Shown: positions 1 to 64,000 of the stretch, piece by piece
Layout of the letters: each line of letters opens with the position of its first letter
Numbering within the stretch: the first letter of the stretch is position 1
Assembly (NCBI RefSeq): GCF_010994095.1
Contig: NZ_WJYO01000002.1
Location: forward strand, 62,001 to 126,000
Direction of reading: 5' to 3'
DNA: 64,000 bases
Source: Mumia xiangluensis
GTDB taxonomy: Bacteria > Actinomycetota > Actinomycetes > Propionibacteriales > Nocardioidaceae
Translations under genes and position numbers: made by a program
The notes under the pieces: model-generated
The model's database searches: none
The model's input: only the letters and a program-made list of their open reading frames with translations
Told to the model about the DNA's origin: nothing

Positions 1-408
1 CTGCTCCTGCTCGCCCTTGACGGGCTTGTCGTGACCGAGATAGCTGATCCAGCCGGTGCCGGTGTACTCCGGCGAGACGTCGACCGACCCGTTGAGCAGC
101 GCGTTGCGGACACCGACGCTGCCCGCGATGTTGCTGCGGTTCGTGACGGTCGCGCCGGCGGTCTGCAGCACGGTGGCGTACATGTTGCCGAGGATCAGCT
201 GCTCGGTGAAGTCCTTCGACCCGACGGTGATCTCGACCCCCTCGAGCGAGTCGTGCTGCTCGATGGCGGCAGGCTCGGCGGGGGCGATGTAGCCGTTGGC
301 GTTCTCGAGGCCGCAGCCTCCGATCATCGCGGCCGCGGTGACGGCGGCGACGCCGGCGAGCGTACGGCGCAGCAGGGTGACGCGGGGACGGGCGTCTGGG
401 GTACGCAT
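1..408 (-). CDS. Osmoprotectant ABC transporter substrate-binding lipoprotein, N-terminal part
   Basis: This is the first 136 residues of the extracellular binding protein of a glycine-betaine/choline-type ABC importer; the gene runs off the left edge. The ATG at 408 opens a basic-hydrophobic signal peptide ending in a lipobox (IGGC, Cys32), so the mature protein should be lipid-anchored outside the membrane. The mature part begins with VEITVGSKDFTEQLILGN and continues to SVDVSPEYTGTG, which are hallmarks of the OpuBC/OsmF family. It lies immediately downstream of the permease and ATPase genes of the same importer, with 5 bases between them, which supports the call. The substrate cannot be told from this fragment. 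Confidence 0.85.
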   Translation of the reverse strand, partial: MRTPDARPRVTLLRRTLAGVAAVTAAAMIGGCGLENANGYIAPAEPAAIEQHDSLEGVEITVGSKDFTEQLILGNMYATVLQTAGATVTNRSNIAGSVGVRNALLNGSVDVSPEYTGTGWISYLGHDKPVKGEQEQ

Positions 409-413
409 CGGAG

Positions 414-1214
414 TCAGAGTCCCTTCGGCGTCGCCGCCATCTCGATGATGCGGGCGAGCCAGTCGATGAACAGGGCGAGGGCCGCGATCGCCAGCGCGCC
501 GACGATCAGGACGTTGTCGAGGCCGAGCTTGATGCCGGTGTTGACCAGCGTCCCGAGGCCACCGGCGTTGACGAAGCCCCCGAGGGCCGCGGTGCCGGTC
601 ATCAGCACCAGCGCCGTACGGACGCCGGTCATGATCACGGGGATCGCCAGCGGCAGCTCGACGCGTACGAGCGTGCTGAACGCCGACATCCCCATGCCGC
701 GGGCGGCCTCGACGAGACGCGGGTCGACGCCGTCGATGCCGGTGACGACGTTGGCGAGGACCGGGAGGATCCCGTACACCGCGAGGGCGCAGACGAACGG
801 GAACCGACCGGTGCCGAAGTAGAGCGCGGCGATCACGATCAGGCCGATCGCCGGGGCGGCCTGGCCGAAGCCGGCCACGGCGGTGATGGGCGTGGAGAAG
901 CGCCGCATCGGGCCGCGGGTCAGGAGGATCCCCAGCGGGATCGCCAGCACGATCACCAGCAGCGCAGCGGCCATCGCCAGCAGGAAGTGCTGCCAGGACA
1001 GGGTCAGCAGCCGCGTGGTGCTCAGGTTTCGGGCCTCGACCGACGACAGGTCGGCGACCGCGACGTAGACGAGGAGCGCTCCGAACACCGCGAGGCACGC
1101 GACGAGCTGGCCGACTGCGCGGCCTCGACGCATCGGCGCGGCGCCGTCGGCCGTCGTCGTGGTGCTCGCGTCGGCGACGTCCTCCGTGGCCGCGGGGCCG
1201 GTGGCGATGCTCAC
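414..1214 (-). CDS. Osmoprotectant ABC transporter permease
   Basis: A 266-residue integral membrane subunit of the glycine-betaine/choline-type (OpuC/Osm) importer. About 40 N-terminal residues are polar and rich in Thr/Ala. They are followed by a membrane segment at about residues 32-54 and by the binding-protein-dependent permease domain. A cytoplasmic-loop motif (EAARGMGMSAFSTLVRVELPLAIP), which contacts the ATPase, fits the family. Its start overlaps the stop of the ATPase gene by 4 bases, so translation is probably coupled. A second permease gene of the same family lies on the other side of the ATPase, the usual two-permease arrangement. Confidence 0.9.
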   Translation of the reverse strand: MSIATGPAATEDVADASTTTTADGAAPMRRGRAVGQLVACLAVFGALLVYVAVADLSSVEARNLSTTRLLTLSWQHFLLAMAAALLVIVLAIPLGILLTRGPMRRFSTPITAVAGFGQAAPAIGLIVIAALYFGTGRFPFVCALAVYGILPVLANVVTGIDGVDPRLVEAARGMGMSAFSTLVRVELPLAIPVIMTGVRTALVLMTGTAALGGFVNAGGLGTLVNTGIKLGLDNVLIVGALAIAALALFIDWLARIIEMAATPKGL

Positions 1215-2419
1215 CGCGTGACCCGCCCGGCCTCGTGGGCCGGGGACTGCAGCCCTTGCATGGCCTCCATGACGGTCTCGATCCGGACGACGCCTTCGTA
1301 GCGGCCCCGGCGGCCGGTCACCACCACGACGCCGTGCGACGACGTCAGCATCTCGTCGAGCGCGTCGTTGAGGGTGGAGGCGAGACTCACGGACTCGAGG
1401 TTCTCGTCGCGAGCGACCCGGGTGAGCGCGTCCGGACGGCGCAGAGCCCGCAGCGGCAGCCAGCGGAGGGGGCGGCCCGCGCCGTCGAGGACGATGACGT
1501 GCTCGCGACCGAGCTCTTCCGCCGCGGCGACGGCCTGCGCCGGGTCGTCGCCGACGCGGGCGACGGCCGCCTCGTGGAGGTCGACGTCACGCACCCTGGT
1601 CAACGTCAGCTGCTTGAGCGCGGCGCCGTGACCGATGAAGCCCTCCACGAACTCGTTGGCCGGGTTGGCGAGGATCGCCTCCGGGGTGTCGTACTGAGCG
1701 ATCGCGGAGCCGACCTGGAGGATCGCGATCCGGTCCCCCAGCTTCACCGCCTCGTCGAAGTCGTGGGTGACGAACACGATCGTCTTGCGCAGCTCCTCCT
1801 GCAGGCGCAGCAGCTCGTCCTGGAGCCGCTGCCGCGTGATCGGGTCCACCGCGCCGAAGGGCTCGTCCATCAGCAGCACGGGCGGATCGGCTGCGAGAGC
1901 CCGCGCGACGCCGACCCGCTGCTGCTGCCCGCCGGAGAGCTCCCGCGGATAACGGCTCGCGTACTGGTCAGGCTCCAGGTTGACCAGCTCGAGCATCTCG
2001 GTGACGCGTGCCTCGATCCTGGCCTTGTCCCAGCCGAGCAGCCTGGGGACGAGCGCGATGTTCTTGGCGACCGTCAGGTGCGGGAACAGCCCGGCACCCT
2101 GGATCACGTAGCCGACATGGCGGCGGAGCTCGTCGGGGTCCTTGTGGGTGACGTCCTCGTCGCCGATGAGGATGCGTCCCTCGCTCGGCTCGATCAGCCG
2201 GTTGATCATCTTCAGCGTCGTCGTCTTGCCGCAGCCCGAGGGCCCGACGAGCATCACGATCTCGCCGGCCGGGATCTCCAGCGTGATGTCGTCGACGGCG
2301 GGCGCCTTCTGGCCCGGGTAGCGCTTCGTCACGCCGTCGAGGAGGATCCGCTGGCCGTGGACCTGCGGCTCGGGACCGTCGGCGGGCAGGTCGGCGTTCG
2401 TCACGTCGGTCTCAGACAC
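1211..2419 (-). CDS. Osmoprotectant ABC transporter ATP-binding protein with CBS domains
   Basis: A 402-residue ATPase that drives osmoprotectant uptake (OpuCA/OsmV/ProV class). Walker A is GPSGCGKTT at residues 59-67, the Q-loop Gln is near 107, the signature LSGGQQQRVG starts at 161 and Walker B VLLMDEP is at 181-187. The C-terminal stretch, about residues 270-390, looks like the paired CBS domains that in this family sense ionic strength. It overlaps the flanking permease genes by 4 bases (downstream) and 8 bases (upstream), forming one operon. Function is firm at family level; the exact compatible solute is not determined. Confidence 0.93.
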   Translation of the reverse strand: MSETDVTNADLPADGPEPQVHGQRILLDGVTKRYPGQKAPAVDDITLEIPAGEIVMLVGPSGCGKTTTLKMINRLIEPSEGRILIGDEDVTHKDPDELRRHVGYVIQGAGLFPHLTVAKNIALVPRLLGWDKARIEARVTEMLELVNLEPDQYASRYPRELSGGQQQRVGVARALAADPPVLLMDEPFGAVDPITRQRLQDELLRLQEELRKTIVFVTHDFDEAVKLGDRIAILQVGSAIAQYDTPEAILANPANEFVEGFIGHGAALKQLTLTRVRDVDLHEAAVARVGDDPAQAVAAAEELGREHVIVLDGAGRPLRWLPLRALRRPDALTRVARDENLESVSLASTLNDALDEMLTSSHGVVVVTGRRGRYEGVVRIETVMEAMQGLQSPAHEAGRVTR

Positions 2420-3059
2420 GGATACCCCTCGAGGTGGTCAGTCGCCCCAGCAGGTTGAGGACGAGATCGAGCAGGACCGCCAGGACCACGATGGCCAGCG
2501 TTCCCGCCCATGCGGAGTTGGTCGCGTTGGCGCCGCCGATGCGCGACAGCCCGGAGAAGATGAACGAGCCCAGGCCCGGCCCGGACGCGTACGCGGCGAT
2601 CGCCGCGATGCCCATCAGCATCTGCGCCGAGATCCGGATGCCGGTGATGATCACCGGCCAGGCGAGCGGGATCTCCAGCCGCAGCAGCGTTGCGGTCCGG
2701 CTCATGCCCATGCCGCGGGCCGACTCGACGAGGCCCGGGTCGACCCGGGCCAGGCCGACGACGGCGTTGCGCAGGATCGGGAGCGTCCCGTAGAAGGCCA
2801 GCGCGACGACCGACACCGTGACGCCGTTCGGGATGAAGGCGATGAGGAGGCCGAAGAGCGCGAAGGACGGGAACGTCAGCCCGACCGAGCTGGCCGAGAG
2901 CGCGACGGAGGTGACGCGCGACGAGCGGTACGACAGGCACGCGAGGACCAGTGCGAGCAGCGTGGCCACGATCAGCGACTGGATGACGAGACTGACGTGC
3001 TGGTAACCCTGGAACCACAGCAGCGACCAGCGGTCTTGAACGAACTCCCACAGACTCAC
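2412..3059 (-). CDS. Osmoprotectant ABC transporter permease, first gene of the operon
   Basis: A 215-residue permease of the OpuC/Osm importer. I chose the GTG at 3059 (protein begins VSLWEFVQDRWSLLWFQGY). It has an AAGGGG ribosome-binding site about 5 bases upstream and gives the family's usual short N-terminus. An ATG at 3131 in the same frame would add 24 residues with no homology pattern. The conserved loop ESARGMGMSRTATLLRLEIP is visible. It shares the fold and loop motif of the second permease at 414-1214. Bases 3060-3136 must hold the operon promoter; the only motif I see there is a GTTAAC palindrome. Confidence 0.9.
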   Translation of the reverse strand: MSLWEFVQDRWSLLWFQGYQHVSLVIQSLIVATLLALVLACLSYRSSRVTSVALSASSVGLTFPSFALFGLLIAFIPNGVTVSVVALAFYGTLPILRNAVVGLARVDPGLVESARGMGMSRTATLLRLEIPLAWPVIITGIRISAQMLMGIAAIAAYASGPGLGSFIFSGLSRIGGANATNSAWAGTLAIVVLAVLLDLVLNLLGRLTTSRGIRV

Positions 3060-3178
3060 TGACGCCCCTTGCGCTATCACCCAGTACCGGAACTTCTCAC
3101 CCTGTCGGTGCACCGGGAACGCCGGAGTCACCGGCTGTGACGTTAACGCAACGCTCGGGGAATTGTCATATCGACAAG

Positions 3179-3214
3179 GCGGCCCCGCACCGGCAGCGCC
3201 GGGTGCGGGGCCGT
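3179..3214 (-). terminator. Intrinsic terminator-like hairpin after nusB
   Basis: A perfect 11-bp GC-rich stem (GGCCCCGCACC, 3181-3191, pairing with 3202-3212), extended by C-G and G-T pairs outside it, closes a 10-base loop. It lies 35 bases past the nusB stop codon and before the osmoprotectant operon. No U-tract follows, which is common in actinobacteria. Confidence 0.6.
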
Positions 3215-3249
3215 ATGCAGGGCCGTGCGGAGGGCCGTGCGGAAGGGGC

Positions 3250-3663
3250 TCAGGCCGACAGCGTCGGCTTGACCTCCACGATGCGGCTCAGGAGACCGCT
3301 GATGAACGTCGGTGAGTCGTCGGTGGACAGCTCGGCCGCGAGGTTCACGGCCTCGGTCACCGCGACGGCGTCGGGGACGTCGTCCCGGAACAGCACCTCG
3401 TACACGCCGATCCGCAACAGGTTGCGGTCGACGGCCGGCATGCGCTCGAGCGACCAGCCCTGGGCGTACTCCTCGAGCAGCTCGTCGATGCGGACGCCGT
3501 GCTCACGCACGCCCTCGACGATCTCGATCGTGTACGGGTTGACGGGCGGGTCACCGGCGGCGACCCGGCCGTCGAGGGTCGCCCCGACCGCACGGCTCTG
3601 CATCTCGCTCTCGAACAGCACGTCGAGAGCCCGCTTGCGGGCCTTGGTGCGTGAGCCGGCCAT
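3250..3663 (-). CDS. nusB: Transcription antitermination factor NusB
   Basis: A 137-residue all-helical RNA-binding protein that joins NusE (S10) in antitermination complexes on rRNA operons. The N-terminus RTKARKRALDVLFESE and the C-terminal VAVTEAVNLAAELSTDDSPTFISGLLSRI are the two conserved blocks of the family, and the length is typical. The ATG overlaps the efp stop codon by one base (TGATG), and efp-nusB adjacency is the usual actinobacterial order. A strong hairpin follows the stop, so nusB probably ends this transcription unit. Confidence 0.95.
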   Translation of the reverse strand: MAGSRTKARKRALDVLFESEMQSRAVGATLDGRVAAGDPPVNPYTIEIVEGVREHGVRIDELLEEYAQGWSLERMPAVDRNLLRIGVYEVLFRDDVPDAVAVTEAVNLAAELSTDDSPTFISGLLSRIVEVKPTLSA

Positions 3664-4226
3664 CAGGAGCTGACGCGGCCCAGGTACGAACCGTCGCGGG
3701 TGTCGACCTTGACCTTCTCGCCGGTGGTGATGAAGAGCGGGACCTGGATCTCGCGGCCGGTCTCGAGCTTCGCGGGCTTCGTGCCGCCCGACGAGCGGTC
3801 GCCCTGCAGGCCCGGCTCCGTGTAGTCGATCAGCAGCTCGACCGACGCCGGCAGCTCGATGTAGAGGGGGTTGCCGTCGTTCATCGCGACGACCGCCTCC
3901 TGGTTCTCGAGCAGGAAGCCGGTCGCGTCACCGACGGTGGCCTCGGACAGCTCGTACTGGTCGAACGTCGCCGAGTCCATGAACACGTACGAGGTGCCGT
4001 CGTGGTACAGGTACTGCATGTTGCGCTTGTCGACGTTGGCCACGTCGACCTTGACGTCGGCGTTGAAGGTGCGGTCGACGACCTTGCCCGAGAGCACGCT
4101 CTTGAGCTTGGTGCGGACCACGGCACCGCCCTTGCCGGGCTTGTGGTGCTGGAACCACACGACGGACCACAGCTGCCCGTCGAGGTTGAGCACCATGCCG
4201 TTCTTCAGGTCGTTCGTCGTTGCCAT
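3663..4226 (-). CDS. efp: Translation elongation factor P
   Basis: A 187-residue factor that binds between the ribosomal P and E sites and relieves stalling at polyproline. The N-terminal KOW-like domain reads [18 protein letters not shown] and carries the tip loop HHKPGKGGA. Lys32 is the position modified in bacteria that have a modification enzyme. The two OB domains follow and end in the family motif [13 protein letters not shown]. It overlaps the upstream peptidase gene and nusB by one base each. Nothing in the window suggests which modification enzyme, if any, acts on Lys32. Confidence 0.97.
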
Positions 4227-5302
4227 CAGGCGAGCTCCAGGAGGTCTTTGGTCGCGTCCGTGAGCAGCTCGGCTGCACCGTCGGTCACGACGAGGGTGTC
4301 TTCGATGCGCACGCCCCCGCGTCCCGGCACGTAGACACCGGGCTCCACGGTCAGGGGGGTGCGGCGTTCCAGTCTAGCGGGCACCGCCGGACGCAGGAAC
4401 GGGTCCTCGTGGATCTGCAGGCCGACGCCGTGCCCGAGACCGGTGGTGAAGTGCTCGAGCCAGCCCGCGTCGTCCAGGACCTTGCGCACGACGGCGTCCA
4501 CGTCGGAGCCGAGCACACCTTCACGGAGGGCGTCCACCCCGGCCTGCTGGGCGGCCTTGACGACGGCGTACGCCTCGCGCTGCCACGCGTCCGCCTGGCC
4601 GACCACGACCGTACGGGTGCAGTCGGCGTGGTAGCCGTCGAAGCGGGCACCGAAGTCGATCTTGAGGAAGTCGTCGCGCTCGACGCGACGGTCCGTCGGG
4701 TCGTGGTGCGGGATCGCGCTGTTGTCGCCCGCAGCCACGATCGTCTCGAAGCCGATCGCCTCGGCGCCGCGGGCGTACATCGCCCACTCGAGATCGCGCG
4801 CGATCTCGCGCTCGCTGCGGCCGACCAGCGGCCCCGCGAGGATCTCGTCGAGCGCCTGGACCGAGATCTCGCACGCTCGGCGCAGGGCGTCCAGCTCGCC
4901 CTCGTCCTTCACGACGCGCAGCTGCTCGACCATCCGGTCGAGCGAGACGAGCTCGACCGAGCCGAAGACCTCACGCGCGCGGAGGTGGTCGTCGACGGTG
5001 AGGTCGTGGGTCTCGATCCCGACCCGAGCAGCATCGACGGCCCCGGCGGCGAGGGCGCCGAGCAGGTCGCGGTTCACGGTGACGGCGACGTCAGGTGCCT
5101 CGGCCGCGGCCTGGTCCTGGTAACGGCCGTCGGTCGCGAGCTCGGCCGACCCGTCCTCGGCGACGCGCACGGCGCCGTTCGAACCGGTGAACCCGGTGAG
5201 GTAGCGGACGTTGACGAGGTCGGTGATCATCGCCGCCGCGAGGCCGCGCTCACGGAGGAGCGACGCCAGGCGGTCACGGCGGGCGAGGTGCTGAGCGGGC
5301 AT
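4226..5302 (-). CDS. M24 family Xaa-Pro aminopeptidase/dipeptidase
   Basis: A 358-residue cytoplasmic metallopeptidase of the pita-bread fold (PepP/PepQ type) that cleaves bonds involving proline. The creatinase-like N-terminal domain starts [21 protein letters not shown]. The metal ligands are visible as [17 protein letters not shown] (two Asp), [10 protein letters not shown] (His), VEPGVYVPG (Glu) and RIEDT (Glu). It sits between aroB and efp, a conserved actinobacterial order, 24 bases after aroB and overlapping efp by one base. Family is certain; aminopeptidase versus prolidase specificity is not resolvable by eye. Confidence 0.92.
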
Positions 5303-5326
5303 GCCGTCAGCCTACGTGGACGGCGA

Positions 5327-6421
5327 TCAGCCGGAGATCTCCGCGTACGCCGCCGTCAGCAGGCCGTCGTCGGGGCCGGGGAAGATCACCGGCTCCGCGA
5401 CGCCGTCGAGCACCACGAAGCGCAGCTGCGCACCGCGTGACTTCTTGTCGAGGCGCATCCCGGCGAGCAGCTCGTCCCACACCCCCGGCCGGTAGCCGGT
5501 GGGCAGGCCGAGCGAGCCCAGGACGGCACGGTGCCGGTAGACGAGATCGGCGTCGATGCGGCCGGACAGGCGCGCGAGCTCCGCCGCGTACACCATGCCG
5601 ATCGAGATCGCGGCGCCGTGCCGGAACGAGTACGCCTCGTAGCGCTCGATCGCGTGGCCGAGGGTGTGCCCGTAGTTGAGCGCCTCACGCCCGATGGTGC
5701 CGTCGGCGCCCGTCTCGTTGAGGTCGCCGGCGACGACGCGGGCCTTCACCTGGATACCGCGCTCGATGATCTCCCGCAGCACGTCGCCGCGGACGTCGAG
5801 GGCTGCCGCGGGGTCGGCCTCGACGCGGTCGAGGATCACCGGGTCGGCGATGAAGCCGCACTTCACGACCTCGGCGAGCCCGGACCGTACCTCGTTGAGA
5901 GGCAGCGTCCCCAGCAGCGACAGGTCGCAGAGCACGCCGATCGGCTCGTGGAAGGCGCCGACGAGGTTCTTGCCCTCCGGGGTGTCGATCGCGGTCTTGC
6001 CACCGACGGCGGCATCGACCATGCCGAGGACCGTCGTCGGGATCAGCACGTGGCGGACGCCGCGCAGCCAGGTGGCCGCGACGAAGCCCGCGAGGTCCGT
6101 CGCCGCTCCCCCGCCGACGCCGATGACGACGTCGGAGCGCGTGAAGCCCGCGCGGCCGAGCACCGACCAGCAGAACGCGGCCACCTCGGACGTCTTGGCG
6201 GGCTCGCCATCGGGGATCTCGATCGCGTGAGCCTCGCGACCCTCCGACGCCAGCCGCGCCCGGACGGCCTCGCCCAGACCGCGCATGGACGCCGGGTGGA
6301 TCACCGCGACCCGCGTGGCCGACTCGGGGATCAGGGCAGGCAGCTCCGCGCTGAGTCCGGAGCCCACCACGACGTCGTACGGAGCATCGGTGGCGACGTT
6401 GATGCGAGTCGGATCTGGCAC
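5327..6421 (-). CDS. aroB: 3-dehydroquinate synthase
   Basis: A 364-residue NAD- and metal-dependent enzyme that converts DAHP to 3-dehydroquinate, the second step of the shikimate pathway. The nucleotide-binding block VVIGVGGGAATDLAGFVAATWLRG, the sequence IPTTVLGMVDAAVGGKTAID and the metal-ligand region EALNYGHTLGHAIE are all intact. It follows aroK with a 70-base GC-rich gap and precedes the peptidase gene. With aroC, aroK and aroE nearby, most of the pathway's late genes are present here. Confidence 0.97.
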   Translation of the reverse strand: MPDPTRINVATDAPYDVVVGSGLSAELPALIPESATRVAVIHPASMRGLGEAVRARLASEGREAHAIEIPDGEPAKTSEVAAFCWSVLGRAGFTRSDVVIGVGGGAATDLAGFVAATWLRGVRHVLIPTTVLGMVDAAVGGKTAIDTPEGKNLVGAFHEPIGVLCDLSLLGTLPLNEVRSGLAEVVKCGFIADPVILDRVEADPAAALDVRGDVLREIIERGIQVKARVVAGDLNETGADGTIGREALNYGHTLGHAIERYEAYSFRHGAAISIGMVYAAELARLSGRIDADLVYRHRAVLGSLGLPTGYRPGVWDELLAGMRLDKKSRGAQLRFVVLDGVAEPVIFPGPDDGLLTAAYAEISG

Positions 6422-6491
6422 GACGGGCTCCTCGGTGAGCGGGCGGCCGGCGCGAGCCGGCGGGCGTACGGGTGGGGGCGTCCGGGCGGGG

Positions 6492-7004
6492 TCACCCCAG
6501 CAGGGTCAGGATCTCCTCGGCGACCTCGGTCGGCGTACGGCCGTCGGTGGAGATCACGTGCGTCGCCACCGCCTCGTACGTCGGGCGTCGGGAGTCGAGC
6601 AGGGCCTTCATCTGCGAGCGTACGTTGCCCAGCAGCAACGGGCGTGCGCTCGACAGGCCGACGCGGGACGCGGCCTCGGCGAGACCGACATCGAGGAAGA
6701 CGACCGTGTGGCCACGCAGCGCCGCCTGCGTCTCGTCGCGCATCACCGCACCGCCGCCCAGGGCGAGGACACCGCGGTGCTCGCCGAGCGCGGTCGCGAC
6801 CGCATCGACCTCGAGCGCACGGAAGTGGGCCTCACCGTGGGTGACGAAGAGGTCGGCGATCGGCGTGCCCGTCGCGGTCTCGATGTCGGTGTCGGTGTCA
6901 CGCACCTCCACCCCGAGCGACTCGGCGAGGAGCGCGGCGACGGTCGACTTGCCCGCGCCCGGGGGTCCGACCAGGACCACCACCGGGCGTACGTCGGCGG
7001 TCAC
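6492..7004 (-). CDS. aroK: Shikimate kinase
   Basis: A 170-residue NMP-kinase-fold enzyme that phosphorylates shikimate at the 3-hydroxyl. Walker A is GPPGAGKST (residues 13-21), the shikimate-binding Asp lies in RDTDTDIE (36-42), and the glycine-rich substrate loop is LALGGGAVM. It begins with GTG and overlaps the aroC stop by 4 bases (GTGA), so the two are translationally coupled. Length and motif order match the family. Confidence 0.96.
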
Positions 7005-8179
7005 GCGGGCGTCATCGCGGCGAGGTACGACGCGACGTTGCGGGCGGTCTCGGTGACGGAGTCGCCGCCGAACTTCTCGAGCATCACGTCGGCGAGGGTC
7101 AGTGCCACCATCGCCTCGGCGACGATGCCGGCGGCGGGGACCGCGGCCACGTCGGAGCGCTGGTGGTGCGCCTGTGCCGGAGCGCCGGTCGTGACGTCGA
7201 CGGTCCGCAGCGCCCGGGGGACGGTGGCGATCGGCTTCATCGCGGCACGGACACGCAGGACCTCACCGGTCGACATCCCGCCTTCCGTGCCGCCCGAGCG
7301 ACCGGACGTACGGCGGATCCCGTCCTCGGTGCCGACGATCTCGTCGTGCGCGAGCGACCCGCGCGTGCGGGCGAGGTCGAAGCCGTCGCCGAGCTCGACG
7401 CCCTTGATGGCCTGGATGCCCATGAGTGCCGAGGCGAGACGGGCGTCGAGGCGCCGGTCCCAGTGGACGTGGCTGCCGAGACCCGGCGGGAGGCCGTGGA
7501 CGACGACCTCGACGATGCCGCCGAGCGTGTCACCGTCCTTGCGGGCTGCATCGACCTCGGCGACCATCGCCGCCGACGTGTCGGGGTCGAGGGTGCGGAC
7601 CGGGTCGGCGTCGAGCCGCTCGACGTCGTCGATGGTCGGGACGAGCCCCGCGGGCGCCTTCACCGAGCCGAACTCGACCACGTGGCTGACGACCGTCGCG
7701 CCGCACGCCTGCTGCAGGAAGGCCGTCGCCACCGCGCCGAGCGCGACGCGGGCCGCGGTCTCACGGGCGCTGGCGCGCTCGAGGATCGGGCGCGCCTCGT
7801 CGAAGCCGTACTTCTGCATGCCGACGAGGTCCGCGTGACCGGGGCGCGGGCGGGTCAGCGGGGCGTTGCGGGCGACGCCCTGGAGCTCCTCGGCGTCGAC
7901 CGGGTCGGCCGACATGACCTTGTCCCACTTGGGCCACTCGCTGTTGCCGATGCGGAGCGCGATCGGGCTGCCGAGGGTCAGTCCGTGCCGGATGCCGCCG
8001 ATGATCTCGAGCTCGTCGGCCTCGAAGTTCATCCGAGCCCCACGTCCGTATCCGAGGCGTCGACGCGCCAACGCGTCCGAGATCGTCGCGCTCGTCACGG
8101 AGACACCTGCAGGCATCCCCTCCACGACAGCGACCAGTGCGGGGCCGTGGGACTCCCCGGCCGTGATCCAACGAAGCAT
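7001..8179 (-). CDS. aroC: Chorismate synthase
   Basis: A 392-residue FMN-dependent enzyme that converts EPSP to chorismate, the branch point to aromatic amino acids, folate and menaquinone. The start [23 protein letters not shown] carries the N-terminal family motif (GESHG). Later [14 protein letters not shown] and the Arg-rich [17 protein letters not shown] block are visible. It heads the aroC-aroK-aroB set and is preceded by the prepilin peptidase gene with a gap of about 54 bases. No change in a conserved block is seen. Confidence 0.97.
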
Positions 8180-8233
8180 GGGGCAAGTCTGTCATGCACC
8201 GCGTCGAGGTCTCGTCCGGTCTCGCGGCACGGG

Positions 8234-8983
8234 TCACCCCCACCCGCCGAGCAGCGTGCTCCCCCAGATCGCTCCCGCCCACGCACCGAGCACCATGAAC
8301 GGACCGAAAGGGAACGACCGGCGCTCGGCGAGACGCAGCGCCACGAGAGCGATGCCACCGACCGCGCCGAGGACGAACCCGGCGTACGCACCGACGATCA
8401 GCTCCGCCCAGCCCAGGGTGGCGAGGGTGATGGCCACGATCCCCGAGAAGCGCACGTCGCCGTAGCCGAGGCCGCGCGGAGCCACGATCCAGAGCAGGGC
8501 GTAGACGCCAGAGACTCCCGCCCATCCCGCGGCGACGCGGACGAGGACGTCGGTGCCGTCGCCGAGCAGCGCGGCGAGCCCGGCGAGTGCCAGGACGATG
8601 GGATAGGCGGGCAGGACGAGTCGCTTGGGGAGCAGACGCGTGTGCCAGTCGATGAAGGCCAGGGCAGCGCCGAGGACCGCGAACGCCACCCACAGCGGGA
8701 GCGCGGGATCGAGACCGGTGCGCCACCCGACCGGGCCGGCGAGCAACGCGGCGCCGACGGCGAGGACGAGCGGGAGACGTCGGCCCGCGGCAAGCTCGGC
8801 GTACGGGATCTTCGGCGGCGGCGCCGGTGTCGGGGTGTCGGCAGCGTCCCGCTCCCCCGCCTCGTCCGCATCGTCGGGCCCCGGAGCCGGCTCGGGCAGG
8901 CGCGCGATGACACGTGGGGAAAGCAGCCCACCGAGCGCCGCGACGAGGGCGGCGAGCACAGCAGCGACCAGGGGCTCGGGCAC
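8234..8983 (-). CDS. Prepilin peptidase (A24 leader peptidase)
   Basis: A 249-residue polytopic membrane aspartyl protease that removes leader peptides from type IV pilin-like or Tad/Flp pilins. The two catalytic aspartates are Asp112 (AFIDWHTRLLPKRLVLP) and Asp176 in the GYGD motif (GLGYGDVRFSG). There are hydrophobic segments throughout and a charged Pro/Asp-rich loop at about residues 31-58. No CxxC pairs are present, so the N-terminal methyltransferase domain of Gram-negative PilD is missing. A location beside aroC is frequent in actinobacteria. No pilin gene is in the window. Confidence 0.88.
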   Translation of the reverse strand: MPEPLVAAVLAALVAALGGLLSPRVIARLPEPAPGPDDADEAGERDAADTPTPAPPPKIPYAELAAGRRLPLVLAVGAALLAGPVGWRTGLDPALPLWVAFAVLGAALAFIDWHTRLLPKRLVLPAYPIVLALAGLAALLGDGTDVLVRVAAGWAGVSGVYALLWIVAPRGLGYGDVRFSGIVAITLATLGWAELIVGAYAGFVLGAVGGIALVALRLAERRSFPFGPFMVLGAWAGAIWGSTLLGGWG

Positions 8984-9103
8984 GCAGGAACCTTAGCCGT
9001 ACGGCGGCGGCCGAGCGCTGCCGTCGTCCACAGGCGCGGCTCCCGGGAACGGATGTGGACAACCGGCACGGATCTTCGCGACCGTCCGCCACGACCGATA
9101 CTG

Positions 9104-9119
9104 TCGAACACATGTTCGA
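9104..9119 (+). promoter_or_regulatory. LexA (SOS) operator overlapping the HNH nuclease start codon
   Basis: TCGAACACATGTTCGA is an exact match to the actinobacterial LexA box TCGAAC-N4-GTTCGA as I recall it. The ATG at 9112 lies inside the box, so a bound repressor would cover the translation start. GATACT at 9097-9102, just upstream, could be the -10 element. Confidence 0.8.
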
Positions 9120-10911
9120 TCCGCCGACCGACCCGCCTCCACCGCCTGATCCCGCCGCCTCTGATCCCGCACTCTCTGCGCCTTCAAATGCTCCCGCAGG
9201 CTCTCCACGGGCGACCGATCCCACGCAGGCACCGACAGCCGACGAGCTCGACACCCTCGACCGGCTCGCCACGCTCCTCCTCGACCGGGTCCGTGCCGTG
9301 ATCGAGGACGCACGCGCCCGTGCTGTCGCGTCCCCTCGTGGTGCGTTGGAGCTCGGCGCGGGCGAGATCGATCTGGTGACTGCGTGCGAGGAGGTGGTCA
9401 GGATCGCGCAGGGCGTCCAGCTCGACGCGGTGCAGCTGCTCGATGCCCGCCGTCGCTCGGCTCCTGAGCTGGTGCGCGACGAGTCCGTGTTCACGCGATC
9501 GCTCTTCGTCGAGATCGCCCTCGCGCGACAGGTGTCCAGCCCGGCCGGCGAGACCACGTACGCGATGGCGCGCGCCCTCGAGGTTCTCCCCCAGACGCAC
9601 GGCCTGCTGCGCGACGGGACGATCTCCTCGGGCGTCGCAGCAGCCGTGTGCCGAGAGACCACGTTCCTCGCTGCCGACGACCGGCGGCGCGTCGACGCGG
9701 AGATCGCTCCCGCCCTGGCGGACCTGACGCCGCGCCGTGCTGCGGCAGAGGCGCGGCGCCTGGTCCTCGCCACCGACCCCCACGCCGCCTACGCGCGCAC
9801 GGTCCGCGCACGCGAGGGACGGGCCGTCACGTTCAGGCCGGAGCTCGACGCGATGGCATCGCTGACGGTCTACGCACCTGCCGACCAGGTCGTCGCCGCT
9901 TTCGAGCACCTGGACGGGCGGGCGTCGGTGCGGCGGAACGACGGCGACCCGCGCACGATCCGCCAGCTCACGGCAGACCTCGCGATCGAGGCGCTCACCG
10001 GCGCGCAGGTGGCGGCAGACGGTTCGCACACGATCGGCGTCGAGGTGGGCGTCGTCATGCGGCCGGAGTCGCTGTTCAGCGCCGACGCAGCGCCGGCGAC
10101 GCTCTCCGGGTACGGACCGATCCCGGCTGAGCTCGCGCGGCAGCTTGCGGGGTCCGAGCACTCGTGGGTCCGCCGGTTCTTCACTGCTCCGGACGGGCGG
10201 AGCATCAACGACGTGGACCCGCGCGCACGTCGGTTCAGCCGAGCGGTTCGCCGGATCGTCCAGGTCGTCGACGGACAGTGCCGCAGACCGTGGTGCGACT
10301 GCCGCATCCGCGACGTCGACCACATCACCCCGTACGCCCGCGGCGGACTGAGCGTCGTGTCGAACGCGCAGGGAGACTGCCGCACCGACAATCTCGCCAA
10401 AGAGAGCCCCGGCTGGGAGGTCACCTCCGTGACGTCGGCGAACGACACCCTTCCTGACGAGGTGCACTGGCGCACTCCGACCGGCCACGTCCACGTGTCA
10501 CGACGGTCTGAAGGGCGGTCGACGACCGCGCCGGATCCGACGCGGGGCCACACCCGACCTCCCGAACCACCCGACCGACCCCTACCTCCGGATCCGACGC
10601 GGGGCCACACCCGACCTCCGGAGCCACCCGACCAGCCCACACCTCCGGATCCGACGCGGGGCCAGACCCGACCTCCGGAGCCACCCGACCAGCCCACACC
10701 TCCGGATCCGACGCGGGGCCAGACCCGACCTCCGGAGCCACCCGACCGACCCCTACCTCCGGATCCGACGCGGGGCCACACCCGACCTCCGGAGCCACCC
10801 GACCAGCCCACACCTCCGGATCCGACGCGGGGCCAGACCCGACCTCCGGAGCCACCGGACCGAATCCACTCGGTGATGGAGGAGCAGCTCGCGCGCCTGC
10901 TGAGCGCGTGA
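9112..10911 (+). CDS. DUF222/13E12-type HNH endonuclease with C-terminal tandem repeats
   Basis: A 599-residue protein of the DUF222-HNH (REP13E12) family. I start it at the ATG inside the SOS box (MFDPPTDPPPPPDP); upstream in-frame codons lack homology. A Pro/Ala-rich linker is followed by the DUF222 helical region (about residues 45-370). The HNH motif then reads CRRPWCDCRIRDVDHITPYARGG with downstream Asn and Lys. Residues 474-584 are six near-identical 19-residue units (PDPTRGHTRPPEPPDRPLP and variants). It is the only plus-strand gene in this region and splits the aro genes. The biological target of this family is not established. Confidence 0.88.
   Translation: MFDPPTDPPPPPDPAASDPALSAPSNAPAGSPRATDPTQAPTADELDTLDRLATLLLDRVRAVIEDARARAVASPRGALELGAGEIDLVTACEEVVRIAQGVQLDAVQLLDARRRSAPELVRDESVFTRSLFVEIALARQVSSPAGETTYAMARALEVLPQTHGLLRDGTISSGVAAAVCRETTFLAADDRRRVDAEIAPALADLTPRRAAAEARRLVLATDPHAAYARTVRAREGRAVTFRPELDAMASLTVYAPADQVVAAFEHLDGRASVRRNDGDPRTIRQLTADLAIEALTGAQVAADGSHTIGVEVGVVMRPESLFSADAAPATLSGYGPIPAELARQLAGSEHSWVRRFFTAPDGRSINDVDPRARRFSRAVRRIVQVVDGQCRRPWCDCRIRDVDHITPYARGGLSVVSNAQGDCRTDNLAKESPGWEVTSVTSANDTLPDEVHWRTPTGHVHVSRRSEGRSTTAPDPTRGHTRPPEPPDRPLPPDPTRGHTRPPEPPDQPTPPDPTRGQTRPPEPPDQPTPPDPTRGQTRPPEPPDRPLPPDPTRGHTRPPEPPDQPTPPDPTRGQTRPPEPPDRIHSVMEEQLARLLSA
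10531..10864 (+). repeat. 57-bp tandem repeat, six units, in the HNH gene
   Basis: Units begin at 10531, 10588, 10645, 10702, 10759 and 10816, each opening with CCGGATCCGACGCGGGGCCA. Two alternating endings (encoding DRPLP or DQPTP) and an H/Q switch at the seventh residue distinguish the copies. The last unit is cut short. The 57-bp period keeps the reading frame, so unit number can change without disrupting the protein. Confidence 0.95.
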
Positions 10912-10956
10912 CGGAGCTGCCGGGCACACGCGGCTGGGCGATGCCAGGCCACCTCG

Positions 10957-11781
10957 TCAGTGCGCCGGCAGCGCTCCGATCGCGGCGTCGCGCAGCACCG
11001 AGGCGGGGACGTCGCGTCCGGTCATCAGCCGCACCTGCTCGACCGCCTGGTGCGCGAGGAGGTCGAGGCCGGACACGACCGGGACGGACTCCGCTTGGGC
11101 TGCACGCGCGAGCGGCGTCGGCCAGGGGTCGTAGACCACGTCGAACACGGCATCGCAGCGCGTCACGAGCAGCTGCGCGAAGGGAGCGACGGCGACCGAC
11201 GGGATCGTCGACACGACGATCTGCGCCGACCGAGCCAGGTCAGGGCCCAGGCCCGTCACGTCGACGGCGAGCTGGTCCTCTCCCCCGGCGGCATCGATCA
11301 TCCGCTTCGCGAGGTGTTCACCACGGTCCAGGGAACGGACCGCGATCGTGACACGACGCAGGCCCAGGCGCCGCAACGACGCGACCATCGACTCTGCGGT
11401 GGCACCGGCGCCGAGCACGAGCGCATCCTCGACCTCGTCGATCCCGCGTTCCTGCAGCGCCGCCACACCGCCCGGGACGTCGGTGTTGAACCCGTGGCGA
11501 CCCTCGATGTCGACGATCACCGTGTTGGCGCCTCCGACCTCGCGGACGGCCTCGTCGACGGTGTCGAGGTACGGCAGGACCGCACGCTTCAACGGCATCG
11601 TCAACGAGAGTCCCCGCCACTGCTCGTCGAGCCCGGCCAGGAACGTGCCCACGCCGTCCTCGTCCACCTCGAAACGGTCGTACGACCAGTCGGAGAGGCC
11701 CAGCTCGGCGTACGCGGCCCGGTGGATCACCGGCGACAGCGAGTGCTCGATCGGACTCCCGAGCACCGCGCACCGCGGCAT
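10957..11781 (-). CDS. aroE: Shikimate dehydrogenase
   Basis: A 274-residue NADP-dependent enzyme that reduces 3-dehydroshikimate. The start at 11781 (MPRCAVLGSPIEHSLSPVIH) gives the shikimate-binding SLS block at residues 14-16 and overlaps the mltG stop by one base; an in-frame ATG farther upstream lies inside mltG. The catalytic Lys65 is in LTMPLK. The cofactor loop reads VLGAGATAES, without the more usual GAGGAA, and the NRT motif is replaced by VRS. This resembles the divergent AroE forms of other actinobacteria. Confidence 0.92.
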   Translation of the reverse strand: MPRCAVLGSPIEHSLSPVIHRAAYAELGLSDWSYDRFEVDEDGVGTFLAGLDEQWRGLSLTMPLKRAVLPYLDTVDEAVREVGGANTVIVDIEGRHGFNTDVPGGVAALQERGIDEVEDALVLGAGATAESMVASLRRLGLRRVTIAVRSLDRGEHLAKRMIDAAGGEDQLAVDVTGLGPDLARSAQIVVSTIPSVAVAPFAQLLVTRCDAVFDVVYDPWPTPLARAAQAESVPVVSGLDLLAHQAVEQVRLMTGRDVPASVLRDAAIGALPAH

Positions 11782-12914
11782 CAGCAGCCCCCCTGGTCGC
11801 GGCAGTTCTGGCGCAGCTCCTCCACGTTCTGCTGGTGCTCGGAGTACGTGTCGGCGAACTTCGTCTCGCCGGTCTCCGCATCCACCAGCGTGAAGTAGAG
11901 CCACTCACCGTCCGCCGGGTTCAGCGCAGCGTTCAAGGCCTTCTCGCCGGGGTTGCCGATCGGGCTCGGCGGGAGGCCGGTGTAGAGGTAGGTGTTGTAC
12001 GGCGAGTCGACCTCGCGGGCCTCGGCGCTCGTCCAGATGCTGCCGTCCTTGCCGCTGACGTAGTGGATGGTCGAGTCCATCTGGAGCGGCATCCCTGCGT
12101 CGAGACGGTTGTAGATCACCCGGGCGACCTTGTCGTAGTCCGCAGTCCCCGCCTCGGCCTGGACGATGCTGGCGACGACCCGGGCGTCGTGCCCGGAGAT
12201 GCCGAGCGCCTTCGCGTGGCCGTCGAGGTCGAGCTCCTTGTCGAGCGCGACCGACTTCGAGACCATCTCCTGGAACAACGAGAGCGGCGTCGTGTCCGGC
12301 CCGACCGTGTACGTCGCCGGGTAGAGGTATCCCTCCGGGTTCCCCTCCGCCGCTGGCGGCAGCCCCAGCTCCGGGCTCGCGAGCGCGGCATTCACCTGTT
12401 TCTTCGTGAACTCGGTGTTCTTCACCATCGACGCCACGACCTGATCGACGCGCGCCCCCTCGGGCACACCGACCGTCGAGTCCACGCGGCTCTCGGGGTT
12501 GATCAGCGCAGCGACCGCGTCATCAGCAGCCATCTGGGTCTTCAGCTCGTAGAACCCCGGCTGGACCTGGTTGATCTCCGGAGCCCCGGCGGCAGCTGAC
12601 AGGAACGCGTCGACGCTCGCGACGACGTCCTGCGCCTTCAGTTCACGCCCGATCCCGGCGACCGTGTCGCCCTTGCTCACCTCGACGACGACGCTCCCGG
12701 TGCCCGGGCCCGGATAGTCCTCGGGACCACCGAAGAAGTCGTTGGCGAGCCCCACCACCTTCGACAGGCCGAGATAGCCGGCGACGCAGACCGCCGCGAT
12801 GATCAGCAGGATGAAGAAGCAGCCCGGACCACCACGACGCTTCTTCTCGCGGCGCGCCGCGCGGTGGCCGGAAGGACGTCGTTCACGCTCTGGCATGAGA
12901 CCCAAGTCGCTCAC
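11781..12914 (-). CDS. mltG: Endolytic murein transglycosylase MltG
   Basis: A 377-residue membrane-anchored enzyme that cuts nascent glycan strands and acts as a terminase for peptidoglycan polymerisation. A basic N-terminal tail (about residues 8-30) precedes one membrane segment (about 33-52). A LysM-like stretch at about 74-145 comes next, followed by the YceG catalytic domain. The catalytic Glu254 lies in ASIVQAEAG, followed by VARVIYNRLDAGMPLQMDST. It starts with GTG overlapping ruvX by 4 bases. The order alaS-ruvX-mltG-aroE is widely conserved. Confidence 0.95.
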   Translation of the reverse strand: MSDLGLMPERERRPSGHRAARREKKRRGGPGCFFILLIIAAVCVAGYLGLSKVVGLANDFFGGPEDYPGPGTGSVVVEVSKGDTVAGIGRELKAQDVVASVDAFLSAAAGAPEINQVQPGFYELKTQMAADDAVAALINPESRVDSTVGVPEGARVDQVVASMVKNTEFTKKQVNAALASPELGLPPAAEGNPEGYLYPATYTVGPDTTPLSLFQEMVSKSVALDKELDLDGHAKALGISGHDARVVASIVQAEAGTADYDKVARVIYNRLDAGMPLQMDSTIHYVSGKDGSIWTSAEAREVDSPYNTYLYTGLPPSPIGNPGEKALNAALNPADGEWLYFTLVDAETGETKFADTYSEHQQNVEELRQNCRDQGGC

Positions 12915-13369
12915 ACGCCCACCTCGACCAGCTCGCCGGGGACCTTGCCGCTCGTCCGCTCGGTGTCGAGCGCTGCCTGGAGGATCACGACGGCGGCAGC
13001 CTGGTCCACGACGGAACGCTGCTGCTTCGCCTTGCGCCCAGCCTGTCGCAGGCTGTGCTGTGCGGTCACGGTCGACATCCTCTCGTCCACGAGTCTGACG
13101 GGGGTCGGAGCGGACGCTGCCGCCAGCTCCTCGGCGTAGGCGCGAACCTTGCGCGCCGCCGGCCCCATGTCCCCCGAGAGCGACCGTGGCAAGCCAACCA
13201 CAATTTCGATCGCTTGACGATCATTCGCGATGGTGAGGATGTCGCGGATCGAGCTGTCACCGGCGGCGACCGTCTCCACCGGCGTGGCGAGGATCCCCGA
13301 CGGATCGCTCGCGCTCACGCCGATGCGGACGTCGCCGACATCCACCCCGATCCGGGTGCCGTGGCGCAC
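12911..13369 (-). CDS. ruvX: RuvX/YqgF family nuclease-like protein
   Basis: A 152-residue RNase H-fold protein proposed to act as a Holliday junction resolvase or in rRNA processing. The GTG at 13369 (VRHGTRIGVDVGDVRIGVSASDP) starts one base after the alaS stop and gives the family's N-terminal block with its first Asp. The second block IVVGLPRSLSGDMG and the C-terminal VDQAAAVVILQAALD follow. In-frame codons upstream would place the start inside alaS and add about 55 unrelated residues. The gene is coupled to mltG. Confidence 0.93.
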   Translation of the reverse strand: MRHGTRIGVDVGDVRIGVSASDPSGILATPVETVAAGDSSIRDILTIANDRQAIEIVVGLPRSLSGDMGPAARKVRAYAEELAAASAPTPVRLVDERMSTVTAQHSLRQAGRKAKQQRSVVDQAAAVVILQAALDTERTSGKVPGELVEVGV

Positions 13370-13370
13370 G

Positions 13371-16052
13371 TCAGACCGCGTCCAGACCGGCGCGATCCAG
13401 GATGGCTCGACGGACCGCGTCGAGCGCCGCCGGAGCGGCAGCCACATCGGTGCCGCCTCCCTGCGCGACGTCCGCCTTGCCGCCGCCACGACCGCCGACA
13501 ACCTGCATCGCCGGCTTGATGAGGTCGCCCGCACCCAGACCGGCTGCTCGTCCGGCGTCGTTCACCGCAACGACGCACGCCGCCTTGCCGTCAGCCGTGC
13601 CGATCATCGCGACCACCGACGGGCGCGACGGATCGAGCCGACCGCGGACGTCGAGCACGAGGGTTCGGACGTCCTTCGCCGCGAGTCCTTCGGCGACGTG
13701 ACCGACGTACGCGACGCCGTTCACGTCCGCCGCACCGCTCGCGAGGTCCGCGACGGAGGAGAGCAGCTGCGCCGACCGGAGCTTCTCGACCTCCTTCTCG
13801 ACCGCGCGGAGCCGCCCGACGAGATCAGCGACTCGACCGGGGACGTCGGCGTGCTGCACTTTAAGCAGGTCACCGACCTGGGCGACCAGGTCCCGCTCGC
13901 GGGCGAGGTAGGAGAAGCCCTCGAGGCCGACGACAGCCTCGACGCGACGGTTGCCCGCACCCACGGACGAGTCCGACGTCACGACCACGGTGCCGATCTG
14001 CGACGAGCGGGCGACGTGGGTGCCACCGCACAGCTCACGCGACCAGGGGCCACCGATCTCGACCACGCGGACGTCCTCGCCGTACGTCTCGCCGAAGAGC
14101 GCCAGCGCACCGAGCTCCTTCGCCTTCTCGAGCGACATCACCGCAGCGCTGACCGGCAGGTCCTCGCGCAGCGCGACGTTCGCCGCATGCTCGACGTCGT
14201 GCAGCTGCTCGGGCGACAGCGGGCTCGACCAGCCGAAATCGAGCCGCAGGTAGCCGGGCCGGTTGTACGAGCCGCTCTGGAGCGCCGTCGGACCGAGCAC
14301 CTCGCGGAGCGCGGCGTGGACGACGTGCGTCCCCGAGTGCGCCTGGCAGGCGCCGACGCGCCACTGCGGGTCGACCGCCGCCTGCAGCGCCGTACCCTCC
14401 GTCAGCTCGCCCTCCAGGACACGGACCTGGTGCACGACCAGCCCGCGCACCGGGCGCTGGACGTCGAGCACCTCAGCACGTCCGCCGTCCCAGACGAGGA
14501 TGCCGGCATCAGCGTTCTGACCACCGGACTCGGCATAGAAGGGGGTGCGGTCGAGGACGACCTCGCCGACCTGCGACTCCCCCATCGCCTGCGTCCGACC
14601 GGCCTCCTGGATCAGGGACCGCACCGACGACTCGGTGCTCAGGGTCTCGTACGCGAGCCAGTGCGTCGGCCCGTACGTGTCGAGCGCCTCGCGGTAGATC
14701 GTCGTGTCGGCGTGCTGACCCTTCTTGGACTTCGCGTCCGCCTTCGCGCGCGCACGCTGCTCCTGCATCAGCGCACGGAAGCCTTGCTCGTCCACGCTCA
14801 GGCCCTGCTCGTACGCCATCTCGAGCGTGAGGTCGATCGGGAACCCGTACGTGTCGTGCAGCTGGAACGCCTTGTCGCCGGTGAGCACGGTCGCGCCCTC
14901 CGCCTTCGCGCTGTCCGCGGCCAGGTCGAAGATCTGCGTGCCCTTCGCCAGCGTCTGGCGGAACGTCTCCTCCTCGGCGTACGCGACCTGCGCGATGCGG
15001 GCGAAGTCGGAGGCCAGCTCGGGGTAGGACCGCGACATCTCGTCCCGGCTCACCGGCAGCAGCTGAGGGAGCGCGGGGTCGTCGTAGCCGAGCAGGCGCA
15101 TCGAACGCACCGCGCGGCGCAGCAGGCGACGGAGGACGTAGCCGCGGCCCTCGTTGCCCGGCGTCACACCGTCGCCGATCAGCATCAGGCCGCTGCGCAC
15201 GTGGTCGCCGATGACACGGAACCGGACGTCGTCAGCCGGATCGGCTCCGTACCGACGCCCCGACAGCGCCGACGCCCGCTCGATCACGGGGAACACCTGG
15301 TCGATCTCGTACATGTTCTGCTTGCCCTGCAGCAGGTACGCGACACGCTCGAGCCCCATGCCGGTGTCGATGTTCTTGGCGGGGAGCGGACCGAGCACGT
15401 CGAAGTCCGCCTTGCTGCGGACCGTGCTCAGCTCCTCCTGCATGAACACGAGGTTCCAGATCTCCAGGAAGCGGTCCTCGTCCACGACGGGCCCGCCGTC
15501 CGGGCCGTACTGGGGGCCGCGGTCGATGTAGATCTCCGAGCACGGGCCACCCGGTCCGGGGACGCCCATGTTCCAGTAGTTGTCCTCCAGGCCGCGGTCC
15601 TGGATGCGCTCGTCGGGGAGTCCCGCGATCCGCTTCCACGCGTCGCGCGCCTCGGTGTCGCTCGGCAGCACCGTGACCCAGACCTTGTCCGGGTCGAAGC
15701 CGAGCCCGCCGTCGGCGACGGCGCCCGTGACCAGCGTCCACGCCAGCTCGATCGCGCCTTCCTTGAAGTAGTCGCCGAACGAGAAGTTGCCGTTCATCTG
15801 GAAGAACGTGCCGTGACGGGTGGTCTTGCCGACCTCCTCGATGTCCTGGGTGCGGACGCACTTCTGGACACTGGTCGCTCGCTTGAAGGGCGGCGTCTCC
15901 TGGCCGAGGAAGTACGGCTTGAACGGCACCATGCCCGCGTTGACGAACAGCAGGTTCGGGTCGTCGAGGATCAGCGATGCCGAAGGCACCACCGTGTGCC
16001 CGAACTTCTCGAAGTGGTCGAGGAACCGGCGGCGGATCTCGGCTGTGTCCAT
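13371..16052 (-). CDS. alaS: Alanyl-tRNA synthetase
   Basis: An 893-residue class II synthetase that charges tRNA-Ala. The catalytic core begins MDTAEIRRRFLDHFEKFGHTVVPSASL; motif 2 (TSVQKCVRT) and the motif 3 region are present. The editing domain carries HSGTHVVHAALREVLG and the zinc-site block SRELCGGTHVARSSQIG. The C-Ala domain ends in GGRGGGKADVAQGGGTD. Full length for the family. It is followed one base later by ruvX and preceded 15 bases upstream by a small conserved gene. Confidence 0.98.
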   Translation of the reverse strand: MDTAEIRRRFLDHFEKFGHTVVPSASLILDDPNLLFVNAGMVPFKPYFLGQETPPFKRATSVQKCVRTQDIEEVGKTTRHGTFFQMNGNFSFGDYFKEGAIELAWTLVTGAVADGGLGFDPDKVWVTVLPSDTEARDAWKRIAGLPDERIQDRGLEDNYWNMGVPGPGGPCSEIYIDRGPQYGPDGGPVVDEDRFLEIWNLVFMQEELSTVRSKADFDVLGPLPAKNIDTGMGLERVAYLLQGKQNMYEIDQVFPVIERASALSGRRYGADPADDVRFRVIGDHVRSGLMLIGDGVTPGNEGRGYVLRRLLRRAVRSMRLLGYDDPALPQLLPVSRDEMSRSYPELASDFARIAQVAYAEEETFRQTLAKGTQIFDLAADSAKAEGATVLTGDKAFQLHDTYGFPIDLTLEMAYEQGLSVDEQGFRALMQEQRARAKADAKSKKGQHADTTIYREALDTYGPTHWLAYETLSTESSVRSLIQEAGRTQAMGESQVGEVVLDRTPFYAESGGQNADAGILVWDGGRAEVLDVQRPVRGLVVHQVRVLEGELTEGTALQAAVDPQWRVGACQAHSGTHVVHAALREVLGPTALQSGSYNRPGYLRLDFGWSSPLSPEQLHDVEHAANVALREDLPVSAAVMSLEKAKELGALALFGETYGEDVRVVEIGGPWSRELCGGTHVARSSQIGTVVVTSDSSVGAGNRRVEAVVGLEGFSYLARERDLVAQVGDLLKVQHADVPGRVADLVGRLRAVEKEVEKLRSAQLLSSVADLASGAADVNGVAYVGHVAEGLAAKDVRTLVLDVRGRLDPSRPSVVAMIGTADGKAACVVAVNDAGRAAGLGAGDLIKPAMQVVGGRGGGKADVAQGGGTDVAAAPAALDAVRRAILDRAGLDAV

Positions 16053-16067
16053 GGAGAGTTGCTGTCC

Positions 16068-16376
16068 TTACTCGTCGTACGGGGAGAGCGGGAGGGGGGT
16101 GCGCATCAAGGCGTGGGGGGCGCGGGGTGCGGCGTCGAGGGTACGCGGGCCGGGGCCGGTGTCGGTCGGCAACCCGAGCTGCGCGGCGATCTCGGCCTCG
16201 CGATCGGCCATCCCTGAGCGGAACTCGTCGGCGAACACCCGTGCGCCGACCTGCCAGGCCGCGACCTGGTCGGCGAGGCCGGTCGGCGTGAACCGGTACG
16301 CCAGTCGCCGGGCGCGGAAGGTCCCGTAGACGCCGGCAGTCGTGCCGGCGACGAACCACAGCACGCGGCCCTTCAT
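16068..16376 (-). CDS. Small conserved actinobacterial protein next to alaS
   Basis: A 102-residue protein (MKGRVLWFVAGTTAGVYGTFRARRLAYRFTPTGLADQVAA) with one N-terminal hydrophobic segment at about residues 5-20 and a basic juxtamembrane stretch. A soluble helical region and a Pro/Arg-rich tail follow. The ATG at 16376 overlaps the stop of the next gene upstream by 4 bases (ATGA). A gene of this type directly before alaS is common in actinobacteria (DUF6167-like, from memory). Its function is unknown; a cell-envelope location is inferred. Confidence 0.75.
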   Translation of the reverse strand: MKGRVLWFVAGTTAGVYGTFRARRLAYRFTPTGLADQVAAWQVGARVFADEFRSGMADREAEIAAQLGLPTDTGPGPRTLDAAPRAPHALMRTPLPLSPYDE

Positions 16377-17002
16377 GGTGTCCCCTCCTGCGTCGGTGTT
16401 CGGGTGCTCGTCTCGGTGCCGGTCGCGAGCCACGACGTCGCGTCGTCGCCGGAGACCGGGGCCGATCGCGCTGCCGCCCGTGCGGCACGACGCCTGATCT
16501 TGCGGCGGCGGCGGAACTCGCGTCGGACGATCCCTCGGATCCGGTCCCGGCTCTCGGGCCGCAGCGCATGCATCAGCCCGTGGCTCAGCACGGCGCCGCG
16601 GACCAGCGGACGTCCCATGGTAGCCGCCACCACCTGCTGCTCCGACGGAAGCACGATGACGGTGCCCTCCTGGGTCACCACGGCGCGCTCGTGCGGGAGG
16701 ACCTGCCGTGGGCGCCCGTCTGCGGGCTCGAGGGGCGTCGGCGCATAGACGAGCTCGCTGCCGGCCCCCTCACCGCCGGGCCCCTCGCCGCTGGTCGAGT
16801 AGCCCGAGCCGCCGGCCCCCTCACCGCCGGTCGAGTAGCCCGAGCCCCTGGGCGAGGGCGTATCGAGACCCTCCCGCCCTCCCGCGAGACTCCGCACCTC
16901 GGCGCTCAGCCGGCGGAGCGCCCGCACCGCCAGCAGCGCCGCGACCAGTGCGAGGATCGCGACGCCGCAGGCAAGGACAGTGATCCAGGACTCCAACGGC
17001 AT
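16373..17002 (-). CDS. Membrane-anchored protein with Gly/Ser-rich repeat linker
   Basis: A 209-residue protein of unknown function. An N-terminal membrane segment (about residues 7-27) is followed by a short helix and then by a low-complexity linker, residues about 48-82. The linker repeats GSGYST(G/S)GEG. A predicted soluble part (VTQEGTVIVLPSEQQVVAATMG) and an Arg-rich C-terminus (RREFRRRRKIRRRAARAAARS) complete it. The linker is encoded by a duplicated, palindromic DNA block at 16760-16846. It resembles DUF948-type neighbours of alaS/rarA in topology only. Confidence 0.7.
   Translation of the reverse strand: MPLESWITVLACGVAILALVAALLAVRALRRLSAEVRSLAGGREGLDTPSPRGSGYSTGGEGAGGSGYSTSGEGPGGEGAGSELVYAPTPLEPADGRPRQVLPHERAVVTQEGTVIVLPSEQQVVAATMGRPLVRGAVLSHGLMHALRPESRDRIRGIVRREFRRRRKIRRRAARAAARSAPVSGDDATSWLATGTETSTRTPTQEGTP
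16760..16872. repeat. Duplicated GGTCGAGTAGCC element inside a coding region
   Basis: GGTCGAGTAGCCCGAGCC occurs at 16793-16810 and 16829-16846, and GCCGGCCCCCTCACCGCCGG at 16760-16779 and 16811-16830. The block ends with GGCGTATCGAGACC at 16859-16872. Together they look like a dispersed intergenic repeat, of the type reading GGTCTCGAT...CTCGACCAGC, that has entered the gene. A related copy lies at 20481-20532. Confidence 0.7.
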
Positions 17003-17030
17003 GAGGCGACCCTACCGAGCAACCGTCGTC

Positions 17031-18425
17031 TCAGTCACCGGACCGCGCTTCGGGGTCCCGCAGGATCTCGCGGAGACGGGCCACGCGCTCCGCGTACGCC
17101 GCCTCCTGCCCGCGCCCGCCCGGCTGGTAGTAGTCGACGCCGTCGATCTCGTCCGGCGCGTACTGCTGTGCCGACACGCCGCGAGGGTCGTCGTGGGCGT
17201 ACTTGTAGTCGTGGCCGTGTCCCAGCTTCTTGGCGCCCGCATAGTGCGCGTCGCGCAGCGCCGGCGGCACCGCGCCGGCCTTTCCGGCCCGTACGTCGGC
17301 GCTGGCCGCGGTGATCGCCTTGTAGGCGGCGTTGGACTTGGGCGCGAGCGCGAGGGCGATCACGACCTGCGACAACGTGAGCGCGGCCTCGGGGAAGCCG
17401 ATCATCTGGACCGCCTGGGCACCGGCGACCGCCGTCTGCAGCGCGGTCGGGTCGGCGAGGCCGATGTCCTCGCTCGCGAGGATCATGAGCCGTCGCGCGA
17501 GGAACCTCGGGTCCTCCCCCGCCTCGACCATCCGCGCCAGGTAGTGCAGCGACGCGTCGACGTCCGAACCGCGGATCGACTTGATCAGGGCGCTCGTCAC
17601 GTCGTAGTGCTGGTCGCCCTGCCGGTCGTACCGCACCGCAGCACGGTCCACGGCGGTCGCCGCGTCCTCGACGCCGATCCGGTCACGGTCCTGGGCGAGC
17701 GCCGCACCTGCCGCCGCCTCGAGGTAGGTCAGCGCTCGGCGTGCATCGCCGCCCGAGAGGCGTACGAGGTGGTCACGCGCCGCCTCCTCCAGCACCACAG
17801 CGCCACCGAGGCCGCGCTCGTCGTCGACGGCTCGGTCCACGAGCGTCGCGACGTCGGTGTCGGTGAGCGGCTCGAGCGTCAGCAGGAGCGACCGCGAGAG
17901 CAGCGGCGAGATGACGGAGAAGTGCGGGTTCTCCGTCGTCGCGGCGATCAAGGACACCCAGCGGTTCTCGACGCCCGGGAGGAGCGCGTCCTGCTGCGCC
18001 TTGGAGAAGCGGTGCACCTCGTCCACGAACAGGACGGTCTCGCGTCCGCCCTGCGCGAGCATCCGCCGGGCCGACCCGAGCGTCTCACGAACCTCCTTGA
18101 CCCCTGCCGAGACCGCCGAGACCTCGACGAACCGCCGGTTGGTCTGCTGGCTCACCAGCGACGCCAGCGTCGTCTTGCCGGTGCCGGGCGGTCCCCAGAG
18201 GATCAGCGACATCGACTGGTCGCCGTGGATCATGCGCCGCAGCGGCGAGCCTGGACCCAGCAGCGCCTCCTGCCCGACCAGCTCGTCCAGCGTGCGCGGA
18301 CGCATCCGCACCGCGAGCGGAGCGGCGCGGTGCGCGGCGTCGCTCAGGCTGCCGCCGCCCGACGGCGCAGGGGCGACCTCGGGGACGTCGAAGAGCCCGT
18401 CCGGGTAGGGGCTGTCGGAGTCCAC
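17031..18425 (-). CDS. rarA: Replication-associated recombination protein A (RarA/MgsA AAA ATPase)
   Basis: A 464-residue AAA+ ATPase of the clamp-loader clade that works at stalled replication forks. Walker A is GPPGTGKTT at residues 78-86, Walker B is [20 protein letters not shown], and sensor 1 is [12 protein letters not shown]. The C-terminal tetramerisation region includes [10 protein letters not shown]-like text ([21 protein letters not shown]) and [18 protein letters not shown]. About 30 Pro/Gly-rich residues at the N-terminus replace the usual short leader. It is separated from the next minus-strand gene by 21 bases. Confidence 0.95.
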
Positions 18426-18446
18426 CCGGTCAGCCTACGCGGACGC

Positions 18447-20309
18447 TCAGGTGCCTTGGTCGACGAACAGGTCCGCGAACAACGGCATGCCCTGCATCTC
18501 GTTGACGGCCATCCCACCGACGCGGCTGCCGTGGGCGAGCACCACCCCTTGGTGCCCCAGGACGACCGCGGGGTAGAACTCGGTGCCGATGCGCTTGTCG
18601 AGGGCGCCCCACGCCTTGGCGGCCGCCTTGCCGGACAGCGTGTCGAGGATGCGGTCGATCTCGTCCTGCACCTCGGGCTCGTCCAGCATCGACGGGTTCG
18701 GGCGTGCCGGGTCGTCGAGGTGGTCCGAGGACCACTGCGCGGGGAACCAGGACGAGCCGGTCGGCCAGTCCGAGCACCATCCCGAGTCGACGACGTCGTG
18801 CGGACCGGTGGGGTCGAACTGCATCCGACGGATCTGCTTCGCGGTCGTCGCGATCGGCATCGGGTCGAACCCGGCGCGCTCGAGCGCCGCGACGACGGCG
18901 TCCTTGACGGCGACCTTCTCAGGGACGTCGCTGGCGTAGTACCACTGCACGGGGAACCCGACCGCGTCCGCCTTCACGAGCAGCTTCCGGGCGCGGGCGG
19001 CGTCGGTGCGCCGACCGCCGTTGCTGAGCGGGTCGTACTCGACCTGGCCGGTCACCCCCGGTGGCATGAGGGTCGTCCCCGGGACCCGCGTGGTGCCCAC
19101 GATCTCGTGCTCGGCCTGCCAGGCGGCCTCGTACGGGTACGCCCAGCCGAGTGCGTGGCGGACCCGCTTGTCGGTGATCTTGCGGGTGTCGAGGTACCAC
19201 AGGTACGTGCACGGCGTGCCCGCCGTGATCACCCGCGACGGCGCCTCCTCGAGGAGCCGCGTCGCCGTGTCCACACCGAGGGAGTCGTAGCTCAGCGCGT
19301 ACTGGGCGTCGCCCGCGTCGTCGAGCAGCAGACCCTCGATCCGATCGGTGTCCTGTCCCCACAGGAACGTCCAGCCGTCGGCGTACTGGTGGCGCCCAGG
19401 ATCGGTAGCCGGGTCCCAGCTCTCGTTGCGGCGCAGCACCAGCGTCGTCTGGTCGCGGAACACCTCGACGGCGTACGGACCGGTCGCCACCGGGTGCCGC
19501 CCGTAGGCCGCCGGATCGCTGTCGGCGGCGCGGGGCACCGGTGAGAACTGAGGGAACGAGGCAAGGTACGGCATGTCCGCGAACGGGCGGCTCAGCCGGA
19601 AGGTGATGGTGCGACCGGACACCTCGATGCCCCGGAAGCTGTCGCCGGCGTACCAGCCGGGCTTGTAGCCGGGGCGCTCGCGGAGCTCGGCGGTCGTCGC
19701 GTACGGGCCGTGGTACAGGTCGCCGTCGAGGAAGAACGTGCGCAGGTACGCCGGGGCGCCCGGCAGGACGTCGTCGGCGAACGCCCGCTTGATGCCGTAC
19801 GCCACGTCCTCGGCGGTGACCGGCGTGCCGTCCTCGAACTGGATGCCGGCCCGCAGCGTGAAGGACCAGGTGGTGCCGGCGTCGTTGACGGCGCCGAGGT
19901 CGGTCGCGAGGTCAGGCACCAGCTCCATGTCACCAGTGACCGGGTCGCGCCGGAACTGCGTCAGCGAACGCGTGACCAGACCCGACAGCACGCTGCGCGT
20001 GTCGACGAACGACGCCTGGGCCGGGTCGAGCGAGTCGGGCACGGACGCGCTGAGGACCCTGAGCTGGCCGCCTCGGGTGGCTCCGGGAATCTCCGCGGCC
20101 GGCGCCTGGGCGTGGGGATCCTTCGCGCTCCCGGCGCGGCCGGCGGCCCGGTGGTCCGGGGTCGCGTTGCTCGTCGAGGCGCTGTCGTCAGGCGAGTCGG
20201 CCGAGGTGCACGCGGCGACGAGGAGGAAACCGCTGCAGACGAGGGCGAGCACGCGCCCGAGACGGCGACCCACCCGTCCTCCTTCGCCCGGTCCCGCGGT
20301 TCGGGACAT
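18447..20309 (-). CDS. ABC transporter substrate-binding lipoprotein, SBP family 5
   Basis: A 620-residue extracellular solute-binding protein of the peptide/nickel (OppA-type) class. The signal peptide ends in LLVAAC (Cys34), giving a lipoprotein, followed by a Ser/Asp-rich tether. Family signatures include PDSLDPAQASFVDTRSVLSGLVTRSL, VTAEDVAYGIKRAFAD, ATGPYAVEVF and the long C-terminal domain. No permease or ATPase gene is adjacent, so it either serves a transporter encoded elsewhere or has another role. The next gene downstream is rarA, 21 bases away. Confidence 0.88.
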   Translation of the reverse strand: MSRTAGPGEGGRVGRRLGRVLALVCSGFLLVAACTSADSPDDSASTSNATPDHRAAGRAGSAKDPHAQAPAAEIPGATRGGQLRVLSASVPDSLDPAQASFVDTRSVLSGLVTRSLTQFRRDPVTGDMELVPDLATDLGAVNDAGTTWSFTLRAGIQFEDGTPVTAEDVAYGIKRAFADDVLPGAPAYLRTFFLDGDLYHGPYATTAELRERPGYKPGWYAGDSFRGIEVSGRTITFRLSRPFADMPYLASFPQFSPVPRAADSDPAAYGRHPVATGPYAVEVFRDQTTLVLRRNESWDPATDPGRHQYADGWTFLWGQDTDRIEGLLLDDAGDAQYALSYDSLGVDTATRLLEEAPSRVITAGTPCTYLWYLDTRKITDKRVRHALGWAYPYEAAWQAEHEIVGTTRVPGTTLMPPGVTGQVEYDPLSNGGRRTDAARARKLLVKADAVGFPVQWYYASDVPEKVAVKDAVVAALERAGFDPMPIATTAKQIRRMQFDPTGPHDVVDSGWCSDWPTGSSWFPAQWSSDHLDDPARPNPSMLDEPEVQDEIDRILDTLSGKAAAKAWGALDKRIGTEFYPAVVLGHQGVVLAHGSRVGGMAVNEMQGMPLFADLFVDQGT

Positions 20310-20385
20310 GCCCTCAGGAGACTAAGCGAGGTCGCGCACGCTGCGCGACCACGCCCAGATAACGATCTCGAAAGCCTCCCCCTAG

Positions 20386-20532
20386 CCGATCGACGGAGAC
20401 CTCCCCTCGCCGATCGAAGGAGACTTCCCCTCGCCGATCGACGGAGACTTCCCCTCGCCGATCGACGGAGACTTCCCTCGCTGGTCGAGGGAGCCCTCCC
20501 CCCGCTGGTCGAGGCGCGGAGCGATCGAGACC
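20386..20532. repeat. 24-bp tandem repeat between aspS and the binding-protein gene
   Basis: Five units start at 20386, 20410, 20434, 20458 and 20481: three CCGATCGA(C/A)GGAGAC(C/T)T... copies of 24 bp, a 23-bp copy, then a diverged CTGGTCGAGGGAG copy. They run into CTGGTCGAGGCGCGGAGCGA and TCGAGACC (20505-20532), which is the same kind of dispersed repeat as at 16793-16872. The remaining bases 20310-20385 show no gene. Confidence 0.85.
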
Positions 20533-22298
20533 TACGCCCCGCTGCCCGGAGGCGGCGCGTCGATCCCGGCCTCCTTGCGCTGCTGCGCGGTGATCGGTGC
20601 CGGGGCACCGGTCAGCGGGTCGGCGCCGGACGCGGTCTTCGGGAACGCGATGACGTCGCGGATCGTCTCGGCGCCGGTCAGCAGCGCCACGACCCGGTCG
20701 ATGCCGAGCGCGATGCCGCCGTGCGGCGGCGGGCCGTACTGGAAGGCCTCGAGCAGGAAGCCGAACTGACCCTGCGCCTGCTCCTCGGTCAGTCCCAGGA
20801 CGTCGAAGACGCGCTTCTGCATCTCGGAGCGGTGGATACGGATCGACCCGCCTCCGAGCTCGTTGCCGTTCAGCGTGATGTCGTACGCCTGGCTCAGCGC
20901 GGCGCCCGGATCGTCCTGGAAGGTGTCGGCGAATTCCGGCGCAGGGGCGGTGAACGGGTGGTGGATCGACGTCCACGCGTCCTTGCCGTCCTCGCCGATG
21001 TACTCGAACATCGGGGCGTCGTTGACCCAGACGAACTCCCAGCGGTCGTGGTCGATGAGGCCGCAGCGCTCACCGATCTCCACGCGGACCGCGGCGAGGA
21101 GCGCCTTCGCGGCGTTGTACTGGTCGGCCGCGAAGAAGATGCAGTCACCGGGCTGCGCACCAGCGTGTGCGACGAGGCCGTCGCGCTCGGCGTCCGAGAG
21201 GTTCTTGGCGACCGGGCCGCCCAGCGTGCCGTCCTCCTGGACCAGGACGTACGCGAGGCCCTTCGCGCCGCGTGCCTTCGCGAACTCCTGCCAGGCGTCG
21301 AGCGTCCGGCGAGGCTGGTCGGCTCCGCCCGGCATGACGACGGCGCCGACGTGCCAGTGGCGGCCCTTCGGCGCGAACACGCGGAACGGTGTGTCGGCGA
21401 AGTAGTCGGTGAAGTCGACCAGCTCGCAGCCGAACCGCAGGTCGGGGCGGTCGATTCCGTACCGGGTGACGGCCTCGCCGAAGGACATCCGCGGGATCGG
21501 CGTGCTGATCTCGTAGCCGAGGACCTCGCGCCAGATGCGGACGAGGACCTCCTCGGTCAGCGCGTACACGTCCTCCTCGTCGAGGAAGCTCATCTCGATG
21601 TCGAGCTGCGTGAACTCCGGCTGGCGGTCGGCGCGGCTGTCCTCGTCGCGGAAGCAGCGCGCGATCTGGTAGTAGCGCTCCATGCCGGCCACCATCAGCA
21701 GCTGCTTGAACAGCTGCGGCGACTGCGGCAGCGCGTACCAGGTGCCGGGCCGCGTCCGCGCAGGCACGAGGAAGTCACGCGCACCCTCGGGCGTGGACGC
21801 CGTCAGGTTCGGCGTCTCGAACTCCATGAAGCCCCGCTCCGCCATCACGTCGCGGATGATCCGCGTGACGGTGGCGCGCGTACGGAGGTTCTTGGCCATC
21901 TCGGTGCGGCGCAGGTCGAGGTAGCGGTGCTTCAGGCGTACCTCCTCGCTGACCGAGCTCGCGTGGAACTCCTCCACCGGGAACGGCAGCGGCGCCGACT
22001 CGCTCAGGACCTCGACCGAGTCGGCGATCACCTCGATCTCGCCCGACGGGATGTTGGGGTTGGCGTTGCCCTCGGGTCGGACCGACACCTCGCCGACGAT
22101 CTTCAGGCAGAACTCGCTGCGCAGCGGACGCGCGACCTCTTCCTCGCGGATGACGACCTGGGCGACACCGGATCCGTCGCGCAGGTCGATGAACGCCACG
22201 CCGCCGTGGTCTCGACGCCGTGCCACCCAGCCGGCCAAGGTGACGCGGGTCCCGGCGTCGGCGGCGCGGAGGCTTCCTGCCTCGTGGGTGCGGATCAC
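20532..22298 (-). CDS. aspS: Aspartyl-tRNA synthetase
   Basis: A 588-residue bacterial-type class II synthetase. It has an N-terminal OB fold ([24 protein letters not shown]). Motif 2 is in [25 protein letters not shown], a GAD insertion domain occupies about residues 290-410, and motif 3 is [15 protein letters not shown]. It overlaps hisS by 4 bases, so the two synthetases are probably co-transcribed. Whether it also charges tRNA-Asn (non-discriminating form) cannot be told by eye. Confidence 0.97.
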
Positions 22299-23674
22299 GA
22301 TGTTGCTCCTCGGGTGTCGAGTGGGGTGATGACGGCGGGGCGAAGATCGCCCGGAGGCGGGCTCCAGAGACCGGCGTCGGCGTACACCTGGTCTCCGCTG
22401 CGGATGTCCTTGACCTGGCCGCGCTGGAACTCGTCCGCGCCCGGGTCACCCGCCCCGGCTGCCGGAAACCACACGTACGGGATGCCGCGCCGCTCTGCGT
22501 ACCGGATCTGCTTGCCGAACTTCTGCGGCGCCGCGGCGACCTCGGTCGGGATGCCACGGGCGCGCAACCGTTGCGCGATCGCGTTGCTGGCCGGGCGCGA
22601 CTCCTCATCGATCAGCGCGACCAGCACCGCGGACGGCACCGAGCGCGACGCCGTCAGGTGGCCGCGCGCGATGAGCGGCACGAGCAGCCGCGTGACGCCC
22701 AGCGAGATGCCGACGCCCGGATAGACGTTGCGCCCGTCGTCGGCGAGCTTCTCGTAGCGTCCGCCCGAGCAGATCGATCCCAGGCTCTCGAAGCCCTCGA
22801 GCTCGGTCTCGAACACCGTGCCCGTGTAGTAGTCGAGGCCGCGAGCGATCCGCAGGTCGGCGGTCACGGTCACGCCGTCGAGCTCGACGTCGCTCAGCGC
22901 GGAGACGAGCTGCGCGAGCTCCTCGATGCCCTCGTCGAGCAGCGGGTCGGACACCCCGAGCGCGCGGACCTGGTCGGCGAACGACGCGTCGGGCGTACGG
23001 ATGGCGGCGAGCGCGAGGCACTTGTCGGCCTGCGCGGCGTCGAGGTCCTCCTTGGCGAGCAGCTCGCGGATCGCGTCGGCCGGGAGCTTGTCGATCTTGT
23101 CCATCACGCGCATGATCGCGGCCGGGTCGGACGCACCGAGCCCGCGGTAGAAGCCCTCGAGCAGCTTGCGGTTGTTGACCTGGATGCGCAGCGGCGGGAC
23201 CGGCAGCCCCGACAGCGCCTCGGCCATCACGGTCGCGATCTCGACGTCGAAGTGGAACGGCAGCTCGTCCTTGGCGACCACGTCGATGTCGGCCTGGACG
23301 AACTCGCGGAAGCGCCCCTCCTGCGGCCTCTCCCCCCGCCACACCTTCTGGATCTGGTAGCGGCGGAACGGGAACTCCAGCTTGCCGGCGTGCTCGAGGA
23401 CGTACCGGGCGAACGGCACCGTCAGGTCGAAGTGCAGGCCGACTCCGGCGTCACCCTCGCCCTCGGCGGCTTGGAGGCGGCGCAGGACGTAGACCTCCTT
23501 GTCGATCTCGCCCTTGCGCAGCAGCTGGTCCATCGGCTCGACCGCACGCGTCTCGATCGGGGCGAACCCGTGCAGCTCGAACGTACGGCGGAGGTGGTCG
23601 AGGACGTGCTGCTCCGCGAAGCGGTCAGCGGGCAGCAGCTCGGGGAACCCCGACAGCGGGGTGGGTCGCGCCAT
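22295..23674 (-). CDS. hisS: Histidyl-tRNA synthetase
   Basis: A 459-residue class II synthetase. The start [21 protein letters not shown], motif 2 ([22 protein letters not shown]), the histidine-specific motif [12 protein letters not shown] and the C-terminal anticodon-binding domain are all present. It lies between aspS, which it overlaps by 4 bases, and an MBL-fold hydrolase gene whose stop is 2 bases upstream of the start. The three genes form one operon. Somewhat longer than the E. coli enzyme but normal for actinobacteria. Confidence 0.96.
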
Positions 23675-23676
23675 CG

Positions 23677-24381
23677 TCAGGCGTCCTCTCCGGCGGCGAA
23701 CTGCGCCACGAACGGGTTCGTCGCACGCTCGCGCGCGATCGACGTCTGCCCGCCGTGCCCCGGGAGCACCGCCACGTCGTCGGGGAGCTCCATGAACCGT
23801 CGCAGGCTGTCGGCCATCCGGTCCATGTCGCCGCCGACCAGGTCGGTGCGGCCGATCGAGCCGGCGAAGAGGAAGTCGCCGGTGAACGCGACCTGCGAGA
23901 TCGGCTCGTCCCCGATGTGGTCGACCCGGTAGACGACCGTGCCGGGCGTGTGACCGGGGACGTGGTCGACGCTGAAGCGCAGCCCCGCGGTCTCGATCAC
24001 CGCCCCGTCGGCAGCGTCGCGCACGTCGGCCGGCTCGTGGAACTCCGGGGCGTCGTCCAGGCCGAACTGGGCACGCAGCATCGCCGCGGACTCGTTCGAG
24101 ATCGCCGCCATCGGGTCCGCGAGGAGGTGCCGGTCAGCCGGGTGGATGTAGACGGGGATGTCGTACTCGGCAGCCACGTCGGCCGCCTGCCACATGTGGT
24201 CGAAGTGGCCGTGCGTGATGAACACCGCGGTGGGGACGAGGTTCTGCTCGGAGACGATCGTGCGGATGCCGGCGAGCGAGTCCATGCCCGGGTCGACGAT
24301 CACGCACTCGGCGCCGGGTCCACGACCCACGAAGTAGCAGTTGGCGGCCAGCGGACCGGCAGGAAAAGCGGCAATCAGCAC
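23677..24381 (-). CDS. MBL-fold metal-dependent hydrolase (glyoxalase II-like)
   Basis: A 234-residue metallo-beta-lactamase-fold protein. The GTG at 24381 gives VLIAAFPAGPLAANCYFVG, the usual N-terminus of this family; in-frame codons upstream add 60 unrelated residues. The metal site THGHFDHMW (HxHxDH), HVPGHTPGTVVY and TGDFLFAGSIGRTDL are complete. It precedes hisS in the same operon, a standard actinobacterial arrangement. The substrate is unknown: hydroxyacylglutathione hydrolase is the homology label, but actinobacteria use mycothiol, so a mycothiol or other thioester is more likely. Confidence 0.88.
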   Translation of the reverse strand: MLIAAFPAGPLAANCYFVGRGPGAECVIVDPGMDSLAGIRTIVSEQNLVPTAVFITHGHFDHMWQAADVAAEYDIPVYIHPADRHLLADPMAAISNESAAMLRAQFGLDDAPEFHEPADVRDAADGAVIETAGLRFSVDHVPGHTPGTVVYRVDHIGDEPISQVAFTGDFLFAGSIGRTDLVGGDMDRMADSLRRFMELPDDVAVLPGHGGQTSIARERATNPFVAQFAAGEDA

Positions 24382-24520
24382 ACGGGTAGGGTACGCGAGC
24401 GTCACAGCGCGCTGCGACTCGCCGCCGGGGCGAACACGCGTACGCCCAACGGCCGGACTACGGCGCCAAGAAGCCCTCGTCCTTCTAGACTGTGCCCGAC
24501 ACAAGCGACAAGGTGGAGAC

Positions 24521-25762
24521 GTGAGCGAGAATCTCTCGAACCCTGAGGCCTGGGGCCGCATCGACGAGCAGGGGACGGTCTACGTCCGTACGCGCGAAGG
24601 CGAGCGCGTCGTCGGGCAGTGGCCAGACGGTGATCCTGGCGAGGCGATGGCCCTGTTCACCCGCCGTTACGAGGGACTCGCCGTCGAGGTCGAGCTGCTC
24701 GAGAAGCGGATCGACTCGGACAGCCTCTCCCCCGAGGACGCCAAGCGCGCCGTCGACCAGGTCCGCGAGGCCGTCGACGGCGCAGCGGCCGTCGGTGACC
24801 TCGACACCTTGAAGGACCGCCTCGACGCGCTCGGTCCCAAGATCGACACGCAGCGCGAGCGCCGCAAGGCTGCCCGGGCCGAGCGTGCCGCCGAGGCACA
24901 CGAGCGCAAGGTCGAGATAGCCACCACCGCCGAGCAGATCGCGGCGAGCGACGACTGGCGTCGTGGCGCTGACCGGCTCCGCGAGATGCTGGAGCAGTGG
25001 AAGTCCCTGCCGCGTCTGGACAAGAACGTCGACGACGAGCTGTGGCACCGCTTCTCCACCGCCCGCACCGCCTACACGCGTCGTCGCAAGGCGCACTTCG
25101 CCGAGCAGAACGAGCGCCGCGGTCAGGCGCAGCAGATCAAGGAACGCCTCGTCACGGAGGCCGAAGCCCTCTCGGGGTCCACCGAGTGGGGACCGACGGC
25201 GGGCCAGTTCCGTGACCTCATGGCGCAGTGGAAGGCCGCCGGCCCCGCACCGCGAGGCATCGACGACCGGCTCTGGAAGCGGTTCCGCGCCGCCCAGGAC
25301 ACCTTCTTCGGCGCACGCGACGAGGCCAACGCGCAGCTCGACGCCGAGTACGCCGCCAACGCCGAGGTGAAGGTCCAGATCCTCGCCGAGGCCGAAGCCC
25401 TCTTGCCCATCGAGGACCTCGATGCAGCGCGTGCAGCGTGGCGCGACATCGCCGACCGCTGGGAGGCGGCCGGCAAGGTCCCCCGTGGTCAGATCAAGGA
25501 GCTCGAAGGCCGTCTGCGGGCCGTCGAGAAGGCGATCTCCACCGCCGCCGACGACGAGTGGCGCCGTAGCAACCCGGAGACGCGGGCCCGTGTGGACGAC
25601 ACCGTCAGCAAGCTCGAGAAGTCGGTCGCCGACATCGAGACGCAGCTGGAGGCCGCGAAGACGGCCGGCAACGACCGCAAGGTCCGGGAGCTCCAGGAGT
25701 CTCTCGAGGCGCGTCAGGCATGGCTCGACCAGGCCCGCAAGTCGGCCGAAGACCTCACCTGA
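24521..25762 (+). CDS. DUF349 domain-containing protein
   Basis: A 413-residue, highly charged, all-helical protein. The GTG at 24521 is preceded by AGGTGGAG and gives VSENLSNPEAWGRIDEQGTV. Three DUF349 repeats are recognisable by WRRGADRLREMLEQWKSLPRLDKNVDDELWHRF, WGPTAGQFRDLMAQWKAAGPAPRGIDDRLWKRF and a shorter third copy. The C-terminus is a coiled coil. TAGACT at 24486-24491 could be the -10 box. It is transcribed divergently from the MBL/hisS operon. The molecular role of the family is not known. Confidence 0.85.
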   Translation: MSENLSNPEAWGRIDEQGTVYVRTREGERVVGQWPDGDPGEAMALFTRRYEGLAVEVELLEKRIDSDSLSPEDAKRAVDQVREAVDGAAAVGDLDTLKDRLDALGPKIDTQRERRKAARAERAAEAHERKVEIATTAEQIAASDDWRRGADRLREMLEQWKSLPRLDKNVDDELWHRFSTARTAYTRRRKAHFAEQNERRGQAQQIKERLVTEAEALSGSTEWGPTAGQFRDLMAQWKAAGPAPRGIDDRLWKRFRAAQDTFFGARDEANAQLDAEYAANAEVKVQILAEAEALLPIEDLDAARAAWRDIADRWEAAGKVPRGQIKELEGRLRAVEKAISTAADDEWRRSNPETRARVDDTVSKLEKSVADIETQLEAAKTAGNDRKVRELQESLEARQAWLDQARKSAEDLT

Positions 25763-25780
25763 CGTCCCGCCGACTCCCCG

Positions 25781-25810
25781 GTCGCGAGCCGCTCGCCGGC
25801 GGCTCGCGGC
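25781..25810 (+). terminator. Intrinsic terminator-like hairpin between the DUF349 gene and relA
   Basis: CGCGAGCCGC (25783-25792) pairs perfectly with 25799-25808 around a six-base loop, with a G-C and a T-G pair outside. It lies 18 bases past the DUF349 stop codon and ahead of the convergent relA stop, so it may serve both directions. Confidence 0.6.
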
Positions 25811-25856
25811 CTTCTGGTCGACGCACTCGTCGATTGTTGGTCGACGAGCTCGAGGC

Positions 25857-28178
25857 CTACTGGTTGACGCGGTAGACGTCGAAGACTCCCTCGACGGTGC
25901 GTACGGCCTTGAGGACGTGACCAAGGTGGGTCGGGTCGCCCATCTCGAACGTGAAGGTCGACTTCGCGACGCGGTCGCGGCCGGTCGAGACCGCCGCCGA
26001 CAGGATGTTGACGTGCTGGTCCGACAGGACCCGCGTCAGGTCTGACAGCAGGCGCGACCTGTCGAGGGCCTCGACCTGGATCGCGACGAGGAACATGCTC
26101 GACGCGCTCGGCGCCCACTCGACGTCGACGAGCCGCTCCTCCTCCTTGAGGAGGTTGGCGGCGTTGGTGCAGGTGCGGCGGTGGACGGACACGCCCTGGG
26201 TGCGGGTGACGAAGCCGATGATCTCGTCGCCTGGCACCGGGGTGCAGCACCGCGCCAGCTTGATCGCCAGCGTGCCGTCGGTGCCCTTGAGGATGACCCC
26301 GGAGTCGCCGCGACGGAGCCGACGCCGCCGGGTCGACTGGTCCGGGACGAGAACCGCCTCGGCCAGGTCCTCGCTCGCGCCCTCCTCGCCCCCGAGCAGC
26401 GCCATCACTCGCTCGACGACGTTCTGCGGGCTCACGCGCGCCTCGCCGACCGCGGCGTACAGCGAGGACACGTCCGAGAGGTGCAGGTCCTTGGCGACGG
26501 TCGCAAGCGTGTCGTGCTTGAGGAGGCGCTGCAGCGGCAGGCCTTCCTTGCGCATCTGACGCGTCAGGGCGTCCTTGCCCTGCTCGATCGCCTCGTCGCG
26601 GCGCTCCTTGGTGAACCACTGCTTGATCTTGTTGCGGGCACGCGGGCTCTTGACGAACTCGAGCCAGTCTCGGCTCGGGCCCGCGCCGGGAGCCTTCGAC
26701 GTGAAGACCTCGACGTTGTCGCCGTTCTCGAGCCGGGACTCCAAGGAGACCAGCCTGCCGTTGACGCGCGCACCGATCGTCGCGTGACCGACCTCGGTGT
26801 GGACGGCGTACGCGAAGTCGATCGGCGTCGACCCGGCGGGAAGCCCGATCACGTCACCGCGCGGTGTGTAGACGTAGACCTGGTCGGACAGGTCGAAGCG
26901 GAGACTCTCGAGGAAGTCCTGGGACTCCTCGTTCTCCTGCTGCCACTCGAGCAGCTGGCCGATCCAAGCGAGGTCGTCGGTGCCGGCTGCGCCGCTCGCT
27001 CCCCCGCCGCCCTTGGCGCCGTCCTCCTTGTACTTCCAGTGGGCCGCGACACCGTACTCGGCGCGGCGGTGCATCTGGCGCGTCCGGATCTGGAGCTCGA
27101 CCGCTTTGCCCTCGGGACCCACGACCGTCGTGTGCAGCGACTGGTACATGTTGAACTTCGGCATCGCGATGTAGTCCTTGAACCGTCCCGGCACAGGGTT
27201 CCATCGGGCGTGGACCACACCGAGGACGGCGTAGCAGTCGGTCATCGAGTCGACGAGCACGCGGATCCCGACCAGGTCGTAGATGTCGGCGAAGTCGCGA
27301 CCGCGGACGATCATCTTCTGGTAGATCGAGTAGTAGTGCTTCGGACGGCCGGTCACCGTCGCCTTGATCTTGGAGGCTCGCAGGTCCTCGGTGACCTGGG
27401 CGATCACCGTCGACATGAAGTCCTCGCGCGACGGCGCACGGTCGGCGACCAGCCGCACGATCTCGTCGTACACCTTCGGGTGGAGCGTCGCGAACGACAG
27501 GTCCTCGAGCTCCCACTTGATGGTGTTCATGCCCAGGCGGTGCGCGAGCGGCGCGTAGATCTCGATCGTCTCGCGCGCCTTGCGCTCCTGCTTGTCCTGA
27601 CGCAGGTAGCGCAGGGTGCGCATGTTGTGGAGACGGTCGGCGAGCTTGATGATGAGCACGCGGATGTCACGGCTCATGGCGACGATCATCTTGCGGATCG
27701 TCTCGGCCTCGGCGTTCTCGCCGTAGCGGACCTTGTCCAGCTTGGTCACGCCGTCGACCAGGCGGGCGACCTCGTCGCCGAAGTCACGCGTGAGCTGGTC
27801 GAGCGTGTAGGGGGTGTCCTCGACCGTGTCGTGGAGCAGGGCGGCCACGATCGTCGGCGGCGTCATGCCGAGCTCGGCGAGGATGGTCGAGACCGCCAGC
27901 GGGTGGGTGATGTAGTCGTCGCCGCTCTTGCGCTTCTGACCGCGGTGCATCTTTGCGGCGATCTTGTAAGCGCGGACGATCACCGTCGCGTCGGCCTTCG
28001 GGTGGTTGGTGCGGACGATGCGCAGCAGAGGATCGAGCACGACCGGGCTGTCCGACGACGAGCGGCCGCCACCGAGCCGCGCCAGGCGTGAGCGCACGCG
28101 CGCAGGCGTCGGAACGGACTCCTTGCGCGAGTCGGACTCGGTTCGTGCGCGATCAGCCACAGGCACCTCCGCCTTCAT
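25857..28178 (-). CDS. relA: Bifunctional (p)ppGpp synthetase/hydrolase
   Basis: A 773-residue RelA/SpoT (Rel) enzyme that makes and degrades the stringent-response alarmone. The hydrolase HD site is His116-Asp117 in [10 protein letters not shown]. The synthetase domain (about residues 245-370) contains [18 protein letters not shown] and [23 protein letters not shown] domain (about 430-490), the zinc-finger/helical region with [14 protein letters not shown], and a C-terminal ACT domain follow. Both catalytic sites look intact. It is downstream of apt, the usual order. Confidence 0.96.
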
Positions 28179-28242
28179 CGTAAGCCGCCATCCTAGGGGG
28201 CGAAGGCCAGGACGGGTGGGCGATCGGGACGCAGCCTGGGGA

Positions 28243-28338
28243 TCAACCGAGGAGGACGCTGAACAACGTCGCTCCTCCGGCCAGGACGAGCGCGATCACG
28301 ATGACGATGGCGACCAGCCGGGTGCTCTCGGGACTCAC
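28243..28338 (-). CDS. Possible 31-residue membrane miniprotein
   Basis: The reading frame from GTG at 28338 encodes [20 protein letters not shown] followed by [11 protein letters not shown]. This is a basic/polar N-terminus followed by a single hydrophobic helix. TAGCAT (28346-28351) sits 7 bases ahead of the GTG, so transcription could begin at or next to the start codon (a leaderless message). It fills the gap between relA and apt. No homologue is recalled. The case rests on the helix, the promoter-like box and the lack of any other gene here. Confidence 0.45.
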
Positions 28339-28394
28339 GCCACGAATGCTATCGGCGCCACCTGAGACGGCGACGTCAGGCCGGGCTCACCCCG

Positions 28395-28934
28395 TCAGTA
28401 CGTACGCAGCGTGCCGAACCGGTCGGGGTCGAGCCGCGCCCGTCCGCCGAGGGCGCCGATCTCGAGGACGACGACGTTGGCCGCGGACTTGGCGCCGGCG
28501 CGGGCGAGGAGGTCGTCGACGGCGGCGAGCGTGCCTCCGGTCGCGAGCACGTCGTCGACGACCAGGACGCGGTCACCGGGCGCGATGGCGTCACGGTGGA
28601 TCTCGACGGTGGCGGATCCGTACTCGAGGTCGTAGTCGACGGCGTACGTCGGTGCCGGCAGCTTGCCCGCCTTGCGCGCCGGGACGAAGCCCGCGCCGAG
28701 CGCGACGGCGACCGGCGTCCCGAAGATGAACCCGCGGGCCTCGATCCCGACGACCTTGTCGATGTCGCCGCCGGCGATCTCACGTCCGAGCGCCGCGAGG
28801 CCCTCGACCGTGAGCCGCAAGCCTGCGGGATCGGCCAGGAGCGGCGTGACGTCGCGGAACGTCACGCCGGGTGACGGCCAGTCCGGGATGTCCCGGACCA
28901 GCCTGTCGAGCGCCTCGTCGAGGTCGCCCGGCAT
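28395..28934 (-). CDS. apt: Adenine phosphoribosyltransferase
   Basis: A 179-residue purine-salvage enzyme converting adenine and PRPP to AMP. The PRPP-binding motif is VLVVDDVLATGGT at residues 123-135. The N-terminal hood reads IPDWPSPGVTFRDVTPLLADP and the dimer region VVGIEARGFIFG. The ATG overlaps the yajC stop codon by one base (TGATG). In related genomes secD and secF normally separate yajC and apt; here they are absent. Confidence 0.95.
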   Translation of the reverse strand: MPGDLDEALDRLVRDIPDWPSPGVTFRDVTPLLADPAGLRLTVEGLAALGREIAGGDIDKVVGIEARGFIFGTPVAVALGAGFVPARKAGKLPAPTYAVDYDLEYGSATVEIHRDAIAPGDRVLVVDDVLATGGTLAAVDDLLARAGAKSAANVVVLEIGALGGRARLDPDRFGTLRTY

Positions 28935-29299
28935 CAGGCCTTGCCGTCCTCGTCCACGGGACGGTCGTCAGGGGCGGTCGGGGCGTCGTCGGCCGCCGCA
29001 TCGGAGGTCGGTGCGTCGGGCCCCGGCGCCGGGTCGACGATCTTGGCGACGACGTTGCGGTGAGCCTCGATCTCGACCCCGGGGGCGATCTCCAGGGTCA
29101 GCGTCTCGTCGTCGAGCGCCGTCACCGTGCCGAAGATCCCGCTGGTGAGCATGACCTTCGAGCCGACGGACGTCTTGCCCTGCATGTCGAGGAACTCGCG
29201 GCGGCGCTTGCCCTGCGGCCGGATGATGAAGAGGTAGAACACGAGGACGAGCAGGATGATCGGCAGCAGCTGAGCGATTTCCACGGTGGCTCCAGGCAT
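28934..29299 (-). CDS. yajC: Preprotein translocase accessory subunit YajC
   Basis: A 121-residue single-pass membrane protein of the Sec holotranslocon. It has the membrane segment AQLLPIILLVLVFYLFIIRP at about residues 9-28 and the conserved cytoplasmic block GKRRREFLDMQGKTSVGSKVMLTSGIFGTV. The C-terminus is acidic and Pro/Ala-rich. It lies between ruvB and apt. Its usual partners SecD and SecF are not encoded next to it. Confidence 0.93.
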   Translation of the reverse strand: MPGATVEIAQLLPIILLVLVFYLFIIRPQGKRRREFLDMQGKTSVGSKVMLTSGIFGTVTALDDETLTLEIAPGVEIEAHRNVVAKIVDPAPGPDAPTSDAAADDAPTAPDDRPVDEDGKA

Positions 29300-29351
29300 C
29301 GGTGTCGGGGGCTTCGACGTGCGGGGCCGAGTCTATCGGTGCGGCGGAAGG

Positions 29352-30434
29352 CTACTCCAACGGCAGGGCTGGGTCTCCCAGCGGCGCGGGTGGCCGGAGG
29401 CCGAGGTGCTCCCACGCCTTCGCCGTCGCGACCCGCCCCCGCGGCGTGCGCGCGAGGAACCCCTGGCGTACGAGGAACGGCTCCGCGACCTCCTCGACGG
29501 TCTCGCGCTCCTCGCCGACCGCGACGGCGAGCGTCGACACCCCGACGGGGCCGCCACCGAAGCTCCGGCACAGCGCCTCGAGGACTCCCCTGTCGAGGCG
29601 GTCCAGGCCGATCCGGTCGACCTCGTACAGGTCGAGCGCCCGGTGCGCGATCTCGAGGTCGACGACTCCGTTGCCGCGCACCTCGGCGTAGTCGCGCACC
29701 CGGCGCAGCAACCGGTTGGCGATGCGGGGTGTGCCGCGCGACCGCGAAGCGATCTCCAGCCCGCCGTTGGGCGTCGTCTCCACGCCGAGCAGCGCTGCCG
29801 AGCGCTCGACGATGCGGTGCAGCTCGGCTGCCTCGTAGTACTCGAGCTGGGCCGTGAAGCCGAACCGGTCCCGCAGCGGCCCCGGCAGCAGGCCCGCGCG
29901 CGTCGTCGCGCCGACGAGGGTGAACTGCGGGATCTGCAGCGGGATCGCCGTCGCGCCGGGGCCCTTGCCGATCACGACGTCGACACGGAAGTCCTCCATC
30001 GCCATGTAGAGGAGCTCCTCGGCGGGCCGTGCCATCCGGTGGATCTCGTCGACGAACAGGACGTCGCCCTCGTTGATGCCGGACAGGATCGCTGCCAGGT
30101 CACCCGCGTGCTGGATCGCCGGACCGCTGGTGAGCCGCAGCGAGGTGCCGAGCTCGGCGGCGATGATCATCGCGAGCGTCGTCTTGCCGAGACCGGGAGG
30201 TCCGGAGAGGAGGACGTGGTCCGGGGTCCGGCCGCGGGCGCGCGCCGCGGTCAGCACCAGGGCGAGCTGCTCGCGCACCCGCTCCTGACCGATCAGCTCG
30301 TCGAGGGACCGAGGTCGGAGCGCAGCCTCGTACGCCTGCTCGTCCGAGGCGACGTCGGGCTGGACGAGGCGGGACTCGAGCTCGGCCTGCTCGGCCGCGT
30401 CGAGGTGGCGGGTGCCGCGGGGGTCGTCGCTCAT
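29352..30434 (-). CDS. ruvB: Holliday junction branch-migration helicase RuvB
   Basis: A 360-residue AAA+ motor that drives branch migration with RuvA. Walker A is GPPGLGKTT at residues 78-86, Walker [11 protein letters not shown], sensor 1 [10 protein letters not shown], and the C-terminal winged helix contains [22 protein letters not shown] and [16 protein letters not shown]. It is third in the ruvC-ruvA-ruvB operon and starts 11 bases after ruvA. The operon would be LexA-controlled through the box at 31757-31772. Confidence 0.97.
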
Positions 30435-30445
30435 CCGGTGCTCCC

Positions 30446-31075
30446 TTACGCCTTCGACAGCGATCGCAGTGCGGCGCGCAGCAGCTCGCCGACATCGACG
30501 CCCTTGGCGCTCTCAGCCTGCGCTTCCGCGGTCGGGGAGACGGCGGCGACCGCCGTCTCGGCCTCGCGCGCGCTCCAGCCGAGTCCGACCAGGGCGCCGT
30601 GGACCTGCGCCCGCCAGTCGTCCTCGCTCGGTGGGGCTGCAGGCGCGGCGGCGGCCGTACGGGAGACGAGCGCGGCAGCGCCGATCCGGTCCTTGAGCTC
30701 CAGCACGATGCGCTGGGCGCCCTTCCTGCCGATCCCCGGGACCTTCGTCAGCGCGGCGAGGTCCTCGTGGGCGACGGCCTGGCGGAGGCCCTCGGCGCCG
30801 AGGACCGCGATGATCGCCTGCGCGACCTTCGGGCCGACGCCGCTCGCGGTCTGCGCCAGCTCGAAGGTGTCGCGGGCGTCGTCGTCGGCGAACCCGTACA
30901 GCGTCATCGAGTCCTCGCGGACGACCAGACTCGTGGCGACCTGCGCCTGCTCGCCGTGCCTCAGCTCGGCGATCGTGCCGGGGGTGCACTGCACGAGCAT
31001 GCCGACGCCTCCCACGTCGAGGACCGCCGAGTCGAGGCCGGTGGACGCGACAGTGCCGCGGACGAAGGCGATCAT
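30446..31075 (-). CDS. ruvA: Holliday junction DNA-binding protein RuvA
   Basis: A 209-residue junction-binding subunit. The OB-fold domain begins [20 protein letters not shown]. The helix-hairpin-helix domains contain [18 protein letters not shown] and [21 protein letters not shown], and an Ala-rich linker leads to the RuvB-interacting domain III. It overlaps the ruvC stop by 4 bases. All domains are present and the length is normal. Confidence 0.96.
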
Positions 31076-31734
31076 CGTGGCTTCCCTTCAGGGTGGGGGC
31101 GGGGAGGGTCGACGCGAGCGGACCTGGGGCGAGGAGGCACGGCCGCGGGTGCGCTGGGGATGCGGGAGCGGATCGGCTCGGCGGCCGTGCGTACGGGGGC
31201 GGACCCGCGGCGAGCGGCGGCGACCGCCGCGTCGAGGCGGCTCACCGACGTGCCGCGCCAGACGTGGCAGATGGCAAGTGCGAGGGCGTCCGCCGCGTCG
31301 GCGGGCCTGGGTGCGCGGTCGAGGCCGAGGAGCCGCGTCACCATCGCGGTGACCTGCGCCTTGTCGGCGCGCCCGTTGCCGGTCACGGCGGCCTTCACCT
31401 CGCTGGGCGTGTGGAGGGCGACCGGGATGCCGTGACGCGCGGCGACCACCATCGCCACGCCGCTGGCCTGTGCCGTCCCCATCACCGTCGAGACGTTGTT
31501 CTGGGAGAAGACTCGCTCCACCGCGACGACGTCCGGCTGGTATGCCGCGATCGCCTCGGCGAGCCCCTGCTCGATCGCGAGCAGCCGGTGAGCGACGTCG
31601 TCGTCGGACGGGGTCCTGATGACGTCCACGGACACGGCACGGAGCGTACGTCCGACGCGACCGTCGACGACGCCGACACCGCACCGCGTCAGGCCGGGGT
31701 CGACACCGAGGACACGCAGGGTGCCGGCGCTCAT
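31072..31734 (-). CDS. ruvC: Holliday junction resolvase RuvC
   Basis: A 220-residue RNase H-fold endonuclease that resolves four-way junctions. I start it at the ATG at 31734 ([19 protein letters not shown]), with GAGG just upstream; an ATG at 31764 lies inside the LexA-type box and would add ten unrelated residues. Catalytic acidic residues are Asp12, the Glu in [11 protein letters not shown], and the Asp pair in [10 protein letters not shown]. The C-terminal 35 residues are Pro/Arg-rich, longer than in E. coli. It heads ruvCAB. Confidence 0.95.
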
Positions 31735-31756
31735 GCCGCCTCGTACGAGGCCGTGG

Positions 31757-31772
31757 GCGAACACATGTTCGA
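31757..31772 (-). promoter_or_regulatory. LexA (SOS) operator upstream of ruvCAB
   Basis: Read on the minus strand, TCGAACATGTGTTCGC matches the actinobacterial LexA box TCGAAC-N4-GTTCGA at all but the last base. It lies 23 bases upstream of the ruvC ATG. TAGGGT at 31774-31779, immediately before it, is a plausible -10 box, so LexA would block the promoter. Confidence 0.7.
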
Positions 31773-31823
31773 CACCCTATCCGGGCACGTCGGTTTCCCG
31801 ACGGCGACGCGCCGACGACGAGA

Positions 31824-31854
31824 GGGCCCCTCCGCGGCGTACGCGGAGGGGCCC
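31824..31854 (-). terminator. Strong terminator-like hairpin after the csbD-like gene
   Basis: A perfect 13-bp stem, GGGCCCCTCCGCG (31824-31836) with 31842-31854, closes a five-base loop. It lies 20 bases past the csbD-like stop codon and upstream of ruvC, so it would insulate the ruvCAB promoter from read-through. Confidence 0.7.
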
Positions 31855-31874
31855 CCCTGTCTAGGAGCGACGGC

Positions 31875-32048
31875 CTACTTCTTGAAGGCGTCCTTGACGT
31901 TCTCGCCGGCCTTCTTGATGTCGGCCTTGCTCTGGTCGGCCTTGCCCTCGGCCTCCTGGGACTCGTCGCCCCGTGCCTTGCCGGCGGCTTCCTTGGCCTT
32001 GCCCTTGAGGTCCTCGCCGGTGTTCTGCAGCTTGTCGTCCAGACCCAT
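31875..32048 (-). CDS. CsbD-like stress-response protein
   Basis: A 57-residue, Lys/Glu/Ala-rich, probably disordered protein: MGLDDKLQNTGEDLKGKAKE, then a second K-rich half ending GENVKDAFKK. This is the CsbD/YjbJ-type composition, associated with general stress regulons in other bacteria. I chose the ATG at 32048 because GAGGAG lies 9 bases upstream; the ATG at 32057 abuts that site too closely. A strong terminator follows, so it is monocistronic. Confidence 0.8.
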   Translation of the reverse strand: MGLDDKLQNTGEDLKGKAKEAAGKARGDESQEAEGKADQSKADIKKAGENVKDAFKK

Positions 32049-32136
32049 CGCAGTCATCTCCTCGAGATCGGATTCATCTTCGACCGTACGGTGGGTACCC
32101 GCCGGCGTCAGATCGATGCGCGTCACAGGGCGTGAG

Positions 32137-32511
32137 CTAGAGCGCGAAGAACCACGCGTCGACCGAGCCGGCCTGGCCCGGGGTGCGCCAGCCGGCGGCA
32201 CCACCCTGGCCCGGTCGGTACGGCGCGTGCGACGGGTCGTCCACGGTGCTCGCGGCCCACGGGAGGGCGTACAGCGCCGCGGCGATCTCCTTGATCCGGT
32301 GTTCCGTCTCGGAGTGCCGTGGCGCCGGCTCGACGTGCATGACGACGCCGTCGCACGTCACGACGATCGGGCGCCTGCCGAGATCGGAGTCCGCAGGCGG
32401 CGCGGCCGAGCCGTCGGCGAACTCGGGCATCCACGGGACCGGCTCGCCGAAGTCGGCATGCTGCCGCCGCGCGATGCGCCAGAAGGTCCCGCCCGGCCGC
32501 AGGATGTCCAT
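32137..32511 (-). CDS. Hypothetical protein, copy 1 of a tandem paralogous pair
   Basis: A 124-residue protein of unknown function (MDILRPGGTFWRIARRQHAD). Its central block VVTCDGVVMHVEPAPR and TEHRIKEIAAALYALPWAAS are shared almost word for word with the next gene upstream (32565-32948). The Gly/Pro-rich C-terminus (YRPGQGGAAGWRTPGQAG) is variable between the two. No signal peptide or membrane helix is seen. The two genes are head-to-tail with a gap of 53 bases. Confidence 0.7.
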   Translation of the reverse strand: MDILRPGGTFWRIARRQHADFGEPVPWMPEFADGSAAPPADSDLGRRPIVVTCDGVVMHVEPAPRHSETEHRIKEIAAALYALPWAASTVDDPSHAPYRPGQGGAAGWRTPGQAGSVDAWFFAL

Positions 32512-32564
32512 GGGGCCATCGTCGCACCGGGGGCGCTCAGGTGGAAGGACGCTTGCGCCTCGCG

Positions 32565-32948
32565 TCAGGAGGCGGACAACCCGTTGTCGGTCCAGCCACC
32601 ACCCTGACCCGGTACGCCCCAGCCACCCGTGGTGCCCGGCCCTGGACCCGGTCGGTACGGCTCGTGCGACGGATCGTTCTCAGTCCCGGCCGCCCACGGG
32701 AGGGCGTACAGCGCCGCGGCGATCTCCTTGATCCGGTGTTCCGTCTCGCGGCGACGCGGCGCCGGCTCGACGTGCATGACGACGCCGTCGCACGTCACGA
32801 CGACCGGGCGCCGGCCGAGATCGGCCCGCGTCGGCGGGCCGGCAGCGGCTCCGGCGAACTCCGCCATCCAGGGCAGGGGGTCACCGAAGTCGGTCTGCCG
32901 CCGACGTGCGATGCGCCAGAAGGTCCCGCCCGGGCGAAGGATGTCCAT
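32565..32948 (-). CDS. Hypothetical protein, copy 2 of a tandem paralogous pair
   Basis: A 127-residue protein starting MDILRPGGTFWRIARRRQTD and sharing the DLGRRPVVVTCDGVVMHVEP and TEHRIKEIAAALYALPWAAG blocks with its downstream neighbour. I chose the ATG at 32948 by alignment with the other copy, where only that start is possible; the near-identical upstream bases confirm the duplication extends past the start codon. The tail is Gly/Pro/Trp-rich. Function unknown. Confidence 0.7.
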   Translation of the reverse strand: MDILRPGGTFWRIARRRQTDFGDPLPWMAEFAGAAAGPPTRADLGRRPVVVTCDGVVMHVEPAPRRRETEHRIKEIAAALYALPWAAGTENDPSHEPYRPGPGPGTTGGWGVPGQGGGWTDNGLSAS

Positions 32949-32975
32949 GAGCGGCATCATCGCACCGTGACGGGG

Positions 32976-33449
32976 TCAGGCGGAAGGGCTCCCGGGCTGC
33001 TGCTGCCAGTCGCCGCCGAGCTGGTACGGGTCACCGGTGGTGTCCACGAGCGTCGTCGCGGGTCGGGTCCGGATCTCTTCGCCGATGGCGCGGATCCTGG
33101 CGCCCGACGCCCACCATCCCTTCACCCGCTCCGTCCCGACCACGGCGCCCCCGCGGCGTACGACGATCGTCCAGCCGACGAACAGCGCCCGGGCGAGCAC
33201 GACCACGGGAAGCAGCATCAGCAGGATCGCCAGCTCCAGCCCGAGCAGCAGGAAGAGGACCGCTCCGGCGACCACGACCGGCAGGACGAAGACCAGCCAG
33301 AGGGTCAGGAGGATCGGGTCGTCGGGTACGTAGCTCCCGCCGCCGCCGCCGCTCGGCAGGTAGTCGAGCAGGTTCTTCGACCGCACGCGCCAGGGCAGCC
33401 ACCTCCGGCGCACGCTCCAGCGGACGCCGTCGGCGTCACGGACCTTCAT
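32976..33449 (-). CDS. Hypothetical membrane protein
   Basis: A 157-residue protein. The N-terminus is basic (WSVRRRWLPWRVRSKNLLDY) with a Gly5 stretch. Two adjacent membrane segments at about residues 46-92 (PILLTLWLVFVLPVVVAGAV, then a Leu-rich helix) follow, and then a soluble tail with GTERVKGWWASGARIRAIGE. It resembles small actinobacterial membrane proteins of unknown role. It is 25 bases downstream of yebC and 27 upstream of the paralogous pair. Confidence 0.65.
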   Translation of the reverse strand: MKVRDADGVRWSVRRRWLPWRVRSKNLLDYLPSGGGGGSYVPDDPILLTLWLVFVLPVVVAGAVLFLLLGLELAILLMLLPVVVLARALFVGWTIVVRRGGAVVGTERVKGWWASGARIRAIGEEIRTRPATTLVDTTGDPYQLGGDWQQQPGSPSA

Positions 33450-33474
33450 CAGGGGATCTCCCGTACGTCGTGCG

Positions 33475-34236
33475 TCAGCCGAGCTGCGCCATGACCTCGT
33501 CGGACGCGTCGAAGTTGGCGAAGACGTTCTGGACGTCGTCGCAGTCCTCCAGCGCGTCGATGAGGCGGAGAACCTTGCCTGCTGCGTCGGCGTCGACCTC
33601 GACCGTCATCGACGGCACGAACGACGACTCGGCCGAGTCGTAGTCGATCCCGGCGTCCTGCAGCGCCGTACGGACGACGACGACGTCACCGGCCTCGCTG
33701 ATGACCTCGAAGGACCCGTCGAGGTCGTTGACGTCCTCGGCGCCGGCGTCGAGGACCACCTCGAGGAGGTCGTCCTCGGTGATCGTCTTGTCGCCCTGGT
33801 CGGCGGGCACGATGACGACGCCCTTGCGGGAGAACATGTAGGCGACCGAGCCCGGGTCGGCCATGTTGCCACCGTTGCGGGTCATCGCCGTGCGCACCTC
33901 CATGGCGGCACGGTTCTTGTTGTCGGTGAGGCACTCGACGAGCAGCGCGACGCCACCCGGGGCGTAGCCCTCGTACATGATCGTCGTGTAGTCGACACCC
34001 GCACCGTCGAGGCCACCGCCGCGCTTGACGGCGCGGTCGATGTTGTCGTTCGGGACGGACGACTTCTTGGCCTTCTGGATCGCGTCGTACAGCGTCGGGT
34101 TGCCCGCGGGGTCAGGACCACCGGTGCGCGCGGCGACCTCGATGTTCTTGATCAGCTTGGCGAACATCTTGCCGCGCTTGGCGTCGATGACCGCCTTCTT
34201 GTGCTTGGTGGTCGCCCACTTGGAGTGGCCGGACAC
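33475..34236 (-). CDS. YebC/PmpR family regulator (TACO1-like)
   Basis: A 253-residue protein of the YebC family, known as DNA-binding regulators and, more recently, as factors that relieve ribosome stalling. I chose the GTG at 34236 ([20 protein letters not shown]) because the family begins MSGHSKW and AAGG lies 8 bases upstream; a GTG at 34245 is also possible. Conserved blocks [37 protein letters not shown] and [12 protein letters not shown] follow. In actinobacteria it normally sits between pdxT and ruvC, as here. Confidence 0.93.
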
Positions 34237-34347
34237 GGCACTCACCTTCCCTCGCTGTACGACTGCGCTGTGTTACTGCCTGTGGGCCGCGGCTCGCGAC
34301 CGTCCTCGATCCTAGCGGCTGCCCGCTCAGTCCCCGGACCGTACCGG

Positions 34348-34451
34348 CCGTCGGTGCCTCAGCGTCCACCGCCGTACGACGTCCGTACCCGTCGGTGCCT
34401 CAGCGTCCACCGTCAGCCGCGGCCTGGACGCCCAGCCACCGCCGTACGACG
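34348..34451. repeat. Short direct repeats between yebC and pdxT
   Basis: A 24-bp sequence containing GTCGGTGCCTCAGCGTCCAC occurs at 34348-34371 and 34389-34412. A 16-bp sequence CCACCGCCGTACGACG occurs at 34366-34381 and 34436-34451. The whole 237-bp gap between the two genes holds no gene and must contain the yebC promoter. Confidence 0.75.
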
Positions 34452-34473
34452 CTCAGCCCGCAGGCGGGTCCGC

Positions 34474-35076
34474 TCAGACGCCGGAGCGCACCATGTCGAC
34501 GAACATCCGGTGGAGCCGGTGGTCGCTGCCGAGCTCGGGGTGGAACGACGCGGCGACCAGCCGGCCCTGGCGTACGACGACCGGGTGGACGCCGTCAGCA
34601 CCGCGGTCGACGGTCGCGAGGACCTCGACGTCGGGGCCGCAGCTGTCGACCCAGGGCCCGCGGATGAAGACCGCGTGCAGGGGGCCGTCGAGGCCGGCCA
34701 CCTCGAGGTCGGTCTCGAACGAGTCGACCTGCCGGCCGAACGCGTTGCGCCGCACCGTCATGTCGATGCCGCCGAAGGTCTGCTGGCCCTCGATGCCACC
34801 GACGATCCGGTCGGCCAGCATGATCATGCCGGCGCACGTGCCGAGGACCGGCATGCCCTCGGCGATCCGGTCGCGGACCGGGTCCCGCAGGTCGAAGGCG
34901 CGCGAGAGCTTGTCGATGGTGGTCGACTCGCCACCGGGGACGACCAGCGCGTCCACCGACTCGAGCTCGCCGACCCTGCGGACGGAGGTCGCCTCCGCAC
35001 CGCTCTCCTCCAGCATCCGCAGGTGCTCCCGGACATCCCCCTGCAGCGCGAGGACGCCCACGTGGAGTGCGCTCAC
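34474..35076 (-). CDS. pdxT: Pyridoxal 5'-phosphate synthase glutaminase subunit
   Basis: A 200-residue class I glutaminase that feeds ammonia to PdxS. The GTG at 35076 ([20 protein letters not shown]) overlaps the preceding gene by 4 bases; in-frame codons upstream lie within that gene. The catalytic Cys81 is in LGTCAGM, the oxyanion/Gln-binding [10 protein letters not shown] is present, and His and Glu are in SFHPELGSD. Its partner pdxS is two genes upstream, with an unrelated gene between them. Confidence 0.95.
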
Positions 35077-35660
35077 GCGCCACCCGCCTCGGTGTCCGTG
35101 CGGCGCCGGTGCCAGAAGGCACGGACCTCGATACGGCCTTCGTCGAAGTGGGCCGCCAGCCCTTGTGCGTCGAGCGCCGCAAGCACCTCGGTGCACAGCG
35201 GGTCGCCGTCGGCGACGTTCGCGGAGTCGGCGTGCCAGACGTTGATCTCGAGCATGCCGTGGTCGACGGCGTGCCAGACGTCGGCCGGCGTGAACCAGAC
35301 GACGCCGCGCAGGCTTCCCGGCTCCGACGCGCGCAGGACCGCCGTGGCACCCCAGTGGTCGTCGACGCCCTGGAGCACGGTGTAGCCGGCGGCTCCGAGA
35401 GCGGCGAAGGCGTCCTGCAGCGCGTCGTAGTCGGTCCGTGACGGCCAGCTCGCCTGGTCCGCGACCAGGGAATCGCGCTCGCGAGCGACCAGGCGGCGAG
35501 CCTCGCCCTCGGCATCCGAGAGTCCTGCGTCCTCGCGCGCCGCGACCGCGACCTCAGCCACGCACGCGTCGTCGTCGGTCAGACCCGCGCGGACGAGCAC
35601 GCGGGCGTAGCCGCGCAACGCGTCCTCGTCGGTCAGCTTCGGCGCCGAGAAGAACGGCAC
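35073..35660 (-). CDS. Conserved hypothetical protein between pdxS and pdxT
   Basis: A 195-residue acidic, soluble protein ([20 protein letters not shown]). The first half is helical ([24 protein letters not shown]). The second half is alpha/beta with [20 protein letters not shown] and [20 protein letters not shown]. The latter half recalls DUF6891-type proteins, but this is from memory and weak. It overlaps pdxT by 4 bases and lies 4 bases after pdxS, so it is firmly inside the vitamin B6 operon. A role in PLP synthesis is only an inference from position. Confidence 0.7.
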
Positions 35661-35664
35661 CCGG

Positions 35665-36594
35665 TCACCAGCCTCGCTCGGCCAGCCGGTGCGGCTCGGG
35701 GACGTCGGCCACGTTGATGCCGACCATCGCCTCGCCCAGTCCGCGCGACACCTTGGCGATCACGTCCGGGTCGTCGAAGAACGTGGTGGCCTTGACGATC
35801 GCCTGGGCACGCTCGGCAGGGTTGCCGGACTTGAAGATGCCCGAGCCGACGAACACGCCCTCGGCACCCAGCTGCATCATCATCGCTGCGTCCGACGGCG
35901 TCGCGATGCCGCCCGCGGTGAACAGGACGACCGGCAGCTTGCCCTTCTCGGCGACCTCGCGCACCAGCTCGTACGGCGCCTGGAGCTCCTTGGCAGCGAC
36001 GTACAGCTCGTCGGTCGGCAGCGTCTGGAGGCGGCGGATCTCGTCGCGCAGCGCCCGCATGTGGGTCGTCGCGTTGGAGACGTCGCCGGTGCCGGCCTCA
36101 CCCTTGGAGCGGATCATCGCCGCACCCTCGGTGATGCGGCGCAGAGCCTCGCCCAGGTTGGTCGCCCCGCACACGAACGGCACGGTGAAGGCCCACTTGT
36201 CGATGTGGTGCGCGTAGTCGGCCGGCGTCAGCACCTCGGACTCGTCGATGTAGTCGACGCCGAGCGACTGCAGCACCTGCGCCTCGACGAAGTGGCCGAT
36301 GCGGGCCTTGGCCATCACCGGGATCGACACGGCCTCGACGATGCCGTCGATGAGGTCGGGATCGCTCATGCGTGCGACGCCGCCCTGGGCGCGGATGTCG
36401 GCCGGGACCCGCTCGAGCGCCATCACCGCGACAGCACCGGCGTCCTCGGCGATCTTGGCCTGCTCGGCGTTGACGACGTCCATGATGACGCCACCCTTGA
36501 GCATCTCCGCCATGCCTCGCTTGACGCGGGCGGTGCCGGTCCCCTGCTCGCGGGGAGCGTCGGCGTGAGCGGGCGCGGTCTGGTTGTCGGACAT
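35665..36594 (-). CDS. pdxS: Pyridoxal 5'-phosphate synthase subunit PdxS
   Basis: A 309-residue TIM-barrel synthase that builds PLP from ribose 5-phosphate, glyceraldehyde 3-phosphate and ammonia from PdxT. The start region [24 protein letters not shown], the Lys of [37 protein letters not shown] and [20 protein letters not shown] are all canonical. About 24 extra residues precede the conserved start. A short inverted repeat (GGGACGC with GCGTCCC, 36613-36630) lies in its leader. Confidence 0.97.
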
Positions 36595-36733
36595 CAGTCA
36601 CCTCTGGTCGTTGGGACGCTGCGGCGTCCCGTGAACGGATGGCCACATCGTACGTCCGGGGACCGACGCGGTCGCCTGCCCCCGGGCATCTGCCCGCCGG
36701 GCGTCCCGCGGCCGGCCCGCGACCCGCGCCGGG

Positions 36734-37324
36734 TCAGGCCGCGTGCCCGACCTCGGGGCCGACGGGCGGGCGGTCCCGGGCGACGAGGTGCGGAGGCGGG
36801 ACGTCGTCGAAGTCGATGCGGTGCGGCCACGGCGCACGACCCGCCAGGCGTGCCCATCGGACGACGGACTTGCGGCGCATCCGCTGCGTCCGCGCGACCA
36901 GGTCGTCGTGGAAGCGGTGCGCGAGCTGGACGCGTTCGCAGGCGTCGCCGAGGTCCGCGATGAGGCCCGCCCGGGTCTCGTCCGCACTGGCCCAGAGCGC
37001 ATCGACGTCCTCGGCGCTGCCGAAGACCGTCCGCATGACCTCGCTGAGCTCGGTCTCCCTCGCGGGCTGCTCCGCCTTGCCGATCGCCTCGCGGGCGGCG
37101 TCCGCCGCGTCGACGGCGGCCAGGGCGCTCGCCGGGTCGAGCACTCCCCCGGTGGCGACGTTGCGCAGGCACGTCGATCGGTCGAGGAGCTGGCGGTCCA
37201 GTGACGCCTGCGCGGTCGCGAGCCGGATGTGCAGGCGGTCGAGCCGACCAGCGGTCGTGGACAGCGCCACCGTGATCGCCGCGAGGATCGCGCCGATCAC
37301 CAGGACCCACTCGAGCGTGCTCAT
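36734..37324 (-). CDS. LemA-like helical membrane-anchored protein
   Basis: A 196-residue protein. One N-terminal membrane segment (EWVLVIGAILAAITVALSTT) is followed by a long helical domain that begins LDRLHIRLATAQASLDRQLLDR. A second helical block, FHDDLVARTQRMRRKSVVRWARLAGRAP, is in the style of actinobacterial LemA-like proteins. Its ATG overlaps the pimA stop by 4 bases. Conserved linkage with pimA and pdxS suggests a constant but unknown role in this envelope-lipid operon. Confidence 0.65.
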   Translation of the reverse strand: MSTLEWVLVIGAILAAITVALSTTAGRLDRLHIRLATAQASLDRQLLDRSTCLRNVATGGVLDPASALAAVDAADAAREAIGKAEQPARETELSEVMRTVFGSAEDVDALWASADETRAGLIADLGDACERVQLAHRFHDDLVARTQRMRRKSVVRWARLAGRAPWPHRIDFDDVPPPHLVARDRPPVGPEVGHAA

Positions 37325-38454
37325 GTGCCGCTGCCCCCTCCGAGCACCGTCTCGTACACACGGACCACCTGCGGCGCGACCACACTCCAGTCGTACCTCT
37401 TGACCTCGCGACGCGCCAGGTCTGCGCGCGACTCGCGGCGCGGGTCGTCGAGCACCGTGAGCAAGGTGGCGGCCAGCGCTCCCCCGTCCTCGTTGGCGAA
37501 CAACGCGCCGAGGCGCCCGTCCTCGAGCACGTCGGCGAACGCCCGGATGTCGCTCGCCACCACCGGCGCACCGGCGGCCATGGCCTCGATCAGCACGATG
37601 CCGAAGCTCTCTCCGCCCGTGTTGGGGGCGATGTAGACGTCGGCCTCCGACAGCAGCCGCGCGCGTTCAGCGTCGGACACCCGCCCCACGATCTCGACGT
37701 ACGGCCTCAGCTCCGGCGGCACCATCGCCGTACCGACCTTCGGGTCGCCGGCGCCGGCGACGACGAGCCGCGTCCCCGGGAAGCGCTCCACCACGCGCGG
37801 CAGCGCCTCGAGCAGCACCGGGAGCCCCTTGCGCGGCTCCTCGAAACGGCCGAGGAACAGCAGGTCTCGGCGGTCGCCGGCGACCGTCGCTGCGGCGCTC
37901 GACCCTCCTGGGCGGCGCTCCACCCCGGCGAAGTCGTCGACGTACAGCCCGTTGGGGATGATCACCGAGTCGCCGCCCTGGTACTGGGCGACCACGCGCT
38001 GCGCCTCGCGCGAGACCGTGATCCGCGCGCTCAGCTTCTCCATCGCCGGGCGGAGCAGCGGCTCGGTCGCCGCGAGCGCACGCGAGCGGCCGATCGACGT
38101 GTGGATGGTCGCGATCGACACACCGGACGCGAGGCTCAGTGCCATCAGCGATACGCTCGGCGTCGCCGGGTCGTGCACGTGGAGGACGTCGAAGTTGCCG
38201 TCGCGGAGCCAGCGGCGGGTCCGGGCCATCGCCAGCGGTCCGAAGGACACCCGGGCGACGGCACCGTTGTAGCGGAGCGGCAGCGCCCGCCCCGCCGGGG
38301 TCACGTAGGCGGGGAGGTCGTCGTCGTCGGCCGCCGGGGCGAGCACGGACACGTCCACGCCCAGCTCACCGAGCGTGCGGCTGAGGTCGAGGACGTGGTT
38401 CTGGACCCCGCCCGGGACGTCGAACGAGTACGGGCACACCATCCCGATCCTCAT
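37321..38454 (-). CDS. pimA: Phosphatidyl-myo-inositol mannosyltransferase (PimA-like GT4)
   Basis: A 377-residue GT-B glycosyltransferase that transfers mannose from GDP-mannose to phosphatidylinositol at the cytoplasmic face of the membrane. The N-terminus MRIGMVCPYSFDVPGGVQNH, HVHDPATPSVSLMAL, the donor-site LFLGRFEEPRKGLPVLLEAL and NTGGESFGIVLIEAMAAGAPVVASD (E-x7-E) are intact. Genes for PI synthesis and PIM acylation are directly upstream with 4-base overlaps, which supports the specific assignment. Confidence 0.9.
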   Translation of the reverse strand: MRIGMVCPYSFDVPGGVQNHVLDLSRTLGELGVDVSVLAPAADDDDLPAYVTPAGRALPLRYNGAVARVSFGPLAMARTRRWLRDGNFDVLHVHDPATPSVSLMALSLASGVSIATIHTSIGRSRALAATEPLLRPAMEKLSARITVSREAQRVVAQYQGGDSVIIPNGLYVDDFAGVERRPGGSSAAATVAGDRRDLLFLGRFEEPRKGLPVLLEALPRVVERFPGTRLVVAGAGDPKVGTAMVPPELRPYVEIVGRVSDAERARLLSEADVYIAPNTGGESFGIVLIEAMAAGAPVVASDIRAFADVLEDGRLGALFANEDGGALAATLLTVLDDPRRESRADLARREVKRYDWSVVAPQVVRVYETVLGGGSGT

Positions 38455-39380
38455 CGCGCTCCCTCCGTCGGGCGGCGGTCGACCTCGAAGACGCGCTGCA
38501 GCATGTGCCAGTCGGCGGGGCTGCGTCGGATCTCGGCGGTGAAGACGTCAGCGAGGTCCTGCGTCATCGCTGTCAGTCCATCCTCCCCGGCGCGGGTCTC
38601 GACCGGCTCGTGGACCGTCATCCGGAGGCGGTCGCCGTCGTAGCGCGACGTCGCCGGGAACAGGATCGCGCCCGTCTGCTGCGCCAGCAGCGCGGGCCCG
38701 ACCGGCATCCGCGCGCGCTCCCCCAGCAGGTCGACGCCGATCCCGCTGCGCGACATGTCGCGGTCCGCCAGCAGACAGACGAAACCCCCGGCCCGCAGGT
38801 GCTCCGCGAGCCGCGGCATCGTCGGCTCGCCACCGGTCAGCGGCAGCACGGTCATCCCGATGTCCTCGCGGAACGCCACGAACTCGTCGTACAGGCGCTC
38901 GGGCTTCAACCGCTCCATCACGGTCATCAGCGGGAGGCCGTTGCTGCACGCCCACGCGCCCATCAGGTCCCAGTTGCCCATGTGCGGCAACGCCGCGATC
39001 ATCCCGCGCCCCGTCGCGTACATGTCGTGGGCACGTTGGCCGTGGTCGACGACGATCACCTCGTCGACGGCCGCGGCGTCACCGGTGTAGCGGGGAAGCC
39101 GGAACACCTCGCCCCAGTAGCGCAGGTACGACCGCATCGCGTCGCGTGCCAGCGCGTCCAGCTCGGCCTCGTCGGCGCCGGGAACAGCGCGCGACAAGTT
39201 GGAGCGCAGCCTCGTGATCCCGTCGCCGCCACGACGGTGGAGCTGGTCGGCGGTGGTGCGCAGGGCGGCGTCCACGGCCTTCTGCGGGACGTGGACGGCG
39301 AGGCTCCAGCCAGCGCGGTAGGCGGCCGCCTCCACGTGCGTCCGGACCGCGGCGAGCGTCGCTCCGTCAGGACGCCTCAT
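38451..39380 (-). CDS. Phosphatidylinositol mannoside acyltransferase (PatA-like)
   Basis: A 309-residue lysophospholipid-acyltransferase-type enzyme that acylates the mannose of PIM1/PIM2. I start at the ATG at 39380 (MRRPDGATLAAVRTHVEAAA), which overlaps pgsA by 4 bases; in-frame codons upstream lie within pgsA. The HxxxxD catalytic motif is His133-Asp138 in LPHMGNWDLMGAWA, and the second block is GGFVCLLADRDMSRSGIGVDLLGE. Its position between pgsA and pimA is the conserved actinobacterial arrangement. Confidence 0.92.
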   Translation of the reverse strand: MRRPDGATLAAVRTHVEAAAYRAGWSLAVHVPQKAVDAALRTTADQLHRRGGDGITRLRSNLSRAVPGADEAELDALARDAMRSYLRYWGEVFRLPRYTGDAAAVDEVIVVDHGQRAHDMYATGRGMIAALPHMGNWDLMGAWACSNGLPLMTVMERLKPERLYDEFVAFREDIGMTVLPLTGGEPTMPRLAEHLRAGGFVCLLADRDMSRSGIGVDLLGERARMPVGPALLAQQTGAILFPATSRYDGDRLRMTVHEPVETRAGEDGLTAMTQDLADVFTAEIRRSPADWHMLQRVFEVDRRPTEGAR

Positions 39381-39985
39381 GCCTGCGCCAACGACTGCCT
39401 CCGTACCATGAGCACGCGCTGCACGACCGTGATCGCGCTCGCCACCGCCAGCACCCACAGAACGATCGTCAACAGGATCGGCAGGTCGAACAGGCCGGAC
39501 AGGCCGGTCATCACGAGCACCGCGACCAGGCGGTCGGAACGCTCCGCGATGCCGCCCTTGGCCTCCATGCCGAGCGCCTCGGCCCGGGCACGGGCGTACG
39601 ACGTCAGCTGGCCGCCGACCAGGCAGCACAGCGCCACGACCATGAGGACGGTGTCGTCACCCTCGCCTCCGAACCAGAGCACGAGCCCGCCGAAGACGGC
39701 CGCGTCACCGATCCGGTCGAGCGTCGAGTCGAGGAACGCGCCCCAGGCGCTCGAACGCCCGGACTTGCGGGCCATGATCCCGTCGACCATGTCCGAGAAC
39801 ACGAACGCCGTGACGACCAGGACGCCGACGAAGAACTCACCGCGCGGGAAGAACCACAGCGCGCCTGCCGACACACCGATCGTGCCGACGAACGTCACCG
39901 CGTCCGGGCTGACACCCAGCCGCAGCAGCAGGTCGGCGATCGGGGTCATGATCTTCGCCCACGTCTCGCGGAACCGCTCCAGCAT
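39377..39985 (-). CDS. pgsA: CDP-alcohol phosphatidyltransferase (phosphatidylinositol-phosphate synthase)
   Basis: A 202-residue integral membrane enzyme. The CDP-alcohol motif D-x2-DG-x2-AR-x8-G-x3-D-x3-D is complete at residues 65-90 (DMVDGIMAR ... GAFLDSTLD). The start at 39985 ([20 protein letters not shown]) overlaps the HIT gene stop by one base. In actinobacteria the pgsA beside pimA makes phosphatidylinositol phosphate from CDP-diacylglycerol and inositol phosphate, not phosphatidylglycerol phosphate; that specificity is inferred from context. Confidence 0.92.
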   Translation of the reverse strand: MLERFRETWAKIMTPIADLLLRLGVSPDAVTFVGTIGVSAGALWFFPRGEFFVGVLVVTAFVFSDMVDGIMARKSGRSSAWGAFLDSTLDRIGDAAVFGGLVLWFGGEGDDTVLMVVALCCLVGGQLTSYARARAEALGMEAKGGIAERSDRLVAVLVMTGLSGLFDLPILLTIVLWVLAVASAITVVQRVLMVRRQSLAQA

Positions 39986-40575
39986 CAGGAACCCCCCGCC
40001 TGTCGAGGGCCGACCTCGCCCCAGGCCTTCGCGAGCAGGTCGCGGGTCTCCGCGAGGAGCTGCGGGACCACCTTCGTGCTGCCGGTCACCGTGATGTAGT
40101 TCGAGTCGCCCAGCCAGCGGGGTACGACGTGCTGGTGCAGGTGGTCGGACAGCGACCCGCCCGCGACCGAGCCGAGGTTGAGGCCGACGTTGAACGCCGC
40201 CGGGCCGCTCACGTGCTTGAGCACCCGCACCGCCTGCTGCGTCATCGCCGTCAGCTCGTGCGCCTCGTCGTCGGTCAGGTCCTCCAGCGCGCCGACGTGG
40301 CGGTTGGTCACCACCATGAGGTGGCCCGGGTTGTACGGGTGCAGGTTCAGCACGACGTAGACCGAGTCGCCGCGCGCGACGATCAGCGTGTCCTCGTCGG
40401 GCCGGCCCTGCATCACGCAGAACGGACATCCCTCGTCGCGAGGGGCGGCGTCGGTGATGTAGGCCATGCGGTGCGGCGTCCAGAGGCGGTCGAAGGACTC
40501 GAACCCCGTCTCACCCCGACCCCAGGGGCCGTCCGGCTCGGGCCCCCGGTGCGTACCGGCGTCGGCTGGGGTCAT
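39985..40575 (-). CDS. HIT-family AP4A phosphorylase-like protein
   Basis: A 196-residue histidine-triad protein. The triad [10 protein letters not shown] and the upstream [19 protein letters not shown] are typical, as is the N-terminal CPFC block. The ATG at 40575 overlaps the thrS stop by 4 bases. The mycobacterial protein encoded at the same place, between thrS and pgsA, is described as a diadenosine tetraphosphate phosphorylase, so that activity is likely here. It is the second gene of the thrS-HIT-pgsA-patA-pimA chain. Confidence 0.92.
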
Positions 40576-42569
40576 ACCTGGACCCGGTCCGCAACGGCAG
40601 CAACGATCCGCTCGACCGCGTCGTCGACGGCGACACCGTTGTCCTGCTTGCCGCTGCGGTAGCGGAACGACACCGCGCCCGCCTCGACGTCGTCGTCGCC
40701 CGCGATCAGCATGAACGGGACCTTCTGGGTCTGCGCGTTGCGGATCTTCTTCTGCATCCGGTCGTCGGCCTCGTCGACCTCCACCCGGATCCCCAGGGCC
40801 TTGAGCTTGGCCGCGACCGCGTACAGGTAGTCCACGTGACGCTCGGCGACCGGGATCGCCGTCACCTGGACGGGCGCGAGCCACGGAGGGAAGGCGCCCG
40901 CGTAGTGCTCGACGAGCACGCCCATGAAGCGTTCGATCGAGCCGAACTTGGCCGAGTGGATCATGACCGGCTTCTGGCGTGAGCCGTCGGGAGCGACGTA
41001 CTCGAGGTCGAAGCGCTCCGCCGACGGCATGTTGAAGTCGTACTGGATGGTCGACATCTGCCAGGTGCGGCCGATCGCGTCGCGCGCCTGCACCGACACC
41101 TTGGGGCCGTAGTAGGCGGCACCGCCCGGATCGGGCACCAGCTCGAGGCCGGTCTCGAGGCACACGTCCTCGAGCACCTTCGTCGCCGTGGCCCAGTCGT
41201 CGTCGGACCCGATGAACTTGTCGGGCTTGGAGTCGTCGCGGGTCGACAGCTCGAGGTAGAAGTCGTCCATCCCGAAGTCGCGCAGCAGGCTCAGCACGAA
41301 GCCGAGCAGGTGGCGGATCTCGTCGGGCGCCTGCTCGGGCGTGACGTAGGAGTGGGAGTCGTCCTGGGCGAACCCACGCACCCGGGTCAGGCCGTGGATC
41401 ACGCCGGACTTCTCGTTGCGGTACACGTGCCCGAACTCGAACAGCCGCAGCGGCAGCTCGCGGTACGAGCGCTGGCGCGAGCGGAAGATCAGGTTGTGCA
41501 TGGGGCAGTTCATCGCCTTGAGGCGGTAGTCCTGCCCGTCGACGTCGAGCGCCGGGAACATGCTCTCGCCGTAGTACGGCAGGTGGCCGGAGGTGTAGAA
41601 CAGGCCCTCGCGCGCGATGTGCGGGGTGCCGACGTACTCGAAGCCCTCCTCGATGTGCCGCCGGCGGACGTAGTCCTCCATCTCCCGCTTGATGACGCCG
41701 CCCTTGGGGTGGAAGACGGGCAGGCCGGAGCCGATCTCGTCGGGGAACGAGTAGAGGTCGAGCTCGTTGCCGAGTCGTCGGTGGTCGCGGCGCTGTGCCT
41801 CCTCGAGACGGTGGAGGTGCTCGTCGAGCGCCTCCTTGGTCTCCCACGCCGTGCCGTAGATGCGCTGGAGCTGCTTGTTCTTCTCGCTGCCCCGCCAGTA
41901 CGCGGCGGCGTTGCGCATGAGCTTGAACGCGGGGATGCGCTTGGTGGTCGGCAGGTGCGGGCCACGGCACAGGTCGGTCCAGGCGACCTCGCCCTTGCGG
42001 TTGATGTTGTCGTACATCGTCAACCCGCCCGAGCCGACCTCGACGCTCGCACCCTCGGCGGCACCCTCGAGGTCGCCGGCGGAGGACTTCAGGCCGATCA
42101 GCTCCAGCTTGTACGGCTCGTCGGCGAGCTCGGCGCGTGCCTCGTCGTCGTCGATCGCACGTCGCGAGAACCGCTGGTTCTCCTTGACGATCTTGCGCAT
42201 CCGGCTCTCGATCTTGTCGAGATCCTCAGGGGTGAACGGCTGCTCGACGTCGAAGTCGTAGTAGAAGCCGTCGGTGACCGGCGGACCGATGCCGAGCTTC
42301 GCGTCCGGGAAGAGGTCCTGGACGGCCTGCGCCATCACGTGCGCGGTCGAGTGGCGCAGGATGTCGCGGCCGTCGGCCGAGCCGATCGCGACCGGCTCGA
42401 CGGCGTCGCCGTCCGCCAGCTCGTACGACAGGTCCTTGAGGGCACCGTCGACACGGGCCGCGATGACGTCGGCGTCGTCGCTGAAGAGCTCCCACGCCTT
42501 CGTGCCGGGCGTCACCGTGCGTTCGGCCTGGGAGTCAGGGCCAACGACGACGACTACGAGCTCGGACAC
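40572..42569 (-). CDS. thrS: Threonyl-tRNA synthetase
   Basis: A 665-residue class II synthetase. The GTG at 42569 is preceded by GAGGAG. It carries an N-terminal TGS domain, the editing domain with [20 protein letters not shown], and the catalytic core with [37 protein letters not shown] and [19 protein letters not shown]. The anticodon domain is C-terminal. TAGCAT at 42605-42610 is a plausible -10 box giving a leader of about 30 bases. It heads the PIM-lipid operon. Confidence 0.97.
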
Positions 42570-42756
42570 GGGTGCTCCTCTGGATGGTGCGGACAGTCGC
42601 CTCGATGCTATCCGCTCACCTCCCTGCGCTGCGCACCCGTTTGGCCGCGCGCAGTCGGGCTCCCGTCGTACGACCGCGGCACAGAACGCCTGCGTCGCCC
42701 GGCATGCGCGCCCGGGCGTCGGGTACCGGACGGTGACACCGACGAAAGGGAGAACC

Positions 42757-43266
42757 ATGACGGACGAGCAGCAGAAGCTCCTCGAGCTCCTCGACGACCT
42801 CACGATCGCGATGTTCACCACCGTGGACACCGACGGGACGCTGACCAGCAGGCCCATGGCACGTCAGCAGGTCGAGCCGAGCGCGCAGATGTGGTTCATC
42901 ACCGCGCGCGACTCCCGACAGGTCGCGCACCTCGCCGTACGCCCGAGGGTCGGCGTCACGTTCTCGTCCTCCAGCACGTGGGTCTCGCTCAGCGGGACCG
43001 CGGCCGTCGTCGACGACCGTGCGAAGCTCGACGAGCTGTGGAACACGTTCGCCGAGGCGTGGATGCCGGAGGGGCCGGAGGATCCGAACGTCGTGCTGAT
43101 CCGTGTCGACCTCGACGGCGGCGAGTACTGGGACACGCCCGGTGGACGCGTCGCCTCACTCCTCAGCTTCGCGAAGGCCAAGGTGACGGGGAAGCCGTAC
43201 GACGGTGCCGACAACGAGCGTGTCGACCTCTCGTCGACCGCCGAGCCAGGGCGTAGGACGACCTAG
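42757..43266 (+). CDS. Pyridoxamine 5'-phosphate oxidase-fold general stress protein
   Basis: A 169-residue split-barrel flavin-binding-type protein ([20 protein letters not shown]). The core [40 protein letters not shown] and [20 protein letters not shown] match the general stress FMN-binding (GSP26-like) family. AAAGGGAG lies just upstream of the ATG at 42757. It is a single plus-strand gene, divergent from thrS. The cofactor (FMN or F420) and substrate are unknown. Confidence 0.87.
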
Positions 43267-43281
43267 ACGGCCCCGGCGGGA

Positions 43282-43614
43282 TCAGTCCGCCGATCCATCG
43301 AGGTCCTCCGAGTCGCCTTCGATGACGACGACGCGATAGGCCTCGTCGAGGCGTACGTCGACCGTGCTGCCGTCGGTCCTGGTCACCTCCACCTCCCAGG
43401 TCGCCCCGTCCTCGTCGTCGCGCTCGACCGCGTTGGCACGGCCACCGCCGGTCGCCTCCAGCGCGGCGGACGTGGCCGCGGCGGCCTGCTGGGGCGTGTA
43501 GCCCCCACCGTCGTCTCCCGAACCTTCGCCGTCGGCCAGCGCCGCGCCCCCGACCGCGACCGCAGCCGCGACGACCGCTGCGGCGGTAGCCGCGACCCGT
43601 CTCTTCCTGACCAT
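43282..43614 (-). CDS. Secreted PepSY-like protein
   Basis: A 110-residue protein with a signal peptide (MVRKRRVAATAAAVVAAAVA, cleavage near ALA-DG). A Gly/Asp-rich linker is followed by one PepSY-like domain: YTPQQAAAATSAALEATGGG, then TWEVEVTRTDGSTVDVRLDE and YRVVVIEGD. Such domains are thought to modulate extracellular peptidases or sense the envelope. It lies between convergent and same-strand genes without an obvious operon. Confidence 0.75.
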   Translation of the reverse strand: MVRKRRVAATAAAVVAAAVAVGGAALADGEGSGDDGGGYTPQQAAAATSAALEATGGGRANAVERDDEDGATWEVEVTRTDGSTVDVRLDEAYRVVVIEGDSEDLDGSAD

Positions 43615-43712
43615 GGTCGCCCTCCTCCGGGTGCTCCTCGCTGTCCTCCCACCCTGTCGCGGTGCTTCCAATCGCGCGTTGAAGGAACGCGGGGTCTCAC
43701 GGGCGACCGAGA

Positions 43713-43748
43713 ACCGCCCGGCACCCCGTCCACGGGATGCCGGGCGGT
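43713..43748 (-). terminator. Terminator-like hairpin after the Ig-repeat gene
   Basis: ACCGCCCGGCA (43713-43723) pairs with 43738-43748. Inside it CCCGT and ACGGG add five pairs after one mismatch. It starts 15 bases beyond the stop codon of the Ig-repeat gene. Confidence 0.65.
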
Positions 43749-43763
43749 CTGGCGAGGATCGCC

Positions 43764-45566
43764 TCAGCGTCGGACGGTGACCTTCTTGACGACGGGCGCG
43801 CCGGCCGCGTACCGGCTGTCGCCCCGGTAGGTGACGGTCGCCCTCCACGTCCCGGCAGTGAGCCTGGGAAGCGTGAACGTCGCCCTGCCGGAACGCACGG
43901 TGGCGACGACCGTACGGGTGCGCTTGCCCCGCTTCAGCACGACCTTGACCGTGCCGCCGGCCCTGGCCAGCCCTGCCGGCGTCGACACCGTCACGACACC
44001 GGTGCCACGCTTGCTCGCTCGCAGCCTGCCCTTCGGGGCGAAGGCGACCTTGCCCGCCGCCGCGCGGGTGATGGTCACACTCGTGGCGCTGCTGGACGCC
44101 TTCAGGTTGGGGTTGCCCGCGTAGACGACGGTGACCGCGTAGCGCTTGGGTGCCAGCGCCCTGGGCAGGGCGAGCGTCGCGCGCCCGCCGGTCCCCAGGA
44201 CGAGCGTCCGCGACGCACCAGCGACGGTCACGACGACCTTGCCGGTCGGGACCACTCCCCCCGGGCCCTTGACGAGTGCCGTCACGGACGCGGACCTGCC
44301 GTACGGGGCCGCCTTCACGCTCGAGGTCAGCGTGGTGCCCGCCTTCGCCACGACCACGGTCAGAGGAGCCGACTCCGACACTCCGAGGACGGCATCGCCG
44401 CCGTACCTCGCGACGAGCGAGTACGTTCCGGCCGGCGTCGACGCCGCGATCGGGATCGTCGCCGACGCCGCCTCGAGCGTCGCCGTACGCGTGCCGCCGG
44501 GCAGACCTGTCACGGTGACCGCGCCGGTCGCGCCGGCTGTGACGGCCACCGTCGCCGTACCGGCCGTGCCGTGGACGAGCGACGACGGACCCGTGAGCGT
44601 CGTCGTGGACGGATCGCCGACCACCGCCAGCGGCACCGTCGTCTGCGACGCCTCGAGGACGTCTCCGCGGCCCCGGTACGCGACCGTCAGGCTCTTGTCG
44701 CCGGCCGTCAGGCCCGCCAGCACGATGCTGGCCGTGCCGTCGCGCTTGAGACGCGCGCTGCCGAGGAGCTCGTCGCCGTCACGGACGTCGACGAAGCCGC
44801 GCGGCTTGCCGGTCGTCGCACTGGGCGCGGCGTTCTGGTTCGCGGTGTTCAGCGAGATGAACGGCCCGTACCCGGCGGCTGCCACCGTCACGTCGAGGGT
44901 CGGCGTCTCGCCCAGCGGCACCGTGCCGTCAGCGGCGTCGCCCGCAAGGGTCGCGTTCGTCACGCTCGAGGCGCTCTGGCCCGCCAGCCCCTTCAGCACG
45001 AGGTCGATCTCGTCGACCGCCTCCTTGGCGAACGCGCGCTGGCTCTGCAGCTGGTTCTTGCCGGCCTCGCTCGCCGGGTTCAGGCTCCCGCGCAGGGCCT
45101 CGTCGCCGTACGCCAGGTCGCGGCCCTTCGTGAACCACCACTCGGTCATGTGCTCGGTGTTGCCACCGTCGTCGTTCTGCCTGATCGCCTGATCCACGAC
45201 GGGCGCCGGGTTGCCCTGCGCGTCCACGCGGTCCTTGTTGTACGTCAACAGGTGACCGACCTGGATCTTGCGCGCCTCGGCCTTCGGCTTCGACGTGTCC
45301 CCACCGGGGAAGTAGCTGACCGCGTTGACGCCGGTCGCCCCCGGGTCACCGGTCTTGCGGTACTGCGTGACCGCGTTCGACAGGTAGGTGTTCACCAGGT
45401 CGCCGTACAGGTGCGACGGCCGAGCGACCTTCACCACGCCGTCCTCTGCCGCCTCGACCGGGTTGTCGCGGATGTCAGGGGTGTCGGGCGTCAGTCTTTC
45501 GAGGGATCGCGAATGTGCCGATACTTTCGAACCAGTTGATCTTTTCGCCGGTTCGCCTCCGCGCAT
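43764..45566 (-). CDS. Ig-like repeat protein, apparently 5'-truncated
   Basis: A frame of 600 residues from the first usable ATG (45566). Residues about 35-185 are a domain I do not recognise (YGDLVNTYLSNAVTQYRKTG, NTEHMTEWWFTKGRDLAYGD). Four bacterial Ig-like domains follow, each closing with (V/L)(V/T)(A/V)(R/V)Y(R/G/A)G. The end is basic and Arg-rich. There is no signal peptide or cell-wall motif, although the domains are of extracellular type. The first 25 residues lack homology-like character and the DNA at 45490-45555 is AT-richer. The frame overlaps the monooxygenase stop. I think the 5' end was lost and the gene may be a pseudogene. Confidence 0.6.
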   Translation of the reverse strand: MRGGEPAKRSTGSKVSAHSRSLERLTPDTPDIRDNPVEAAEDGVVKVARPSHLYGDLVNTYLSNAVTQYRKTGDPGATGVNAVSYFPGGDTSKPKAEARKIQVGHLLTYNKDRVDAQGNPAPVVDQAIRQNDDGGNTEHMTEWWFTKGRDLAYGDEALRGSLNPASEAGKNQLQSQRAFAKEAVDEIDLVLKGLAGQSASSVTNATLAGDAADGTVPLGETPTLDVTVAAAGYGPFISLNTANQNAAPSATTGKPRGFVDVRDGDELLGSARLKRDGTASIVLAGLTAGDKSLTVAYRGRGDVLEASQTTVPLAVVGDPSTTTLTGPSSLVHGTAGTATVAVTAGATGAVTVTGLPGGTRTATLEAASATIPIAASTPAGTYSLVARYGGDAVLGVSESAPLTVVVAKAGTTLTSSVKAAPYGRSASVTALVKGPGGVVPTGKVVVTVAGASRTLVLGTGGRATLALPRALAPKRYAVTVVYAGNPNLKASSSATSVTITRAAAGKVAFAPKGRLRASKRGTGVVTVSTPAGLARAGGTVKVVLKRGKRTRTVVATVRSGRATFTLPRLTAGTWRATVTYRGDSRYAAGAPVVKKVTVRR

Positions 45567-45576
45567 CGCACGGGCG

Positions 45577-46704
45577 TCACCGGCCGGCCCGCACCGGCAC
45601 GCTCTCGGGCACCTCGCGGCGTGCCGGCCCCGATGCACGCATCCTGCGCAGGAGGTGGCGCGCGTCGCGGTCGACGCCCTGGATCATCGACGAGGCGACC
45701 GCGTACTGGAGGTCGAGTCCGAGGAAGTACAGCCCGGGCACCGGCGAGACGCCACGGTCGTGGAGCGGCCGACCATCCTCGTCGAAGGCCGCTGGCAGTC
45801 CCAGGAACCGGTGGTCCGGGCGCGAGCCGGTGCACCACACGACCGTGGAGACGTCGGGCACCACGTCGTCGGAGGAGACCGCGCGGCCGGCGACGACCAA
45901 CTCGATCCTCCCGATCTGGACGACCCCGGCCTCGTCGAGGTCGGCGAGCTTGTTGCGCACCAGCATCACGCCGTGGCCGTCGGCCTTCGCCATGAACCGC
46001 CGCCCCATCGGCGTGCGTCGGGTGAGCACGTGGCGGAAGACGAACATCACGACCGGGACGACGGCACGGCTCGGGGCGGCGTCGATGTCGAACGGAACCT
46101 GCCCGGGATGCCGTCCGGCGATCCAGGTCGGGTGACCGGCGGCCGCGGCCTCGAGCGCGACATCGGTCCCGGAGTTGCCGGCACCGACGACCAGGACGCC
46201 GCCCGGCGCGAGCTGCCCGGGCTCCCGGTAGTCCAGCGAGTGGATCTGCCGGACGCCAGGGTCCAGCTGGGCGGCGAACGCTGGGACGACCGGCCGCATG
46301 TGAGCGCCGGAGCTGACGACGACCCGATCGGCGAGGTACGTGGCCGTGTCCGTCTCCACCCGGAACCGCCCGCCGTCGTGGGCGACCCGACGGACGGGCT
46401 CCCCGGACCGGACCGGGAGCTCGAACCGGCGCGCGTACGCCTCCAGGTAGTCCGCCATCTCGTCGCGCGTCGGGAACCCGCGGAGCGGGATCCGCCAGCC
46501 GGGCAGGCTCGCGTACCGCGGCAGGCTGAACAGCTTCAGCGAGTCGTAGCGCCGCCGCCACGAGTCCCCGACCCGCGGGGCAGCCTCCAGGATCACGAAG
46601 TCCTCCCCCGCACGCTGCAGGTGGTAGCCCATCACCAGCCCGGCCTGGCCGGCTCCGATCACCACGGTGCCCACGTCCTGTGCGGCGCTTCCCTGAGTGC
46701 TCAC
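45577..46704 (-). CDS. Flavin-containing monooxygenase (FMO/BVMO-like)
   Basis: A 375-residue FAD- and NADPH-dependent oxidoreductase. The FAD site is VVIGAGQAGLVMGYHL (residues about 14-29) and the NADPH site VLVVGAGNSGTDVALEAA (about 175-192). SLPRYASLPGWRIPLRGFPT and VVWCTGSRPDHRFLGLPAAF fit the putative flavoprotein/CzcO-like group. The gene begins 109 bases from the LuxR-type regulator gene on the same strand, which could control it. The substrate is unknown. Its 3' end abuts the truncated Ig-repeat gene. Confidence 0.87.
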   Translation of the reverse strand: MSTQGSAAQDVGTVVIGAGQAGLVMGYHLQRAGEDFVILEAAPRVGDSWRRRYDSLKLFSLPRYASLPGWRIPLRGFPTRDEMADYLEAYARRFELPVRSGEPVRRVAHDGGRFRVETDTATYLADRVVVSSGAHMRPVVPAFAAQLDPGVRQIHSLDYREPGQLAPGGVLVVGAGNSGTDVALEAAAAGHPTWIAGRHPGQVPFDIDAAPSRAVVPVVMFVFRHVLTRRTPMGRRFMAKADGHGVMLVRNKLADLDEAGVVQIGRIELVVAGRAVSSDDVVPDVSTVVWCTGSRPDHRFLGLPAAFDEDGRPLHDRGVSPVPGLYFLGLDLQYAVASSMIQGVDRDARHLLRRMRASGPARREVPESVPVRAGR

Positions 46705-46813
46705 GGCTCCCCCTCGTCGTCTGGATCGACGTTAGGAGCGACCGCAGGGGCGCTGCTTCGGGCGCACCACCCATTCCGGCCAGAAGGCGATGGGTATTTC
46801 TGCGTACACGACC

Positions 46814-48409
46814 TCAGACGAGGCGGTGCTCGAACGCGTACGCAGTCGCCGCGGCGCGGTTCGGGAGGGCGAGCTTGCCGAAGATGTTGCTCACGTGCCG
46901 TGCGACGGTCTTCTCCGACAGGACGAGCTCGGCGGCGATGGCGCGGTTCGTCGCTCCCGTCGCGACCAGGCGGAGGACCTCCAGCTCGCGCGGAGAGAGC
47001 GGGCCGTCCACCGTCGTCCCCGCGACACCGAAGGGCTCCCCCACGGCGCCGAGCCGGTCGAGCGCGGCACGAGCAGCGTCCGCCTCCATCACGGCAGCGT
47101 CCGTGTCGCCCAGCGCATCGCAGGCCCGCGCGACCAGGCTGCGTGCGCGAGCGGCCTCGTACGGGGCGTCGACGTCACGCCACAGCGTCCACGCCCGCCG
47201 CAGGCGCGGCAGCGCGTCCCGGGCTTCGCCGCGAGCGAGGAGGACCGCGCCAGTCGCGTGCTCGACGAGAGCACACAGGAACGGCGGCGCCTCGGGCCCG
47301 CTCAGCATCGCCAGCGACGCGGCGGCGTCCTCCGCTGCACCGACCGCGCCGGCTGCCAGGCAGATCTCCACCCGCGCCGCGAGCTGCAGCGGCCGCGCTC
47401 GCGGGTCGTCGGAGGACTCACCGAGCACGCGGTCGAGCCCGGCCAGCGCCGCGTCGGGCCGACCCTGAGCCAGCCGGAGCAGCGCCAGCCCCGGCTGGAC
47501 CTCGAGCCCGAGCTCCGAGGCTCGCTCGTAGGCCGCCTCGGCCTCGTCGAGCCGTCCACGCAGGCGCGCCAGCTCCCCCACGCGGTAGTGCGCCGCGGCG
47601 ACCGCCGGCTCGGGGCGTATGTCGAGGAGCGCGCAGGCCTCGACGGCCCGCTCCGCCGCCTCGGTCCACGCGCCCCGCAGCTGAAGGATCTCCGCACGGT
47701 GGACCAGGCACGTCCCTCGGTACGCGACGGCGCCGTCGTGGTCGTCGATCCACGCAGTCAGCGCACGCGTCCACTCCTGCGCCCGCGCGAGATCGAAGTG
47801 GCCCATGCACATGTCGATCACCGCGCAGTACAGGAGACCGGCGACCTGCGGCTGGACGCGGCCGGCGGAGACGTACGTCATCGCCTCGTCCATCACGACC
47901 ATGCACTCGTCGTCGCGGCCGAGCAGCTGAAGGCACCGCCCGCGGCCGAGCAGCGCGAGGACCAACACGTCGGTCTCGGCGCCCCGAGCCGCGATCGCCA
48001 CCGAACGCTCGAAGTCCGGGAGCGCCCCGGCAGGGTCGCCGCCCCACATGCGCGCCACGGCGGTCTGCTGCGCCAGCATCCCCTCCAGGCGCGGGTCGTC
48101 GTCCGCGAGCCGGCGCAGGCGAGCGGTCCACCCCTGGGCCTGAGCCAGATCGCCGCGCATCATCAGGTGCCACCCGATCCAGAACCCGCACGCAACGGCG
48201 TCCGCGCGGCGTCCGTCCGCCACGTAGTCGTGGATCGCACGCTCCCGCAGCGGCACGACCTCGTCGTCACGGCCGAGCATGAATGCCGCGACAGCAAGGC
48301 GCTCGAGGTCCTCGGCCGGGAGGTCGTGCCCCCGATCGGCCTCGCTCAACGTCTCGTACTCCACGGGCCAGTCCGGCACCCGCTCAGCGTACGACGGCGG
48401 TGGGGCCAT
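46814..48409 (-). CDS. LuxR-family transcriptional regulator with TPR-like sensor region
   Basis: A 531-residue regulator. Residues about 30-450 are repeated helical hairpins of TPR type (for example ERLAVAAFMLGRDDEVVPLR and AEAAYERASELGLEVQPGLA). The C-terminal 61 residues are a LuxR/GerE helix-turn-helix: LSPRELEVLRLVATGATNRA, then LSEKTVARHVSNIFGKL. There is no ATPase (STAND) domain, unlike LAL regulators. The likely target is the adjacent monooxygenase gene downstream or its own promoter; no operator is identified. Confidence 0.87.
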   Translation of the reverse strand: MAPPPSYAERVPDWPVEYETLSEADRGHDLPAEDLERLAVAAFMLGRDDEVVPLRERAIHDYVADGRRADAVACGFWIGWHLMMRGDLAQAQGWTARLRRLADDDPRLEGMLAQQTAVARMWGGDPAGALPDFERSVAIAARGAETDVLVLALLGRGRCLQLLGRDDECMVVMDEAMTYVSAGRVQPQVAGLLYCAVIDMCMGHFDLARAQEWTRALTAWIDDHDGAVAYRGTCLVHRAEILQLRGAWTEAAERAVEACALLDIRPEPAVAAAHYRVGELARLRGRLDEAEAAYERASELGLEVQPGLALLRLAQGRPDAALAGLDRVLGESSDDPRARPLQLAARVEICLAAGAVGAAEDAAASLAMLSGPEAPPFLCALVEHATGAVLLARGEARDALPRLRRAWTLWRDVDAPYEAARARSLVARACDALGDTDAAVMEADAARAALDRLGAVGEPFGVAGTTVDGPLSPRELEVLRLVATGATNRAIAAELVLSEKTVARHVSNIFGKLALPNRAAATAYAFEHRLV

Positions 48410-48441
48410 CCGGCGCTCGTTTCCCCAGCGATCCGGGAACG

Positions 48442-48475
48442 CAGAAGGCCGACGCCTCGCGGCGCCGGCCTTCTG
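48442..48475. terminator. Hairpin adjoining attL, probably the ancestral tRNA-Val terminator
   Basis: CAGAAGGCCG (48442-48451) pairs perfectly with 48466-48475, with further GC pairing inside. Before integration of the element this sequence would have followed the tRNA-Val(CAC) 3' end directly. It now lies 9 kb away, 4 bases outside the left attachment site. Confidence 0.6.
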
Positions 48476-48478
48476 TGA

Positions 48479-48501
48479 CGGTGGGCGATACTGGGTTCGA
48501 A
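48479..48501. other. attL of the tRNA-Val element
   Basis: A 23-bp copy of the tRNA-Val 3' end (T-arm and acceptor side, ending GGTTCGAA on this strand). Identity to attR stops exactly at both borders; beyond the core, 6 of the next 8 bases still match. No tRNA gene is present here, so this is the displaced copy. Confidence 0.9.
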
Positions 48502-48622
48502 ACAGTTACGTGTGACGTCGCGCAGACCCGTCGATCCATGGCAAACTTAGGGCCTGACCTGCGAAAACGTGCTGGTAGACTCGGGACATGAGGGGACACT
48601 AAAACCCTCAAATACCCCCCTG

Positions 48623-48654
48623 ATTCCCCACGCATTCCCCACGTGGCCCCCACG
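48623..48654 (+). repeat. Putative integrase/excisionase arm-type sites, left end
   Basis: ATTCCCCACG is repeated at 48623-48632 and 48634-48643, spaced 11 bp, followed by a degenerate third copy (TGGCCCCCACG, 48644-48654). The same pair with the same 11-bp spacing and orientation lies near attR (57464-57483). This is the pattern expected of arm-type binding sites. Confidence 0.6.
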
Positions 48655-48669
48655 AAACGGACACCCCCC

Positions 48670-49851
48670 ATGACGAACCGCACTCGTCGCAAGCAGAGTT
48701 TCGGAGAGATCTCCAAGTTGCCGTCCGGACGGTTCCGCGCGCGGTACACCGGACCGGACAACGCGCGGCACTCCGCTCCCCACACCTTCGTCACACGCAC
48801 CGACGCGGACGCGTGGCTCTCCATCGAACGTCGTCTCATCAGCAACCCCGACGTCGAGTGGATGCCGCCGTCGGTGCGTGCGAAACGCAAGCGTCGCGAA
48901 CTCGACTTCGCGACGTTCGCGGAGTCGTGGCTCGCTCACCGTCGACTCGCGGTCCGGACTCGGGAGGAGTACCAGCGTCTGTTGGACCGGTTCATCCTGC
49001 CTGCGTTCGGGTCGACGAAGTTGAAGCGGATCACCCCGGACATGGTTCGCGAGTGGTACGCCGTCACGTGCGTCGACCGTCCTACCTTCCGGGCGCGGGC
49101 GTACGGTCTGCTGCGCACCATTCTCGGGTCCGCTGTGAAGGATGACCTGATCGACAAGAACCCCTGCTACATCCGCGGGGCGGGGAACGCCAAGAGCAAG
49201 CATGACGTCAGGCCTGCGACGCTCGCACAGTTGGAGACGATCGCAACGACAATGCCGGAGCGGTTGCGGTTGATGGTGATGCTCGCAGCGTGGTGCGCCC
49301 TACGATTCGGAGAGATCACCGAGCTGCGTCGTGGAGACGTCGACACCAAGGAGGGGGTTCTCCGCATCCGACGCGGGGTCGTTCGGACGAAGGGAGGTCC
49401 CCTCGTGAAGGACCCGAAGAGCGACGCGGGATCACGCGATGTGTCGATCCCGCCGCATCTGCTGTCGCTGGTCCGTGAACACCTCCTCCGGCACGCGCAG
49501 TCGGGGAAGGACGGTCTGCTGTTCCCGGCCGCGTCCGGAGGTCACCTCGCGCCGTCAACGTTCTACGGACGCGCTCCGTACGTGAGGAAAGATGGGACCC
49601 CACGACCGGGGTGGGGTTACTACGGGGCGCGCGCCGCAGCGGGACGTCCCGATCTTCACCTCCACGACCTCCGACACACGGGCGCTGTCCTCGCTGCGCA
49701 GACCGGGGCGACACTTGCGGAGTTGATGAACCGTCTCGGACACTCCACCCCTGGCGCGGCTATGCGTTACCAACACGCCGCGCAGGAACGAGACCGCGAG
49801 ATCGCGTCGCGGCTGTCTTTGTTGGCGGGATGGACTGCGGACAACGGATGA
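48670..49851 (+). CDS. Tyrosine site-specific integrase
   Basis: A 393-residue phage-type integrase starting MTNRTRRKQSFGEISKLPSG. A small N-terminal arm-binding domain is followed by a core-binding domain (AESWLAHRRLAVRTREEYQRL). The catalytic domain has Arg in WCALRFGEITELR, the HxxR box in LHDLRHTG, a His in LGHSTPGA and the nucleophilic Tyr in AMRYQH. A GTG at 48643 could add nine residues. It lies 168 bases from attL, reads away from it, and would catalyse integration into tRNA-Val. Confidence 0.93.
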   Translation: MTNRTRRKQSFGEISKLPSGRFRARYTGPDNARHSAPHTFVTRTDADAWLSIERRLISNPDVEWMPPSVRAKRKRRELDFATFAESWLAHRRLAVRTREEYQRLLDRFILPAFGSTKLKRITPDMVREWYAVTCVDRPTFRARAYGLLRTILGSAVKDDLIDKNPCYIRGAGNAKSKHDVRPATLAQLETIATTMPERLRLMVMLAAWCALRFGEITELRRGDVDTKEGVLRIRRGVVRTKGGPLVKDPKSDAGSRDVSIPPHLLSLVREHLLRHAQSGKDGLLFPAASGGHLAPSTFYGRAPYVRKDGTPRPGWGYYGARAAAGRPDLHLHDLRHTGAVLAAQTGATLAELMNRLGHSTPGAAMRYQHAAQERDREIASRLSLLAGWTADNG

Positions 49852-50139
49852 TCCGTCTCGGGATCTGAGATATCGGGTGGGGAAAACTCGAGGTTCCGCC
49901 CACTTTCCTGGAGACTTCTCGCACTTTTTTGTGCGCATTGCCTCCCGACGTGCCCCTACCCTCCAGCGGTGACGCTCCGTGCTTCAAGCCTCCGAATTCG
50001 ACTGTGGACCGGAGTCGAGACCCGTGCTTGCATGTGACAACAGGTCCACCCAAAGCAACGGAGCGGGGACCGGGGAACAACCGCCAAGAAGTCACCCCGA
50101 CACCGCTCCGTCGAACCCCAGAATGAGGCGGTGTCGATC

Positions 50140-50367
50140 ATGCCACACACGACGCGAATCAACGACGGCCCCCACCACTCCCCATCGAGAATCCGCATCA
50201 ACCACGCAGCGGAACTCTACGGATGCACGCCCAAGACGATCCGACGAATGATCTCGCGCGGTGAGATCACCGGCTACAAGTTCGGTCCCCGGATCATCCT
50301 CGTGTCTCCCGAGGAGATCGAGAGCGTGCTCCGGGTGATCCCGACCGTCTCCTGCGACGACGCGTAG
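50140..50367 (+). CDS. Excisionase-like helix-turn-helix protein
   Basis: A 75-residue protein whose core RINHAAELYGCTPKTIRRMI then SRGEITGYKFGPRIILVSPE is a MerR/Xis-type winged helix (HTH_17). I chose the ATG at 50140; a GTG at 50131 in frame has a closer GAGG. Next to an integrase this is most likely the recombination directionality factor. The 288 bases between it and the integrase gene hold no gene; they include a short hairpin, CGCAC-T6-GTGCG, at 49920-49935. Confidence 0.8.
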   Translation: MPHTTRINDGPHHSPSRIRINHAAELYGCTPKTIRRMISRGEITGYKFGPRIILVSPEEIESVLRVIPTVSCDDA

Positions 50368-50589
50368 ACCACACGCGAAGTCCGCAGCGATGCCTAAGCA
50401 ACTGCGGCGGTCCCGAGACTGTCCACGCGCGCGGACGCGTGGAACCGAACCGCTGCGATGCAAGCGTCTCGACAAGCGATGCGCTCCGCGACGTCCACGC
50501 GCTCCGACCGTTGCAGTACAAGACGCAGACGTTCCACCAGACACCCACCGCGCGGCTGGTCCGCTCGTCCAGTCACGACCGGAGACGTC

Positions 50590-50817
50590 ATGATCCGTGT
50601 CGAGTTCGCGTCAAAGTCAGCGGCCTACGTCTCCGGACCCGGCTCACGAGCGCTGCTGGTCGAGTGCGGCGCAAAGTCTCCCATGTTCTTGCCGCTGCGG
50701 AGGGTGTGGGCGACGTCGCCAAAGGTGGCGCGCGACGTGCTCGCGGCGTGCGAGCTGCGGCGCATCGACGTCGAACTCGTCGACCACGCTGACGATCGCG
50801 GAGGAGGAGCACCGTGA
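50590..50817 (+). CDS. Small unknown protein, first gene of the element's operon
   Basis: A 75-residue protein (MIRVEFASKSAAYVSGPGSR) with a GGAG site 7 bases upstream of the ATG. The sequence alternates beta-like and helical stretches (VWATSPKVARDVLAACELRR) and ends acidic. No family is recognised. Its stop codon overlaps the GTG of the next gene (GTGA), starting a chain of overlapping genes that runs to 54112. The 222 bases upstream (50368-50589) show no gene and probably carry the promoter. Confidence 0.6.
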   Translation: MIRVEFASKSAAYVSGPGSRALLVECGAKSPMFLPLRRVWATSPKVARDVLAACELRRIDVELVDHADDRGGGAP

Positions 50818-51374
50818 GGCACGCGCGTGACCGACGTCCTCGCTGGCGTCGCGAGGTCTACGCGAAGCGCGACGGGATGACGAACGGCGTACGCGTCCTC
50901 CTCCTCCGGTTAAGCGACAACATGGATCGAGAAGGCATGGTCTCCGTGCCACGCGCCCAACTCGCGAAGGACCTCGACGTCGCACCCGCAAGGATCACCG
51001 AAGGGATCCAGGCGGCTCGCAGACTTGGCTTTCTCGACATCGTCAAGCGGGCTCGCCCCGGCGTGACGGCGGTCTATCAAGCGACCTTCCCGACTGCGGG
51101 TAGAGGTACGCCACGGCGTACCTCTGTAGAGGTACGCCCACCCGGAGGTCACGAAGGTACGCCGTGGCGTACCCCAAGCGGGGGTCTAGAGGTACGCCAG
51201 GACCCCATCCCAAGAGGTAGTACAGGTAGTGCTGTCGACGAAACGCCCTCAGATGGCGTCCGCCCACAACGTCCTCAAGTCAACGGCTCACGCCCGCCGG
51301 TTCCGCCGACCGACGGCGAGCCGATCGACGTCTGCGACGACCACGACCCCCGCTCGACCGGGCGCACAACATGA
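50814..51374 (+). CDS. Winged-helix protein, possible replication initiator/regulator
   Basis: A 186-residue protein from GTG at 50814. Residues 15-95 form a probable winged helix (GMTNGVRVLLLRLSDNMDRE, VPRAQLAKDLDVAPARITEG, RRLGFLDIVKRARPGV). The C-terminal half is Pro/Gly/Arg-rich and is encoded by DNA with six GGTACGCC copies, so it may be partly dictated by the DNA signal. A DNA-binding protein with an iteron array in its own gene is reminiscent of plasmid or phage replication initiators. The function is inferred. Confidence 0.6.
   Translation: MRHARDRRPRWRREVYAKRDGMTNGVRVLLLRLSDNMDREGMVSVPRAQLAKDLDVAPARITEGIQAARRLGFLDIVKRARPGVTAVYQATFPTAGRGTPRRTSVEVRPPGGHEGTPWRTPSGGLEVRQDPIPRGSTGSAVDETPSDGVRPQRPQVNGSRPPVPPTDGEPIDVCDDHDPRSTGRTT
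51105..51198. repeat. Iteron-like GGTACGCC array
   Basis: Four direct copies of GGTACGCC at 51105, 51131, 51156 and 51191, and two inverted copies (GGCGTACC) at 51115 and 51166. Copies 1/2 and 4/5 form near-perfect palindromes; the first is AGAGGTACGCC-AC-GGCGTACCTCT at 51102-51125. The array lies inside the 3' half of the winged-helix gene. It is a candidate replication origin or operator. Confidence 0.75.
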
Positions 51375-51658
51375 CCACCGGCGTCGTGTCCGCTCGTTTG
51401 CAGATCGTCGCTCGACGACCCCGACCCCCGTCCCCCTGTCCGCGTGTCGATGCCGAACGCTCAGCCCGGCACAACCCGCAGCCGCGTCAACAGCAGTTGG
51501 CGGGTTCCATGGTTGCGTTCCTGCCTCAGCCACAGGACACACACGCGCGAGCGCTCGCGCCCGAGCACACCCGCACACGTTGTCTCGTCGACAGTGGACG
51601 AATCGGCAAGGCGGGTCGTGGACGCTACGTCGGTCTCACCTTTGAGGACGACTCGTGA
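51371..51658 (+). CDS. Possible small protein of the element
   Basis: A frame of 95 residues whose ATG overlaps the upstream stop (ATGA) and whose stop overlaps the next GTG (GTGA). This positional coupling is its main support. The N-terminal two thirds are Arg/Pro/Gln-rich and low-complexity. The last 25 residues (LVDSGRIGKAGRGRYVGLTF) look like the wing of a winged-helix domain. It could be a remnant or a displaced frame of a longer protein. No family is recognised. Confidence 0.4.
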   Translation: MTTGVVSARLQIVARRPRPPSPCPRVDAERSARHNPQPRQQQLAGSMVAFLPQPQDTHARALAPEHTRTRCLVDSGRIGKAGRGRYVGLTFEDDS

Positions 51659-52086
51659 CGACCACGCGAGGTAACAAGGTAACGGAGGTAACAGGGGTCG
51701 AGAGTGGACCCCCGCACTGTCCGCACAATCTCCCCACCGAGCTCGCGGCACGCGCCGCGACGTCGATCCATGACCTCTGCCGCGAGGTCATGCGGTTGGA
51801 GTATGTCGCACCGCCGGGCACGCGCCGTGTTCCTCTCGCCGCACACCGCGACCTCGCCCAAGCACTCCGAGTTACCGCCCGGCAGCAAGAACTCGCGGAG
51901 ACGTTGCTCGACGACGTGTGGGTGTCGCTAGATGAATGGGCGTCCGCATGGGGGGTGCCGGTGCGGACCGCCCGCCATTGGGTGAAGCGGGGGGTCCTCG
52001 CCATCCCCGCCCGCAAGGAACGCGGACGTTGGCTCGTGCGAGCCGACGCCGAGCCGCCACCGGAAGCGAGGAACCGCCCGCGATGA
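51655..52086 (+). CDS. HTH DNA-binding protein of the element
   Basis: A 143-residue protein from GTG at 51655, with GAGG 7 bases upstream. The N-terminal half is helical (LPTELAARAATSIHDLCREV). The C-terminal half contains a helix-turn-helix of MerR/Xis type: VSLDEWASAWGVPVRTARHW then VKRGVLAIPARKERGRWLVR. It overlaps the capsid-like gene by 4 bases. It could control the operon or act in replication or packaging; the sequence does not say which. Confidence 0.65.
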   Translation: MTTTRGNKVTEVTGVESGPPHCPHNLPTELAARAATSIHDLCREVMRLEYVAPPGTRRVPLAAHRDLAQALRVTARQQELAETLLDDVWVSLDEWASAWGVPVRTARHWVKRGVLAIPARKERGRWLVRADAEPPPEARNRPR

Positions 52087-53150
52087 TCGAACCAAGACGA
52101 ACCCGCCACCTCCCGCCGGCAACCGCCGAGCGTGTAGACCCGTCCGCGATCGACGGACTCCTCACCGAGGTACGCAACCTCGGACGGTCCGTGACCCTCC
52201 CCGGCATCGTCGGACGCGAACGTCTCGCACGAGCCGGAGCGGTCTCCGACGCCGCCGCGGACGTCCGTACCGCTGTCGCGTGGTCCGAACCGTACGGACC
52301 CGGATCGCATCAATCCCGCGTCGGGGATCTCATCCGCGACGCGTCCAAGCGCACCACCAACGACGACCGTGAGGCCGCGCGCGAACGCCTCGCACTCGAC
52401 CGACAACTCACCGTCCTCCGACGTGACGTCGCATGGGTCGACGCAACCGGAGTCATGCCCTACCGGCAGCACGCGCCCGCCGTCGCATCGACCACATCGC
52501 CGCTCCTCGACCGCCTCGCGACCCCGGTCCCCGCACCCATGGGGACACGCGGCGAACACATGCCGAGAGGGTGGGACAACATCCCCGACGCGATCATCGA
52601 CCCGCCCCCGGGAGAACTCGACGAGAACGGGAGAGCACGGATCGACGGACGAGACGTCGGATGGGTCCCCGTTCTGTACGGACTCGACGTCTCACTCATG
52701 GTCGACGACTTCACCGAGCCGGGTGCGAGGATCATGGAGATCCTCCTGACGACGATCGTGAACACCGGTCTTGAGCGCGAACTCCTGAGACGACTCACGA
52801 CGGGACTCACTCCGGGGACCGCTGACGAAGCCGAAGCGTCGATCGGTACCGCGTGGCCGACCGGAGCAGACGTCCTCGTCGTCAACCCTGCCGACATGCC
52901 GAAGCTCCGCGCAGCGTACAGCCCGCTCGCGGTCCCGTTTGAGGTCATCCGTACCGCCGGCGCGCCTGCAGGCACCGGGGTTCTCCTCGCGTCGACGGCG
53001 GTCACCGTCCTTGCATCCGACATGGAGTGGATGACAGCCGTTCGTCCCGCCGAGTTCGGGACGGACATTGCCGCGCTCCGCTACGGACTCTCCGCATCAC
53101 TCGTCACCGGAGCGGTCTCAACCATCGACCTCACCGGAGGAACCCCATGA
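52083..53150 (+). CDS. HK97-fold major capsid-like protein
   Basis: A 355-residue protein that I read as a phage-type capsid subunit. The evidence is the order of segments. First comes a helical N-terminal scaffold-like part, then the actinophage-type entry SEPYGPGSHQSRVGDLIRDA. A long helix (REAARERLALDRQLTVLRRD) follows, then ASTTSPLLDRLATPVPAPMG. The A-domain-like C-terminus contains VLVVNPADMPKLRAAYSPLA and EFGTDIAALRYGLSASLVTG. It lacks an attached protease. It is coupled to its neighbours by ATGA overlaps on both sides. The identification is by pattern only. Confidence 0.65.
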   Translation: MIEPRRTRHLPPATAERVDPSAIDGLLTEVRNLGRSVTLPGIVGRERLARAGAVSDAAADVRTAVAWSEPYGPGSHQSRVGDLIRDASKRTTNDDREAARERLALDRQLTVLRRDVAWVDATGVMPYRQHAPAVASTTSPLLDRLATPVPAPMGTRGEHMPRGWDNIPDAIIDPPPGELDENGRARIDGRDVGWVPVLYGLDVSLMVDDFTEPGARIMEILLTTIVNTGLERELLRRLTTGLTPGTADEAEASIGTAWPTGADVLVVNPADMPKLRAAYSPLAVPFEVIRTAGAPAGTGVLLASTAVTVLASDMEWMTAVRPAEFGTDIAALRYGLSASLVTGAVSTIDLTGGTP

Positions 53151-53443
53151 CGCACCAACTCCGACACCCCGAAGGCGACCTCGCGGTCGCGTGGACGTTC
53201 GACGCGCACCGTTACCAACACGACGACCCCTACCGCAGTCGGGTCGACGCGTTCCTCGCCGCGCACCGGGTCACCAACCCACGTCCCGCGACGATGAGGG
53301 TCCTCGACGACGAGAGCGGACAGCGCGTCGTCGTCGTCGAAGCGTGGACCGACCCCGATGGAGCGTTCTACAGGGACTCGACCGGACGGGTCGCACCAAC
53401 CCTCGCGGTCGTGCCACTCGACCCGTCAGAGACGCTGCCATGA
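53147..53443 (+). CDS. Unknown small protein after the capsid-like gene
   Basis: A 98-residue protein (MTHQLRHPEGDLAVAWTFDA) with a GGAGG site before the ATG and overlaps of 4 bases at both ends. It is predicted alpha/beta with no hydrophobic segment: YRSRVDAFLAAHRVTNPRPA, then RVVVVEAWTDPDGAFYRDST. In phages the gene after the capsid is often a head-completion or decoration protein, but I see no motif to support that here. Confidence 0.6.
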   Translation: MTHQLRHPEGDLAVAWTFDAHRYQHDDPYRSRVDAFLAAHRVTNPRPATMRVLDDESGQRVVVVEAWTDPDGAFYRDSTGRVAPTLAVVPLDPSETLP

Positions 53444-53721
53444 CCTCACGACACCGCTACACGACACCGGCTCCGGTCGACGACAGCGCAACACGAGAAC
53501 GTCTCGCGCAACTCGCGATGATCGTCGACCCCGACCCTTCGGTGGAGGACGTCGCACGCAGGATCGCGGGCAGCCTCCCGAGCTGGCAACGACCCCGCTT
53601 CGCGCGCGCGTTCACCACCGACCCGCTCGGGACCCTCATCACGCACCACACACACGTCAACCACGAACGTCTCTACCGACATGCGATCGACGTCCTCCGA
53701 CGCAGAGCCCGACGACGGTAG
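53440..53721 (+). CDS. Unknown small helical protein of the element
   Basis: A 93-residue basic protein (MTSRHRYTTPAPVDDSATRE). Its middle is helical (ERLAQLAMIVDPDPSVEDVA, LPSWQRPRFARAFTTDPLGT) and it ends with RHAIDVLRRRARRR. The ATG overlaps the previous stop (ATGA), and the 3' end overlaps the DUF2742 gene by 41 bases. No family is recognised. Composition suggests nucleic-acid contact. Confidence 0.55.
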   Translation: MTSRHRYTTPAPVDDSATRERLAQLAMIVDPDPSVEDVARRIAGSLPSWQRPRFARAFTTDPLGTLITHHTHVNHERLYRHAIDVLRRRARRR

Positions 53722-54112
53722 CGCAACGTCCGGGGTCGACCTCCGACGCCGCTACTGGGCGCGAGAGCGGATCGACCGTGCCCACGGCGCACACCTGCCC
53801 ATCTACGGATCTCCCGCATGGCACATGCTCCCCGACAACGACCCCGCGAAGGCGCTCGCAGCACTAGTGGCCGCCGAAGCATGGGCACGCAGCGCAGAGA
53901 CCCTCCAGACCGACCTCGCAGTCGAGATCGCGACCGCACGCGAGGTGGCCGCCAAGTACGCGGAGGACACCGCCTACCGCGAGCAGGTTGAGGCTCACCG
54001 CAACCGATGGGGACCCGTCGCACGCTCCACCGTGGCCCCCTTCGCAGAACGCCGCCGCGCGCGGATCGAAGCCGCGGCGCCCCGATCCGACGACTACCTC
54101 GGCAGAGGTTGA
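53681..54112 (+). CDS. DUF2742 (phiRv-type) prophage protein
   Basis: A 143-residue protein. The stretch IYGSPAWHMLPDNDPAKALA followed by ALVAAEAWARSAETLQTDLA aligns by eye with the core of the DUF2742 family (GTPAWCDLDDTDPVKWAAICDA in the phiRv2 member, as I recall it). This is the best single link between this element and the mycobacterial phiRv prophage-like elements. Its function is unknown. The start at 53681 lies 41 bases inside the upstream gene; no later Met or Val codon is a better start. It ends the plus-strand operon. Confidence 0.7.
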   Translation: MRSTSSDAEPDDGSATSGVDLRRRYWARERIDRAHGAHLPIYGSPAWHMLPDNDPAKALAALVAAEAWARSAETLQTDLAVEIATAREVAAKYAEDTAYREQVEAHRNRWGPVARSTVAPFAERRRARIEAAAPRSDDYLGRG

Positions 54113-54147
54113 CTTCAACACGCCATCGAGGCGCGCCTCCTGAAGCG

Positions 54148-54891
54148 CTACCTTGTCTGAGAGTGGCTCAGACCCTCGAGAAACAACCTGCTTCGCCTGA
54201 GCACCGAGAACTGGAACAGCGGGAATGCGACCGCTAGCGACCCACCCAATGCGGTGGCGAGTGGCCACCTAATCCACGGGTTGGTTTCCCCATTCACGAT
54301 CGAGATGAAGAGCCCAACCCCAACGAGGATGAACACTCCGGCTGAGATGTAGTCGCCAAACCCGAACCGCCACGGCTGATTCCATGAAGTTCGCGGGATG
54401 CTGACCTCCTTCAACTTCTTGACCCCTTCGACGCGGCACGAGAGGAGCGGCTCCTTCGGTGAACCATCAAGAAGCAGCTGGACCTCGAACAAGTCACGTG
54501 AGTTGATCAGCATTGGTTCGATCCGGACACCATCTTCGCGCAGCCCAAGCCGAGGCGCGAGATCGCTTGGGCGTCGTGCACTGATTTCTCCTGTGAGAAC
54601 ACGTGCGTCTCCGACGCTAATCGTGATCGGCACCTCAAACTCTTCGGAAGTGATCGGTTGGCCACCTGAGTTCGCTACTCGTATGACTAGGAGCCACGGT
54701 CGACGCACCTCCCCTCCGTTGAACGAAAACGAGAGATCGAACCGACTCGCATGTCGAAGCAGTAGCGATCGATTGTCCACGACAGCGTAAGAAAGCGACC
54801 GGCTTTGTTTCTCGCGGAAATGAATACCAATCGGTACGGCGATGCCGGCGATCACGGGAACGAGCCAGATAGCAAGTTCGGACTTGTCCAT
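54148..54891 (-). CDS. Cargo membrane protein A of the element
   Basis: A 247-residue protein from the ATG at 54891 (MDKSELAIWLVPVIAGIAVP). An ATG at 54972 is possible but would overlap the neighbour. One N-terminal membrane helix is followed by a beta-rich extramembrane domain of about 150 residues (VIRVANSGGQPITSEEFEVP). Two C-terminal helices (ISAGVFILVGVGLFISIV, ATALGGSLAVAFPLF) close it. The DNA is less GC-rich than its surroundings; 54781-54840 is about 52% GC by hand count. No family is recognised. It is opposite in direction to the capsid operon, as accessory cargo often is. Confidence 0.65.
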   Translation of the reverse strand: MDKSELAIWLVPVIAGIAVPIGIHFREKQSRSLSYAVVDNRSLLLRHASRFDLSFSFNGGEVRRPWLLVIRVANSGGQPITSEEFEVPITISVGDARVLTGEISARRPSDLAPRLGLREDGVRIEPMLINSRDLFEVQLLLDGSPKEPLLSCRVEGVKKLKEVSIPRTSWNQPWRFGFGDYISAGVFILVGVGLFISIVNGETNPWIRWPLATALGGSLAVAFPLFQFSVLRRSRLFLEGLSHSQTR

Positions 54892-54941
54892 AAGATTGCA
54901 ACCCAATCGGTCTTTCGTCGGTGTGCGCCCGCGATCGAGAC

Positions 54942-55640
54942 TCAACCGAGAGAATTGTAAGGTTTGGTCCATCGTCCATAGTTGATGAACTCAAACATTC
55001 CCTCCCGTTCCAGTTCTGGCGCAGACGATGGAAGTTCGAAATCTGGAGTGCCGCTGTCTCCGTGTGACTGAATCTCGCCCTCCTGAGCGTAAGCCAGGAG
55101 GCTGGTGAAGAACGGAGTTTCAGGAGCAGGTGCTTCGTTTCTGAGCGCGGCCGCAACGATGGCGCGCCCGGTCCCGAGGGCGCCGTTGACATAGAGAGCG
55201 GGATGGCTGGAGAGCACTGGCAACAGGGAGTGCAGCGCCAGAAGCTCGACAACCCTCCCCAGCCGATCGTGAATCTCGCCGGGGGGCAGCACTTCGATCT
55301 TCCTTCGTATGCTCCTCAGATCCTCCTGTGAGGGCGGAGCAGTTTCCCAGAAATTACCAGTGCCATCGATCCGGTCGAAGTCTCGAAGGATGTCCTCGTA
55401 CCGAATTCGAAGTTCGGATTGCAGCTGCTGCTCCTGCGCCCTCCCGCGCTCCTGGGACCGGATCGAGTCCTCGCGCGTGATCGCGTCCTGGTTCGCTTTT
55501 CTTGAGTCGCTGCGCTCGGCTTGGAAGGTTCGGCGCTGTGCCTTGATCGCGGCGATGCCCACGGCGGCAGTCGCAATGGGCGAGAGTACAGCCGCTATCG
55601 CGGCCAAGACATCCGCCACCAAACTCCAATTCACACTCAT
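54942..55640 (-). CDS. Cargo membrane/coiled-coil protein B of the element
   Basis: A 232-residue protein. A single N-terminal membrane helix (LAAIAAVLSPIATAAVGIAA) leads into a charged coiled coil of about 50 residues (AERSDSRKANQDAITREDSI) and a helical cytoplasmic domain with PPGEIHDRLGRVVELLALHS. It is the first gene of a two-gene minus-strand unit with cargo protein A. No family is recognised. The topology (membrane helix, coiled coil, soluble domain) is common among accessory and defence-type genes but is not diagnostic. Confidence 0.65.
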   Translation of the reverse strand: MSVNWSLVADVLAAIAAVLSPIATAAVGIAAIKAQRRTFQAERSDSRKANQDAITREDSIRSQERGRAQEQQLQSELRIRYEDILRDFDRIDGTGNFWETAPPSQEDLRSIRRKIEVLPPGEIHDRLGRVVELLALHSLLPVLSSHPALYVNGALGTGRAIVAAALRNEAPAPETPFFTSLLAYAQEGEIQSHGDSGTPDFELPSSAPELEREGMFEFINYGRWTKPYNSLG

Positions 55641-55805
55641 GGGCGCAAATCCTAGTCCAACAGATTTGGCGGCGCGGTGCTAATCCACAATCCGTGACTG
55701 AGACGGTGTCACACTCACGCACCCAACACGACACAAGCGTCGGCGCGGTCCCCCTGTACCGGGACATAGCGCGACATCGCCACGCCGCTCTGCGAGACTT
55801 CCGGA

Positions 55806-56477
55806 GTGATCGAACCTGTCGTTTCCGCGGCTGACTTCGTCGTCCATGAGTACTACGACCAGGGCAAGATCGTGATCCGGAGTGCCGCGAGTCCCGTCTC
55901 GCTTCAGGCGAACACAGTTAGGAAGAAGCAGTTCCGCGCCGCGTTCGGTGCGGCTGTCCAAGAGGCGACAAGGGGCATCTTCACGCACGACGTCGAGGTC
56001 ACGCTTGTGTGGCTGATCGAGGAGGCCCGTCGCTACCAGACCCATCTAGTAGCCGACCTCGACAACGTCCTCAAGCCACTCCTCGACGCCATCACTGGCC
56101 CGGGCGGCGTCTTCATCGACGACAACCAGGTGCAATCGATCCGAGCCTCGTGGATGACCCCCGGTGCAGGCGGCCCCGGATTCGAGCTCACCATCGAGGC
56201 GCTGATGGGCGATGACTACGTCGAGCGAGCGGGACTCTCCTTCGTGGAGTTCAGCGCCGATCGGTGCTACATGCTGCACGGAGGTTTGGGTCCGTGGGAA
56301 GCGCGTGTCGTTGCTCAATTTCGTCGCATGGTCGCGGCGTACCACAGCGAGCTCGCGATGGGCTTCGCGGAGGACGTCGCCCGGATGATCCTGCCGATCG
56401 CGCGCCCCTTCCCCCGTGCTCGGCTGGGGAGATTCCGTGTCCGACACGAGAGCGAGTTCCCCGATCCTGATTCATGA
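55806..56477 (+). CDS. RusA-like Holliday junction resolvase
   Basis: A 223-residue protein. Residues 82-112 contain the RusA signature VADLDNVLKPLLDAITGPGG then VFIDDNQVQSI: catalytic aspartates Asp84, Asp86 and Asp105/106, and Lys90. RusA enzymes are phage-encoded endonucleases that resolve four-way junctions during phage replication or packaging. The C-terminal 80 residues are extra compared with E. coli RusA (120 residues). It starts with GTG and is divergent from the two cargo membrane genes; the 165 bases between hold both promoters. Confidence 0.82.
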   Translation: MIEPVVSAADFVVHEYYDQGKIVIRSAASPVSLQANTVRKKQFRAAFGAAVQEATRGIFTHDVEVTLVWLIEEARRYQTHLVADLDNVLKPLLDAITGPGGVFIDDNQVQSIRASWMTPGAGGPGFELTIEALMGDDYVERAGLSFVEFSADRCYMLHGGLGPWEARVVAQFRRMVAAYHSELAMGFAEDVARMILPIARPFPRARLGRFRVRHESEFPDPDS

Positions 56478-56682
56478 GTGATGGTTCCGCTTTTGGTCTC
56501 GGTAGCGATCGGGACACCAGCGAACGCAGTCGCTTCCTTTTTCACAGATTGCGCAAGATCTCGACAGGTTTCCCGCAATTTGCGAAGGTTGTACGCGCTT
56601 CCGCGTGACAGGACGACGGAGTTGCGGCCTCTAACGCGTTGCCGTCACCTCCTGGCGCTACCTCCGCCACGCCGTGCGGCAC

Positions 56683-56988
56683 TCACCGGCGTTGGACGTC
56701 GGTGACGGCGACCCACACGTACGGCACTGCGAGTCGGTCGTCGGAGAGGTAGACGCACACCCGGTCGCGGTGCCATCGGACGGCTTGGGCAGGTAGCCAA
56801 CAGAGGCCGTCGTGTTCGAAGTCGAGCCACACCATGATGAGGATGGGCGTGCGGCTGGGGATGCCGCGTGCGTGTCCGTTGTCGTCCTGGTCGTGGAAAG
56901 GCCACGACACGTTGCGGACCTTTTGCCATGTGGAGCGGTCGGGCGGGTCGGGGGCGGAGTGGTGCGGGTGGATGAAGCGGGTCGTCAT
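56683..56988 (-). CDS. Unknown small protein coupled to the GNAT gene
   Basis: A 101-residue protein (MTTRFIHPHHSAPDPPDRST). Its middle reads RTPILIMVWLDFEHDGLCWL and VCVYLSDDRLAVPYVWVAVT, suggesting a small beta-rich domain. The ATG overlaps the GNAT stop by 4 bases, so the two are co-translated. No family is recognised. The 205 bases beyond it (56478-56682) show no gene I can support. Confidence 0.55.
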   Translation of the reverse strand: MTTRFIHPHHSAPDPPDRSTWQKVRNVSWPFHDQDDNGHARGIPSRTPILIMVWLDFEHDGLCWLPAQAVRWHRDRVCVYLSDDRLAVPYVWVAVTDVQRR

Positions 56989-57449
56989 GGGATCGACTTG
57001 CAGAAGACGACGGGGTCCGCGTCTGTGGCGGGCGTGGTCCGTGTCATGCCCCATGATTCGAACGCGGCGAGTCGGACGTGCATGTCAACTCGCCCAGGGC
57101 CCCGCCAGGTGTAGAGGAAGATGGCGCGATCACCGTGCGCTCGCGCTGCTTCGAATGCGGCGTCGAGCAGTTCGCCACCCACACCCTCGCGACGGAAGGT
57201 CGCGTCTACAAAGATCTCGGAGATCTCTGTTCCGGTGCCTGTGCTTCCTTGGAGGTCACCTCGGTCGTCGAGCTCCCTACCGTGCTGTGCTTCAACGAAC
57301 CCCGCAGCGACACCCTGCCGTGTCGCAAGCAGGACGATCTTGCCTCGACGACGAGTCCGCAAGTCCCGCGCGACGCGGGGGTATCCCCAGCGCTTGATGA
57401 CCTCCGCTGTTAGGTCGGGGCCGTACTCGCTCGCTGTGACCGTCGTCAT
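56985..57449 (-). CDS. GNAT-family N-acetyltransferase
   Basis: A 154-residue acyl-CoA-dependent acetyltransferase. The ATG at 57449 follows GGGAGGAAC. Motif A is complete: EISEIFVDATFRREGVGGEL, with the acetyl-CoA loop R-x-x-G-x-G. The substrate is not predictable. It is the gene closest to attR and reads inward. Its start is only about 15 bases from the right-hand ATTCCCCAC repeats, so the recombination proteins might affect its transcription. Confidence 0.85.
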   Translation of the reverse strand: MTTVTASEYGPDLTAEVIKRWGYPRVARDLRTRRRGKIVLLATRQGVAAGFVEAQHGRELDDRGDLQGSTGTGTEISEIFVDATFRREGVGGELLDAAFEAARAHGDRAIFLYTWRGPGRVDMHVRLAAFESWGMTRTTPATDADPVVFCKSIP

Positions 57450-57463
57450 GAGTTCCTCCCGCG

Positions 57464-57483
57464 CTTCCCCACGTATTCCCCAC
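57464..57483 (+). repeat. Putative integrase/excisionase arm-type sites, right end
   Basis: CTTCCCCACGT (57464-57474) and ATTCCCCACAC (57475-57485) repeat with an 11-bp period in the same orientation as the pair at 48623-48643. Located 60-80 bp inside attR. Confidence 0.6.
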
Positions 57484-57494
57484 ACACGACGCAG

Positions 57495-57538
57495 AAACCC
57501 CCTCTGGTTCCTGCGTCTTCGCAGGTCAGAGGGGGTTT
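57495..57538 (-). terminator. Element-borne terminator for tRNA-Val(CAC)
   Basis: AAACCCCCTCTG (57495-57506) pairs perfectly with 57527-57538, and an inner CCTGCG/CGCAGG pair extends the hairpin. On the minus strand it begins 9 bases after the tRNA 3' end, where the ancestral terminator would have been. It is encoded by the element, so integration replaces the host terminator. Confidence 0.75.
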
Positions 57539-57543
57539 CGTAG

Positions 57544-57566
57544 CGGTGGGCGATACTGGGTTCGAA
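57544..57566. other. attR of the tRNA-Val element
   Basis: The 23-bp core lies within the 3' end of the tRNA-Val(CAC) gene plus three bases beyond it, and is identical to 48479-48501. The tRNA gene stays intact after integration because the core restores its acceptor and T-arm side. Confidence 0.9.
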
Positions 57567-57618
57567 CCAGTGACCTCTTCGGTGTGAACGAAGCGCGCTA
57601 CCACTGCGCCAATCGCCC
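57547..57618 (-). tRNA. tRNA-Val (CAC anticodon)
   Basis: A complete cloverleaf on the minus strand. The acceptor stem is GGGCGAT/ATCGCCC, the D-arm starts GCGC, the anticodon stem is CTTCG/CGAAG with loop TTCACAC (anticodon CAC, codon GTG), and the T-arm is ACTGG-TTCGAAC-CCAGT. The discriminator base is A and CCA is not encoded. This gene is the integration target of the element. Confidence 0.97.
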
Positions 57619-57707
57619 GCTGTCGCCCCGCTCAGCGGGACGACACAGAGACTAGCGTACGCGCACGAACACCCCGAAATCCGGGTCCGGCTCGCCGCCG
57701 GCGACCG

Positions 57708-58541
57708 TCACGGGTCGATCTGCTCCGCCGCCCGCTCGGCGAAGATCTTGGCCGCCAGCGCGGTGACCGGCCCCGGGGCGGGCAGCTCCCGGTCGTCGAT
57801 CCGGTGGATGCCCTGGACGTCGCGCGTGGTGCCGGCGAGGAACGCCTCCTCCGCACGCTCGAGCACGTCGATCGGAGCGTCGCGCTCGACGACGTCGATC
57901 TCGTCGCGGCACCACTCGAGCACGAGAGCCCGCGTGACTCCCGCCAGGCAGCCCGACTCGAGCGTCGGGGTCACGAGCTGTCCGTCGAGGACGTAGAAGA
58001 TGCACGACCCCGTGCCCTCGCACAGCAGCCCCGCCGTGTTGGCCATGACGGCCTCCGACGCACCGTGCTGGAGCGCGTGCTCGACCATGAGCGCGTTCTC
58101 CGCGTACGACGTGGTCTTGAGGCCGCTGAGCGCGCCGCGCTCGTTGCGGGGCCACGGCACCGTGGCGATCGCGGTCGTCGGGTCGGGGCGTACGGCGGGC
58201 TCGGTGACGACGACGACGGTCTGACCCTCGTGTCCACGCGGCGACCCCAGCGGGCCGCGCCCTGAGGTCACGGTGATGCGGATCCGCCCGAAGGGCAGGT
58301 CCTGTCCGTCGATCGTCGCGGCCACCCCCGCTCGTACGAGGTCGAGGTCGGGCTCGCCGATGCCGAGGCCCGACGCGGAGCGGGCGAGGCGCTCCAGGTG
58401 GCGGGTGAGAGCGAACGGGGCGCCGTCGCTGACCTTCACGGTCTCGAAGACGCCGTCGCCGACGACGAGGCCGTGATCGAGGACACCGAGGGCGGGTTCG
58501 TCCGGGGATTCCAGGGTTCTTCCGTTGATCCATGCACGCAT
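57708..58541 (-). CDS. Class IV aminotransferase, PabC-like (aminodeoxychorismate lyase)
   Basis: A 277-residue PLP enzyme of fold type IV. The start MRAWINGRTLESPDEPALGV, the block DHGLVVGDGVFETVKV, the PLP Lys142 in GLKTTSYAENALMVEHAL and the cofactor-phosphate-binding EGTGSCIFYVLDGQLVTPTL are intact. KTTSYAEN is common to actinobacterial PabC-type lyases, which release 4-aminobenzoate for folate. Branched-chain or D-amino-acid aminotransferase activity cannot be excluded. It is divergent from the tRNA cluster. Confidence 0.82.
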   Translation of the reverse strand: MRAWINGRTLESPDEPALGVLDHGLVVGDGVFETVKVSDGAPFALTRHLERLARSASGLGIGEPDLDLVRAGVAATIDGQDLPFGRIRITVTSGRGPLGSPRGHEGQTVVVVTEPAVRPDPTTAIATVPWPRNERGALSGLKTTSYAENALMVEHALQHGASEAVMANTAGLLCEGTGSCIFYVLDGQLVTPTLESGCLAGVTRALVLEWCRDEIDVVERDAPIDVLERAEEAFLAGTTRDVQGIHRIDDRELPAPGPVTALAAKIFAERAAEQIDP

Positions 58542-58575
58542 ACGGCCACGTTAACGCGCCAACCGGACCCCCAGT

Positions 58576-58604
58576 TTGGAGCGCTCCGACCCATCCGCTA
58601 ATGT
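58576..58604 (+). promoter_or_regulatory. Promoter of the tRNA-Gly/Cys/Val cluster
   Basis: TTGGAG (58576-58581) and TAATGT (58599-58604) are separated by 17 bases, a near-consensus sigma-70-type promoter. Transcription would start about 25 bases ahead of tRNA-Gly. Confidence 0.65.
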
Positions 58605-58635
58605 TTCTCTCGTTGCCGGGGAAGCCCAGCAGCGC

Positions 58636-58707
58636 GCGGACGTGGCTCAGTGGTAGAGCATCACCTTGCCAAGGTGAGGGTCGCGGGTTCGAATCCCGTC
58701 GTCCGCT
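58636..58707 (+). tRNA. tRNA-Gly (GCC anticodon)
   Basis: The acceptor stem is GCGGACG/CGTCCGC and the anticodon stem TCACC/GGTGA with loop TTGCCAA (anticodon GCC). The T-arm is GCGGG-TTCGAAT-CCCGT. The discriminator base is T and CCA is not encoded. First gene of a three-tRNA cluster. Confidence 0.97.
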
Positions 58708-58750
58708 CGGAGTGGGTCTCCGGGCCCCTTCTCAGACATCGTAGATGTCC

Positions 58751-58821
58751 GGTGGAGTGGCCGAGAGGCGAGGCAACGGACTGCAAATCCGTGTACACGG
58801 GTTCAAATCCCGTCTCCACCT
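58751..58821 (+). tRNA. tRNA-Cys (GCA anticodon)
   Basis: The acceptor stem is GGTGGAG/CTCCACC, the anticodon loop CTGCAAA (anticodon GCA) and the T-arm ACGGG-TTCAAAT-CCCGT. The discriminator base is T, as expected for tRNA-Cys. Second gene of the cluster, 43 bases after tRNA-Gly. Confidence 0.97.
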
Positions 58822-58858
58822 CGATGGGGTCCCACGGCTCCAGGTCCGCAAGGACCAC

Positions 58859-58930
58859 GGGCGATTGGCGCAGCGGTAGCGCGCTTCCCTGACACGGAAG
58901 AGGTCACTGGTTCAAACCCAGTATCGCCCA
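58859..58930 (+). tRNA. tRNA-Val (GAC anticodon)
   Basis: The same acceptor stem (GGGCGAT/ATCGCCC) and nearly the same body as the tRNA-Val(CAC) gene at 57547-57618. The anticodon stem is CTTCC/GGAAG with loop CTGACAC (anticodon GAC, codons GTC/GTT). Its 3' end differs from the element's att core at a single base in the T-loop. Last gene of the cluster. Confidence 0.97.
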
Positions 58931-58939
58931 CCAGCACGA

Positions 58940-58971
58940 CAGAAGAGGCTCCCTCCGGGGGGCCTCTTCTG
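58940..58971. terminator. Bidirectional terminator after the tRNA cluster
   Basis: CAGAAGAGGC (58940-58949) pairs perfectly with 58962-58971, with CCC/GGG pairing inside. It lies between the tRNA-Val(GAC) 3' end and the stop codon of the convergent secreted-protein gene, so it can serve both. Confidence 0.8.
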
Positions 58972-58984
58972 CGTTCGGCGGTCG

Positions 58985-60514
58985 CTACCGCGTCACCCGG
59001 ATCGCGCGGCTCACCCGGGTGGCACTCGCGTAGCCGGTGCGCGACCCGGTCACCCTCACGGTGATGCGGTGTCCCGCGTCCGCCTTCTTCGCCCGGTAGT
59101 GGCGCTTCGTGGCGCGCTTGATCGGATCACCGTCGCGGTACCAGCGGTAGCGCAGCGTCACCCCTCCCGGCCCCCAGCGACCGGATTTCGCGGTCAGCCG
59201 CCGACCTGCCGCGGGCTTCCCGGCGATCTTCGGGCGACGTGGCGTCAGCCTGCCTGCCGCGATACGCGCGGCGGTGCTCGTCCGGGTGACGGTCTCGAAG
59301 CCTGCCCGACTGCCGGTGACTCGCACGCTGACGCGGTGTCCGCGGTCGGCGGGAGCCAGGGCGTACGTCGCGCGCGTCGCGCCGGCGATCGCCCGACCGT
59401 CGCGGAGCCACTGATAGGCGAGGCGGGCGGGGCTCGGCGCCCAGGCGGCAGAGCTGGCGAGCGTACGCCCGACCGCCGGGGTCCCGACCAGACTCGGCAC
59501 CGGCGCGTTGAGGACGCCCGCGGAGCAGGAGGTCCGTCCCAGCCCGGCGGCGCCGCCCGACGGCGCGAACGCGCTCGCGTACAGGACCTTCTGCTTGTCG
59601 AACGTGCCCGTCGTGACGTGCTCGGGCTTCCTCGGCACCCCGTTCAGCGTGACCCGCGACTGCAGGGCGCTGCCGAGCGTGCATGCGACGTGGAGGGGGC
59701 CACGGTCGACGCCCCCGATCTCGACGCTGTTGGCGGTGAGCGCGCTGTCCGAGCTCAGGACGACTCCCGTCGACGTGACCGAGCCGGCACGGTCACCGTG
59801 CAGGCGTACGGCGCCACCGCGAGCGTCGAGGATGCCGGAGCTGCTGACCACGGCCGCCGGCTGGCTCCCCGCCGACTGTGCCGGGGCGATCGCTTCCGCG
59901 TTGCGTGAACCGAGACTCACGCCCACGCTGCTCGAGGCGACCATGCCGATCACGCCGCCCGGAGCGACGACTGAACCGCTGTTCGTCACCTCCGACGTGC
60001 CGAGCAGCGCGACGATGCCCCGATCGGCCCGGATCGTGCCCGCGGTCGTGACCGGTCCCGTCGGTCCTGGTGCGTCGAACGTCGGTCCGCCCCCGAGGAA
60101 GCGCACGTCCTGGGTGTTCATGCTGCTGAGCACGACACCGCCGACGCGGAGGTACGCGCCGCGGTCGACGGTGATCCCGGCCGGGTTGACCAGGACGACC
60201 TGGCCGTCAGCCTGCAGCGAGCCGGCCAGGAAGGTCGCCGCGCCGCCGACCACCCTGATCAGCATCCGGCTGCCGGCCGCCGGCTGCTTGACGCGCACGG
60301 TCGCTCCCGCACCGATGTCGGCGGCCTGGAAGTGCACGATCGCGGTCGCGGACGACTGCTCCAGCGTGACAGCCGCCGTTGCAGCGTCGTACGACGCGGT
60401 CACCGTGCCGGATACGAGTGTGAAGCCGGTGGGCAGCACGGCTGCCTGGGCCGGAGCACCGGCACCGCCGAGCAGAAGGGCGACAGAGCTGGCGAGGACG
60501 ACGATGAGCCGCAT
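58985..60514 (-). CDS. Secreted protein with filamentous-haemagglutinin (TPS) N-terminal domain and Ig-like repeats
   Basis: A 509-residue exported protein. A signal peptide (MRLIVVLASSVALLLGGAGA, cleavage near AQA-AV) is followed by a TPS/haemagglutination-activity-like domain at about residues 30-200. That domain shows IVHFQAADIGAGATVRVKQP, GSLQADGQVVLVNPAGITVD and YLRVGGVVLSS. Two C-terminal Ig-like repeats of about 80 residues share YQWLRDG/YRWYRDG and GHR(V/I)(S/T)VRVTGSR. TPS domains are normally exported by outer-membrane TpsB partners, which a monoderm lacks. No LPXTG-type anchor is seen. The function is unknown; adhesion is a guess. Confidence 0.78.
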   Translation of the reverse strand: MRLIVVLASSVALLLGGAGAPAQAAVLPTGFTLVSGTVTASYDAATAAVTLEQSSATAIVHFQAADIGAGATVRVKQPAAGSRMLIRVVGGAATFLAGSLQADGQVVLVNPAGITVDRGAYLRVGGVVLSSMNTQDVRFLGGGPTFDAPGPTGPVTTAGTIRADRGIVALLGTSEVTNSGSVVAPGGVIGMVASSSVGVSLGSRNAEAIAPAQSAGSQPAAVVSSSGILDARGGAVRLHGDRAGSVTSTGVVLSSDSALTANSVEIGGVDRGPLHVACTLGSALQSRVTLNGVPRKPEHVTTGTFDKQKVLYASAFAPSGGAAGLGRTSCSAGVLNAPVPSLVGTPAVGRTLASSAAWAPSPARLAYQWLRDGRAIAGATRATYALAPADRGHRVSVRVTGSRAGFETVTRTSTAARIAAGRLTPRRPKIAGKPAAGRRLTAKSGRWGPGGVTLRYRWYRDGDPIKRATKRHYRAKKADAGHRITVRVTGSRTGYASATRVSRAIRVTR

Positions 60515-60574
60515 GCGCAGACGCTAGCGGTGAACCGCCCCGCGGCGATATGCCTGATCCGGCATCCGCCGCGT

Positions 60575-61198
60575 TCAGTTCACCCCACCCACCTTCGTCG
60601 CGACGAACGACGCCTTGCGCACCATCGCGGAGTTCCACACGCGGTTGCACTCGAGCGTCACCGGACCACCGGCGTGCACGAAGGTCGAGTCGAGCGAGAA
60701 GGACTCGGGCTCGCCGATGTAGGTGCCGTTCGGCGACAGGTAGATCGACGCGGTCTCGTAGCCGGGAATCCTGCACGAGACGACCGAGATCCCACCCTGG
60801 TATCCGCTCGGCAGCCCCCAGTTCTCGATGTCGACGCTGGCCGAGAGCACGTAGCTGCCGGCGGGGAGCGTCAGCGTCGCGATGTCCTCGTCGTAGTCGT
60901 CGACGAGCACGCTCGCGGCTGAGGTCGACCAGGCGTGGATCGCGGCGGGCGTGCCGGCCGGTCCACGCACGCCCTGCGCACCGCGTGCGCCGACCGGCCC
61001 ACGGACGGCGATCGCCCGCTTCTTGGTCGCCTTCGGACACTTCCCTTTGGCGTCCGCGGCGCGGACCACCCCTGACTTCGTGACGCAGACCTTGACGGCC
61101 TTGGCCTGGGACACGGCGACCGCAGTGGCGGTTCCGCCGACGACGAGACCGAGCACGACGCCTCCAGCGACGAGCGCGGCAGAGCGAGAGAGCTTCAT
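60575..61198 (-). CDS. Secreted protein with a short collagen-like stretch
   Basis: A 207-residue protein. An N-terminal membrane/signal segment (MKLSRSAALVAGGVVLGLVV) is followed by a Cys-containing VCVTKSGVVRAADAKGKCPK block. Five collagen-like G-x-y triplets (GPVGARGAQGVRGPAGT) come next, and then a beta-rich C-terminal domain, LTLPAGSYVLSASVDIENWG to RKASFVATKVGG, of TNF/C1q-like style. Such proteins are widespread in actinobacteria, with no assigned role. It is 60 bases upstream of the TPS-domain gene on the same strand. Confidence 0.75.
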   Translation of the reverse strand: MKLSRSAALVAGGVVLGLVVGGTATAVAVSQAKAVKVCVTKSGVVRAADAKGKCPKATKKRAIAVRGPVGARGAQGVRGPAGTPAAIHAWSTSAASVLVDDYDEDIATLTLPAGSYVLSASVDIENWGLPSGYQGGISVVSCRIPGYETASIYLSPNGTYIGEPESFSLDSTFVHAGGPVTLECNRVWNSAMVRKASFVATKVGGVN

Positions 61199-61262
61199 CG
61201 GCTCAGCGTGCGCCCACCCCAGGGTCACCTCCTCCCGCGTTGTGTCCGGCGGACCCCCGCCC

Positions 61263-62180
61263 TCACTCCCCCGACAGCACCTGCGCGAGGCCATGAGCGC
61301 CGATGGCGTGCAGCTGCGGCGCGTCGTCGGACGACGTCACGAGCAGCACGGCGAACACCGCGGCCCAGGCGCGGGCACGGTCCCACATCGCGGTATCGGC
61401 GACACCGGCACGCGAGACCAGCTCGCGGAACTCGCGACGCCCCTCCGCGTCGAACGTCAGCCACGCCGTCGCGAGATCGCTGGCCGGGTCACCGGACGTG
61501 ACGTCACCGAAGTCGATGACCGCCGACAGTGCGAGCGTGCCCGCTTCGTCCGGAGACGCCAGGAGGTTCGCCGGATGCAGGTCGCCGTGCACCCACAGGG
61601 GCGGGCCGTCCCACTCCGGTGTCGTGCGGAGGCGGTCCCACAGGTCGAGCAGCGCCGCGCGCTCGGGCAGGGGGTGCGCGTCGAGACGCTCCCGGATGCC
61701 GGCGTCGCGGACGGCCAGCGGCACGCCCCGGTACGCGTTCACGGGCGCGTCGTCCGGTGCCGGACGGTGCAGCGCCGTCACGAACGCCGCGAGCGGCCGC
61801 GCCAGCGTACGGCGCTCGTCCACCGCGCTCCGCACCACAGCCTCGCCGTCGAACCACGGCACGACGCTCCACCACCACGGGTACGCCGGTCCGTGCGCGC
61901 CGTCGCTCGGCGATCCGACCCGCACGGGCACCGGGACCGGGGTCGGCAGACGGGGTGCGAGCACCGGAAGCCACTCCTGCTCGTGCCGCACGAGCCGTGC
62001 ACCGAGCTCCCGGCGTGGGATCCGCAGCGCCAGGTCGTCGCCGAGCCGTAGCACCTCGTTGTCCCAGCCGTGCGCGACGAGCTCCAGCGGGAGGTCGGCG
62101 AGATCCGGGTGCTGCGACGCGAGCAGGCCGCGTACGAGGTCGATCGTCACGTCGACCTCAGCTGCAGGGATCGGGGCCAC
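61263..62180 (-). CDS. Aminoglycoside phosphotransferase-family kinase
   Basis: A 305-residue protein-kinase-like phosphotransferase. The N-lobe has GWDNEVLRLGDDLALRIPRR. The catalytic loop is WVHGDLHPANLLASPDEAG (Asp base and Asn), and the metal Asp is in AVIDFGDVTSGDPASDLATA. All catalytic residues are present. The family phosphorylates aminoglycosides, macrolides or small metabolites; nothing in the context says which, and a resistance role should not be assumed. Confidence 0.87.
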   Translation of the reverse strand: MAPIPAAEVDVTIDLVRGLLASQHPDLADLPLELVAHGWDNEVLRLGDDLALRIPRRELGARLVRHEQEWLPVLAPRLPTPVPVPVRVGSPSDGAHGPAYPWWWSVVPWFDGEAVVRSAVDERRTLARPLAAFVTALHRPAPDDAPVNAYRGVPLAVRDAGIRERLDAHPLPERAALLDLWDRLRTTPEWDGPPLWVHGDLHPANLLASPDEAGTLALSAVIDFGDVTSGDPASDLATAWLTFDAEGRREFRELVSRAGVADTAMWDRARAWAAVFAVLLVTSSDDAPQLHAIGAHGLAQVLSGE

Positions 62181-62239
62181 CGGTCGATGCTAGTCCGACC
62201 GCGCTGGTGCGGCCGTCGGCGAGCAGCGCCGCAAGCGGG

Positions 62240-62551
62240 CTACGGCACCACCCGTGCGCCGAGCGCCTCGATCAGTCGTTGCAACCCACGACGCCCGCGC
62301 CCCCAGTCGGTGATCGCGAACGACTCCGTCGTCATGAACGTCAGGAGCGTCTCGGTCGGCGACGGGCCGGGAGCGATCCCGACGGTCAGGTTCGAGCCCC
62401 AGGAGAGCGCACTGGCGCCCTTCCTGAACGCCACCGCGCTCGGAGTCGTACGGCGAGGGTCGGGCATCCAGCCCTGCCGTGCCGCGGCCACCCGGAGCGC
62501 CTGGACGGCTGTTGCCGGGGGCTGGTTCACCACTGCCTGCACCTGTGCCAT
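62240..62551 (-). CDS. Conserved hypothetical protein
   Basis: A 103-residue protein (MAQVQAVVNQPPATAVQALR). It has one helix, then an alternating beta part (ALSWGSNLTVGIAPGPSPTE, TLLTFMTTESFAITDWGRGR) and a terminal helix. No signal peptide or membrane helix. It resembles small actinobacterial SRPBCC-like or DUF proteins but no family is recognised. It is followed by the kinase gene after 59 bases. Confidence 0.6.
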   Translation of the reverse strand: MAQVQAVVNQPPATAVQALRVAAARQGWMPDPRRTTPSAVAFRKGASALSWGSNLTVGIAPGPSPTETLLTFMTTESFAITDWGRGRRGLQRLIEALGARVVP

Positions 62552-62579
62552 GTCAGGAGGCTACTGAACGGGCGGCCGC

Positions 62580-63200
62580 TCAGCCCGCGACCTCGATCGT
62601 GTGCGCGGCGCGACGGACCTTGGCCTCGAGGTAGCGGACGTTCGCGTCTCGCCGGTGCACGCCTGTCGGGACGCACGCGACCACGTCGATGCCCAGGCGT
62701 GCGAGCTGGCCCGCCTTGTCCGGGTTGTTGGTCAGTAGACGCACGGACGTACGTCCGAGTGCGGCGAGCATCTGCGCGGCGACGGTGTAGTCGCGCTCGT
62801 CGGCCCCGAAGCCGAGTGCGACGTTCGCGTCGAACGTGTCGAGGCCGGTGTCCTGCAGGAGGTAGGCGTCGAGCTTCGCGTACAGCCCGATCCCTCTCCC
62901 CTCCTGCCGCAGATAGAGCAGCACTCCCCCGGCCGAGGAGATCCGCGCGAGCGACTCCGCGAGCTGGGGACCGCAGTCGCACCGCTCGCTCCCGAGCACG
63001 TCACCGGTCAGGCACTCGCTGTGCACGCGTACGAGGGGCGGCTCGCGGCCGGGGTCTCCCAGCTCGACAGCGAGATGTTCGCGCCCGTCGACGAGGCCGT
63101 CGAACGTCACCACCTGCCCGAGCGCGGTCGCGCCGCCCGCGAGCGAGAGCGGGACCGGTACGCGCGCCCGTACGGTTGCGGGCGCAGCCGCGGTGCTCAC
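62580..63200 (-). CDS. ribA: GTP cyclohydrolase II
   Basis: A 206-residue zinc enzyme that opens GTP for riboflavin synthesis. The zinc ligands are the three Cys of CLTGDVLGSERCDCGPQ; the active site is LYLRQEGRGIGLYAKLDAYL and the phosphate contacts RLLTNNPDKAGQL. The GTG at 63200 overlaps the reductase gene by 4 bases; in-frame codons upstream are inside that gene. It stands alone, not fused to RibB. Pairing with a RibD-type reductase supports a riboflavin- or deazaflavin-related pathway. Confidence 0.95.
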   Translation of the reverse strand: MSTAAAPATVRARVPVPLSLAGGATALGQVVTFDGLVDGREHLAVELGDPGREPPLVRVHSECLTGDVLGSERCDCGPQLAESLARISSAGGVLLYLRQEGRGIGLYAKLDAYLLQDTGLDTFDANVALGFGADERDYTVAAQMLAALGRTSVRLLTNNPDKAGQLARLGIDVVACVPTGVHRRDANVRYLEAKVRRAAHTIEVAG

Positions 63201-63889
63201 GCCGCCTCGCAGCGCTCGGACAACGCGTAGCGGACGAGCACGACGTCGTCGAGCGTCCTCGTCTCGACCGGTCGAGCACGGTGATCGTGGCACCACCGGT
63301 ACTGGCCGTCGTCCACCCACCGCCGCGCCCGTCGGTCACCGAGGAAGAACGGCGCGACGACCAGCTGGAGCTCGTCGGCGAGACCTTCGGTGAGGAACTG
63401 CGTGTGGACGGTCGCCCCGCCCTCGACCATCAGGCGCCGCACCCCCCGCCGGTAGAGGTCCTCGGCGACGCGGCGCATCGTGACCGGCTCGCCCCCGTCG
63501 ACGACCGTGGCGAGGTCACCGAACGCCAGCCGGCCCTCGTCGACGTGGGCGCTCGGGCAGTAGACGAGCTTCTCGACGTCCCCGGCGGTGAAGAACGCGC
63601 TGGCGCGGTCGATCGTGACGTGCTCGCTCACGGTGACCTTCACCGGCGAGTCGGTGGCCCCTCGCCGCCGCCGCCCCACGACCCTCGCAGGCGCGCGGAC
63701 GAGCAGTCGTGGGTCGTCGTTGCGCACGGTCGCCGCGCCGACGAGGATCGCGTCGCTGTCGGCTCTGACGCCGTCGACACGATCCAGGTCCGCTGGTCCC
63801 GAGAGGTGCAGCGGCCGGTCGCTGGTGTCGTCGAGATAGCCGTCGAGGGTGATGGCGCACGACAGGATCGTGTAGGGCAGGTCAGGCAT
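63197..63889 (-). CDS. RibD C-terminal-type reductase
   Basis: A 230-residue reductase of the DHFR fold (RibD_C): YTILSCAITLDGYLDDTSDR at the start, ADSDAILVGAATVRNDDPRL for NADPH/substrate binding, and RLMVEGGATVHTQFLTEGLA at the end. In riboflavin synthesis such enzymes reduce the ribosylamino-pyrimidine made after GTP cyclohydrolase II. There is no deaminase domain, so either a separate deaminase exists or this is a paralogue in another pterin-like pathway. It is coupled to ribA by GTGA. Confidence 0.87.
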   Translation of the reverse strand: MPDLPYTILSCAITLDGYLDDTSDRPLHLSGPADLDRVDGVRADSDAILVGAATVRNDDPRLLVRAPARVVGRRRRGATDSPVKVTVSEHVTIDRASAFFTAGDVEKLVYCPSAHVDEGRLAFGDLATVVDGGEPVTMRRVAEDLYRRGVRRLMVEGGATVHTQFLTEGLADELQLVVAPFFLGDRRARRWVDDGQYRWCHDHRARPVETRTLDDVVLVRYALSERCEAA

Positions 63890-64000
63890 CGGCGGCTCCC
63901 GTCATCGGAGATGGGGCGTGCGCGCGGATCCGCCCGCGCGCGTCGAGCAGGAGGACGGCCACTCCGGGTGCCGTGGCGAGGAGGGCCAGCAGCCCGTACA
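63882..64000 (-). CDS. C-terminal end of an upstream gene (partial)
   Basis: An open frame runs in from the right edge and stops at 63882-63884, overlapping the reductase start by 8 bases. The last 38 residues read YGLLALLATAPGVAVLLLDA then RGRIRAHAPSP and a short Ala-rich end. Too little is present to name it. The overlap suggests it belongs to the rib operon. Confidence 0.5.
   Translation of the reverse strand, partial: YGLLALLATAPGVAVLLLDARGRIRAHAPSPMTGAADA

Follow-up and report, generated by a model that had tools for sequence, protein, structure and literature searches.

The window, i.e. the whole 64-kb stretch of DNA of the soil actinobacterium Mumia that was analysed, includes on its forward strand (9112..10911) an open reading frame for a protein of 599 aa (P0001) that starts MFD and that, by family comparison, is an HNH-nuclease-like, divergent relative of DUF222 proteins. 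A helical DUF222-like region is predicted by the structural model for residues 43–235 (9238..9816, forward strand). It is followed by an HNH/HNN motif at residues 390–431 (10279..10404, forward strand) made up of C390-x4-C395, D403-H404, N418, C423, N427, K430 and E431, and by a Pro-rich tail encoded by 5.9 copies of a 57-bp tandem repeat (10531..10869, forward strand) that is not found in the aligned orthologues. The neighbours are a divergent type IV leader peptidase gene (8234..8983, reverse strand; PF01478 in Pfam) and a convergent gene (10957..11904, reverse strand) read as aroE, a name given by eye from the sequence. A candidate LexA operator (SOS box), TCGAACACATGTTCGA, lies across the start codon at 9104..9119, with the ATG (9112–9114) at box position 9.

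All six Mumia genomes searched have a member of the same subfamily, and the source genome has four; the closest named relatives are Mumia sp. zg.B17 and M. quercus. In five of the six genomes, the source genome included, the gene occupies the same aroE-peptidase locus, which suggests vertical inheritance; in the sixth, the best match (L023) adjoins neither aroE nor the peptidase gene. The five syntenic copies, the window's included, carry the box with 0, 0, 1, 2 and 1 mismatches (L021 has 2, L020 and L022 have 1 each), and in all five the putative -10 element and the box are kept while the upstream flank, as judged by eye, is not. L020 combines its LexA box with a PafBC site of 8 of 9.

Family kinship and predicted fold

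The window protein had no match to the PF02720 (DUF222) Pfam model or, at E up to 0.1, to NCBIfam, and its match to HNH (PF01844) was below threshold at 14.4 bits as compared with a cut-off of 21.4. Nor was its row among the 25 of 51 domain rows that match PF02720 at E up to 0.5. In contrast, comparison of the window profile with a profile of ten DUF222 proteins by hhalign gave a probability of 99.4% (E 1.4e-21) over 348 columns, the HNH part included. Among ten Mumia relatives scanned, two (L027 and L034), both 44–46% identical to the window protein, pass PF02720, and three (L020, L024 and L029) are above the PF01844 cut-off. Thus, by its relatives and by profile comparison, the window protein is homologous to DUF222/HNH proteins at a distant level, and it is best called a DUF222 relative and not a formal member, given the missing PF02720 match. 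The name DUF222/HNH nuclease used in the preliminary description therefore holds in the sense of distant homology and not in the sense of formal domain assignment.

H404, N418, N427, C390, C395 and C423 are invariant, as is the motif as a whole, in the 16 relatives of alignment A1, and conservation of N427 falls below 90% in the wider 51-row alignment A2. The rows of both alignments were chosen; broken copies (L023 and L028) were kept out of A1, and A2 was taken mostly from genes whose start lies in a box. The fourth zinc-ligand position of the window protein is Asp; Cys occupies this position in many HNH proteins. The window protein had no matches in PADLOC or PHROGs, in which one relative gave a weak type IIG restriction match (E 0.0034) and L034 gave two weak HNH matches, respectively.

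The AlphaFold model has a helical core of high confidence and an end that is HNH-like, with a mean pLDDT of 85.6 for the protein and 96.4 for the domain alone. In the predicted model, the HNH end resembles the IscB and McrA nucleases, and residues about 95–225 resemble the ParB/Noc DNA-binding domain, for which sequence support is weak. When the domain alone was compared with solved structures, the top 12 rows were all ParB, Spo0J or Noc DNA-binding domains (Z 6.0–8.1), and the next unrelated row had Z 5.1, or 6.2 in the other structure comparison. Z values of 6.0–8.1 can reflect a common helical arrangement. Although the ParB/Spo0J/Noc domain superposes on the helical core, hhalign of the DUF222-like region with ParB-type profiles gave probabilities of only 0.3 to 2.3%, which are not significant. 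The comparison of A3 with ParB was not above 30 shuffles, and two other alignments, at 1.7 to 2.3%, were slightly above 100 shuffles each. A profile search of solved structures placed Spo0J at E 2.9, below designed helical proteins, and Foldseek against the PDB at E up to 0.001 gave no match for either model. A ParB-like DNA-recognition fold of the DUF222 core is therefore put forward as a lead only; if it is true, the family would comprise DNA-recognising nucleases rather than general ones.

LexA box and promoter geometry

The exact palindrome TCGAACNNNNGTTCGA (TCGAAC-N4-GTTCGA) occurs at a single site in the 64-kb window, 9104–9119, where 0.00 sites were expected and none of 100 shuffles contained one. 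The perfect LexA box of the preliminary description, and its statement that the box includes the ATG, were thus borne out letter by letter. With one mismatch allowed (0.13 sites expected), one additional site was found at 31757..31772 over the start of ruvC (31072..31764, reverse strand). This second box serves as an internal positive control, since ruvC is given as a LexA target in Streptomyces venezuelae (PMC9380542). A GTG within the ruvC box is in frame with an upstream extension of RuvC.

Genome-wide, CGAAC-N4-GTTCG was found at 11 sites, as compared with 3 for a control pattern read backwards. Two of the 11 look like chance occurrences (L007 and the intragenic L008). The near-exact boxes lie beside recA, lexA, dinB, an AlkB-like oxygenase gene, imuA', ruvC and the window HNH gene, and others adjoin a second DUF222 gene and an amino-acid permease gene. 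In the last case the box (L017:1501–1514) is at the upstream end of the permease frame, an unexpected SOS candidate. The same genome encodes LexA (L016; PF01726 and PF00717) and RecA (L015; PF00154), and both genes have boxes of their own. As the boxed genes are the core SOS set, LexA of the Mumia genome very probably reads this motif, and the 9104–9119 site is a credible working operator.

A putative -10 element, TACTGT (TANNNT), is located at 9099..9104 on the forward strand and overlaps the box by a single base, the last of the element, and the same register is seen in relatives. A TANNNT hexamer ending on box base 1 is present in 45 of the 55 surveyed genes whose start lies in the box (see below). 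Given this spacing, transcription of the window gene is inferred to start at the A of the ATG or at a base adjoining it, giving a leaderless mRNA, and the N-terminus of the protein, mostly MF[DE] in relatives, would be spelled by the operator itself.

Survey of related genes

The upstream regions of 191 related genes (154 plus 37) were examined. Nine rows had been removed as duplicates or pieces of one gene (L033, L037, L038, L040, L071–L074 and L145), and the repeats L228 and L229 were skipped. Most of the loci are those that scored best, and the 37 regions added later were picked by hand from a longer list and not at random. Among these 191 genes, which are non-independent in that they include paralogues and related genomes (one species may occur in both genome collections), a box with no more than one mismatch is present in 87 and absent from 104. 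The backwards control was found in none of the 191, and the rest of the first 134 loci contained nine such boxes in 648,606 positions. Box carriers include Mumia, Nocardioides, Frankia, Pseudonocardia, Mycobacterium, Cellulomonas, Millisia, Antrihabitans and Skermania. The preliminary description had proposed that SOS control is conserved in this genus distant from mycobacteria, and had called for a survey of boxes upstream of DUF222 genes; the box does recur across the class, Mumia included, but in fewer than half of the relatives.

The start codon is at exactly box position 9 in 55 of the 191 genes, and this position is the first in-frame ATG or GTG in 53 of the 87 boxed relatives. Of the 55 proteins, 40 begin with MF[DE]. 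When genes were selected without reference to the left half of the box, by an in-frame [AG]TG-TT[CT]-GA start only, 56 of 154 were retained; in 38 of these 56 the left half matches TCGAAC with one mismatch or none, whereas about 0.26 would be expected by arithmetic with equal bases. As the left half is non-coding, the palindrome, and not just the protein, is conserved. Among the top PF02720 loci of the bacterial family, 12 of 30 are boxed, in no case with the start inside; hence, a start-codon geometry common to all DUF222 genes was ruled out.

A DUF222 match was found in 193 of 197 Nocardioidaceae genomes sampled, many of which have at least 11 matches. Genome G174 has several DUF222 matches of near-equal frame length and score. 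Some paralogues look broken: L023 has an in-frame TAG, and L028 and L033 are one gene split over two frames. Relatives were also found in 8 plasmid records and 5 phage-like contig records. A start-codon box on plasmid copies was also considered and found no support, as none of the four plasmid matches examined, out of eight, has its start in a box; one of the four, L175, has a box with one mismatch upstream.

Several relatives with a poor LexA box share TGTCRG near -26. The RecA-independent promoter motif is described in PMC5656591 as tTGTCRgtg-8 nt-TannnT, and PafBC is described in PMC11804915 as contacting the -26 motif. With at least 7 of 9 motif matches, an 8-nt gap and TANNNT required, 24 of the 154 relatives matched, as compared with 0–2 at ten other gaps, 0 for the reversed motif and 1 for its reverse complement. 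The prediction was then fixed before the 37 further regions were fetched, of which 10 matched at gap 8 and 0–1 at other gaps. In total, 34 of 191 relatives have the motif at the exact 8-nt spacing, and in 32 of these 34 an in-frame start is found 6 or 7 nt past the -10 element. Both damage motifs are present in 17 of the 191 relatives, either one in 104 and neither in 87.

The corresponding place in the window gene (9082..9090, forward strand) is degenerate. Unlike the 34 relatives that share the PafBC-type promoter, it scores 4 of 9, and therefore only LexA control is claimed for the window gene. The Mumia genome has a pair of WYL genes about 1.2 kb away from a gene of the Pup-ligase family; HTH_PafC is present in one of the pair. 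The exact PafBC core was found at 5 sites in this genome and its control at 0; recA and one DUF222 gene are among the 5. Exact PafBC-type cores precede other Mumia genes (L230, L231 and L232, near position 1501), with the start codon 6–7 nt after the -10 element in L230 and L231. The word HNH is absent from the main texts of PMC5656591, PMC11804915 and PMC6789036. In PMC8151990, one of two papers found for PafBC together with HNH, the passage on HNH concerns RecA-dependent genes.

Proposed role and known systems

The window gene is likely to be an SOS gene that LexA represses and that has a leaderless promoter, and its product is a probable HNN-type DNA endonuclease, as judged from sequence. 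LexA bound at 9104–9119 would lie over the transcription start and the start codon as well as the end of the -10 element, and is therefore proposed to block RNA polymerase. Upon DNA damage, RecA would be activated and LexA would cut itself. The transcript would then begin at the A of the ATG or right beside it and be translated without a leader. The product would combine a probable HNN-type nuclease with an N-terminal domain that is helical and may bind DNA, and is inferred to act in damage processing or in damage-triggered self-cutting. Since the box-over-start arrangement is found in many related actinobacterial genes, these DUF222/HNH genes are probably also switched on by DNA damage.

What the nuclease would do after induction is less certain. 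It is possible, though we favour it less, that the gene is an SOS-controlled, damage-triggered mobile or selfish nuclease, homing-like as 13E12 repeats might be, and not a repair protein. The many paralogues per genome, the broken-looking copies and the few relatives on plasmids and phage-like contigs point in this direction, whereas the shared aroE-peptidase locus suggests vertical inheritance and the conserved catalytic residues suggest selection for activity. A selfish past fits the broken copies and numerous paralogues, and a host function fits the conservation of the locus and of the residues. Programmed death, in which the SOS-induced nuclease fragments its own chromosome after severe damage, is rather unlikely. 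It draws on the HNN nuclease MSMEG_1275, which is reported in PMC9416677 to cleave M. smegmatis DNA and to kill when over-expressed, and which has the H-14-N-9-N spacing of the window protein. However, only one of five HNH proteins over-expressed in that study was lethal, the regulator there is of the ArsR type, and the comparison with the window protein is one of motif spacing.

Two further explanations concern the box itself. It is improbable that the box serves the divergent leader-peptidase gene, instead of or besides the HNH gene: the operator is symmetric and the peptidase start is about 120 bp away on the opposite strand, but relatives at other loci show the same fixed spacing to the HNH start, as seen in the 55 genes with the start at position 9. 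Least probable of all is that the motif mainly reflects coding and promoter constraint (an MF[DE] start plus a -10 element), for although the right half ATGTTCGA is wholly spelled by MF[DE], whose codons may be retained because the protein needs them, and is kept alone in some relatives (e.g. L002, L005 and L039), the non-coding left half is retained in most genes selected without it, a near-exact palindrome is found at recA and lexA, and the top PF02720 loci can be boxed with no start in the box.

Beyond the LexA-repressed, leaderless SOS gene preferred here, a wider reading is offered tentatively and is doubtful as a whole. The family may consist of class-wide damage-inducible nucleases that join a ParB/Noc-like domain to an HNN nuclease and share a very compact leaderless promoter open to two independent damage sensors, PafBC at -26 and LexA over the start codon. 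As the operator forms part of the reading frame, repressor binding may, speculatively, have shaped the MF[DE] start of the protein.

Nocardioidaceae have DUF222/HNH genes in very large numbers, yet Pfam lists DUF222 as a domain of unknown function. One promoter layout that ties many of these genes to two damage pathways makes this function testable, and an MF[DE] N-terminus after TCGAACNN provides a rule that flags a likely LexA operator and a leaderless start. The preliminary description was incomplete, as it included neither the leaderless geometry, nor its recurrence in relatives, nor the PafBC-type promoter in some of them. Three points are new as far as the literature searches show: that the start-codon geometry recurs, that part of the family has a PafBC-type promoter, and the lead towards ParB; positions of boxes may already be given in Davis 2002 and Smollett 2012.

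That HNH genes as such are under SOS control is already known in M. tuberculosis, and the earlier statement that the 13E12/DUF222 family is SOS-induced in mycobacteria is in print: 13E12-family HNH genes are given among inferred LexA targets in PMC4181829, and five putative HNH endonucleases are among the RecA-dependent genes after mitomycin C in PMC8151990, in a passage that does not use the name 13E12. The main text of the S. venezuelae LexA paper makes no mention of HNH. The 13E12/REP13E12 genes of M. tuberculosis are thus an HNH family under LexA control, as proposed in Mumia, and a Mycobacterium relative (L132) has a box with the start-codon geometry. The window protein differs in belonging to a divergent subfamily and in being missed by the Pfam DUF222 model; the box of its gene lies exactly over the start codon.

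MSMEG_1275 (H258, N272 and N281), in which H and the first N are reported to be needed for killing (PMC9416677), has catalytic spacing equal to that of the window protein; its gene is under an ArsR-type factor, whereas LexA is the proposed repressor in Mumia. A parallel to the proposed promoter is lexA of M. tuberculosis, likewise a leaderless SOS gene, in which transcription and translation starts are reported to coincide (PMC2897130). The start of lexA was mapped experimentally, whereas that of the Mumia gene is deduced from the geometry of its -10 element and box.
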